Part shown: positions 1 to 64,000 of the stretch, one piece after another
Layout of the letters: each line of letters starts with the position of its first letter
Numbering within the stretch: the stretch's first letter is position 1
Assembly (NCBI RefSeq): GCF_003073045.1
Contig: NC_037590.1
Span: forward strand, 1,199,516-1,263,515
Length of the DNA stretch: 64,000 bases
Source of the DNA: Pomacea canaliculata
Lineage: Eukaryota > Mollusca > Gastropoda > Architaenioglossa > Ampullariidae
Direction: 5' to 3'
Made by a program: the position numbers and the translations under genes
Notes under the pieces: model-generated
Database searches by the model: none
What the model was told of the DNA's origin: nothing
Seen by the model: the letters and a program-made list of their open reading frames with translations, nothing else

Positions 1-511
1 TTTTGTTCAACAAAAGTAATTACATTCACATAGTTCTGTGAAGAGTTTCTATCCCTATACCCCAGCCCTGACACACCACCTTACAATAGGAGCAGTGATG
101 AAATGTCAACAGGTTGTGACATCATATCCTTCTTAATATAGAAATTACAGCACAACTGTCCCTGCTAGAGAAGCATCACATTTTCTTTTGTGGTTATGTA
201 GTAAAATAAAAATTATAATATGTAGTGCAGAGAAAATTATGGTATGTAGTACAACAAAAAATTATGAAATGCAGTAAAGTGAAAATAATGATACAACCAC
301 GAACTTGTATAACTGGACTGCTGGCAGACAAATTTTTCCCAGTTAAATACTAGAACGAGGCAGGTTTGTACAAAGCTTACAGTTTAGTCACATATTGTTT
401 AGGCTCGCCGAGACTAACAGCGGAGAACTTTGCAATAGGCTAAGCATTGGTCTGGGCAGACAGACAGCAATCCACCTATACACGTCCAAGATACAACTCT
501 AACTGGCTGAC
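1..511. other. intronic sequence of CCAR1, no feature
   Basis: This stretch lies downstream (in gene direction, minus strand) of the last CCAR1 exon in the window, whose donor is at 511-510. I find no exon, RNA gene or clear repeat in it. It is most likely intron, because the protein is still far from its C terminus at 512. Confidence 0.6.
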
Positions 512-3500
512 CTTGGCAGAAAAGCTGTGATCAGCATCTGGAGGGTCCAGTACAGCAGACTCAGGGTTAAGAGAAGTAACTTCTTTGTGCATAACATGGA
601 ACTTGCATGACTGGCCTAAGGTGAAGGGACGCTGCAGAGGCAGATTATCCACCCAGGGAAAGCTTGCATGGAAGAAGTCACTAGGTATATACATGTTGGA
701 GTATTTTGTCTTCAGCACCATCACCCCAGCTTCTGGCCTTGTAATGATCCAACAAAAAAAAAAAAAGAAATCATAGAAGCCACAGGTAATGTAAAATGAA
801 AGCATAGAAACTACAGGTAATACAGAATAAATTCAGAATGTAAAACAGCTTTTGCAAACAGAATGACAAAGAACAACTTAAATATTCAAAAAGAATGATA
901 AAGATTGACTAATTTTAGAAACCATACAGTCTTCACGTCATGCAGCTTGCAAGCTCAATGCTAGGGTCAATAAAATTAAACCCTTAACAAAGAAATAATG
1001 TAAAATGACTGTACATGAACGAACAGACAGATTCAACTTCTTACATATTCAGTGTGGCCTGAGGTGCCTGCACCACATATCTAGGTGGAGGGCGTGATGT
1101 TTTTCGTTTTGGACTCCTAGGTCGGCTGCTTGATGGAGAGGAAGACCGAGAACGGCGACGGGAATCTCGTTTCTCTCTACGATCACGGTCTCGATCACGC
1201 CCACGATCTCGCTCCCGTTCTCGATCTTCACTGTATCTCGAAGACTCGCTGTAAGTCTGCCGCCCAGTGCTTGTTCCCCCACGAATTAAACCTGAAAAAA
1301 AAATCTTAGAATCTTAGCATGGAAACCAGCTTTGTGCTTAAGTATAACTGCTTAGATCACATTAGTGTTGGTAGGAAATGTTGCATAACTCAGTTGCACA
1401 ACACATTATGAACAATCTTTGTTCCACTAATGTTGGTGGGGTCAGATAATAAAGGCTACACCTTCTCCCCTTGTGCTGCTTCAAAATGTTCCTCTTTGTG
1501 TTCTCTGTATTTGTTTTTATTCATTATTAGTACTGTTGTTTATTCTTTCATAGTTATTTGTTTGTTTTCCTGTCCCTTTTATGCTGTCCATGTCTTGCTC
1601 TTGTTCTCAGGTGCTTAGAGCACTTATCAAATTTTGTATTATTATTATTATTTGCACAACAAAAGCAAATTCTTATGCATCCCTTGGAACTCTGGTTCTA
1701 TAAAGAACAAAGTGCATCTCATTAGTGCAGAATTATTATTACCTAATAATACAACAATACAACACAGCACCACAAACCCACCTCTTCCCCTTCCAGCCTG
1801 GCTCAGAAGAGCTCTCGGTTGGCTAGCAAGAGAGTTAATAAGACTGGCACTGTTCATTGCTGCCATGGCACCAGCCAACTGCATCGGGTTAACTCCTCCT
1901 ATCAGGCCCCCTGTGTTTATCCCTGGGGCCACACCCAGGGCACCCAGGCCCATTGTCTTTGCTGCCTGTTGCATGGCTGCTAGTTGCTGGGTGGCTGTGT
2001 TGGCCACTGCTGTGACACCAGATGCCTGAAGAAAAAGCATTCATAGCACTAATGTCAAATGTATCTAGAAATTTATTCAAAAATTAAAGCCTACTACTTG
2101 TTACAAACATCTCAAAAACAGAAACCTGATCTTCTGCCAACAACTAATATATCATGTGATATATATCATTACCTTCTCTGCGTTAAATTGTAAATTTAAA
2201 TAAATGGTAACTGGAAAAATCTTCCAAAACTGATGTGACTGGGTAGAGGGAGTGAAAAATGCTGCACAATAATGAGGAAAATTTAGTCTGGAAATATGTT
2301 TTTCCAAACTGTTCTTAAAATTAGGATACACTTTGGGTGCTATATATGTAAATTTATCAAATTTTTTTTTTTTAAATGTTCAACAGAGACATTGGAATTA
2401 TAAGAAACTTCTGCAAAAGATGCAACATGCACCTGAGAAAAAATATATACCACTAAATATATTTAGCAAATTAGCATAAAAAAAGCCACAAGAAATATGC
2501 TGCGACTCTGACCTGACTGTTTAAAACTTGTACACGTGTGGCATTCCACTTGAATGGCATGGCTGGGTTGTAGGAAGCCTCCACAAACACCCTGTCTCCT
2601 ACTTTTGGTGCTATCCCTTTAACACAACTGTAAGTGTGCAAGACAAAAACAAGTGAACAGGAAGAAACCCTGACAACCTGACTAAACTGCTCACTGGTCT
2701 TGGCAAAGTTTCCTTTCATTTTCAGTGTTTGCTATTTCTCTTTTGCCTTCTTTACCAAGTGAACAACATAGATGAAAATACTTCCCTTACACATTTGGAA
2801 TGATAGTTGTCTAAACAGCAGGTGCAATCTGCTGTGGCCACACAAGCAACAATTGCAAAATCAAATATATTAACATCCAGCATTATGTACCAAATATTTT
2901 CCATCCAAATCAATGTGCACATCCTTTTATCAACAAATAAGCATCTGAAGTGCCTATTTTGTTTCGTTAAACATGTGAATAATACTAAAAGCTAAAAAGT
3001 TTTCCTTTACCTGCTTTGAAAAAAGACATCTTCATCAATGAAGCCAAAGTTATCATGAAGTTTAGTGACGGTTCCTGTAAAAACTCGTTGTTTCTGACTG
3101 GCTGCAGCATTTGCTGCTTGAGCAGAGGCCTGGTTGGGACGAGCTGTGGGGTAGCTTACAGTAGCCACTTGTGAACTTCCCCCACCCAGTGTGGTAGGCA
3201 GAGCCATTCCTGGTTGAGACAGTGCAACTCCAGCAGCAGCTGTCTGCAACCCTGCCTGAAAAAAAAAGAAAAAAGAAAACTGTGCACCCACAGGCAACTA
3301 GCCACTTAATGTTTTGACTTTGAATGCATGGTATGATTTCATAACAAACTCTTAACAAATAATATAGGACAATGGAAAATACCAACAAAAACCATCTATA
3401 AGAGTCCATCATACTAAAATCCTTTTAGAAACACAACCAGTAATTCTCAAAGACAGTTTCAAAGGCATGCTCATGATTTATGAGTAATTGAAAAAAACTA

Positions 3501-5331
3501 AAATACAGTATACACTCGAGCACTTAACTACAACATTGCTGAAATCCCACTGCTAAATGATCCACACTAACAAATACAACAATTAAGACCTAAATAATAG
3601 GATAATATATTTATAATGTACACCCAACACACATATACAAATGCTCATATCAATGACAGGTTGTGACAATCAGGATTTCTTTTGATGTTTTCTTTTTGTT
3701 TCATCTCTTGGTTCTACAGCCTCTCCCTAGGGAACAGGAACAGTTTTGTCTCCCTTGTTAATGTCTGTTTCAAGATCACCAGAACCAGGCAGAGGGATTT
3801 GGCAGTCTTCTGTAATCACCAAATCCTCAGGAAGGCATCACGCATCCTTTTTCTCATTATATGCTGGCACGTGAGTTTTCACTCTTGCGGTCTGGCTGTA
3901 GGTACACAATGCATGTATGCAGAACCAATCGTCACTGCAACTCATTCGTTCCACATGCCATTCACTTGATAAACTCTACAGGCAGTCTCTCAATCTCCTT
4001 TACCCCACCTGTCCAACTCCCTACACATGAGCGGAAAGAAGTCAACAATGATTGCAGCTGAAAAATGCTTTCTTTACCCATGCAATGTCAAAAAATGGAA
4101 GAGTCAGATGTAAAAAAACTCATGCCAAGCTCTTTTGAATTATAAGCTTCTCTTTTGTCTTGTTCTTCCTTTCTTGCTGACCTTCATGTGAAGTTGTTAT
4201 TTTGGCAAGAACTAGCAACTGTGAAAGAAACTTTGTCCAGTCTAAGTTTTCTTTAACTCAATTTACTCCTCCACTTCAAAAACACTGAAATCATGGAGCC
4301 TGTCATAGATACATTAAAAACTGCAGTTATCACAAGGTATATAAGCTATCTCTCTACTTTCTAGTTTGCAAAAACTGCTAAGCACTGACTGGATGTTGCC
4401 AAAGAACACCAATGACAATACAGAGTCGCAGATCATAGAGGCACCTGAAAATATTACTATGATATGAATGACATATGTATGCAACACTGTCAATGTCATA
4501 AGCCACTACACACTAACTGTTTATGTCATAGAAATGGTTAATAAATATGTCATGAATTTATCATGATTGTATGCTCAAGACTTATTGTGCATCTGGTAAT
4601 GCTTCAGTGCATCTAGAAAACAGGTGTAATTGTGGATAAATATGACCTACTTGGTTGTGGATGACAGAAGCAATCTGAGATTGTGCAAACTGTTGTTGAT
4701 GTTGCTGTTGCATAGCTGTTGCCGAGCTGTATGAGTAAACGGTGGGGCTAGCGGCCATTGCAGAAGTCTGCACTATTCCTGATGTCACCTGAGGCATTTG
4801 TGCCGTTGCTATGCCACCCACAGCGTTGGCAGCAATGAAATCTGCCAAAGCATTACATAAAATTCCAAATATATTCACTGATATCTTTTCAAATACTTCT
4901 GTAAGCATATAACAGTTTTACATACACATTTTTATTTTATGAGTAGCTACTAAATAAGCTGTCGATTAGAAAATTATGATAAAGCTTTCTAGTCAACTAA
5001 AAATAATAATAATAAAGGCAATGACAGTTTGTTTACATATTTATATTAATAAAAACTGATAAATGATTGAACTCTTCAGTTTAGAACTTCTTGCTCATCG
5101 CCTGGCTAGTACCTTTCCTATTGTTCAATTATACATGCTTTAGTCAACTGCAAATAGGTAATAAATATGCATATCTGCAAAGACTATGAAGCATGCAAGA
5201 GAGACATCTTCTCCATATTTACTGCATTTGTAAATAATGAAAAGATTTTAAAAGAGTGTTTTAGTTTTCTCACCAGTTGCTTGCCTTGCCCAAGGAGGAT
5301 TTTTATTTCCTGTGCCATACTGAGATGCCAT
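512..5331 (-). CDS. CCAR1: CCAR1 (cell division cycle and apoptosis regulator 1), 5' part, runs off the window
   Basis: Nuclear coactivator and splicing-associated protein; members of the family link p53, nuclear receptors and Mediator. Seven coding exons join in phase with GT-AG borders: 5331-5274, 4841-4651, 3255-3011, 2627-2513, 2025-1782, 1291-1045 and 737-512, giving about 442 residues. The start (MASQYGTGNKNPPWARQ) matches the family N terminus. Next come a Q/A-rich tract, an S1-like domain around residues 145-200 (QRVFTGTVTKLHD, GFIDEDVFF, then VGDRVFVEASYNPAMPFKWN), an alanine/glycine-rich stretch, an RS/RD/RE-rich segment with SPKRK, and the DBC1-type block (YIPSDFF, HVMHKEV, LDPPDADH). 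The start codon lies 5 bases after an acceptor (TTTAG), so a non-coding first exon is expected upstream. The SAP domain and EF-hand-like part are missing because the window ends. The CCAR2 paralog is less likely given the MASQYG start and RS region. Confidence 0.93.
1440..1660 (+). mobile_element. LINE 3'-end fragment in a CCAR1 intron
   Basis: About 200 bases resemble the 3' end of the LINE at 35.45-37.17 kb: both contain the phrase around ATTAGTACTGTTGTTTATTC, then TTTGTTTGTTTTCCTGTC, then CTGTCCATG and TTCTTGTTCT, and end in an ATT-repeat tail (here 1636-1655). Only the non-coding 3' part remains, opposite in direction to CCAR1. It shows that this LINE family inserted at least twice in the window. 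Confidence 0.7.
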
Positions 5332-5336
5332 TGCGG

Positions 5337-6215
5337 CTAAATAAGTAGCAAAATATTCAGTTGTTTTTAAAACATTTACGACTTTCACATATTTGTTTTC
5401 TCTATATATGGATGTAAATGTAACATTAAAATAAACTTAGAATTTGTTATTACTATAAAACATTGTGTTCTCCTAGTTCAACCAATCATTCTGACATCTT
5501 CACTTTACAATAAACTTCACAGTAAACAATGGTAATAAATGTAAAGCTACATCCTACATCTGCAAATGATCTTGGTCAACGATCTCCATAATAAAACTAA
5601 CAGGTTCACCTAAAACGGGTTAGCTATATATTCGTATCTAATCCAGTTTTGTGTTAACATTATCTACCACATTGGATTGAAATGGAAAAGAAGCAGAATA
5701 ATATTTACAATAGCGAATTTCCCATCCCCTTTCCAAAAAAAACCCTTAAAGTTTGGCGTCTTTATGAAATCAATTTAACTTAGATGCTCGCACACAACGT
5801 AACTGGTGTAATCGTTGATTTGTTGCAACCTATAGCGTAGGTGACATATTCACAGTAAAAGTATCAACAATACGATGCGAATATGCTTTTCATTATTCGC
5901 TAGTTAACGGGTACATTTTTCTCTCAATTAAAGTTTAAACTCACAAGCTCAGGTCGAGAGAATCATAAATTCAAAGGTTGCTATTATAGACCTAATGGTT
6001 GTCGGCAATTTCCGGTGTAGGTTGTGTTGAATTAAAAAGTAACAAACATGCCGGATTTTTATGCTTGTAGATTTTTTACTTAACAAAGAAATATTCAATA
6101 ACATTCTATAAATATTTTCATATTTTCACACAGGAAGAAAATTATAAATTAAAAAATAAGTTTCGTGCGTTTCGTTTTCTACTACAGCTCTGGAACACAC
6201 ATTGCTCGAACGAAA
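5337..6215. promoter_or_regulatory. shared 5' region of CCAR1 and RPL38 (head-to-head)
   Basis: The two genes are divergent, with about 0.9 kb between the first coding exon of CCAR1 and the predicted RPL38 start site. No coding ORF lies here. The CCAR1 5' UTR exon must sit in this interval, upstream of the acceptor at 5337-5338. I could not identify its TSS or a TATA box with confidence. Confidence 0.45.
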
Positions 6216-6248
6216 CTTCCTTTTCCGGAAAAGACGCTGGCGAATTAG
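6216..6248 (+). promoter_or_regulatory. RPL38: predicted RPL38 TSS with TOP motif and first non-coding exon
   Basis: The sequence CTTCCTTTTCC begins at 6216, a terminal oligopyrimidine tract typical of ribosomal-protein mRNAs. A good donor (GAATTAG|GTGTGT) follows at 6249. It would splice to the 27-base exon 6557-6583, which has its own acceptor (CTCATCTGCAG) and carries the ATG. TSS placement is inference from the motif. Confidence 0.55.
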
Positions 6249-6580
6249 GTGTGTATGATAGGATTGGAATCATAATCTAATTCATCTACGTTGCTCATAA
6301 AGTTTTTTATGATTGTAACTGTATAATTTAAATCTCTTTATATTGATAGTTTTCGTGCTTGGTATGAGTAATTTCAAGAATTTTTTCGATCAGTCTGTAC
6401 CCCTTAAGAACGTTATCGACACTGATATACGTCCGTCGTAATATCTTTATAATAATAACTGCTACTTACTGTTTACATTTGATGAAACTAAGAAATGCAA
6501 ACTATGAGAAGTCGAGAATGTGCCCATGTTTAATTCTTAATACTTCTCATCTGCAGGTTTGCTGGTGCCAATCGTCAACA

Positions 6581-8635
<2,055 letters not shown>

Positions 8636-8646
8636 AGAGATTGTTC

Positions 8647-8652
8647 AATAAA
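8647..8652 (+). terminator. RPL38: poly(A) signal of RPL38
   Basis: AATAAA lies 12 bases after the RPL38 stop codon, implying a very short 3' UTR as is usual for ribosomal-protein mRNAs. Confidence 0.75.
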
Positions 8653-8812
8653 TTGTTTAAAACAAAAAGTGTTGTAATTTATTTTTTAACTTGATAGAAT
8701 GCAGATCATTAACCCTTAGTGTAAGATCGTGGCTTTGCTCGGGAAGGAGATTTTTTCTTTTTTTCTCAATAAATGTATGGTTTTCTTGGTCTAACCTGAG
8801 ATCAGCAATAAT

Positions 8813-10085
8813 ATGATGATGATGTAGTTTTATAACGCGCTAGTATCTGCATCACAAAGATGCGGTGATCCCAGCAGCCACCAAACTGCAGGTCAAATGA
8901 AAACTTCAAATAAGTTTAAACAAGTTAGTCTTAAGATTTTTCTTGAAAGATGCAATACTATCAGACTCCTTGGTCGAGAGGGGAAGCGAGTTCCACAAAA
9001 GCGGGGCTACATTAGAGAAGGATCTAAATCCCGCAGTCTTCTTGTTAGCATTCCCTGACTGAACACTCGGTTGTTCAAGTCTGAAGTGGGCTGCTGAACG
9101 AAGGTTCCGCTGAGGTTGGTAACGGCGAATGAGTTCTTGCAGATAGGCGCAAGGTCGTGAAGACAGCCATATGTTAAGGTTAACAATTTATGCTCAATTC
9201 TCTTCTCCACAGGAAGCCAATGTAGGTCACGAAGTACAGGAGTAATATGGTCAGATTTTTTCTTTCCTGCAACTATCCTCGCAGCCGTATTTTGCACTCG
9301 CTGTAGCCTCGACAACTCGCTCTTTGAAATCCCCCAGAGGCAGCTGTTGGCATAGTCTAATTTAGAACCGATGAGGGACACAGCAACTGCATTTGCAGTC
9401 TTCTTATTAAGACTGGGTCGGAGTCGTCCAAGAGTGTGGATATGGAAATAACATGCCTTGACTACAGAACTGACATGATCAGACATAGTAAGAAGATTGG
9501 CGACATAGAGTCCAAGGTTCCGTACGGAGCTGGAGAGGAGGATTCTAGCTTGACCCACTTGGATGGAGTCTAGAGAGACTTTGCTAAGGCTAAACTTGGA
9601 ACCACACAGCATCGCCTCTGTCTTCTCATCATTAAGCTTGAGTTTATTCCTCAGCATCCATGACTTGACCTCTAAACAACAATCTTCTACAGCACAGACT
9701 GCCTCACGCACCGACTCACTGTCAGTACTAAATGAAAAATAGAGTTCAGTGTCATCTGCAAACATCTTACGGTTCACATTATGCTTCTCAATGAGAGGAC
9801 CAAGCTGAGATGTGTAAATAGAACAGAGCCCTTTGGGACACCGCACAGCAATGGAACTGTCACTGAAGAAGCTTGATTGACCATCACCCTTTGTGTGCAG
9901 TCACTGAGGTAGGAATGGAACCACCAATGCCCACCTCCATCTGGAGACGAGTTAGTAGAGTGGAGTGATCAATGACATCGAAGGCCGCACTCAGATCAAG
10001 GAGGACCACGAGTCTCCCTGCATCCGCACTGCACAGAAGATCGTTCATAAGACGCAGAAGGGCTGTCTTACAATAAACACCACTC
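8813..10085 (-). pseudogene. 5'-truncated non-LTR retrotransposon (CR1/L2/Jockey-like), reverse transcriptase remnant
   Basis: The minus strand encodes reverse transcriptase pieces: motif A (LVVLLDLSAAFDVIDHSTLL, near 10.0 kb), the block just before motif B (FHSYLSD, GVPKGS), motif C as FADD (MFADDTELYFSFS), then LKLNDEKTEAMLCGS and the C-terminal LDYANSCLWGISKSELSRLQ and LHWLPVEKRIEHKLL. The 5' part is missing before about 10.08 kb. A short deletion with a frame change after GVPKGS removes the GPLLF part of motif B, so the copy is dead. Its 3' end (left side) has a short CATCATCATATTATT-like tail at 8810-8830. Confidence 0.85.
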
Positions 10086-10565
10086 ACTGCCATTCTCAGT
10101 TATTAGCCAGTCTTTAACGATTTTAAGGTGCTTTTTTTTGTGTGTTTAGGTGACATAATTTGTCTAGTGGTGTGGAAAAGGTTCACATTTGCAGAATTAT
10201 ACATGACATTCCCTGGCTTGGTGGTTTGGTTTATCTAAAATAAAATACATGCTTATTTAGTATGTACTTTAAATATGAAATAGCGGCAGGTTGCTTGTGT
10301 TAGCCCTGTGGGTTGCCATTTTACTTTAATCACAAGCTTGATGCACCTTACAAGAGATGGGGCATGAGATCATTCGTGTTAGGGACTGATGTCGGCTTGG
10401 GCACTGATCATCTCTGGCCCCACTCTTAGAGAAGCAGTTTTAATATTTGCTGGGATGTTACCCAATGCCATCTTTGAATTTGTTCAGATATTTTTGCTCG
10501 ATCTGAAAGTTTCAAGCCTGTCATGGCGGGTTTTTTTTCAAACGTTAATCGGTTACAGCATTGGT

Positions 10566-10584
10566 GGGGGGGGGGGGGGGGGGG
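10566..10584. repeat. homopolymer run of 19 G
   Basis: An uninterrupted G run, preceded by TTGGT and followed by ATCC. Length in such runs is prone to assembly error. Confidence 0.9.
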
Positions 10585-12143
10585 ATCCTGAGGAGTATTC
10601 CTTCAAAGACATGGTGACTACAGTGGCTTCATTATTTCTAAGTCACATTGTTTTCCTGTAAATATATCCCATTTTAAAATTTTGTTTAAAAAGTTGCTTG
10701 TAAGCAATCTCAAACACCTGACCGGAGGGCAAATTATTTTGGAATGAGGAGTTTTAAGATTTCCAGGTTGCAAATCAGTCTAAAAAAAATAATTTATAAA
10801 GGTCTTTAACCATTGCAGTTCTCGCCTGAGGCCTACCAACATGAAAAGTAAAAGCACTAATTGGGCAAAGGTTAATAACAATCATGTGTTGACTGCTATC
10901 CTGCCTTTGGTAGGTTTTGTGTGTAAAATAAACAGAATCTACAGTATTTCATCCCATGACAAACTGGCCGTTGTGAGAAGCACATTGACAGACATGCCAT
11001 CTGACAACCTTTGTCTAGACTCCAAGCGATGGCAAGCCGTTCATTCCTTAACTATTGTAACCCAGTTCTTTTCTGTCTACTGCGGTGTTGACCTTCCTCC
11101 AAGTACCATGAAGGACAGTCTTTGACAAGGTGTCGTGCCTGGTCACATGGCCAAACCAGACTTGTTAAAGACGTTTGACTGTTAATAGTGGGGATTACTG
11201 GTGTAGTGATTACTGAGTCATGATTCCCAAAAAATTATCCAGGGCTTGTATTTTATGGGGGTCGGCAGAGGTTCCCTGGAAACTTTCTCTCAAGCCATGA
11301 TTATTCATGTTCCTTTGCCTAATACAAATTGTTTGGAACATTATATAGTGTCAAAGTGTTTGGCGGCTGTGAAAGGTTACACCTGATTCCTGTACGAGGT
11401 TTGGAGCAACCTCCTCTGGCACTCTGTTCTCAAATGTCTTGATTCTTCTTTCCATATAGGAAAGCAGAGGCTATGTTTCACACATTACAAGCAGTATGAG
11501 CAACTTGTACAATTTATATTTGGTAGTAAGCCTGATGTTACGGCTGCGGGAGGGGTCCTATCGCTTGGCAATGACTGTAGAAGTTATTCTAGTGGCCTTG
11601 CTGGGTTCCCTCGAAATTTGGTGAGATACAGAGAGAACGATTATATAACATGTGCCCGTAACAATAGTTTAGCCCACCCGCATTTCAACACGCGCTGCAT
11701 GACTTGTCTGCATTCTGCGTTCACTTGAAACAGACCATTTAGAATCGATGCTAGTGGTTGAATAGCTTTCAAACTGACCTAATGACTGAATAGTTTTCAA
11801 ACGTATTAAGTGTTATCCACTGAACAAACTCCAAATTTCGCGCTAGTAAACTGGCGATCACAATGGAGGAAATGTAGATTGCATTTTCACAAAGGTATCG
11901 GAAGCAAGAAAGTCGAAAGTGGTCGATTGTTCTGTTTTATTTTCGCTCACGACCGAAAACAGGAAATGCCTCTGACAACAGTAATCGACGGGAAGAAACA
12001 GAAACTTCGTCTGGAATTAAGGACACCGCGTAAGTTGTGTGTAGACCTAAAGTGGACAGTGAGTCAGAGGATGGGATGTTTAGAACAGTGGATTGTGACC
12101 CAAACTTGTGCAGAATGCATATCCTAGAGATTCAACAAGCACG

Positions 12144-12215
12144 TTTTTGTTTGTTTGTTTGTTTGTTTGTTTGTTTGTTTGGGGTTTTTTTGGGGTTTTT
12201 TTGGGGTTTTTTTTG
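12144..12215. repeat. TTTG microsatellite passing into GGGG(T)7 repeats
   Basis: Eight or so TTTG units are followed by three GGGG tracts separated by seven-base T runs. It sits in a gene-free region. Confidence 0.85.
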
Positions 12216-13069
12216 TGACTTTCACAGGGATTTATTTTCCAGTTTAATGGTTCTTTGAAACCCTTTCCTCCTTATATCATGCTATATATACCGCTCTCCC
12301 TATAGGTCCCACCATTCCTCTTGTGATGGCACAGGTCAGTTCTTTGTACACTGCTTTTCCTTTCTTTCTTTAAGGCCTTCATTTAGTCACAGGATATCGT
12401 TTGTGACCCAGGGTTGTTTCTTTTCTCCTTTGTCGCTCTAGCAATTCCTGGGCTGTTGTCGATAGCAATTTACTGTCAGGTGTTTCCCACGAAGGTGCCT
12501 ACATGTCCACCATGTGAATTTACCTGCAGCTTTCACCTTGAAGATTTCCCCAACCTTTGGGTCTTGCAGGTTCTCTAAATCAAAGTGAATTCGGGGAAAC
12601 GTTTGAGAGGCGCTTTTTCGTGTTCTTTAAGACATGGTCATGGTCACTGCTAATGTCACACAAAGTATATACAATCAAATACCATTTAAGGAATTATTTA
12701 CTGTAAGAATATCAGATATACGAGGGAGAAAAAAAATTGTGACCGATCAACAAGAATTTCAACACGAGCTTGCACGGGCAGCCTGTGCAATGTCTTCAGC
12801 AGCACTGTACAAAGTCACGCATCCTCATCGATCCTCAGAACGAGTCTTGCAGCGAATTCTGAAGTCTGTTGAGAAGAATTTTGGAGCACTCGGCAAGGCA
12901 CGTGCAGAGGCTGTCTAGTAACAAGACATTTGTATGATATACTTGTACTAATGATGGCTCCGCATTCTATAACTTGAGTTTCTTTTCATATTTCACTCAG
13001 GTTTAACTTTAGATCGACTCATTTTATTCAGGTCGGCTATAATAAAGTACATTTCCTAATGATGTAAGG

Positions 13070-13725
13070 CAGGGATGCCCAACATACGGCCCGCGGGCCA
13101 TATCCGGCCCGCGAAGCTTCTGCCCAGGAAAAAGGAAATCGGCATGTTAGTAATAAAGAAAATCTAAGAAAAGAACAAAAAAAAAAAACGAAAAAAAAAA
13201 GGGAAGAAGAAGTATTTATCCCTCGTAGGGGCGTCTCTCAATCTTTCGATGGATTTCATTCTAGATTTTTGTCTTGGGAGGAAACCAGTGTTTGAGAACG
13301 AGGGACGCTGCATTCCACAGGGGATTAGTGATCTTTTGATTGGTTAATATTTGAATCAGTCGTTAAAGAGATTGAAAATACAGACTCCGGGCTTTCTAGC
13401 AAGGTATAAAACAATGGGGTTCTGATAAGGAAGCAATACCGAAACAGTGTTTGAATTTCATTTTCCTGTGGAAATCTGGACGGATCGCCATAGGGTACCT
13501 CGATTAAAATGTACTTTCAGACAATATCTAACTTTTATTTTAACAAGACAACTTCAAATATCTTACTAATTACTACATAATTAATGGTAAGTACAACTTG
13601 CTTCTAATAAAAATGGTATCTGTTCTATGTTTTTTTCTTTTTTGTATTTTTGCGGTGAAGTGGCCCGCGACACGGCTGTCCGAAATGGATATGGCCCGCA
13701 GGCCGAAAAAGGTTGGACATCACTG
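13070..13725. mobile_element. hAT-type MITE, family 1, copy 1 (656 bp)
   Basis: The ends are inverted repeats: left CAGGGATGCCCAACATACGG, CCCGCGGGCCATATCC; right GGATATGGCCCGCAGGCC, then TTGGACATCACTG. Flanks are ATGTAAGG and ATGTAAGA, an 8-bp target duplication with one mismatch. It shares internal sequence with the element at 40398-40861 in the opposite direction, including GGGAAGAAGAAGTAT and an A-rich run with ACG interruptions. No transposase ORF is visible. Confidence 0.8.
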
Positions 13726-14077
13726 ATGTAAGAAATCAACTTTGTAATGTCAGTTAGGAAGCATTCCAGTTTCAATAAAATTTAAAATTAGAGAATATTT
13801 AACATGCATTCAAGTATGAAAATTGAATTTGCCACATTTTGTTTTATTACAATAAAGTTTAAAAAAACTTTGCTTAATTTTTTTATTTCGTATTAAAAAT
13901 ACAATGTATAAAAGCATTTTATTAATACTATTATTTTTAATTAGTTAAATGCATTTAATTCACTCTATTTTCCCTATATTTTTCAGTTTGTTGATTACAT
14001 GTTTTGGTGGTTGTGTTATGTGCATCACTGTTAGCAAGAGCTTTTTTAACAAATATTTTCCTGCGTTCTGATTGCTG

Positions 14078-14140
14078 ATAAGATAAGATAAGATAAGATA
14101 AGATAAGATAATACTTTATTAATCCCTAGAGGGCAATTCA
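14078..14140. repeat. GATAA microsatellite joined to a retroelement 3' end
   Basis: Five to six AGATA units lead into ATACTTTATTAATCCCTAGA, GGGCAATT. A similar junction (GATAAGATAGATATATTTAT, then GCCAGAGGGCAAC) occurs at 58003-58040. The pattern is typical of LINE/SINE tails where the pentamer is part of the 3' end. Confidence 0.55.
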
Positions 14141-15071
14141 GTCAATTCAGCTGGCCAGGGAAGCTGTTTTGGCTGCCGTGTCAATGTTAATCTAAACTAA
14201 ATGGTGATGCACTAAGCTTTGGCTGTGTGGAGTAGGCATGTTTCAGATAATTAACTATTTTACACAGTTTAAACACGGGTGTGTGTCATGCCCCTTTTTT
14301 TTTCTACAGAGAATCGTGGATTAAAGATCTCTCCCATGTATAAATGATGGGTGGCGCTCTCTACTTCAGGGCATGTTACTGGTTCATGGGTCAACAAAGA
14401 ATAACACTACCTTCCCACCCAGCGCAAAGACTTACAGATCATAGAAGTCTGTGACCCAGCGTATGGATAATTCATTTATTAGGGAAGGATAAAACAAAAG
14501 AGGACTGGTGTGGCTTTTCATTCACCTTAACCACTTAAAGTACAGTTCACTGAAGGCCTTTATATTACAAAACTCTTTATCCCGCCTTACCTGTGTCTCA
14601 CTTAACAACAAGTGCACATTTTGAGCTCCTCCAAACAAATGGTTACAGAAGGTTGACATGAAGTTAGCGAGTTAGCACGGCGCGGGTGGCCGAGCCGCAC
14701 ATGTTGAATGAAAGAAATGGAGGAAGACGACTTCCCAGGGAGACACAAGTGCGGAGACACTGCATGTTGGGAAGTGGAGGCTGCATCTTCCTAGAAAGGT
14801 TCGGTATTTAATCTTTGTGTAAATCGGATTTTATGTATAAGTTGAATTTTTCCTTAATTTTTTTCATATAGATGTGTTTAAGTAATTTTGTTTTCTTTGT
14901 AACTGTCAATAGGCGCAGTATTTTGAATATTTGACAAGACAATATTTTGACCAGGCAGTATATTTTCCCTTGGAGTAGACAGTATTTTGACCAGGCATTT
15001 TTGACCCCTCCATTTTTTGCTTGGAGTATTTGGCCCGGGTAAACGGCTATTAGCCACTTACCTCAGGAGGG

Positions 15072-15244
15072 TGTGTAGACGTGTTTTACGCCGAACCAGC
15101 AACTAAGCCTTTATCACGGAAGACAGTCATCCCTGTAAACAGATGCCACATGCAGAGAAAGAACGGCGTGTCCGAGACGAGAGCTGAACCCAGGACACCC
15201 AACCCTCACTGTATTGGTGACAGGCGCTAACCGTTGCGCCTTTG
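15072..15244 (-). mobile_element. tRNA-derived SINE with 11-bp target-site duplication
   Basis: On the minus strand the element begins GGCGCAACGGTTAGCGCCTG (tRNA D-arm/A-box-like) and continues to a B-box-like GGGTTCAGCTC about 50 bases later, followed by a body ending GGCGTAAAACACGTC. It is bounded by perfect direct repeats CCTCAGGAGGG at 15061-15071 and 15245-15255. Those repeats plus the box A/box B layout support a retroposed SINE rather than a functional tRNA gene; no cloverleaf closes. Confidence 0.75.
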
Positions 15245-15287
15245 CCTCAGGAGGGACTTGCTAACCCAGGACATAGCAAGACAGGAA

Positions 15288-15434
15288 GGTGTGGCCGCTC
15301 GTCCTCAAAAGGCAGCGGCATTGTGTACTTCTGTCCCCTAGTGACAGCGTTTATGATAGAAGGGGTGGTCGCTCGTCCCCAAGAGACAGCACCGATTTGT
15401 TTCAAAGTCTCAAAGTCTGTCCCCTAGTGGAGGC
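15288..15434. repeat. imperfect tandem repeat, two units of about 74 bp
   Basis: Units start GTGGCCGCTCGTCCTCAAAA and GTGGTCGCTCGTCCCCAAGA, and each reaches CTGTCCCCTAGTG followed by GA/GG-rich sequence. It abuts the SINE target duplication. No function is evident. Confidence 0.65.
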
Positions 15435-16217
15435 GTCAGGGATTTTCAGATATTCGAGGAAGACTTATTTTCTTGGATCAGTGGAATATCAGTCTCCAAT
15501 GACTGTCATTAACAGTGTCGTTAAAACAACATCAAGTGTGAAGTGGTGTATAAGTGACCTTGTGCCGAACTATAAACGCTAGCATTTTCTGTTGACAATC
15601 AAACAGGAAAAGAAACTTTTCTTCGTGTAGGACTATGTATAATTGGAATCGTTAGATGAAAATATGGATTAACTGTGGACGTATATTGAGCGATCGTTTT
15701 TCTTCATTACTCGTGTATTTTTATTGATCAGTGTAACATAACTTCTCCATAATTAAATTTAGACAGGGCCTGCAACGAAGCAGATTTAGTTGTCCTGTCC
15801 TGTTTACAACTGGAAAAGAGAATGAGCAAATGTCTAGGCGACTGCGTGCATGGTGATCACGTCAGTCTCTGTGATATACATGGAGGATGTCAGTGTGTGT
15901 GCATCATTCCCAAGACCATCAGCATTATTTATTCTGGCGAATATTTATTCATGAGAGCAATATCAAAAGAGACAAACTGCACAGCAGGCGCCTCAAGTCC
16001 CAATATCGTAAAACTGTTATTAGTAGAAGCTAACATTTTTACAACTGCACTTTGTATCACATAGAAGGATGAAGAGAACTATAGTTGTTGTAAACAAAAA
16101 GTGTGAGTAAATAAGTGTTTGGCTATTCTCAGGTTTTGAGTCTTTGATAACATCAATTGTTTAAGTTTTAATACCACAGAAAAGAATGCAGACTCTGAAT
16201 ACAGAATTAAGTAATAG

Positions 16218-16223
16218 ATTTAA
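16218..16223 (-). terminator. NDUFB10: possible poly(A) signal of NDUFB10
   Basis: On the minus strand ATTAAA lies about 120 bases past the NDUFB10 stop codon, the nearest poly(A)-like hexamer I see in that direction. Confidence 0.4.
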
Positions 16224-16341
16224 TCCACACGCATTTAGCAGACATCAAAATTTAAAAAAATCTTGCATCAGTTTACAATTCCTTTGCTATTCTGATGATG
16301 CAAAGTATTTTAACTATCAGTCAGTTTCAATACTCATATGT

Positions 16342-18880
16342 TTACATTAAGGGTTTGTCAGGATTCTGTCTGTGCCACAGAAGTCGATGTTTCTGCTTCA
16401 TGTAGACGTCAATGACATTACCATTACATCCGATTTCCCCATCTGCAGCAAAAGCACAAAACACTATCACTAAGACAGGATGGTAATATATATATAAGAA
16501 CCCTAACCCCTAATCAAGGAGTTGCTAACGACATTGACAAAAGTGATAAAACTGTCATTCACAAACGGACATAACCATAAGTCACTATAATGCAGAAGAC
16601 AGCAAACTACCAGCTTTATTTAACACTATTAATTAAACTGACTGCATAAAGCCTTGAATAGGAAAACAATGCCACACAACAAGATCTAGAAGTTAAAATA
16701 TATTCTGTTTTAGGGCAGTCTTGTCATCTTTGACCTGTTAGGGAATGAGGTTATTAAGCATTGATCTTGGCATAATTTTTTTTAAAGATGGTGTTTATCT
16801 CTTTGGTCTTTTTCTTTCCTTATCTCCCTGCAGAGCAATGTACCCTTCACTTCATGGATCAACTGTATTTCACCACACAAATGGTGAGCTAACTGGCCTG
16901 AGATATCCATGATCTAACCATTCTACTCACCACTTTTGTTTTACATTTTTTCGATTCTCTTCTGATGAAATCTAGAAGTCTATTAAGAAATGTTGTACAT
17001 AAAATTAACATAATGTGAAATATTGACCAATGCTTACATTTTATGAACCAGTTAGTCGCAGCATTTTCATAGTCGTCAACAATCTTTTTACATTTGCGTT
17101 CTGCATCAGGGCCCTCCCAGTGCATACACTCAATACGGCGCTGCCGCAAAATCTGCACAATCTTGCTATCCACCTGCCTGAATATCAAGTAAGCAAATCA
17201 TTTCATAAACCATAACATCTTTATCAATGCAGCATATGGAACCAGTCCACACACCAAAAAACCTTAACAAAAGTTGCCATAAACCTCTCTATGCCAGGAA
17301 AACATATTTCTAATGACTGGACTTCTATGAGTGTTTTTCTCTTTTGTTTTTTAATACTCAGTTTTAGTCATTTAAATTGTGTAAACTAATACAAAGAAAT
17401 TAAAGAGGTTCAAGTAAATCTTTTTTTTTTCTGGACATTTAAGACACTATAATAAAGCATTAAGTCCATTTGTAGAAAAGACCTCTGCTTTAGTGTAACA
17501 GGATAGTCTAAGTGTGTGATAAGCTTACTTATCCCGATGGAATTGCTCCTGGGCTTCATAAATGCATGTAGCATCTTCCACCTCACACTGGTCAACTGTT
17601 TTCACACGTGGGAACTTCCGATGATAGTAAACAGTTTTATTCTTGCTTTGAAGGGGCATCACTATCTTCTCTGTAACATGTAAACATTGTATTGAAGTTA
17701 TGAAATAATTCTATTCACCTAAAATAAATCTTCCCAAGATATTGCTGGCTATGCAGTTTTGAGTATACTGACTGTTCAACACCAGATTTGCTCATTAATG
17801 AATGCTGGAAGACAGCAAAAATTGACTCCTGAAACTGACTACACAGTTGGTAAAGCAGATAGCCAAGTGATCAGAGCAGTGGTAAGACTGGAGGCTTGTA
17901 CAAATACCAATTTGATATCTAATTCCACCTGAAAACCCCCCGGAAAACCTGCTGGTCCCAAGCCCAGATGAAGGAGGGTTGGGCATGGTGCTAGCAGCCC
18001 CACCCTGTAAAACAACCATGCTACAGAAACCCCAAATGCAACACAGGCTTGTACAAATGCCACTTTGACATTTATGTGGTGCACCATGTTTATTAGTTGA
18101 TTCAGCAATCAAAAGAGTACCTGACCCCTTTAAAAGGGTTGAGGAATGTAAAACAATAAGGGAGAGATTAGCACTGCACTTAAGAAAAAGCTTTCCCCAA
18201 AAAGTGCAGTCTTTAACACCTCACTCTCCAATTACCAAAAGGTCACTGGACTACCTTTACCCTTTAAATAAATTATGGGATAATCAAGTCTATTCTATGA
18301 CCTAGTACATGCTTAAAATAAAAAAAAAAACCCTCTAAATGACCATAGAACACCACATACACACATCATTTTCTTTGAACTTCCTGCAAAGTACAGGGCA
18401 AATACAATCTTCTGTGGTTTTTACGCAGACTGTTTGGCCTCTTTTCAAGTTAAATTTCTAGCTCATGTGTTTGACGTTTGGATTCAATGTTGTGACCAAC
18501 ACAATGTATGGTTTCAAATTGAAACGTCACCTAAAAATACAAATCTTTATAAAGCATAGTATTGTGCTACAATGTCGACGCTCGTGATAAGGCATAATTT
18601 TGCATAACACGTAACGGTACGCTTCATGGAGCTAAAGTTTAGGCTATAGTGCTGATCTTATGCTGATAGTAATGACTTAGTGAATCACTGCAAATGCCCC
18701 AACTTTTTTGTTCCTTCATCTTCACATATTTGATGTCTTATATGTTTGCTTGTGATGATAATTAAACAGTTAGAACCTAAATGGCATTTCCATACCTCTT
18801 ACAAACGAGACTGGGCCGTCGAGAATTTTGAAAAGACCCATAGCAAACTTTTCATATGGAGGTTCATTGCTGTCTGTCAT
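16342..18880 (-). CDS. NDUFB10: NADH dehydrogenase [ubiquinone] 1 beta subcomplex subunit 10 (PDSW)
   Basis: Accessory subunit of mitochondrial respiratory complex I, on the intermembrane-space side of the membrane arm. Four coding exons, all GT-AG and in phase: 18880-18796, 17670-17529, 17177-17038 and 16442-16342, giving 155 residues. The start MTDSNEPPYEKF leads into ILDGPVSFVRE, then TVYYHRKFPRV, QCEVEDATCIYEAQEQFHRD, KIVQILRQRRIECMHW and ERKCKKIVDDYENAATNWF. The cysteines (QCEVEDATC and IEC...RKC) fit the CX9C-type pattern that this subunit uses after import by the disulfide relay. The C-terminal tail (MKQKHRLLWHRQNPDKP) is basic, as in homologs. Divergent from RPL3, with 283 bases between start codons. 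No frame breaks. Confidence 0.95.
17890..18090. repeat. retroelement fragment with terminal direct repeats in NDUFB10 intron 1
   Basis: A 30-base motif starting GGCTTGTACAAAT occurs at 17893 and again at 18046, enclosing CCTGCTGGTCCCAAGCCCAG, then GAAGGAGGGTTGGGCATGG and CCCACCCTGTAAAACAACC. That internal phrase resembles the 5' non-coding part of widespread metazoan LINEs; I am not certain of the family. Confidence 0.4.
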
Positions 18881-19163
18881 CGTTGGTCGGTTTTAATGCA
18901 AACTTTCAATGTCCCTTCGGTAAGCAAGTTGGATGAAGGTCGAAAGCTCAACTTCGATAGCCGTAAAAATATAAAAAACAGCATTTATATTTTTAACACG
19001 GAAAAATAAATATTGACTTTAATAACATTTATACAAAAATGATAAAGTAAATAATTTTATGTTTATTGAATATGCTCACTCTTACGACTACCGGTTGCGA
19101 CTTCCGACTCTTCCCAAGATGCTATGAGAGCGACCACGTTCTTCCTTCCTTTCTCTCGACGAC
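18881..19163. promoter_or_regulatory. bidirectional promoter interval of NDUFB10 and RPL3
   Basis: Only 283 bases separate the NDUFB10 start codon (minus) and the RPL3 start codon (plus). The RPL3 side ends in a pyrimidine-rich tract, CTTCCTTCCTTTCTCTCGAC at 19141-19160, a TOP-type start immediately before ATG. So the RPL3 5' UTR is about 23 bases and both genes must use sequences within this interval. The centre is AT-rich (18970-19065). Confidence 0.7.
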
Positions 19164-22073
<2,910 letters not shown>

Positions 22074-22115
22074 ATGTCCTGTAGACCATCTGTTCTGGGA
22101 ATTCAGGCTAAAGGC

Positions 22116-22121
22116 ATTAAA
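22116..22121 (+). terminator. RPL3: poly(A) signal of RPL3
   Basis: ATTAAA lies 43 bases after the RPL3 stop codon. Confidence 0.65.
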
Positions 22122-22220
22122 GTTTAAAATTAAGTGCTGTTTTGTTCTGTTTTACAAAGAATGGTCTGAAAGTGATTTAATGAGCACATCGAAGCTATAA
22201 ATAAAAAAAACTAGTCGTGC

Positions 22221-22347
22221 CCACAGTGCCAGCTCCAGTCTTCACAATAGTTGATGAACTGTCCGTTCCTAACACTGTGGATATTAACGGGATCTGATGA
22301 AATCAAGGCTTGTACTCGAGTTTCTTGCTCAGAAGATTCCCACATTC
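22221..22347 (+). ncRNA. H/ACA box snoRNA, SNORA10/snR37-like, copy B, downstream of RPL3
   Basis: Second copy of the intron-2 snoRNA. Hairpin 1 (22221-22280) differs from copy A at one base, in the apical part; the pocket strands CCAGCT and CGTTCC are identical. The hinge reads ATATTA (22281-22286), a perfect ANANNA H box, unlike copy A. Hairpin 2 has diverged strongly yet keeps GGGATC/GATTCCC and CAAG/CTTG pairing, and ends with ACA at 22342-22344. Upstream homology includes TATAAATA starting 25 bases before the snoRNA and a CTAGT also present before copy A. It lies about 100 bases after the RPL3 poly(A) signal, so its transcription source is open: read-through, own promoter, or another host transcript. 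Confidence 0.75.
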
Positions 22348-25206
22348 TTGTACCACAAGCCGAAGTTCTCAAAACTTCCCCTTTGATCCAACTTGTGCTA
22401 TGTGCAAATGTAAAAATATTTTACAGGGTTTTTGAGATCATTGAATACTTTACCAAGCAACATATTTCAATGTCAATAAACAGTGACAATGAACTAAATC
22501 ATCAGTGAAAGCTTTTTAAATCTGTCTTTTTCACCTTTTTTCCCCCATGACATCATTATAGCTATAACTGTCAAGTGGCCGCTGGTTGTGCTGAGCATTA
22601 AGTGTAATATAAAGTTAATTCCAACAGACATGTCATAGGACCCTTGATATTTTTTAATGAACAGGTAGTTTCTGGCCATTCAGTGTATCTAGAGAGCTTC
22701 ATTGTCAACCCCTTTAAAGGACAAACAGCTGGTGCTATTCCAGTAAACAATGACAAAATGAGGTTATCCATAAGATAACTTTAGCATATCGAGGAACAAT
22801 AAGAGCAGTTGCTCTCAATTCTGGTGAATCAAGATGCATGTCTAAATAGGTTGTTTCCAAAGACCTTTTCATGAGGGCAGTAGCGCGTAGTTTTTATTTT
22901 AAGGAACCTGAAATAAATTCTTAATGTTGATACTATCAACCTGCAAATGAAGGCCCCAAAAGACGAATGTTTCCTTCTAATGCTGCACCTTAATAGGTGC
23001 TCGCTAAAATTCAAATGTTAGGCATCAATGAACAGCAAAAGAATCAAGCTAGTTGACTCCAACTTCTCTAAAACAACCTGTACTGCAATTTTGAAGCCTA
23101 GTAAACAGTTGTGAAGTATGTAGAAACTCGTTCATTTAACAGGTAAATTGCATGAAAGGCTTAGACTAAAATTGTTAAATTCAATACCTTTACATTGGCA
23201 AGTGAAAATTCATATTTCAAATTTTCTGTCTACTCAAAATCTGACCTGGTTTAAAAAAAATGGTTTCGCCCTGAGGGAAGGTACACGTGGTGCTACTTTA
23301 ACAAGTTTTCCCTAATTGCTACCCAGGCCCTCAGGCAGGGCAGAAATAAGCAATAAAACTTATTTCTCAGCTGAGTAGTTGGCGTTGCTGAAGTATCGCT
23401 CCAAGTGAAGATTTAAAAAATGTGTGGACATGTACTGATCATATTTGGTTGTCCTAATGTGTGTATTCTGTAAGTGAAAGGATGTATGTTGAGGTACATC
23501 GGGGACCATCCCAACTCAATATAAAAAATTTGCCAATATAGTACATTTTTGAGAAAACTGGTGCCACGGATCTGCAGCCGTTGACTTCTTGAGGCATTCA
23601 CTCCAAGCAGAACAGTTTCCTCTGACCGACGGGATGATGAAAGGCACGAATGTCAAAAAACTTTACATCACACTGAGTATGTTACCCTGGTAGTATCGAT
23701 CCAAAAGGTTCTAAATCTTTACACCAACGAAAATGACGTGCACCCAGGTGACTGCTTCACTTTTCCTCAGTGAAGGGAAAAACTTAGGGAGCATGAAGTG
23801 AGCAACCTTGCCGGTAGGTGCAAGAATTAGAACTAAAGGTGTAAAAACACTAATGAGAGGTGGCACATTGATAAAAAAACTGGCGCAGGGTAGTAAAGAA
23901 CCTCGGCAGGTTAGAGAGATGTTTACTGGTGTATTGAACATCCATGTCAATTCTAACCAAGCCTTGCCACATACACTAACTCTAATAGTGCTACTGATCC
24001 TGCTCTGAGCGACTTTCTACGTGGCCATGTCCTGTATAAACATCCTGAGGACTGTTGTCCAGGGACGCGTTTTATGATGACAGTTCTCGCAGTGTATGAT
24101 CTTTTAGCCAGTGTGTTCCTCACACGGGCAATTCCATTCGATTTTCACAGGAGGAAAGATCTCAGCATCAAAGCTTTTAAAATGTTTGGGTGCCAATTTG
24201 GATTGCTCCCATGATACAATGACAGCAGACAATTTTTGTTGAACTTGCATCAAGGGAAAAATAGTGATTAAAAAAAAAAATCCATGCCATCCCCTGTAAT
24301 GTAAATGAAACTAAAACTAAATTATGTTGCACTTGCACCATTCAACCAGACATCAGAACAAAAAGTGTAATCTTTTAAATTTATTCTGCACATCTTTAGA
24401 CCAACAGGAACTTTCCTGCATAGGGAACTCTTCAGCTTGCTATACTGATGACATGAAAGTGAAGACACTGCTGCCATAGAGAACCAGTCAAATAGCTATT
24501 CACCTCCTGAAAACTACATTCTGAAGTACATGGCACCACTGACCTAGGAACAGTTATTTAAATGTACAGCACTCTTAGTTCTGCAATAAATGAAGCTGTG
24601 ATTTCCCTTTCTCATATTCACGCATAGGACGTACATAAAAATGCAGGTGTTCAAAGATCGACTATTAAAATTCTGGTACAGCACACCCAGCGACTGTTAC
24701 CAGACCCACACATACACACACCTTCAAGAATTCTGAAACCAGTGCTACAAGAACATTCACCACCTTACTTTTATGCTTTTTTTGCTTGGATTGGAATGAC
24801 TTACCAGGTCAAAAGGAACTGTTACTGCAGTAGAACACTACATATTTCATCCTGAGAAGATATACTTGAATGACATTGTATACATATAAGCACACAAAAA
24901 TGGCTGTAAACATAACTACAGAAATGAGAGAAAGAGGAGACCAGAGAGGGACATTCAACAGGAGTACCACAAAGAGGCACTCACCGCTCAATTTTCCAAG
25001 CAGCAAGCTCTCTCTGCAACAGATATGGCCCTTGAGAATGGCCATGCTAAACTCCACATATTAAGGAAGCATACAGACATGGGCAAAACAAAGAAGCAAA
25101 CTTGACCGATGTGCCTGGGAAAAAGATGTTACACAGCATGCACTGAGCAAAAATGTCAAATTGAAAGCAATCCTGCATGTGAAGCTATGTGCAAACAAGG
25201 AGTCAA

Positions 25207-25271
25207 AAGTGTCGCCAACTTCTGTTGGGGGCCAAGAGCCCAACAACAAGACTGCTTGTTGTGACCAACTT
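25207..25271 (+). other. three-helix RNA-like element, copy 1
   Basis: Pattern: outer stem, GCCAAC, GTTGGG/CCCAAC hairpin, CAACAAG/CTTGTTG hairpin, TG, outer stem. In this copy the outer stem is short (GTC with GAC), and the third helix has A-T where other copies have G-C. The alternative pairing CCAAC with GTTGG is also present. Strand is uncertain. Confidence 0.6.
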
Positions 25272-25694
25272 GCCTTTTTCATGGAGGCTAGGGTCAATAG
25301 TCTTTGTGCCAACAATTATCCTCTAAAGCAAAAAAAGTACCTAGTCATGCATACTTGCAATATGAGATGCTAGAAAAGTCTGATCCGAGCAAAACAAAAA
25401 AACTTGCCTTGATGATGGCTACTGCATATCTTAATAATCTTCAATTTCTCTCCTCTGGTAGTTGGAAGTTTTGTAGATTAACAATTTACTAAAAAAATTT
25501 TGCAATCATACTTTTAACCTGGATATTGAAAGAAAATCCATTTTTCCCATCCCAAAGTAAAAACATAAACAGCAACCAATGAACCTAGCTAATGAGATTT
25601 TAGAAGAAACACATTTACTTATGCAAACTAACTAAAAAGGCCATTCCAACTCACAGAGCCTAACATGCACACATTCTATTAAAGACTTGGAAAA

Positions 25695-25755
25695 CACATC
25701 GCCAACAGTGTTGGGGATCTTATGACCCAACAGCAGGTTTGCCTGCTGTGATGTG
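25695..25755 (+). other. three-helix RNA-like element, copy 2
   Basis: Outer stem CACATC (25695-25700) with GATGTG, middle hairpin GTTGGG/CCCAAC, third hairpin CAGCAGG/CCTGCTG. Compared with copy 3, both sides of two outer base pairs and of one pair in the third helix have changed together. Confidence 0.65.
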
Positions 25756-25820
25756 CTTTCCTTTTCTTGGAGTTTGCAGACCAGACAGTAGGAACCAACT
25801 GCAATGTTAGGCTAAAGCAG

Positions 25821-25881
25821 GTGCATCGCCAAAACCAGTTGGGGATATAAGACCCAACAGCAAGACCTTGCTGTGATGCAC
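25821..25881 (+). other. three-helix RNA-like element, copy 3
   Basis: The most regular copy: outer stem GTGCATC (25821-25827) with GATGCAC (25875-25881), GTTGGG/CCCAAC, and CAGCAAG/CTTGCTG with a two-base loop. Confidence 0.65.
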
Positions 25882-25936
25882 TTTAAGGATGAACTACAAC
25901 ATATAACTTTGCCATTAAAAACAAAAACATCTCTGG

Positions 25937-25997
25937 GCATCGCCAACCTCAGTTGGGGGCCGTGATGACCCAACAGCAAGTGAATCTGCTGTGATGC
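25937..25997 (+). other. three-helix RNA-like element, copy 4
   Basis: Outer stem GCATC (25937-25941) with GATGC (25993-25997), GTTGGG/CCCAAC, and CAGCA/TGCTG with a wider loop. The next outer position is a mismatch. Confidence 0.6.
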
Positions 25998-26517
25998 ACT
26001 TATAATAATCAATCTTTACACAGATCCACCTCTTTCTGCAGCCACTCACACTTTGTACAGCTCTTTGCTCAGTCACTTGCTCGCCAATAGTTATCCAACA
26101 CGGAGTAACACAGTCTTTCAATCATGCATTCAGCTAACACACAGCGCACCGTACCTTTGTCAGAGACTCAGGTTTCAAAGCAGTCTGCGCCAATATTTGC
26201 TTGAAGAGGGAAAAACAAAGAAAAAAGTCCTGTTACTGACAGATCTCCAGTGATGAAAAAAAAGTAACAAATGTCCACCAAACGAAATGTCATCATTTAA
26301 AGCACCTGAGACTGAAAAAGATGACCGTGTAACTAAAAATTCACCCAATGAGCACATCCAACGCGTACATAAATGCTTTTATATGTTCTTATTTTTGTTA
26401 AAGCTCACAAAATAATCTATCAGCTTGGTACTCAGTCTCTTACAATCTTAATAACATCCCAACCACCCAATGTCATCAGATGGGGGTTAATAATCTTGGA
26501 CTAACATGCTCCTCCAG

Positions 26518-29500
26518 TCAAAAAGGGCTCCCATGCATTGGAGGACCCTGCATGCCTGGACGGAATGGCATGTTGAATGGCCCAGGTGGTCCAGCTGGCC
26601 GCATGCCCATTCGAGGTGGCATCCCACCCATCAAAGGCCCTGTCAAATTACAAGCACTATGATAATTCTTTCACAACCAACAAACCATTGAAGAAATGTT
26701 GATAGAACAACAGACATATAACAGTGTGCTTTAAGCCCAAAAGGAGCCACCAGTTAGGTGGTTTCATCTAAGCAATTTAAGAAAACTTAAATGAACAATC
26801 AGATACTTCTAACCATGCACTTTCTGTCCTTTTTATGACTAACAAATCTAAAGATCGTCTTAAATTTAGGATCAAAGTTACAGAATAAGTTCTGTACATA
26901 AATATTAAAGACAGAGAGAGGCTTGTATATTAACTGCTTACCCTGACCCATTGGACGAGTCATACGTGGGATGTTGGGCGGATTAACAGAGTTTAGATTA
27001 GCCAGTTTAGCATGATACTTGGGCATGGCAGCACGCTTTTCTTCCTGCAAATGTAAAGTTAGCTACTGGCACTGAGCTAGCTGCTCCCATCAAACAAATC
27101 ATTTCAAGGTTACAAAAATATGTCCACCCTCTTCTGAAGCATACCCTAAAACAGTACAATTTCCACTTAAAAAAGTTTTCTTTACCCAATTAAAAATAAG
27201 GTAATATTTATTGCATCACCCTCAAAGATCTCAATGACGCATCATTTCAGGCTGAAAAGCAATTACGAAATCTACATCTTTAAAAGACAATAGGAAGAGT
27301 TGAAATTGTCAACCAACCTTATTTGAAAGTGAACGGAGCTAAACAACATGAAGACTTGGCCATGATTACTTACCAAAGAGATATCCTCGTCAGGATGAAT
27401 GAGTTTAGAGGTCAAACCTGAAGCAGACTCCGGTTTTTTAATTGTGGGTGCCCCTGTGATGGTGGCTGAGGATGACACAGCTGCTGCTGCTGGAAAGGTT
27501 GGCTTCACTGGTCCTATGGTTGATGAAGCCGTGCTAGAGACCACCGGTCCTGCCTTGAGCCAAATATTGCAGTCAAAAGCCCAATTTCAAAACTACACAT
27601 GCTTTTTAAGCAACCTTCCTTTAACTTTTCTAAATTTTCACTGCATTTTGCAATACTACATACAGAAAAATGCTACCTTAAAGACAATGACAATCAAGTG
27701 AATCCAATAAAAAGAATGCTAAATAGGGGAACAAGATTTAATTATTTTCTTATGCTAACAAACATAAAAATACGATATAATGATCGGACATAAGCATAAA
27801 GTTACTCGGGAAAGTTGCTTACCTGTACAGCTGCAGGGAAAAGAGGCTTTGAAGGCCCTGCTGTGCCCATCATGTTTGGTGCCATGTTTGGAGGCATAAT
27901 AGGTTGTGGCGGAATAGGAGGCATCCTGCAAAGTTAGATTTCCTTCTAGGTATATCAAGGAATTAATTCTGATTATTGCAATATAATTTATAATTATTAG
28001 CTTTGCACAAAAGCACATTTTACTAATTTTGAAGTAGGGACTGGCACACACGCCTTTCCACTGGTGGAAAGCAGGCCATCACATAATAATCGCTTTTTTA
28101 AGTCAACGTATATACACATAGTTAAATCTGTAAAGATTTGTGGAAATGCCTGTTTTCTAATAAAATTCAAGTTCCAAGAGTAATAAATCTTGATGCAAAA
28201 TAACTTGAACTTGTACCCGAAAGATGTAGTTTATGGAAAATTGACAGTTTTAATACAGATTAAAAGACGTGATTTTTTTCCTTAAAAATCAAAGTAAAAA
28301 ACTTGAAACAATTATGTCTTGTAGATTAGAAATTACAGCTGTTTAAAGTTTGTTACACTTATATCCATATATCTGCCTGAAAGATTAATGATTTTGTACT
28401 ATTTCAAGATGCATAGCTTACAAGTTTTTTTTATAATGGTTACTTAGAAGTAAATGTTTTTGGTGCATTTAGTATCATAGTCCTTGAAACAGAATAATCA
28501 AAATATGATGATTACAAAATGACGAATAGAAAAATTGCATTTTCCTCAATTTTTTTTTCCAGATATGTCCTATTGCAGATTAATTTTTGATTCACCCAAG
28601 TAGAAAATCAGTCTTGGTAATTTCTTATATAAAGTACTTGAGGACTTCCTATGTTCCAAGCTGCTGTATTTAAAAATTGTTCAATACGTCTAAAATAGTT
28701 AGTTGTGATGCAAATCACAAGCTTTAAACAGCAGTATCTCAAATATTGAGACAGAGATTAGTTTTTCCCCTTCTATGTTCCTATAATTGAACATAAACAT
28801 GAAAAATTATCCATTTCAAAAAAAAAAAAAAAAAAAAAAAAAAAACCAACAAAAAATGCAATTTTGTGTGCCTGTACCTATTTAGAGCTAATCCTCAAAA
28901 TCGTCAGGTTTTGACGTGCAACTGAAGGAATCAGAAGCCAGGAGAATACTCACCTTGGTCCCATTGCTCCCCATGGTGGCCCCATGGGACCCATTGGTCC
29001 CATAGGCCCATGGGTCCAATAGGACCATAGGTCCCATTGGCCCCATCATTGGTCCTGGAGGCATTGGTGGCATAAGCCTGGTGCAGGGAATGGTATGCCT
29101 CCGATTGAGCTGGTGCATTATAGGTGGCACTCCAGGCTGTGAGTCCTCTTCATCTTGTGAGTCATCTGCTTTGCCATCATCTAAAAACAGAAGTTCACCA
29201 GGAATTATATTCCATTATATCAGGGGTGGGCAAATAGCGGCCCGCGGGCCGCATGCGGCCCGCCAAGTGGTTCTCTGCGGCCCGCAGAAGCCCTTTGGCA
29301 ACACAAAAAAAATATTACCGAAAACCGAGTTCCAAAGAAGATTTGTTGATTTTAAGGAGATGGAATCAAAATTCAACATATTATAATGTCCTTTTCTGTT
29401 CATGTGATGATGCATCTGATGAATTACAACTTGAAACTGATACACCTTCAATCAGATCATGCATTGAAGGAAAGGTTTTATTCCCTGATCACTGGTTGAG

Positions 29501-32500
29501 TTTATAAGAGCCTCTCCAACAAATCATTTCCTTGTTTAAGAGTATTTGCTGCCCAGCTATTTTCAATATTTGGTTCAAGTTACATCTGTGAGCAAAGTTT
29601 TTCCTGCATGAATATAAACAAGTCAAAGAACAGGTCATTGCTTTCAGATGCAAACTTGCAGTCAAGTTATGAGAGTATCTACCAGTAATTTTGAGCCAAA
29701 TTTTAAAAAGAATTGTTCCAGCAAAATTGTATTCAAAATCATTTTTCTCATTAAATTGTATGTGCTTAATTGTTCATTGTGGTTTTATATTTATTCCCAC
29801 AGTGTTTACATATTTCATTGTGCTCATTATTAAAATAAATGCGTTTGTTACAATTTTGGCGATTTTACGTCGTTTTGTATTCAATTACAAGGTGCGGCCC
29901 TAGGACTAGTCATGACCCAGCAATGCGGCCCTCGGAACAAAAAAGTTTGCCCACCCCTGCATTATATGTAACTTATAATAACCAGACGCATACACCTTAA
30001 CACTCAAGGACTTAACATAAAAAATGTAAAAATCTTACCTTGTTTTTTATTTTTGTTTTTTTTCATGTGCCTATGGCATCTTCCTCTGGTATCCTCCATG
30101 CCATAGATTTCGATCTCTATAGGATATATGTTCTCCAGGAAAGAGAGTTGGGGAAATCTGTACTTTGTCTACCGTTTTCTCTTGTGAACCTGAAAGAGTA
30201 ATCAAATATGGCACTGAAGTAAAGCATGATTTGGTGCAAACATCACACAACTCAACCCTGTTGCCAACTCAAACAAAAGGATAACAAATCTCAGATGTTC
30301 AATGCGCCAGCCATGTCTTATCACGTATGATGTCAGGGTTGTCACCATCCCCGACATTATTGTTAATGTCATTTTTTTGCAGTGGGTAAAAACAACAAAT
30401 AATTTAGTCACCGATACACAAAAGAATGAAATGAAAAAAAAAATATAAAATATTTCAAGTATTCTAATAACTTCCTGATTTGTAGATGCATCTCTTTTAC
30501 AATGCATTAGCAACAATTATAAAAATGTTTGATACAACTATGAGAAAAACTCACCTGCCATAACAGAAGAGGCCGGCGGTTTAATTTGACAAGCCTGTGG
30601 CCAGTTACAGCTTCTTGTGACAAATATGATGATTTGAAATAATGCTTTGCCTTTTGGTGTGAATTAGGATTTTTTCATTTCATCAAACTCGGGCATCCAC
30701 CAACGCACGGCATTACCAAATACCTGAACTCTGTCAAGGACAACATTCTTTCACTCTTTTCCTACTGCTTAATATCAATAAAGACTCACCACAAAATGAC
30801 ATACCATGTTTTTCCTCCCTTTAACAGATGCACTTAGCATCACCCACTCACCAGAAAACAAAATGTTTACTTTACCAGCCCTTTAAGCATCCAACTATGT
30901 CACAGAAAATGGCTTTAAATGTGCGTTTTCAATAAGTGAAAAAGACTGCACTATCGTCCTCTAAGCAGTTTCACCCCAGCAAACCTGTCTGAGCTACTTG
31001 AGGCCTTACCTGAGCTAGTCTTTTCATACTGATTTGTTGCCTTTCCCTTCATGCCTACACATCAAATGTGAGAAATTTCTTTTCATAGGGAATTCTGGTC
31101 TTTGTCTCTTTGAACTGTGTTTTATGTCAATAAATATGAAAAATGTTTTTGATCAAGCTCAATACATAGACTTAAGTACAAGGCCATTCACATCCGAAAT
31201 TCCTCAGCTGGCTTAGCAGGAATGGCGATGACATACTTTTCTGGAAATGTATTTTCCCAGAAAGACAGTTTGTTTGTTCAGCATAGTGCTGAGTACTTAA
31301 TACACCTGTACCTGTTCTACTGTCTTATTGCAAATAACCAAATAGATATATAGACAAGTATGATGTTTCCTCCTATCAAAGATAAATTCTTTAGTTTAAA
31401 TGTCGTTAACAGAGCAGATTTAAGTCGGGCTGGAAAATACGGTAAGTCAGATAGTTATCAATAATCAAAGACATTAACGAAAATATATTATGCCATAACA
31501 GTCGTCATCGGTAGTGGAAGGTCTTAATAAGATTTTAAGTGTATTCCTGTTTAACTCAAGTAAGGTCACCTGTGTTTTCAGAAAGATGTCTCCATCAGTT
31601 GCTTAAAAAAAAATTATACAAAATAACTTTATGTCATTTTTGTGCAAAAATATAATTTAAATTAGTTTTTAAATATCATTTACCAGGAAATTGAGCTGTT
31701 TTTACCGCGAGGAAAATGGTATGTTTGTTGGGTTAATTTTTTTTTTTTATTCACATTTATCAGCATACTTGAAATGCCTTTTAGATTCGTATTTCGGAGG
31801 TAGTGCCACAGTGAAAACTTGACAAGTATGTAAAAAGTTCAGATTATTAATACACACAAGTAAAATTTTTCATCGACAGCACATGTATCCAGAATTAGGA
31901 AAATCTTCTATCATATTTTGCTCCCTATACAACAAATTTTGATTTGAAAAAGACCAGATGTCTTGTCATACAAACCAAGGGAAGTAACTTGTAGAGAAAT
32001 GATTAAGCTTCAAAATGACCTAAATTTGTCATTCTTGTACTGTTATAACCATTCACAAACATTTAAAAATAATAAAAGCACTGTTACACGTGTATGATGT
32101 GCATTTTCAGCAAAGCGCACGCCACAGCTACAGATTGCCGGTGTGACCAGTGAGTTTTACAGCTTGAACTTGGATGGTGAATGCTTTATCATCTCTTGAG
32201 CTCCTCCTACATTGAAATCAGTCTTTTACATTAAACATTTTACCGGTAGCATTTTATTGTGAACTCTGTACTTTCACTTCTTTTAGATATATATATTATA
32301 TGCAGAGACTTCGCTAATCAGGTACTCATTTTATCTTGAAGACATCAAGTACAGTAAAGCACCAACATCACTTGTTGTCAATCCATCTTTTGGGGCCGGG
32401 GCGGACTATTTACTTTTCGTCTTGGGATGAAATGGTCACCTGGATGAATTGATTAGCTGGTGGGACGATATGATGCTTTTTGCAGTCTTCTACCATCACG

Positions 32501-33642
32501 TGCGCATGTAACAAACAGTTAAATTTCCACAAGCTATCCAGTAAGATACTTTCAACTGACATTTGAAAAAAAAAAAGTTACTTAAGGGATATGTAACATG
32601 GGTTGGCGGTTTTTAGTATCGACAAAATGAAAACACCACATGACATGATTTCCATAACAGTGCTCCTTCCTCTCTTATTACATGTCATCGTGGCAGGTGC
32701 TTCCCATAGCGCTATCAGTAATCTCTTGCCACTTCGCGCCTCACCTTTCGTTGGCTTCGGTTATTTTGTGGGTTTTTATAAAAATTAATGGGAAAAGTAA
32801 TTCGCGGATCTACGATTTTTTCACGGATTTTCTGCAAAAATTTGATCTGGAAGATATATATTTATTTTATGAATTTATGATGAAAAAAAGCATAGTGTAT
32901 AAAAAATATATTACTAATACTAACAATAAAGAATATAAATAATAAAATTGAATATGGAATTACAGTAAATAGTAGATGTATTTACTCTGAAACGAGAACC
33001 AGCATTGCTGGCCTGAGACGCTACGCGCCTACTCACAAACAGAGTGTGGGAGATGGTTATTAAGGAACTGTAAAAGGTTTATGTAGCGTAAAAGTATGGG
33101 TAGGGTTTATAAAGCCTTAATATAATGTATATAAAATACCATAAATAAATATACCGTTTCTATTTTGCAGATTTTCGGTTATCGCGGGGTGGTTCTGGAA
33201 CGCATCTCGCCGCGATAAACGAGAGATTACTGTTCTACATTAGATCCTTGTGTGTACCAGATTTGATTCTTGATTTAAAACAATTTCCTTTGCATTGACT
33301 AAATGCCAAGAAAATCATTTTAGAAATGTTACGACTAAGCAAGGTTAAAACGTTTAATTTCAATCAATATAAGTTCTACATCGTACTGGTTGTCATACTT
33401 CCTAGTGAAAATTGAAATAAGTGCGGTCTTTACAAAAAATTATCTGTCATGTTGACGTGACATCAATAATATAGTACATTGTATTGTAACAACTTTACGA
33501 AATGCGACAACAACGAGGATCATGTTCACATTTTCCATCAGATATAGAAAACATTAAAACCAAAATCACATCAAGAATAAACGTAGTTACTTATAAGGTA
33601 CCAGCACCAAGGTTTTGACTGCTTCTTCTTCTTGCGACCCAT
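26518..33642 (-). CDS. ZNF207: ZNF207 / BuGZ zinc-finger protein, with several frame breaks in its 5' exons
   Basis: Microtubule- and BUB3-binding spindle-assembly factor, also found in spliceosomes. Exon 1 (ATG at 33642) encodes MGRKKKKQSKPWCWY, the family start. The zinc-finger exon (about 30690-30555) is recognisable only across frames (EFDE, ILI-H-KAKH, ICHKKL, TGPGL-like pieces). Exon 30189-30039 holds VHK...VDKV and IEIEIYGME then IPEEDA in shifted frames. Exon 29180-28954 has a GMPP/GPMGPM-rich run whose frame changes at least twice before PPWGAMGPR. The last four exons are clean and in phase: 27925-27823, 27553-27374 (SKLIHPDEDISL, the conserved block next to the BUB3-binding GLEBS region), 27044-26942 (EEKRAAMPKY) and 26639-26518, ending MQGPPMHGSPF and TGA. 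A hAT element sits between the two broken middle exons. Frame breaks may be sequence errors. Confidence 0.88.
28818..28845. repeat. homopolymer run of 28 A
   Basis: A run of 28 A in a ZNF207 intron, about 110 bases from an exon. No retroposon body is visible on its left, so it is listed as a simple repeat. Confidence 0.9.
29221..29959 (+). mobile_element. hAT element with perfect 8-bp target duplication and a transposase C-terminal remnant
   Basis: Ends CAGGGGTGGGCAAA...TTTGCCCACCCCTG are inverted repeats, with GCGGCCCGC-rich subterminal repeats. The flanks are CATTATAT at 29213-29220 and 29960-29967, a perfect 8-bp duplication. The interior (plus strand, 29330-29710) carries pieces of the C terminus of a hAT transposase of the kind also seen in vertebrate ZBED/GTF2IRD2-like proteins: FQRRFVDFKEMESKFNIL, DDASDELQLE, then KSFSCMNINKSKNRS-like and MRVSTSNFEPNFKK, in more than one frame with stops. 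The N-terminal and catalytic part is gone, so it cannot move itself. It lies in a ZNF207 intron. Confidence 0.88.
30720..32715. other. intron of ZNF207, no recognised feature
   Basis: AT-rich sequence between the zinc-finger exon and the MITE near 32.7 kb. No exon, RNA gene or dated repeat was recognised. Confidence 0.45.
32716..33232. mobile_element. Tc1/mariner-type (Tigger/pogo-like) MITE, 517 bp
   Basis: The left end CAGTAATCTCTTGCCACTTC and the reverse complement of the right end, CAGTAATCTCTCGTTTATCG, match over about 12 bases and then loosely. Inside are the phrases CGCGGATCTACG, TTCACGGATTTTC and GGTTATCGCGGGG, then TTCTGGAACGCATC, typical of a widespread Tigger/pogo-like repeat. The TA target duplication could not be placed exactly. 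No transposase ORF is present. It lies in a ZNF207 intron. Confidence 0.6.
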
Positions 33643-34179
33643 TCTGAAGGAGAGAACAAGGAAATTTTCCGTTTGAAATAAGGATAAATCCTTCTTCCAA
33701 AAAATCACGTTTAAGATGGCGGCTTCTAACCGGATCTGCCAGGTCACTTCGCACCTGAATGGGGAAAATCACGACGTGCATAGGTGGATTGCCGTCTGTC
33801 TGCCAAGACCAACTCTTTAGTCTCTTGCGAAGTGAGCAGCTATTAGTCTTGCGAGCCGTATGAAAGAGTGTGACTTTACCGGAAGCTTTCTTGTATCATG
33901 CCTCGTTTTAGTAGTTAATCTGAAATGTGAATAAACCGGAAGCTTTCTTGTATCATGCCTCGTTTAAGCATTTAACTGGGGGGGTAGCAGTCCAGGGATA
34001 TTAGTTCGTGGGGAAAATAAACTTTAAATGGAAATAAAACTTTAAAAAATAATTTTTCTGTATTAATGGACTTTTGTCTTTTACCGTAAAAAATCGTTAA
34101 GAGATTATTCTAACATAAGGGACTTATTAAACACTCGACCAATAAAAACTGAGCGACAAAAAAAAACCAGGAAGCTTAT
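33643..34179. promoter_or_regulatory. shared upstream region of ZNF207 and the CARMA-like gene
   Basis: The ZNF207 start codon (minus, 33642) and the candidate first exon of the CARMA-like gene (plus, about 34180-34234) are divergent and about 0.55 kb apart. The interval contains two copies of ACCGGAAGCTTTCTTGTATC followed by ATGCCTCGTTT, starting at 33877 and 33934. Confidence 0.45.
33877..33965. repeat. 57-bp-spaced direct repeat in the divergent promoter
   Basis: Two copies of a 31-base unit, ACCGGAAGCTTTCTTGTATC plus ATGCCTCGTTT, start 57 bases apart. CCGGAAG is the ETS-type core often found in bidirectional housekeeping promoters; a role here is inference. Confidence 0.75.
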
Positions 34180-34234
34180 CCTAGTAGCAGACGATAGACG
34201 CGGTACTGAGAAGTGAACGACGACGTTTCTCACG
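34180..34234 (+). other. candidate 5' UTR exon of the CARMA-like gene
   Basis: Sequence ending GACGTTTCTCACG is followed by a strong donor GTAAGT at 34235. The first coding exon starts right at an acceptor (CATTTGCAG|ATGATG) at 34873, so an upstream non-coding exon is needed and this is the best candidate. Confidence 0.4.
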
Positions 34235-34872
34235 GTAAGTATAGAGTGCAGAGAGCATAACATGACACAAAGCTATGACTGGTTTAAAGTGGAGGAATAT
34301 GAACAGGGGAGAAGATTATAAAATATGATATGTAGTATATTGAATGAACTATAAATGAAAAGTGATGAATAGAAGACGAAAGACTTTCTACTTCGTTTTA
34401 ACTCTCTTCTGTTATTTGCAGATTTCCCCTCTTTAAATTGAGGATAACACCGTAAAGCTGTTGTTGGGATTATAATACTATAACACTTTTCCCACTAAAA
34501 ATCTGTCACTGAATAAAAGAGAATTAAGCTGTACGAGTTCTTTTTTGGGTGGCGTGGGGCGGGGCATATAATAATGTACCTATTGCATCCTTTCTCACAA
34601 TTGCATGTTAAAATATAAAATTGAAAATATATACTATAGTATTGCATTTAGTACTTTGAGTATCTAGTAATATCAGATATCACAAATATCTATCGCTATC
34701 AACTGATCAAGTAATAATATACTGATGAATAATGTAGCTATATGTGATTTTTAAGATGCCATAGTATCTCAAAATGTGAAGATGAAATTATCTTTTTTCC
34801 TGATGATTCAATTTTCATATAATTCAGACAAGAAATTTCCTGGGCCATTTACTCAAACTGAATCATTTGCAG

Positions 34873-37800
34873 ATGATGGCTGAATCTTACACAAGTGTAC
34901 TGGAGGAGAACCGCTACACACTAGTAAGCAAGGTGGATCCAGAGCCTTTCTTGGATTTTCTACGACAGTTACACATCTTGTCAGAAGAGGATTGCCAGAT
35001 TGTTCAAAACTACTATCACAACAAAACACGAAGGGAAAGAATGCGTAAGTTGATTTTTAATAGGCTGGATGGTGCAATAGTAGGTTGCATGTCACCCTCA
35101 ATTTAAAATTAAACAATACACAGCAACATTATATTTAAAATATTGTTCATGGCAAAGATGAATAGTAAACAAGTAAATGAAAAATGGAGAAGAATGCAAG
35201 ACAGGAGAAATCCACTGGCACACTTGTTACTAAAAATCTATTTGAACAATTTTTTTCTTTCTAAATGTGAAAGCCAGAAAAGAAGACAGAACAAGGGGAC
35301 AGGGCTAAGAAATTGGAAATTGTGGAACTATTAAAAGAAAATGGGGCAGAAGGCAGATCTGCTTAAACTGGCAACCCGTCTAGATTGAAGACAAGTGTAA
35401 AAGGGTCAGTTTCCACTTAAAGGTACACAAACATTTGGGACTTCCAAATTATTAAGAATTATTTTTACTTCCTGCCATCACAAACATTATAAATGGCAGC
35501 TTCTCCTCGGGTGTTTTCCCATCTTTGTTTAAATATGCCCTGGTGAAGCCACTATTTAAGAAATCCATGCTTGATGTCAATGTGTTGAACAATTTTTGCC
35601 CAGTTTCCAACTTGTCTTTTCTCTCAAAGATCATAGAGAAAGTAGTTTGGACACAGCTGTGGGCCTACTTACAAGAACACCAGCTCATCCCCCATACTCA
35701 GTCAGCATATAGTACTGAAACTACTTTAATTAAAGTGACCACTGACATGTTATCTGCACTTGACAGTGGAGATGTTTCTGCCTTAACCTGCTGGATCTAT
35801 TTGCTGTATTCAACACCATCGACCACTCTCTGCTTGTTCATAGACTCCACACCCTCTACGGGATTTCTGGACCTACCCTATCGTGGTTCAATTCCTATCT
35901 CACTGATAGGACACATCTGTGTTTGTTGATGGTCAAACATCTCACCCTGCTACACTTGTGGCGTCCCACAAGGCTCAGTAACCTGCCCAGTTCTGTTTAT
36001 TCTGTATATGAAGCCATTTTCATCTTGCATCCAGTCTCATGAGGTTTCTCATCAATCATATGCTGATGATATGCAGCTGTACTGGTCCACTCCACCGGCT
36101 GAGTCTTAATCTGCTACCAGCACCATAGAAGTTTGTATTAATAATGTCAAAGACTGGATGGTAACAAAGTTAAGCTTAACAATGATAAAACAGAAGCCCT
36201 CCTATGTTCGAGAAGAAGAAATTAATTCATCTTCACTCATTTGTCTTCCAAGTCACATCAAGGTGGGCGAAACCAACATTACTTTTGTGTCCTCCATCAG
36301 GAACCTGAGATTCATTGTCACCTCAGACATGACTCTTGATAAACAAGGTACAGCTGCCAGTCTGCTTATTATGAGCTACCCTTCATATTTTGTCTACTGC
36401 GCTACTAACACTCTTGTTGTACGTTTGTTCTATCCAGACTTGATTACTGCAACTCCTTGCTTGCTGGCTGCCCTGAATACCTTCTTCACAAACTCCAGAA
36501 AGTACAGAACTCTGCTGCACGTCTGGTGCTTAGAGCTAGGAAATGGGACCACACCACTCCTCTCTTTCGATTATCTGCACTGGCTACCCATTTGTTTTCA
36601 CATCCAGTACAAACTGTCTGTGCTGTGTTTTAATTTCTTTGCTGGCACCTGCCCTGATTATTTTTCTGAACTGCTCTTCCTTTAGGTCCCATCTAGACAA
36701 CTCCACTTTTAGTCTGATGATCATCTTCTTACTCTTCCTGTTACCAGAACAACAACATATGGACACAGGATGGTCAGTTATTCTGCAGTGAAACAATGGA
36801 ACTCTCTCCCTTTCCATGTCCACCACCTACCCACTATTGAATCCTTTACAGGTGCACTGAAAACGCACCTCTTCCGTAAACATTACTCCTAACAACCTTT
36901 CCCATGATGGTAGTCCTTTTTCACAACCTTTCCTTTTGCAATATCATGTTACTCTCAACTCTTGTTCTTGTTCTTTGGATCTTCTTTACATTTTCTGTAT
37001 TGGATTTTATTCTTCATTAGTACTGTTGTTTATTCTTTAATAGTTCATATGTTAATTTGTTTGTTTTCCTGTCACTCCTACGCTGTCCATGGTTCGTTCT
37101 TGTTCTTAAACGCTAAGATCATACTCCTTAGGAGTGTGAGTATGCGCTTGACCGAAATTTGCATTTATTATTATTAAGAAGGGGATTTGATAAAACAAAA
37201 GTATTTACAATGTGAACAGATGATTAAGCACCAACATGAGGTTTGTACATTGTCAAAGTAAGCTGTGAAATCCATGGCTGATTTCGTGAAACTCAAGGAA
37301 GATGAATACTTTAAAGAAAGCTGATGTGTCACTGTCGACACTGTACGTTTTCCCTTTTTTCCCCTAAAGGGAGATAATTACAAGCTCACTTTTCTTTTAA
37401 TCTAGTGCAAGTTGGTAATCCATTGACTTGGCAGGCAACTTGAGCCTAACTACATTGTTTCGAGCTTGTCATGCTTTATAACAGATAATTATATATGTTT
37501 TGTTCATTGTTTTCTTTGCATTTCCAGAGGGTGTTTTTGGATATCCTTGACACAAAGGGCCAGAAGGTGTCGAGCAGATTCTGCACTCAGCTTTTGGCTG
37601 GGAGTTGCCCCCTGTCTATCGGGAGATCTTTAACAAGAATCCAAGATCCTCCACCTGACTGTAAGTAATGGTTTTTAAAGGAATAAAAGCTATTAATACT
37701 GTATTTTGTTTTATTCATAAAGTATTCCTGGCACTGATATGTGAAAAGAATTTAAAAAAATACAAGGTGAGATCATAAAAAATTATGACCCTGATCCTCA

Positions 37801-40800
37801 TAATCCTGGTTTACAACGAGTTAATTACCACTGCACAGCTACGATAAGCCCCACTTATGAAATATTTTAGGATGCTCTATTTGTGCGCATATAATATATC
37901 TAAAAACTTTTTAAAAGTCAAACTGTATGTTAAAGTGCATACAATTCAAACAGTATTTGTAAACATATTGGAAAGAAAGATATCATCTCGCCCCTACATT
38001 CACACACAGAATTATTTTATTTTTTCAAGAATGGTGCAGAAAGCTTTAGACAGAAGTTAAATAAAGTAAAGTATTTAAAACCCCAATTTAATTATATTTA
38101 GCATAGCATAAATATGATTACGATGCTACTTATGGGTCCCAAGACAGAAATTGAACATTTTTTATCTCCGTTGCGAACAGAAATAGACAATAAAGAGATA
38201 TTGTATTGTTATATCTTAAAACCATTAAATTACCATAAGATGGCTTTCTGTAGCCTAAATACAAAGCTTTAGGGCTAAAAGAGTTTGATGATACATAAAT
38301 AATTATCATGAAGCTGCTCATATCACCTCCCAGAGATAACAGATTGGAATTTCTTCAGAATTAGTAATCTTCCTCTTCAACACTGAACTTTTGTTTACTA
38401 ACCATATATAATCACCGTGTGTTAACTGGCTGGTGCAACCCAGAGATATCTGTCAATATTTCTTTCCTAACCATGACCACGTAGATGACTAGCATGACAG
38501 AAAACCAGTGTTAAAATGATAATTAAACTCATTTATGTTTTATAAACTTTTTCATGTGTGCTTTTATGCAGAGTTTCTTTGCCTCCTTAACATTGCATTT
38601 CAAAAGTATCTTACTTTGATAGAAAAATTTTTGCTCTTTCAGAACTGTAAAGTATAGCTATTTATAGGCATATCATTAGATCATCCAAACTGGATTTTCC
38701 ACATCAACATGTGGGTGTGCAGCATATCGGCGACTGTGAAGTTGTCGCTGTCTCTGCAGTTTTTGGACCAGATTCTAAGGGTGTGGGCGCAATATATGCA
38801 CAAACTATCCAAGCACAGAAAAGGGCTCTGTACAGAGAAAATCTCTGAAAATGCGAAGCAATGATTCAGAAGTCATCAGCGGAACTGAATGGCATGACTT
38901 AGAAGGATATTCTTGATAAGTATTATGGGAGATAATTCTTTCATTATCTCATTTGCGTCCCTTTTTTGTAGCAATAATAATGAAATATGGAAAACTCAGC
39001 TGTCAGCCTTAGGACAAATAAATCTTTTAAATGGATATGCCTGATCTGGTGAATTAACCAAAATGTTGGACACAGTGTTTCACTTGATCATTTTTTATTT
39101 AATGAAACAGAGCACTTGAAACATGTCAAAGATGTTTAGTTTGTTGTCTTTATGTCAGAGAGAAAACATCAGACTACGACATTTTGGAGTTGGACGAACC
39201 TCGTCAACTTCATAAAGAGATTGCAGATACTGACAGAAAATAATGAAAAAATAAAAGAAGAAAAAAACAGTAAGTCATTTATTTATTTTTCAGTTGCAAC
39301 AAACTCCTAAAATGAATTTTATGTATTTCATTCATATCACATTCACCAGCACTCACTCACCTCACTGCCCACCCACCTACCCACCTTTATTGTTCGTTTT
39401 GATAGCATTATTTATGTGGGAGGTTTGCTTGTGTGACACTTTAAGTGGTACATGTGATAGCCAAGGACGTCTGTGCTTGAAATAATGGTATGTGGGTGAA
39501 TGTATATGAAAAGTGAATGGCACCGCAATAAACCTGCAAGACAGACGACTGTATGTGTATGCATAGATTAACTGCCTGAAGAGATGGTCTACATCAACAG
39601 GAGAATTTCTGCATGAGATTTTTCGAACCTTAAACCTTGAGATGCACAAGAGAAAGAGAAGAAGAGGTGAAACTTCAAGCTCAGATGGATGAAATGACCC
39701 AAATGATTCAGGAGAAGAGTCTGGAACTGAACCGAAAGAGCAAGAAGGGAAAGTGACCTTAGAGGTGTAGTCACTGTCAAAAGGAAATATTTAAAGTTTC
39801 ATTGGCCATGGTTTTCTGCATGAGGACCATTATAATGATCAAAAACAATTTTTCTGTACAATTTCCTTTGTTTCGCTAATGTAATCTTTTTTAATTGATA
39901 TTTTCTCTTAACCTGACAAATTCACTAAAGGGTGAAAGTAAGAAAATAACACCAAACTACTTTTTTTAGTCTCATAATTTGACACTAATCAAAGCTGCCG
40001 ACATGGAGCATTTTAAAATTCTGTTTTACATACAATTATTTTAAAAGTGGCATTTGACTAATGAGATAAAAAGTATGTAATTTACAAAAAATATTTGGTT
40101 GGTTTTATCTTTAAACAGCAAAAGTTTGAACGGGAACGCAACATGTCGCTGCGACTACAACAGAGACCATAACAGCCAGGCGACCCACGAGAACAGCCAG
40201 CTATCTTCCTAGCAGTCGTAAAAGAGGTACAGGATGTTTCACATTTCCTATCCCTTTTAGAAGCAAATGTTTCAAGCATGTTTATACCTGTAGGGATGAA
40301 ACATTATAGCACTCGGTAATTCCACCACCGCATTAAAATGAAAGCATTATAAAGTAATAACATAACTGGTGTCTAGGATGAAGATAATACTATAAAGCAG
40401 TGGAATGCCCAACTTTTTCGGGCCTGCGGGCTCATACACATTTCCGACATGGCGTGTCAGCGGGCCGTGCTTCACGCGCAAAAATCAAAAAAAGAAAAAA
40501 AATAGAGCAGATACACATTCTTATTAGAAATCAAGTTACTGTACTTACCATATAATTATGTAGTAGAATAGTGAGATATTTGAAGTTCGTTTACTCGAAG
40601 GCCCAGCCATGAACTTTTGACTGTCGGCCTGCATCGTAGAGACACCAAGTTGGAGCACTGGAATCGTATGTGCGTCCATCAAAAAAAAGATTGAGTGACC
40701 GCCACTAGCCCATAACGTTAGGGAATATACTTCTTCTTCCCTTTTTTTTCGTTTTTTTTTTCGTTTTTTTTATTTATTACTAACAATGCCAATTTCTTTG

Positions 40801-43800
40801 CACTGTGGGCAGAAGTTTGTGTGGCCGGATATGGCCGCGGACCGTAGGTTGGGCATCCCTGCTATTAAAGTAATAATGATACTTGTCACCTAGTGCTAAT
40901 AGACACTATATTAGCTTAGCCAAGAGAGTATTAGAGCTGTAAATTAACTATTTGTCTTTTTTAAAGATGGTAGGACTTTACCATCAGAAGGAAGTTTTGG
41001 TTTTGTTTACCGCCTTTGGCTTCATGATGTCCTTTTAGGCCACCAGCACACCTTTTTTAATATATTACTTACCCTTTTATTTGTCCTATTTGTAATTTTG
41101 TTGGTTCATATATTGTTAGTTGATGTTTATTGTATCACCTGTGGGTCTTGTTTTTTCACCCTTTCTTTATAACTGCCTCTTGCTGTGAAGTCTTGATTGC
41201 TGTCATGCCAGCTAAAACAAGAAAATGCTTTTGATATTGAGAAATTGAGATAAACAGGTTTACCCTTGCTGGTAAATCAATACTGCTAACATTTAAACAC
41301 AGGGGAAACTTTAGATACTGCAATGGTAAACAACAAGGCACGTAAGATGTTAAGAGATAAATGAAGAGCAAAGAAGCATTTATAATAAAGACTAGCAGAA
41401 TTAAAAATGTTTTAAATTTGACTTGAATACTGAAAAATAAAATATTTTTAAAACCTAAACTTGAACAGTGAAAATAAAATCTTAAGACAGTTGGAAGGAA
41501 ACAGTAAATATAGTGAGACCTACAGAAAGTAAACAAGCAATACCACATTTTTTGAAAAACTTTATGCAGAAGACATAGTAGACTGGCATCAATAACCTGT
41601 GCAGAATGAAGTGAGCTACATAGCTCTTAAGGTGGCATTAGTTCAGAAAAGAAAAATCAGTAGCATATCTATAAACCAAGGATGACGCATAGTAACCGCT
41701 TTACCATGCACCTGGCCCAATCCGGCTACAAGACAAATCTATGATCTATTCCTTGTCAACTAATGAAAGATATTGTGACAACGGACAACGACTTCTTAAA
41801 ATGATTTATTAGATTTAAAAATACGCAGTCTTGCAGAACTGTAATGTGATATTTAATATTTACATATTTTTATATATTTAAGAAGTCTTATTAGTGTTAG
41901 GGGGGTTAGTCTGATGCTGCAGAATTTCCATACGTGAGGTTGGATATGGTCTTGGAGACCATGATTAGAACCTTGAAGACACTAACAAGGGGCTTTGCGA
42001 CCAGATGGCAAATCTTCAAAACTTCTTGATGATTGAAGGACGTGCAGAAAGAGATCAGGTGATGATTCACTTTCATTTATTCCCTTTGTGATGGGTCTAG
42101 TCAGCTTGCTCAGTCGGCTATGCCAGCATAAAATTTAATGCATTAGCAGTACTACAGTTGCACCTTTAAATATGATCAAACTGCAGATGCTATCGCCGTG
42201 TGTTTTGTATACTGGAGCGCGATAAAGGAACACTATCGAAAACAGACTAGGACTGGCTGTGAAGAAGACTGAACGTTATTTGACAAGATTAAAGAGCTAG
42301 AAACAGAGAAACTGAAGGTAAAGTTAGCTTTGATTTCATAGTCTCTAGTGATCTGGAAGAACTTGTGACAAACATAGATTTAAAAAAAAAAAAGATGCTT
42401 TGTGTAAAATTCTGGTATAGCTTTCCACCTTATTTGGAATTTTCTCTAGTGCTTTATCCCTTTAGGTTATGGTTTTCAAATGACAGGCTTATGTAATTTG
42501 AATAAACAAGAGGTGGACTCGGTATTACAATCTTATTTCCATTATGAAATATCTGAACAAAATCACCTTTGTCCCTTTTATTATGCTGATGCTTGAAAAT
42601 GATTTAAAACAAGATTGAATCTTTTTCTGAAGAAATAGTTTACTTTGAGACCTTATATAGGCTAGCTCTTTAGCTTGCACACGATCATAGCATATTATGT
42701 TGAACTTAGATCTATGTGTGTGGTGTGTGCATACACTCCTCGGACATACCACAACATAGCTGGAGGATGAACGCATTAAGCATGCAGAGAAATGCCTGGG
42801 AGACATCTTTAAAGAAATGAACAAACAATTTTGAGAGTTACACACACTTGAGATGCGGTACGATTGCCTTCTGCAAGAGTTTGAGCAGTTTCGTCAGAAC
42901 CACCGCTACTGTAATTCCAGTAAGTGGCAAGAGATAATGCAATGTCATTTTGCTGTCCAGGTATGAAAGTCTTAGCATGTGAATCGATCAGTGTACTTTT
43001 CTTTAAGATATTTTTCTTATGATATGTCTATCAAGAGCACACACATTCAGGGAACAGTGCAATCTTAATTATGTCTGTAGTTAACGTTTCCTCCGCCTCT
43101 TATTTTAAAATTCTTTCAGTTTTTGTCGTTGCTACTTTATTATTTATTCAGCTAGTTTAGAAAACTTCTATCCCAACTACATCAGCATGAATGCATTGGG
43201 TATTCTATAAAAGCCTTCATTTTTTATTTAAAAGTAGTGGTAGTTTTCATTATTTTTGTCACCATTGCTAAATCAAGTTCATTAGCCTGTAAATACAGTA
43301 GTTATATATACTGATATGAAAGCATAAATTCTGTTAGTTCACTGTATTGTGAATTTTATTGTCCCTCTTTGGAACTAAGCATTTTTAATGTGCATATTTT
43401 TCCCCTCCCTTCCCCCTGATCCTGGCTACAAGGAACTACCAGAAGAAGAAGTAATACGGAGGGAGAATTTAAAAAGCCGGGATGATTCTCGCTGGGTGAA
43501 GGTTTCACCTATCCACACTCCTAACTTCTCATTTTTTTCTGCCAGTGATGATCCTTTTAAACATTTCATACCATGCAGAAAGGGTATGTCCTATAATGTC
43601 TCCAGAAATATAAATATTTCCTTATCTATCGCAAGATATTAGAACGTTCTTCAAAACTAGTAATTTATTGTTTCCAAATTATTGCCTTATGGCCTTCTTT
43701 CTGGTATTTTTCTGAATATCTAATACATCTTGACAACTTTGTATCCTAATGATTTAAGGCATGTCATTGATCAGAGTTTTCTCTCATAAGTCACACCTGT

Positions 43801-46800
43801 AAACAGTTGAAAACTGTATGTGTTGTGCTCAAGAGCAGCAAATATTGCCAAAATGTTCAGTAAATATACCATATTTATAGCACATATTACAGGACAGAGC
43901 ATCCTTTAACTTCTGGAAAGCTCAATCGAAGACAAAAAGGAATTGAAAGGAATTTGATGAGCTTGATGAATACCCTTGCCTATGACTATTTGTGGCTTAG
44001 ATGTTAGTTGAATCTAGAATTTAGTTTAGACTTACCACATTTACAAGGTCTTGAAAAAACCTGTATTTACTCCAAAAAGGGTGATTGGTTAAAGCTTAGG
44101 AAAAAATGAGTAGGACATACTTAAAGAACGTTTCTAATATCTTCAACTGGCCTGAGTTTCAAGTTTTGCTAGTTGAGACATGGGACTTTCAATATACTTT
44201 TCTTGCTGATATTATGTAACTATAACCAGGACTTGGTTTTTCAGCAACACCCCATTGCAGCTTCTCAGTCTGTGGTGGCCTTTGCACAACATGTTTGGTA
44301 TGTCTCATGTTGATAATATTTGAAGTACTTTTGATTCTTATTTTTTTATTAGCTTTTAATTCTCAGAGTTTATGATTGTGTAATTGGTATCACAGTATCG
44401 ATTTGTGCACCATTACCCACACAGGCATCTGTAATGCAGCAAAGCAGGAATGAACCAATATTGTTTTCACACAAACAGTAACACTGTGAGACTGAACACT
44501 GTCCCTGGTTTTGTATGCATAAACTGTCAAGGACGCACATGTGTGCCATATTCACTCACACACTCACTCAAGTATTTGCATATTCTTTTCTTGTACCTTA
44601 ATATAGGTATACACAAATATATTCAGAACGTAAAAAAAAAAGATTAAAAACAAACACCCCACAATCTCTGACCCAGTTCCAAACCTAAATGAAATTCACT
44701 CTTCAACATGCACAAAAGAGACAATAATCTACATTGAATAATGTAGACTACAGAGATCAAAATTTAAGCTCGGCACACAATGCCACATGTGACACAAAAT
44801 ACGTTAGTGCCGGTTACAATCTCAAAAAACTTAAACAGTTGTGAGTCAGTTATAAACTAGTACTGCATTTTTTCCTCTTGGAATAAACAGTCCAAGCTAG
44901 AGAGTGAAAACTAATTTGAACTTTCGAAGTCAATCACAGTTGTTTAGGGTTTTAAGTAATGAAGTTTTGCTCACTAAATTGAAGACAGTTGCTGCAGATG
45001 CAGGAATGAAGCTTTAAATGCCCCAATCACTATCATTGACGTCCAGACAGATTTCTACGAGGGATTAATGTTATTGCTTTAGAATCAATGTTCTGACAGA
45101 AACACATACATTCCACTTTCAGGGATTGATGCTCACTTTGGTTCACAACATAATAGGCGCCACTTGTAGGTTGGGGGATGGGTGATCTTAGGTAAGTTTT
45201 GGCAGCACTGGCTCTTGTCCAGTAGTCCTTTTATGTAGCCAGTGATATTTGACTCTTGCCTGTGTAGCTCCAGTCTCTGACTACCCCACCAAAGTACCTA
45301 TTTAACCATGTTACAATATATTAAACAAGGTCTTTTTCAAAGCCCTCAAAACTTATTTTGACTTGAATTACGTCTTCAATGAGAACCCAGTTTCCAACAC
45401 TTCAAATGAAGATGGACTCAAAATTGTTACCAAACCTTGCTGGGAAGACACAATTCACACTTTCCACATGTAGCTTATCTGGGCGGCTGTCTCTTCTAGA
45501 AGGAAGAGCTGGCACGAGATCGCCTATATAGGTATTTGCACTTCCTAGACTACCCCTTCTACAACTTGCTATATTTTTTTCTTTAAAAGATTTCACACTA
45601 TCCTCTCACAATTCCGCTTGTTCATCACATACAAACCATTCAGCAAATGTGCTGACAGCCCCACAACTTTTGCATCAATACAGTTGCACTATATCAGGAC
45701 ACCAATACATGGGCAGTCCCCTGTTTGTAGTAATCATAGCTTACTGGAAATCACTTTGGTATTATATTAAAAAAAATTTCTTATTTCTTGTGTGTGTGTG
45801 TGTTTATATAAGCAGGCCACATGAGAATGTGAGCGTTAGAAAATGCTGGTTATTTGTTGGTTGTGTAGGCCCAAACATTTGTGTGTATTAGTGTAATGAA
45901 TGCATTTACATTGTGTGCGTGTGTATGTTTTACCATAAACCAGGGACAATGATGAGTGGGGATTGGATTTATGTTAGTTCTAAGGGTGAGAATAAAGACT
46001 TAGACTAGACTTGGATTAAGAATACGTGTAGATAGTAGTGGATGGGATTGATGTTGAACTAGGGGCAGAGTTAGGGGGTTAAAAGTTGGGAGAGCAGTCC
46101 CTACAAACTGAGGAACTTCAGAACTTATTTTTTTTGCAATTATGTAGGGGTAGGGAACTAGAAAATTGATATTTTAGTGATAGTTTATATATTTTTTTGT
46201 TTGGGAAATGGTCATATCTGAGACTGATGATTGTCCCAATGGCTTGTATGTGTAAACATAAGTGTACAGATAGTCTCTGGTTTGTGAAATACATAACTCA
46301 GTGTGTTATGTTTTTGTATGCTTTCTAACAGCTTATCTTGTGCTTTCTAAGATGTTACTCTTCTATGTACATATAACATCTCTTTTTGTATTTACAAGGT
46401 CTTTTTAGAAGCACACATAATGTCTATATATAGTTTAAGCATTTTTTTTTCTCGAAGCTGTAGTACAACCCTTCTACTACCAGCTACAACAGAATGCTTT
46501 TAGACATACTTCTAAAAATATACAATATGTAGTATGGTTACAGGTACTTTGGACTCTCTGAAGTACTAAATCATTACTTTGCTTTTATAATCTGGCTGTC
46601 TTTGACCACTTTGAAGACTAAAATTATACCTACAAGCATATAGTGAAATAAACAAATGTGAACTTAAGATAAATTTTAGTATTTAGAAAGTCTCCATTTT
46701 TCCTTAGCGATTTTTTTATATTTCCTTAATGATGATCATAGAATTAGATCCTATACCATATGAAATTAAGCTCAGAGTAGGAAATGTTGTAATGCACCAT

Positions 46801-49800
46801 GATGGATTTGGCCCATGTTTTGGCCCACTTTTTTATTTCAGTGAGATTATTAGAATGCACTCAATTATTATGCAAATATATGATGAAAGTGAAAAAAGAG
46901 TAGAGAATCTATATAAGAGTTGTAAATTTCTGTAAATCAAATCTTTATATGGTTATTTCCCCATTCGTTTCATTTCGCCCTGCAAATCCTTTTTTTATGG
47001 CTTGAGGGCTCATTATTAACTCAGTGATCAGGAAGACAATTACTTGACGTTTACAAGCTCCTTACAGATTGATATTGATACTTCTGGACCTGCAATCTAC
47101 TGAAGCAGTCAAACTGGTACTTGTGTCATGGAAGACCTGACTCTGATAGTTCACCCATCTCAGTCGATGCGAAAAAAGAGAGAGAGACATTTTCCAAGAG
47201 TCCTCAGAAAATGCAGAGAAGGATGAAACGTGAAGAAGGTACTGCCATTGACAGTGGTAACTGTGCAAGTACTTGAAAGAAAACTTGTTAGGGGTAGTCT
47301 AAAGAAAATTTGTGGAGATATAATATACATTTGACACCAGTTGTGTTATCTTTTATATATGATGCTATCTTATTTATGGTGTTTTTTCAATAAATATAAA
47401 TAAAATTAGCCAAAAACTAGCTTCAACACAGGGGTTCCCTTTGCAAGTCCTTTTAACGTCCTTTATATTGAATTTTCGCCAAAAATTTTAAGTCTTTTAT
47501 TTTTGCCATGCGGTCCTTTCAAATTCTCACAAAGGTCCTTACATTTCTCTGTGACCCTTTTTTAAGTCCTTTTTTATCGATTAAATAAATAATTACACAA
47601 ATTTATTTCCGGAGTAACTTTGGCGCAAAATACCGACGATTTTTCGCTGCATTGCTATTTTAATCACATGACTAACCAGTCTCGCTCGCGGCGGAACGTC
47701 CGTTTCGGCCTTTTCGCGAGTTCACTCTCGTCGTGTCGACCACATTTCTTTGTCTGCTTAACAATTTTGCAAAGATGCGGGGAAGTGCTCTTTTCAGGAG
47801 AAGTGGCTAAAGAAGACAAAAGTATAAAGATTGGTTAATAAAAGACTGAGCATAACATTTGGCACGAATTGTGCTGCTCTCAATCCAGCAAAAAATATCT
47901 CTGAATCTTTCATCAATGGGCGAAGTGTTCTGAAATACAGACATGGTTACCGAAAACACCAAAGGCAAATAAAAGTATTTCTGAAAGATGCGCGCTTTTG
48001 TGTAACTGATTACTTTCGTCATCGAGAACATCCACAGCCCGCTCAAATCAGAACGGCACCGACCAGCTCTGCAAGTGTGTCCAGTAAGTTAAATTATATT
48101 TAATCTTTAGCGATTCATTTATTCTGTTAACGATGTGGGTACTTTCCCCAGAGAAAACACATTAAATTAAAGCGTGCATAACATTTTGCGGTTTTTTTTT
48201 CCACCTTTATTAAGCCTATCGTCTAATTTACGGTGAAGCCAATAGCTTAAAGATCAGTAAACTAGCAAAGAATTATTTAAATAAAAAGTTGAAGATGTTT
48301 CATTTTCTCATGATTCGAACTACAAATAGAGTTTTATACAATCACGAATCTTACTACAGCTTTGCTGCAGAAAATTGATCTGAATTTTTGGCATCTGATC
48401 AGGAAAGATTAAAAGAAAGTATAATTATAATGTATGCTTTATTATCCTATTTTACCCAGCAAATACATTATTTTTTGGATTTTTAAAATCAAACAATTTA
48501 ACATTAAAGCTAAATCAGTTAGCTGAAAATAACTTTCATTTCAACTATGCTGCCATCTTTATACTTTAACTTAGTTAGTATTATTTATATTATCATGTCA
48601 TTAATTCATTGCTTTTTGAAAACCTGTCTTTTATTCAGACAGAACATAATGTTTACAGACATAATGGTAACTTAAATGTTTTCTTTGAATAGGTTTCGTG
48701 ATGAGCAATGAACGATTGAAGGCAGAGATCCTGTGGACTCTCAAGATGTGGAATCACACTGACAGTTTCAGATCTGCTGAAAAGTCTGCTGAACTGTTTC
48801 GACTTATGTTCCCAGACAGCCAAGTAGCTGCAGAATTTAAGTGCGTCAAACAAAAGCCAGTTATCTAACTTCATTTGGGCTTGCTCCTCACTTTTCGAAA
48901 TTGCTTCTGGACTGTGTAAAATTCGTCGCTGAGTATGTCTTTTTGTTTGATGAATCTTCTAACCATAAGACTCAACTAAACAGCTGGATTTCCATCAACA
49001 ATGTTCGTCACACCCACCAAGCACAAAGAATATGGAGTATACTGACAAATGCTGTAAGGACTCATTACCTGACCCTCGGAATTTTGGGTCATTCCGCGGC
49101 CATAGACCTTCAACAAAAGTTCAGTAAGGTAATTAGCGAATCAAACTTCAAGCAAGCTAATTTACTTCAAATTTCTCTATGGATGGACCTTCTGTAAACT
49201 AAACCTTCTTGAGAAAATTAATAACGACATGATTACCATCAATGTTGGTTTGGTTAAATGTGGCAAGCTTGTGGATCCATGCTTATGCACATATGCATTA
49301 GGCACGTGGTGCGCAGGCTCTAAATGGGAGCTTTGAAGTCTTTTTACTCTGCTTATATCTTGTTCAGAGACAGCCCAGCCAGAAAGATAATTATTAAAAG
49401 TACTGGTCCACATCTTTTTCCAGCCAAAGTTCTGTGCTCACCGATGGCTTGAAAACAATTCGTTGCTGAAAAGCAATTGTTATGCTTCATCTTGGAAAAA
49501 TTTTGTCAACCAGCTGCAAATGGAGAAAAAATAATGCCAAAGAACAAATCTTTGATATTGTAAAAGTGGAGTCTTATCTACCCCTTTGCTTTCATGCTCG
49601 TCTGGCTTCCTTTAGTTAATTGCCAAGTATAAGCTTCGAACCTTTTTTTGAGATAAATACCAAGCGATCAGCCTCTCTTCCCTTCGCTTTGTTTAGACTT
49701 CACATGACATTATGAAAATCTGATGCACAAATTTATCAAGTTCAAATTTACTTAATAAATGTGAAACTGGCCCTCCAACTTGTGAGGTTGATATAATGCA

Positions 49801-52800
49801 ACAGTTCTAACCATGTCAATCCTGAGCAGATCGCACATTGGCCTTCGGGTGAATAGTTCTCACTGGCTGTAGCTAAGAAACAGTCCATCAGTAAACGATG
49901 GAACTCTCATGGCCTTCAGTACTGAAATGCAGAAACAAAGGGAAAAAATTTTTTTTTTTTTTTTGAAAGCAAGTTGTTCAAAATTGCAAGGATAAATCTC
50001 CCTGAAGTACACCTAGTGAAGAAACATAACTTTCTTATAAACCAAAAGACCATGGGGGAAAAAAGACAAATAATACAAAAAATGAAAACAGGTTTGTTTA
50101 TCGCCAAGGTCTGAAAAGGTTTGATGATGTGACTGTGACAGAGGTAAATTGTCAGAGTTCCGTAATTCTTGACAGTTATGCAGGTGAGTGTGGTAGTAAG
50201 CGCTTTTGACCCTATGACACAAAGACTGATAGTTGGTTTTATGATGCCTTGCTGGAAAAGCAGAGTTTCAGGTGTTGCTGGTCGTTGTCAAACAGTTAAT
50301 CCTGCTCTCATGTGTCAAGCTAAGTGAAAGAGGATTTTCATTCACAAAAAGAAACGTAGCTGACAATATTAGTCAGACTGCACTAAAAGCACCGCAGAGT
50401 AATTCTTGATATATTCGACAGTGGGTAAGGTGGAAAATGTTGAGAATCTCCAAACCACTGATGATTATCCGCTTCTAGTCTATGGCACAGGTATGAAACG
50501 CTTACCGGCATCCGTCTCTCGAGCAGAAGCAGCAGAAGAAACAAGAAGAAATAGCAGGGTCCACAGAAAGAGATTAGGAGATCGAGCTGGTAATATCACA
50601 AAAAGGCTAAAGACCACCAGTGCCGAAGAACCGACCCCTCTGGAACTGCTGAAGACATAGTCCAGGCTGAAAGAGCAAAAACGTTTTCACTTATTGAAAG
50701 ATCTAACAACATGCGTTGTTAGCCAAAGACAAGAAAAGAATAACAAGATCCAGTCAGACATTGATAGATTACAGGAAGAAATTAAAGTGTTGAATGTGAA
50801 TTCAAAATTATGTTTATTTCGTTAAATAAGCCTGCACAATTCTGTACATGTATGCTATGGAACATTAAACACCAGAATCATTTAGAGGAATTAGCGTTGT
50901 GTAAAGAAATTGTATTGTTTAGTATTGGTAAAGCCTTGTACGGGTGACAAAAAGATATTGAATTTCATTCAATGAAACTTTTGCTTAATAGTAGATGGAT
51001 GTGCTTTGTCATTTTGTAATCTTAATCTTATGTGTATTAGTAATATCATATGCTGTTTATGTATATGTTTGCATGTGTTACATGTATGTGTAATACGGGG
51101 GAAGAATGCTTAAATAATATCTCAAGGTTAAAAATAAATGGGCTGTAATGCTTGACAGTTCGACTCATTCCATCTTTGGTTTAGCATTAGGATCACACTC
51201 TTTTCATTCCTCATCTGATCCTCCAATCCTTGGCATTCCTTGTAGTCACAAGAAAATGTTTGGTCTACACATCTGTACAACACTAGTTGCCCTTCCGTAT
51301 GGCCGGCTCTCGCAAAAAACAACGCTCTTTTTTTTCAAAAAGTTCTTTAAGAAACTTACTCTTTCTTGAACTTTGACTCTTCTAGTACTACTGTGCATAG
51401 CTCTATTTCTATCTCTCTCTTCCCCATTAGAGTGTGTGTGCGAGAGAGAGACACGTGAACTGACTTTTGTAATTACACCAAAGAATGGCTTTCAGGTTTC
51501 ATCGCCCTATTATATCCACTTAGATTTCCTACGAAAACTTGGACGACATTAACGTGTATGTTATCAAGCAGCGGAGGTTCCTAAGGAGATGCACTTTTGG
51601 TTTTGGTTGATGAACAGTTGTCTTTGATCTAATCTAAATATGGCAGACAGGCATCAAAATTAACTCTTTGATTATTTTGGGCTGTGAATTGCACTGGGGG
51701 GTAATGATGTTGGGAAAATACGTGTATAATTGAGAACATAGAGAAGACTCACAGAGGATTGTCATAAATAAATACAATGAGCAGTTTTCCGACCACAGCA
51801 ATGAGAAAATTATCTTAAGCAGTTGATGACTGTCACTTTAGGTCCTTTTCGAATGCATGAAAAGGTTTGGGTTGCCTTTTAAGGCTCCTTTTTCTTGGCA
51901 CCTGCTTGTTTCGGGGATCCCTGATCATCCATGGTGCGGTAACCCTGTTCCACATCAGTGTATAGCGGTGGATCTGGTTGGGGAGTTGGGGCTGGTACGA
52001 GAAGCCAAAAGCACGAAACTTTTCCAAAGCAACCGTGCTTTTCCTGCTTGCCGTGTGAACCGTAACAGTGGTAGTCTGCGACAGCTATCCCCAAAATGGC
52101 TTCGTAAGGGGTGCCTGCTTGGGCTTTAGCTTGCGGCCTGCTTCGTGCTTTAGAACCTGTTCTTCAGCGTTTTGGTGTGTTTTTTGGGTTGCCACGCGTG
52201 CTTCAAGTTGTAGGTCATGGGAAATGAGGACATGAAGGATGTTGTGGGTGAATTGTGAACTTGTGAGAGATGAACAAAGTTAAATAAATTTTGAAATTCC
52301 TTTATATGCTTGGTTTTCTTGGCAGATTTGATTACGTTATATGAGGATTTTATTAATAGCAGCTATTAATAAGTATGTTAGATGCTGCTGTTAACTGATC
52401 TCTTATGTGTCAAAACAGATGAGTGCAGTACAGTGTCTGAAGGAGGTCTTCCTTGGTTCTCTGTGTTTGGTTGAAGAAATTCAAAGATTTGTAAGTGGTT
52501 TGCTTGCGTGGTGTTGAGTTTGCTTTGTTCTCGGTTAAAAACTAAAATTTTGTATTTGTGGAGCGCGCATTTTTGTTTACCCCAAGATCGGCAGCTTTAT
52601 CAGCACTTGGTGTGTGTGTGGTTGTTGTTTCTTGCCTGTTGTTTGCTAATATCATGACTGTATGCTCATATTTATTTACATGCGTAACATATCTTTAATG
52701 CATATCATTTTACTTTACAAAATTATGTGTTAAGACTGAATGTTGATAATACAAATACTATGCATCGTGCACATGCGCATCATCATACACAAAACGTTTT

Positions 52801-55800
52801 AAGTCTTATTTTTCCTGTCTACAGATGTGAGATATACCTGAAATTAATCCCAGCACACTCTCCAACAAGCGTTTTTTTTGTGAGGTAGGTTTTTTAGTGT
52901 GATTGACTTGTCAACATTGTAAACCAGTCAGCATAGTCAAAGTAATAGAAACCAATGAAAATAAGTGATTTAGTCACTTTTCCATCTTATCTTGCTTTGT
53001 TGCCAGTCTCTAGTATGTAGCCCGGACTGATCTGCTTTTTTACAAGGATAATGCTATCACACTTTTGGTCAGACCCTCACTTAGTCGTGGTTTCCTGAAA
53101 CCCTAGCTAGTGCCCGAACAGTCTGTTCCTCTTTGTTGTTCCAGGGAAGAGGATGGATGTTCCCAAAGAGACTTACCACTGGGGCAGTTCTTAGCTTCGT
53201 ACTTGTAAGATGTGCTATCTAGTCTAATACTAATCATTTGTGGGTTTTTTTTTTTCTTTCATCTCCTACACACCCACTTAGCCGACCTTGCAATCCACAA
53301 AAGACCTGCTGCTTTTCCAAAATTGGTGTTCTCTTCGCTTGTTTTGTTCAGGCTCTGTATTGATGGCTTTCTCAACTCTGATCATGTCTGCTCCGTGTTG
53401 CACAACTGCTTTCATTTGCTAATTATTATTCCATTATTGATGAGGTATGTAATTTAAAATGTATTTATTCACATACCTAACTCCTGCACCACAAATACCT
53501 TTCAACTACCTCTTCTAATGCCTAATTCGACAAATGACGAAGGGGAGGGAAAAGGAATTTCAAGGAATAATGAGCCACTTTATCGGACACCAACAAACGA
53601 CCTACATAGCACAATGGTACTTCTCCCACGCGCTCAAAATAAGGAAAATATGAAGGGAAAGGAGGGAGATCTTGAGGTGTGTGAACCATGAAGGCAGACC
53701 AAAACATCTACATGATGCAGTGGCTTCATCTCCTACACTTTACCACAAATAGGTATTTCACAGTATTGAGCCACTTGACAGTGGACCAAGAGCATCTACA
53801 CAGTGAAGTGGTTACTTCTCCCACACTCAGAGAATATAGGAATGGATTTGATCCCCGTTTATGCGCAGTGAGCATGGTGCACGCACAACATATTGTCGCC
53901 TATGTATATAACACAAATCCTGGGTAATATGTCACCATGGATCACTTGTATCAATCCTCTGCAACCATGCAGATGGCCAGAAAGGGGGGGCGAGGTGGGG
54001 GAGGACAAAAGGAGCTGTACAGGCTGCCCCAAACAAGCACTCCGTCGACAAAATACATGTTCTTGCTTGTGAGATGCTGATCAAGATTCAGTTTTTAAAA
54101 ACAAGCATTATTTTGAACTGAATACCAAAATGTTTCAGCATATGGTCTAACATGTAAATTATCTGTTATTAGAGGGATGGAAATTGGAATTGATTACTCA
54201 GCAATAAAAATGTACATGAACTGTCGTTTTAGCATTTCAACTATTTTTTGTAAAAGTTTATGGTTCCTTACTCTGAACAAGGAATGAAAGCTGTTAAGTT
54301 TGTTCTGGTTTTATGTCTTATTCTTGTCATTTTAGTAGATGTGATATCCTAATAGGTGTAATGCATCAGTTAAAACGAGCATGGACTGTTTCTTTTTCAT
54401 GCCATTTTCTCAAGGGCAAACATGACTGAGATGGCAGACGCCAGGCAGTGATGCACTGACAGTGTATGATGGCGACATCCTGCTACTGCAGGAAGTTGAG
54501 CAAAGACAGTGGATGGGTACGAAAGTTGACAGAGCCACTGGCAAGCTTCTGTACGACCAGCATGGTGCTATCCCCAGCACTGACAAGTGAGTAAGCTGTC
54601 CATGCATGTCAGCCTATAGCATTTTCTTCTGATGGAGAGAGTTTTCTGGGTGCAAGTAACTTTCCCCTTTACAAAATACACAGTGGGTATTTGAGTTGCT
54701 TAGATGTACATTTGTCTCTAAAAGCCACAGAATACTTGGAATATTCAGACTATTTCTGTTACTGAAAAACAGTAGTCATTTCTTGACTATTTCAGTCAGC
54801 AATCATACCCGGCTTCTTTCACATACTTGCATTTTTCATTTTATATTTTATCAATTACATTCAAATTATTCCAATACAAATTATACAATAGAAAATGGAA
54901 GAAATAAATGCAGCCATGATCTGCCTTATTATATCTCTTGTAATTTGTTGTACCTTGTTTAAGAATGCAGCTTGATGGCAATGGTGGACTAGCTTTGCGA
55001 TCTTTGGACCGAGAGACCGAAAAATCTGGTTCTCTGACACGAAAAGGAGCCATCCGTGAGTATGCTAAATAGTGGAACTGCTGCATAAGCATAAATGTAC
55101 TCCAGTGTCCTTTGGTAAAGTCTTAAGCAGTTTTTGAATGAAAGTCTTTGAAAGCCTTTTATGTTAGATACTTGAATACATTACTGTGAGACTATTTCTA
55201 ACACTGTAATGTCAGCCATTGTTAACTGTTGGTCACACAGAGAGGGAAGCTGCACACATGTATTGCACAACTATCTGTTCAGAAGCATTTTCATAATTCA
55301 TAGAGAAAATCTGTTAAATTCTGGATTCATAACATAATTTTCTTTTTTTGCATAAACTTAATATCATGTAATGTACTATGTGCAACAATGTCTTTGATCT
55401 TCTCTGTTCACTGTGTAGGCCGAGTGCTGAAACATCAGGATTCTTATATTGCAGCCTACACACATGTTGTTCCCATGAAAGGTAAAAAATATATATATAT
55501 ATTGGTAACTACGAGAAATCAAATGAAAGGCAGTGAAAAGAGAAGCAGGCTGACTAGGATTTTGGGTGACTTCATTCTTGTCACTGATGTCACTTCAGAG
55601 AACTAATGCAGTCTCTTCAGGGTAGGAAAAGAGGAACACTGTGCACCAAACTTGCAGCACAAGATGTAAATCAGTCAGTACTATAGGAAATGGTTTGTGC
55701 AGAAACATTCATTTAAATGAAGATAAGATAATGGTTAGTCACACAGTATGAAAACATTGTGTGTACACATACACTTGTGTGCCTGTCCATTCATTCATGT

Positions 55801-58800
55801 GTTTCTACAGCTACCCGCGCTTTACCAGTGTTGGTACTTGGCCCACCATCGGCCATTGATGCCTTGCTTAATTGTGTGCCAGAGGTTGCTTCTGACTGGG
55901 CCAGTGTCATATCAGGTTGTTTTTTTATATTTTTACAAATACTCACAAATATAGCCAGGTACCAGAGTTATATCTAGTTTCTTGTGCGACCAGAATGGCC
56001 ATTTTCAGAATTTTTTGTGCACGGACACAAAAACAGCTATATAGACCTGCAGTACATGTAATAATAATAATGAGTACATTTGTATGGCATGTTTCTCCAG
56101 CATCTGCCAGACTCAAGGTGCTTTACAATCTATCTAAGAAAAGTCTGTAAAAACGTTTAAGGGCAACACATTTGAAAACAGCACAGTTCTGGCACTGACG
56201 AAGCGAACACAACAACAGACCAGAAACACGGACAGAGCAAGATGCAGGATGACACGAAACTCATCACCAGACGACATCGCTGAGGTGCAGAGATCGAAGA
56301 TCGAAGATCTAAACTTTACTTGTAGCAACCTGCATGGTCCATCAGTCAAGCAATGAAATGTAACATGGTTTACAACGTCGGAAAAGTTTAAGTGTTAATA
56401 AAGAAGGTTCATAAATTTGTTAAGTCAAAATCCCAAATCAAGATGGAAGTGAAGAACAGGACACAGAATTAAATCGTTAGTGGATGAAAGTGTTGATTGG
56501 AAGAAATGATGCAGCACAAGCAGTGAAGAACAATCCAGAACAGATTAGAACGGCACAACAAACATCATTTTGATAAAATATGCTAAAACTCGACGTAGAT
56601 CCATGGACAAAACAAAACGACAAAGATCTAGTCGCCACCAGCCAGTTAGGCAAAGGAACATCACTCTCATTTGTATAAGAATTATATATGCACAAATACA
56701 GATATGACAATGACATGTTTGTACCTAATACTTATCATAATTTTATATACACAGTCGTAAGTCAACTTACATGATATGAATGATGTTCAGTCAGTTGTTA
56801 TTATTGCTGTTTAAACATACCCTCTGTGATGGAGAGATTTGTGCTGCGCTTCAGAGGAGACTGTTCTGCCTGGAGGCTTGCTTGGGCCTGTGATAGAAAA
56901 CTATTCTTGCTCACAGGGTGGTATTGGGAATCTGACTTATCAGGAATGTCAAAAGCTGGAAGGAGTATTTTGCCAGGTCTAGACCTTTACAACTCCTTTG
57001 GCCATGACCTTAGCCTGTCTTTACTTTTGCTTTTGTGAAAAATAATGGTTAAGAAGGAATGATTTATCATTATTTGTTTTTTTTTGGGTTTTTTCCCGTA
57101 GATACCCACTCAATGTCATCATCCCAGCTATTTGCACCAGTATGTATTTTCTTCTACTTTTTATTAATTGTCAATTATAAATAATGCAAAAAGAGCTACT
57201 GGCAACATATTCTTCAAAATTACAAAGATTGTCATTATATAGATAAGTTTTGGGTGATATACAGTGTCACAAAGGGGTACTTTGACTTACTTTTCATCAT
57301 ATAAGAATAGTTCTTGAATGCTGATAAATGGTAGATCAATGATGAATTCATTTACTTTTTATGTCCATCACACTTCAATTTTTTCATATCTTGCCTTAAC
57401 CAAGTGGAGGAAGAGGTAAAGAATTAAAAACTTCTTAAAAAAACCCCAACAAATCAGCATCATATTGTTGTCACAGCAGATATAGTTTCATGATAAGTAG
57501 CTACCAAATAAGCAGCCAAAATGGAAATATGGGAAGTTTTCCCAATCAACCCAATGCAAAAAGTGATGAAATTTAAAGAAACAGGAATCATTCTCTTCCA
57601 GTCAAACCATGTCAGTTCTCAAGACAAGAGTACACTTTCATGACTTGTTAAACGTATTGTCTGTTAAACAGAATGGCAACAAGCACAACATCGTGAAATG
57701 GGAGGGCCGCCCCAAGGACCACAACAGTAATCCCTACAAGTCCATCTTTATCACGATCACTCTAAGTTCACAGGAAACCTTACAGACTCTCAGGTAAAGT
57801 TACCCCTAACACATCAGATTGCATCTATCCACAGGACACATTAGATTGCATACCTTCCAAGGACACAACACTCTACATGACACACCAGCTGGTGACTGGT
57901 ATACCCTCTTTACAAAGCATTACAAATTTTACAATAGTATGGCTTTCAATACATGTTTTACAATTAATATATTTCATGATGATAAGTTGTAAAAGCATTT
58001 GATAAGATAGATATATTTATTTATGCCAGAGGGCAACTTAATATGAAAGCACAAAACAATACCACAACATATCCACATCCACCAAACAGCTTCATTTGCT
58101 CACAGTCACATTCAGAAGTTGCATGGCTGAAATAACAAAGGACAGCCTCAATCTGCTGGTCCTTCATTTGAACATATTTTGTCTGTTATTGCATTTAGAA
58201 TGGCCGAATGTTTTTACAGGGAGATACTGAAGCAGAAGGACTTTGAACTGGATGTGAAGCAGGAGTCTGAAAAACTGAGGGAACCCTTGGAGTTTGTGCA
58301 GAGGGCTGGTTTTCACATGGGTCAGTTTGTTAATAATCATCTTTCTTTGGTAACTTGAACTTCGAAACTAAATGTTTACTTGTAAGTAAAAGTGGATGCT
58401 TATATCTGGAATCAACAAATGCCTGCATGATATAAACACCTGAATATAAACAGCAAATATGTATACATATATATACTCACATGGAGGCATTTGTGTGTAT
58501 GCTATTTCAACATTAAAGTAACATGTTTCTAAAAAAAAAAATAATGTAACCTTTGTTACAATAATCTGTTGTGAATGTGAAATAGTAATTTGTTCTAAAC
58601 CCTAGTTCTATTAAATTTGGACATGGGTTGTAAATTGAGATCATTTTATGACTGAAAATAATGAGTGCATATGATGATTATCACTGTCAACGTGGTTTCT
58701 TTTTGGCAGAGTCGCTAGTCATAACTGAAGGAGGGTACACCAGATCCTCGTTCTGGGAAGATATGAAACAGAAAGTCAAGAAAGTACAACAGCAAATCTT

Positions 58801-58840
58801 CTGGCTGGAGCCCTTTGGCAAATACATGCCTTTCCCTTAG
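34873..58840 (+). CDS. CARMA-type CARD-coiled-coil-SH3-GUK scaffold (CARD9/10/11/14 family), middle exons broken
   Basis: Scaffold that in animals joins BCL10 and MALT1 to drive NF-kB-type signalling. Exon 34873-35044 ([36 protein letters not shown]) and 37530-37663 ([11 protein letters not shown], then [20 protein letters not shown] after a frame change) form the CARD. Coiled-coil exons: 39161-39275 ([17 protein letters not shown]), 39640-39755 ([20 protein letters not shown]), 40119-40190, 41945-42060, 42188-42317 and 42755-42918 ([18 protein letters not shown], in-frame TGA before it). A linker is at 47068-47250. The C-terminal exons are clean: 54443-54586, 54964-55055, 55419-55481, 55811-55915, 57102-57143, 57616-57793, 58220-58320 and 58710-58840, with an SH3-like part ([20 protein letters not shown]) and a non-catalytic GUK-like part ([31 protein letters not shown]), ending in TAG. 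I saw no clear PDZ. DLG5, with a related layout, is the main alternative. Some exon edges are uncertain. Confidence 0.72.
35454..37172 (+). pseudogene. 5'-truncated LINE (CR1/L2/Jockey-like) in intron 1 of the CARMA-like gene
   Basis: Reverse transcriptase pieces in order: [66 protein letters not shown] in another frame near 36.06 kb, LHWLPI-like near 36.57 kb, and a terminal [11 protein letters not shown]-type end near 36.86 kb. At least four frame changes and several stops, so it is dead. The 3' UTR ends in ATTTATTATTATTAAG and matches the fragment at 1440-1660. Confidence 0.85.
40398..40861. mobile_element. hAT-type MITE, family 1, copy 2 (464 bp)
   Basis: The ends CAGTGGAATGCCCAACTTTT and GGTTGGGCATCCCTG are inverted repeats. 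Read from its right end, the element matches 13070-13725 (GGGATGCCCAAC, GCCATATCCGGCC, CTTCTGCCCA, TTAGTAATAAA, GGGAAGAAGAAGTAT). Flanks CTATAAAG and CTATTAAA(G) look like an eroded 8-bp duplication with one inserted T. It lies in an intron of the CARMA-like gene. Confidence 0.78.
43600..47060. other. intronic sequence, mostly unassigned
   Basis: Probably intron of the CARMA-like gene. A possible small exon ends at 44297 (acceptor TTTTTCAG at 44245, donor TTG|GTATGT) but its frame is not decisive. Contains a short GT microsatellite at 45791-45803. Nothing else was recognised. Confidence 0.4.
47830..50830 (+). pseudogene. decayed two-exon transposase gene (hAT-like, BED-type N terminus)
   Basis: The first part (47830-48086) reads [34 protein letters not shown] and ends at a donor CCA|GTAAGT; the second starts after an acceptor at about 48693. 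The second part has [58 protein letters not shown] and the stretch matching LSMDGPNVNWK, all spread over different frames with stops. Later parts match the ERGFS...NISQTALKA block (50330-50400), and a basic coiled-coil end finishes near 50825. I know this layout from uncharacterised, widely repeated invertebrate and fish proteins with a hAT-like C terminus. It is an intronic insert of the CARMA-like gene. Confidence 0.62.
53565..53855. repeat. degenerate tandem repeat, about three units of near 100 bp
   Basis: Repeated phrases include GAGCCACTT (53570, 53769), CATCTACAYRRYRMARTGG-type segments (three times) and ACTTCTCCCACRC-type segments (three times). Units are diverged. It lies in an intron of the CARMA-like gene. 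Confidence 0.5.
56057..56150 (-). mobile_element. retroelement 3'-end fragment
   Basis: An AATAATAATAAT tail at 56059-56070 is followed by GTACATTTGTATGGCATGTT and AGACTCAAGGTGCTTTACAA, the typical 3' end of an L2/CR1-like element read on the minus strand. Its extent to the right is unclear. Confidence 0.5.
58001..58045. repeat. retroelement tail related to 14078-14140
   Basis: GATAAGATAGATATATTTAT followed by TTATGCCAGAGGGCAAC resembles the GATAA-linked tail near 14.1 kb. It lies in an intron of the CARMA-like gene. Confidence 0.4.
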
Positions 58841-61800
58841 AGAACTAACACTTGTTTTGTTCTTGTGCAAATTGTAAATGTGCATACATGCACACACACA
58901 CACATGCTTTTTAAAAACAATTTACTTTTGAAGCTTTTTGGTGCCCTTGCAGGAACTTTAGAAAGTTACTGTTAAATTGTCCATGCCTGTTTGTCTTTGG
59001 CAGACAACTTCCCGAATGGTAAAGCAAAGTATTTGCTTATGCACAATTTGCAGCAATCAACTGTAATCTTGCCATCTTTACTCTTGGTACCTATGACTAG
59101 GGATCAAACACCTTTTGAAACACTTCAACACCTCTTCATTTCATTATCTAGAATTTTTTAAGAGTTTTTAATTTCAATTTATTGTTTATATACACCTGTG
59201 GAACATAATGACATAAGAGGAACACATCCACTTAAAGATGTTGATTTTTTTACAATCTTCATTTCAGGCGTTCTTCATTTTATACTGTTAATCATAAATT
59301 ATTTCCAGACAATCAATTTTTGTCACATTTTAAATTTAGAGTTCAGATGTTCCAGTCCTGTTTGTATTTATCTGATTTTTGTTATTAGAGGTGATTACTT
59401 TCTCACCAAACTTAATTCATGTATATTTTATATCATAGTGTCAGCCCAAACCGGTATATAATTCTATTTGTGTAATAGACAATTTGGCTGGAGGTGCATG
59501 TTTATTATATCACAATAAATTTAGGGTGCCAAATAAACATGGAAATCAAGGTGCAGCTGTTAATATTTTACAATATTTAACAGTCGTTGGAAATGTGTTC
59601 AAAATTCAAGCAAAAATCAAAACACATCTGTATTTTGTGATTACTGCTGCCTTTTGCATACATTTTTTTCTGAAAAATATTGCATTATTTGGATTTTGTT
59701 TGTTACTGCCTTTTGCAGGTATTATCTTTTGGGAAAAAATAGCATCATGAAGATGCTACAGAGTTTTAGTGGAAACTTTTGCTTGCCTCTTATTTTAACA
59801 GGGGAATGATTTGCCAATTGTTTGCAGAAGTACAAAGCTTTGACGCTACACTCTTTACCTGTTTATGCAATTGTAGGACTGGTCAAATCAAATAGCTAGT
59901 TAAAATCCCAGTAATTGCTAGAGGAGAGGTAAGTTAGGAAGGCCATGACAGTTGCCTGCCACAGGTTTTAAAGGTCTGAAACTCTAAACTGTGCTATTAC
60001 TGTTTTCAAAGTTTAAGCACTCATCGGAAATAAAAAAAAAAAGTTGTTGCATTTATATGGACTCCTCTGGTATTGAATTATTATATGCATGATAATAAAC
60101 ACCAGTTGACCCTCTACAATAGTACAGCGGTCTGAGTGTGTGTTCTGAGAGTTTTATTTGATTACTACATATCTTTTTTAATAATGTGTATGATCGAGCT
60201 GATTGCATTTTGTGAGAGATGACCTTTCATTTACTCATGCTAAACATGCTCTCTGGAAATAAATTTATCATTAAATTTGAGCGGTGTTGGTTTCTGTCTT
60301 TAAATGGATATAATAGTAATAGTTTGGTTTAATTTGCATTTACTTTATTCACATGCAAGATGGAGGATAAAAAGTCTAGCACAACTTGATATATCAGGTT
60401 GGCTATATCATCTCCAAAATGAGCAAGAATATTTTTTTTAATATAAACTTAAATAATAGTTTATTTTGAGGGAAACATTTCTTAATTATTTGAAACTGAA
60501 GGGAAGAAATTGTGACCAGCTGCATGTCGCTAATTTTCTGCTAGAGTGTCTGAAGCACTTGATAGCTAGTCACTTGTGCAAATGTTGCTGTTTCTGAAGG
60601 ATCACAGTCGTACTGTGACAGCAGAAACTATTTTAGCCCAAGGTGTTAATTGGGAGCTGCTGTGAATACCAAACCTTCACACTGACACGTATCCAGGGAA
60701 CCTCACCTGGGGAAGGGAATACTTCGTGTCTCCATCCTGCTGTGAAGCCAGGTTAACAATAGAGGGAACGACAGAAAAGTGTTCTTTTTTCAAATTAAGC
60801 GATAGATACAGGATTTACTAAATGTAAGTTTTGCAAAAACGGGAGAGTGTCTAACTCACAACAAGCAAATTAATTACCAGACATTTGAAAAAAAAAAATT
60901 AGTTCGAAAGTTCGATCTACAAATTTCTTCTACTGATTTCTTCATGGCGGTTCTCTAAGAAAAATCAGAACCGTGTTATTTTTATATTTTTATTTTATTA
61001 TTAAGCCTATTATTTTTATGAAGGTTCTTGTTAACACGAAAGAAATTATGTGCAGAGTGCATTAAGTGAAAACATTTTTTTTAATTACAGCTTTCAAAAT
61101 GCGAGTAATCCGTTTACAAATTCACGTAAAGTAAAACAGGTTTTTACAAGTTAAAGTGGTCACATTATTGGTCACCCGATCTTTGTTCACCACCATCACT
61201 GTAACAGTTGGCTGTAGGGTTCCTTCTCATACCGAGAAAGCACTTCTAACTTTTGTTCTAAGGATAATTTCATGCATTACATTATATCTATATACAATAT
61301 TACACATAACCATCTATTACATATTATAGCCGTACATGTATTACATATTATAACCTATCGTACGTACGCACTTTGTCAGCTGAAATGCTTTCATCTTCGC
61401 TGGGTTTTGTGCTCTATTTAACACGTTCACATAGAAGACAAACAGTAAATTATAATTCGTGTGTGAACACTTTTCTTCTTTCATCACAAGTAAACAATCG
61501 GCTGACAACAGCAACAAACGCGCGATGTGTATACAACACATATATACAGTATATATATATACTCGTAAGAAGCTGCTTTTAGTCAACGAGCGAGACATGG
61601 ACAACAGGCGAAAGACGGGAGGATAAATAACAGGACTAATGACCAATGATCGACTGATGACAAAGGCAAGGAGTAATGAGAGAACAAGAACTGTGAGGTT
61701 CGAACTGTGCAGCGGAAGATGTGTAGAGAAGCAGCCAATAGCGGGAAAAACACAGGTGGGGTGGGGATGAAGATGGACCAGTAGCTAGCATTGGGTGGAC

Positions 61801-63640
61801 TGTTGTCAGGAGTCACACCAAGAGGCCGGGGTCCTTGTTTTCAGTGCACATTTCAAGGATTCAAAGAAATTAAAGAATGCGTAAGTAAACTTTGTAATCT
61901 CGGGTGTGAACCTTGTCTGAAACCTTGAACTGTGACAAACTGTTGCACACAAGGCTGCAGGATGGATACATGGAAGCATACATTGACCGTTCACTCGACA
62001 AGATGACCATGTCCTAATTCTCTCATTTATATATATATATGTAATGTCTTTTGGACTCTTTTGTGAACTCACCACTCAGGACATGTGCTGATCGTCAGTT
62101 CAAATCCTGCTTCGTTGTTATTTTTTTAACTAAGAGAAATCAACTGGGAACTTTTAAAGGTCTATTGCCAATGATTAATTTTTAAATATAATCAGATTAA
62201 ACGTAGTGCAAATATGATACTTGAAAATAATCAAATGATAACGAATAGAAATGTAGTTTTATATCTCATTTTTAAAAGGGGGAGAGTATTTTTGGAACCT
62301 TTACCATGGAGGCCCGGGGCAGCAAAGTAAAGCCAGCATATTCTGATCTGGTAAAGTTAATGGGAAGTCTTGTGAATGTGTTCGTGATATACTATTTCCT
62401 GATGTTCAAAGATTGCATGTTAACATGTGCCGACACATCGCTTCTGCTATTCTATTACCAGTAACAAGAAAAATCACAACTGCACCAGGACGGCATCAGT
62501 ACACACACCCACTTCTCTCTCTCTCACACACACTTATATGAACACACATATGAACACACACACACAGATAGCAGCGTCCATTGTTATTCTTGCTCGTTCT
62601 ACTCAGCGCTGATGTAAACCTCAGGCCCTAAGTTAAAAATATGTCAGCCAAATGTTGACTAGAACATTTGTTGTGTCTAGTGCTGCTGATAATAGCAACA
62701 ACCATGGACATGTCCTAAGACTGGTGACACCACAGTGTAGATGTCTCCACGTGGCTGCTCTCTCTACGCCCGTTACATCTACACTGCGTGACATCAGCTC
62801 TATTTATAGCAGTCGACTGTCCCTGGGTGTTGTGAGACAGGTGAGTAGCCGAATGTGTAGACTTGCTGTGTTATTAATATCAGTGACTTACTGACCACGC
62901 AAATATGATGTAATTTCCTTGCAACGGAAAATGGTCTTTTTTATTTTGATTAAAACAGTTTGTCGCAGCTGTCACAGTAAAATACACAGCACCCATTCAT
63001 AGTAAACAACAAGCATCTCATTCGCTTGTGTATATAGGAAGACCTGGCTTGTACACAACATCACAGCATCAGAAACATTTATTTCTACCGTTGCACATCA
63101 CCGAGGTCAGCTCATGGCCGGCTGACAGTCATGCTCAGTTTATTTCCCTTTAGCGACCTTTAGGGCCAATGTCGCGATTGTCACCTTCCATTCTGAATCA
63201 GCTAAACTCATCTCAGACAACGGTTACCACCTGGCCGGAAACCCGACGAAAGGTCCAGGTTTCCATGGAAGTACGTGCAGGTGAGCAGCATGACGAGAAC
63301 ACCTGACAATCACATGGGAGCGATCCTGCAGTCATCAAGTATTCAGTCCTCCTACCTTCACACGGACACGGCTCTAAGGTGCACCAGGTGGGGAGGTCAC
63401 ACACGGGAGGGCAGCGGCAGAGGGCTGTGCACTATGCCACTTCTGTCTACAAAATCCTGAATTGAGCGATTACAAAGTATTTGAGGTTAAAGTATGTTAC
63501 TAGCAGCCAGTGCAAGATTAAGTGCTACATCACTTATACATCATTTATACACAGGTTTGACATTTCCACCCAAGAGTCTACACCTATAGAACATTGCGAA
63601 GTCTACATGATACTGACACACTGACAATTATTTTCACACC
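58841..63640. other. 3' flank of the CARMA-like gene and gene-free sequence
   Basis: No gene recognised. AT-rich with an AATAAA at 59514, short TA repeats near 61540-61560 and 62028-62040, and a CA-rich stretch at 62520-62572. An ATG-led segment at 62308-62350 ending at a possible donor (CTG|GTAAAG) could be a first exon, but nothing confirms it. Confidence 0.45.
59514..59519 (+). terminator. candidate poly(A) signal of the CARMA-like gene
   Basis: AATAAA lies about 670 bases after the stop codon at 58840. Another AATAAA occurs near 60260, so alternative ends are possible. Confidence 0.45.
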
Positions 63641-63647
63641 TCTCTAC

Positions 63648-63866
63648 CTTTTGTTTCCCCCGGCAGGCCTGGCTTCCTGTTTTGACGAGTCTCTTTCAGT
63701 AGAGTTTCATTTTCTTCCAACATGTTTGCTCTCATGAAAAGCTGTCTTTGGACACTTCTGTAGACTGGAATGGCGTAGTTGCACAAGCAGGTCGCAAGCA
63801 CCAGGATGACAATGAGAAGAACGATAACCAGGATGAAGAGAGCAGCTGTCACAGTCATCAAGGACT
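63648..63866 (-). CDS. possible internal exon of a single-pass membrane protein, unrecognised
   Basis: A 219-base open segment (73 codons) runs from an acceptor (CATTTTTTGCAG|AGTCC at 63867) to a donor (AAAAG|GTAGAG at 63647). It encodes a strongly hydrophobic segment of about 20 residues (ALFILVIVLLIVILVLATCL), then CNYAIPVYRSVQRQ, and a charged, helix-prone segment (LEENETLLKETRQNRK). That is the pattern of one transmembrane helix with a short basic-acidic tail. I do not recognise the family. Neighbouring exons could lie outside the window on the right or between 62.9 and 63.4 kb on the left; none is certain. Confidence 0.4.
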
Positions 63867-64000
63867 CTGCAAAAAATGTATTTTCAGTCGACGAGGAGGT
63901 CAATGGGTTTTGAGGAAGCTAAATGACCTTAGAGAAGGCAATGGCCAATTTATCAACAGTATAGACTATTATAGACTGACCCCAGTGTAAGCTGTACTGA

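Follow-up and report, generated by a model that had tools for sequence, protein, structure and literature searches.

Four copies of a probable structured RNA element in the probable 3′ UTR of the ZNF207 gene of Pomacea canaliculata

Four related copies of a 61–65 nt element, lying between positions 25207 and 25999 of the window (the whole stretch of Pomacea canaliculata DNA analysed here, 64,000 nucleotides), have undergone compensatory changes that hold one structure in all of them, which confirms the paired stem changes claimed in a preliminary description of this DNA. The structured element is real, probably under selection and so far uncatalogued, and is present in four copies in one gene within the reach of our searches. 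We give a rough probability of 0.5 to the reading that it acts in cis as a lineage-specific regulatory RNA element, present several times in the 3′ UTR of the ZNF207 (BuGZ) mRNA and recognised through its four-way junction; its function is one that we infer. The coordinates of the copies and of the gene features around them are collected in Table 1.

Table 1. Positions in the window of the four copies and of the gene features on either side
Feature	Position	Strand	Remarks
Copy c4	25935..25999	−	65 nt; first in the transcript; four-way junction P1-H1-U-H2-H3-C-P1
Copy c3	25821..25881	−	61 nt; second in the transcript
Copy c2	25694..25756	−	63 nt; third in the transcript; most stable (z −5.62)
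Copy c1	25207..25269	−	63 nt; last in the transcript; short outer stem
Last coding exon, open frame	26521–26670	−	ends in TGA
Stop codon TGA	26518..26520	−	last coding exon of a ZNF207/BuGZ-like gene; read from the sequence
Inferred 3′ UTR holding the four copies	24360..26517	−	from the stop codon and AATAAA
Probable poly(A) signal AATAAA	24380..24385	−	first AATAAA after the stop, then T/G-rich sequence
RpL3 stop	22071–22073	+	our own reading of the sequence
AATAAA after the RpL3 stop	22200	+	

Four copies and their common fold

Two core patterns of the element gave 3 and 4 matches in the 64-kb window, against 0.00 expected from 100 shuffles each. A covariance model (R1) built from c4, c3 and c1, with c2 left out, recovered c2 at 64.0 bits (E = 2.3e-19), while the next match in the window reached 10 bits; the training copies themselves scored 78.1 (c4), 80.5 (c3) and 75.7 bits (c1). 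The full model, run with filters off over positions 20000–34000, detected no copy beyond the four, and a second model (R2), applied to the window together with 9515 and 9985 bases of flanking sequence, likewise returned no additional copy. Besides the four, these searches gave weak matches, most of them single + strand hairpins within the known copies. At 26079–26103 (−), past the stop codon and before c4 in the transcript, the sequence GTTGGATAACTATTGGCGA looks like one end of the element in truncated form and is possibly a decayed fifth copy or a chance similarity; it received no score from the full model in the filters-off run over 20000–34000. A coding meaning of the copies was rejected, since the differences between their lengths (65, 61, 63 and 63) are not multiples of three.

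Folded in isolation with a few flanking bases, all four minus-strand copies have as their minimum free energy (MFE) structure an outer stem with three hairpins, forming a four-way junction. The layout of each copy on this strand is P1 (7 slots), H1 (8), U, H2 (5), H3 (5), C and P1 again, with P1, of up to 7 bp, continuous into the 8 bp of H1, and the 5 bp of H2 continuous into the 5 bp of H3. The linker pattern around the junction is 0-1-0-1, and the unpaired U and C are invariant in 4/4 copies, while the hairpin loops (2–5 nt) are conserved among copies neither in length nor in sequence. The outer stem of c1 consists, in the isolated-copy fold, of 3 bp, a 2-nt bulge and 4 bp, and appeared shifted in the RNAalifold run with trimmed copies; in c3, the junction form accounts for only 6% of the ensemble, whose centroid is a competing fold.

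The 25 pairs across four copies give 100 pair cells, comprising 86 Watson–Crick, 7 G-U, 1 A-C and 6 other combinations (93 standard). Double-sided changes with pairing kept occur at 6/25 pairs: P1 has three, H1 has two and H2 has one, and H3 is without any compensatory change. Examples, in the order c4/c3/c2/c1, are H1 pair 4 (GC/GC/GC/AU), H1 pair 7 (GU/AU/GC/AU) and P1 pair 5 (AU/AU/AU/GC); 13 of the 25 pairs are invariant. When the 3′ letters were shuffled among copies, the observed number of paired cells was reached in 12/20000 cases and that of double changes in 16/20000; in a second shuffle set, each was reached in 0/500. Four of five pairing measures were reached in 0/500 shuffles, and the remaining one, further pair types, was unremarkable (56/500). 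When the partner columns were displaced by one to three positions, the paired cells fell to 37–50%. Random placement of the observed stem substitutions left a mean of 16.2 unpaired cells, compared with the 7 seen, and was as good in 6/20000 cases; support was weaker with changes confined to the 12 varying pairs (91/20000 for unpaired cells). For double changes, the corresponding counts were 3/20000 over all sites and 197/20000 over the varying pairs alone. Because the four sequences are related, these counts are guides rather than probabilities, the sample being four copies related by duplication at one locus in one species. For the minus strand, RNAalifold returned the junction structure with an energy ratio of 0.97 (column shuffles, 0/1000). 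Compensatory change, by which a conserved structured cis-regulatory 3′ UTR element is judged, is thus found among four paralogous copies alone. Selection on RNA structure, as first suggested from the sequence, gains support from the recovery of c2 by R1, the paired-change shuffles, the placement test and RNAalifold.

The spacers between copies (53, 64 and 424 nt in transcript order) are unrelated to each other in sequence. Between the 5′ flanks of c1 and c2 some resemblance remains, with a score of 29 where shuffles give 11.3 ± 6.0; the remaining 11 of 12 flank comparisons stay within about 1.5 sd of their shuffles. The earlier statement that sequence outside the stems is not conserved was nearly right, the exceptions being the invariant junction U and C and the trace shared by the 5′ flanks of c1 and c2.

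In the longer context, the common fold is kept unevenly. A local partition function over 24360–26520 retained all four helices in c2 alone, with mean pair probabilities of 0.73–0.99 across four settings. Copy c4 reached 0.36–0.43 at best, c3 kept H1 in part and is predicted to pair with c4, and c1 kept H2 and part of H1; all three compete with neighbouring sequence. The four-way junction reading is weakened by this weak folding of 3/4 copies; either protein binding may be required for the folds to form, or the folding model may fail here. Further down the same 3′ UTR, at 24936–25031 (−), there is a hairpin GAGTGCC/GGTACTC unrelated to the four copies, and the lowest folding z of the scanned region (−5.2) falls at 24936–24999 (−).

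Gene setting and distribution of the element

The copies lie 519–1311 nt past the stop codon of a minus-strand gene, in sense orientation and upstream of the first AATAAA; no ATTAAA occurs on the minus strand between that stop and the AATAAA at 24380..24385. Exons upstream on the same strand have a GRKKKKQSKPWCWY start and proline/glycine/methionine-rich parts. We take this gene, whose last coding exon is at 26521–26670, to be ZNF207/BuGZ, in line with the preliminary description; no Pfam family was found for the exon pieces tested, and three probes of the gene matched this locus alone in the genome. The neighbour on the + strand is RpL3 (Pfam PF00297, E = 5.5e-22). Given the ends of RpL3 (+) and ZNF207 (−), each with its AATAAA, the two genes converge, and the copies fall inside the probable ZNF207 3′ UTR. 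As read from stop codon, AATAAA and orientation, all four copies are thus probably located in the ZNF207 3′ UTR on the sense strand, a placement that had been raised as a possibility and can now be called probable. The copy region is presumably transcribed.

Several other features of the window were recorded. At 30070–30735 (−), the exons expected for the zinc fingers and an IEIEIYGMED stretch look broken by frame changes, with the pieces in different frames, while the gene matches this locus alone in the assembly; a pseudogene seems a less likely cause than errors of assembly. An open frame at 34807–35106 (+), upstream of ZNF207, contains a CARD domain (Pfam PF00619, E = 2.4e-08), and another open frame, at 9007–9900 (−), matches the reverse transcriptase family PF00078 weakly (23.1 bits, cut-off 29.6) and is a retroelement fragment. 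In the surroundings of RpL3 (+), a block of about 75–80 bases, CCACAGTGCCAGCTCC ... ACACTGTGGATAT, occurs twice in nearly identical form, at 19651–19750 and 22221–22320, one copy upstream in the RpL3 region and the other just past the RpL3 poly(A) signal. The block includes a TGATGA-like word and may represent a snoRNA of the C/D box class; up to E 5, Rfam gave no match there. An RpL3 intron at 20789–20889 (+) matches snoU83B below threshold (24.7 bits at E = 0.046, cut-off 35), and related C/D box snoRNAs likewise; in vertebrates, U83 is located in RPL3 introns.

Thousands of genomic copies, the outcome named beforehand as speaking against the element, did not appear when the P. canaliculata assembly (440,159,624 bases, 24 contigs) was searched: the strictest pattern had four matches in 440 Mb, all of them these copies, and its reversed control had 0. 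Looser patterns gave matches beyond the four in 35/39, 1/5, 3/7, 8/12 and 8/12 cases. A model search on 16 of the 35 off-target loci and on all 12 from the 1/5, 3/7 and first 8/12 patterns reached 11.8 bits at best, compared with 64–81 bits for the copies; the second 8/12 set partly overlaps the 35. Rarity in the genome is accordingly pattern-based, and strongly changed or degenerate copies without the pattern words could escape. A DNA search with c2 as query found c2 itself alone; plain DNA search is too insensitive here, because this query misses its own neighbouring copies. As far as these searches reach, no other gene of the genome carries the element.

In other collections, the pattern was matched by 11 stretches of viral sequence and by at least 119 of prokaryote sequence, and our estimate is about 120 chance matches in 257 Gb. 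The 91 viral and prokaryote loci that were scored reached a maximum of 19.4 bits, with 14 matches at E ≤ 10 and a best E of 0.0043. Since the scores are at most 19.4 bits, we take these pattern matches as chance, and kinship with viral or prokaryotic RNAs was rejected.

At its gathering cut-off, Rfam 15 gave 0 matches in the 64000 bases on both strands, in keeping with the first impression that the element belongs to no recognised family. At E up to 10, the region 24300–26700 (2401 bases) gave five weak matches, all far below their cut-offs; those touching the cluster were MIR5286 (16.1 bits, cut-off 93) and snoR9 (15.7 bits, cut-off 90). Two known kinds of RNA were rejected by other means: ARAGORN (bacterial code) found 0 tRNA or tmRNA genes in the window, and 0 of the 12 hairpin loops have the 6 nt or the CAGWGH sequence of an iron-responsive element (IRE). 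Among the matches listed in the literature on ZNF207/BuGZ and UTRs, on conserved RNA structure in molluscs, on four-way junctions in 3′ UTRs, on structured RNA in Pomacea and on ZNF207 autoregulation, no description of this element was found.

Strand and competing explanations

The preliminary description had drawn the element as a three-helix form that includes a helix GTTGGG/CCCAAC. That drawing turned out to be what the + strand, which is antisense to ZNF207, adopts as its consensus fold; on the sense strand, the three hairpins and the outer stem meet in the four-way junction. The + strand would be the functional one if the three-helix fold were carried by a transcript that is antisense to the gene or independent of it, and by energy this strand does no worse: RNAalifold gives exactly the three-helix fold, the column-shuffle z is equal on the two strands (−7.13 on plus, −7.15 on minus), and the mean single-copy folding z is lower on the + strand (−2.39, −4.96, −3.18 and −2.57, compared with −2.26, −1.58, −5.62 and −1.55 on the minus strand). 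Among the lowest 14 of 262 z-scores in a scan with 64-nt windows, 7 belong to + strand windows over copies and 2 to minus-strand ones. Yet the RNAalifold energy ratio is 0.85 for the + strand against 0.97 for the minus strand, and the three-helix form is the MFE structure in 2/4 isolated + strand copies. Its central helix, GTTGGG/CCCAAC, is invariant across copies and carries no covariation of its own because it never varies; it competes with H2 and H3, and H2 pairs 3 to 5 covary although they would lie inside the loop of that helix. A minus-strand RNA is also favoured by the G-U pairs, seven on the minus strand against one A-C that would be G-U on the plus strand (9/256 one-sided by our reckoning, for events that are not independent), and it is the minus strand that runs within the probable 3′ UTR. 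On the common fold, energy ratio, G-U pairs, H2 covariation and gene direction, the minus strand is favoured, though not settled, as the functional strand, and we consider a functional + strand quite unlikely. A two-state switch between the junction and GUUGGG/CCCAAC found no support in c4, c2 and c1, the junction being better by 9.4, 6.3 and 9.5 kcal/mol, respectively.

Other explanations accept the copies but give them a different origin or role. The single locus and the flank similarity of c1 and c2 are what a young local duplication of palindromic DNA without function would leave, its pairs persisting by descent or gene conversion, and the 13/25 invariant pairs and the weak folding of 3/4 copies in context would suit it too; nevertheless, the stems differ by up to 32% (identity between copies 0.68–0.86) with pairing kept, double changes exceed those of random placement (3/20000 for all sites, 197/20000 for varying pairs), and most flanks have lost their similarity where the element was retained, which makes this alternative unlikely, if one to be taken seriously. 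We also regard as unlikely that the copies are small structured RNAs acting in trans, either processed from the ZNF207 3′ UTR or separately transcribed, with the UTR as their host. Such RNAs would explain the compact closed folds, each with its own outer stem, the unrelated spacers of 53, 64 and 424 nt and the mostly unalignable flanks, but Rfam at gathering score and ARAGORN offer no family, tRNA or tmRNA for them, our own reading of the copies revealed no C/D or H/ACA boxes, sense orientation and position suit an mRNA, and loops that all differ between copies would be odd for a guide RNA. That the copies are repeated, palindromic and short is reminiscent of a transposable element remnant (MITE, SINE or similar); however, a MITE or SINE was rejected because the copy number by the strictest pattern is four in a single cluster (4/4 matches, 440 Mb), and the looser-pattern loci searched (12/12 and 16/35) held no element, with 11.8 bits at best, so that such an origin appears extremely unlikely.

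Proposed mode of action and relation to known systems

If the element is a cis-regulatory one, as we prefer to read it, each sense-strand copy would fold into a compact four-way junction whose 0-1-0-1 linkers would permit stacking of P1 with H1 and of H2 with H3. A trans-acting protein would then bind the junction in each copy, and several bound copies would jointly control how stable the mRNA is, how it is translated or where it is located. It is probably the junction that is recognised, because the linkers U and C and the adjoining helix ends are conserved and the loops are not; loops that vary around a junction that is kept point to a factor reading junction shape rather than loop sequence. 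Multivalent binding is suggested by the presence of several copies in one 3′ UTR, by analogy with the transferrin receptor (TFRC) mRNA. To our knowledge, vertebrates and flies apart, there are few known cases of a structured element that recurs within a single animal mRNA. Since the element is confined to one gene within search reach, both its host and its target are known, which makes it simple to test. Control of ZNF207 dose would be of interest because ZNF207 is described as a mitotic and splicing protein (PMC12191140).

A bolder version of this regulation, which we hold to be very improbable, is an autoregulatory sensor: snail ZNF207, or a U1 snRNP complex with ZNF207, would bind the four junctions of the ZNF207 mRNA in place of the U1 snRNA junction, limiting polyadenylation, stability or export of that mRNA. 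The U1A protein controls its own 3′ UTR, and the sensor, if true, would be a multivalent, junction-reading counterpart of this self-control. For the human protein, action through U1 snRNP factors is reported, and so is RNA binding that is largely non-sequence-specific (PMC12191140), for which reason autoregulation is put forward solely as a bold possibility.

Among known RNAs and proteins, several invite comparison. U1 snRNA contains a four-way junction, as the element does; on our own reading there is no visible sequence resemblance between them, and Rfam gave no U1 match in the window. With tRNA-like cloverleafs, of which mascRNA is an example, the element shares three hairpins, two having 5 bp, and an outer stem that reaches 7 bp at most; it differs in its first arm of 8 bp, its loops of 2–5 nt and its linker pattern 0-1-0-1. 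On the protein side, one study gives a KD of 0.638 uM for the binding of an RNA four-way junction by the HMG-box of MAEL (mouse Maelstrom), and HMGB1a binds it too (PMC4373776). Animal proteins can thus bind RNA four-way junctions; the junctions concerned were test substrates for binding assays, with no known link to ZNF207 mRNA or to this element.

The IREs of TFRC are located in the 3′ UTR of its mRNA. Among them are the IREs A, B, D and E, and an IRE is described as a single hairpin with a 6-nt apical loop, CAGWGH, and a 5′ C bulge (PMC12230718). Like the element in P. canaliculata, the TFRC cluster consists of several structured copies in one mRNA, related by structure and not by their flanks, and we would liken the two in architecture and presumed mode of action. 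Unlike single IRE hairpins, the copies described here have three hairpins, a four-way junction and unconserved loops of 2–5 nt. Structured cis-elements in 3′ UTRs are, as a kind, already known; what is new is a repeated four-way junction with a conserved core and free loops.
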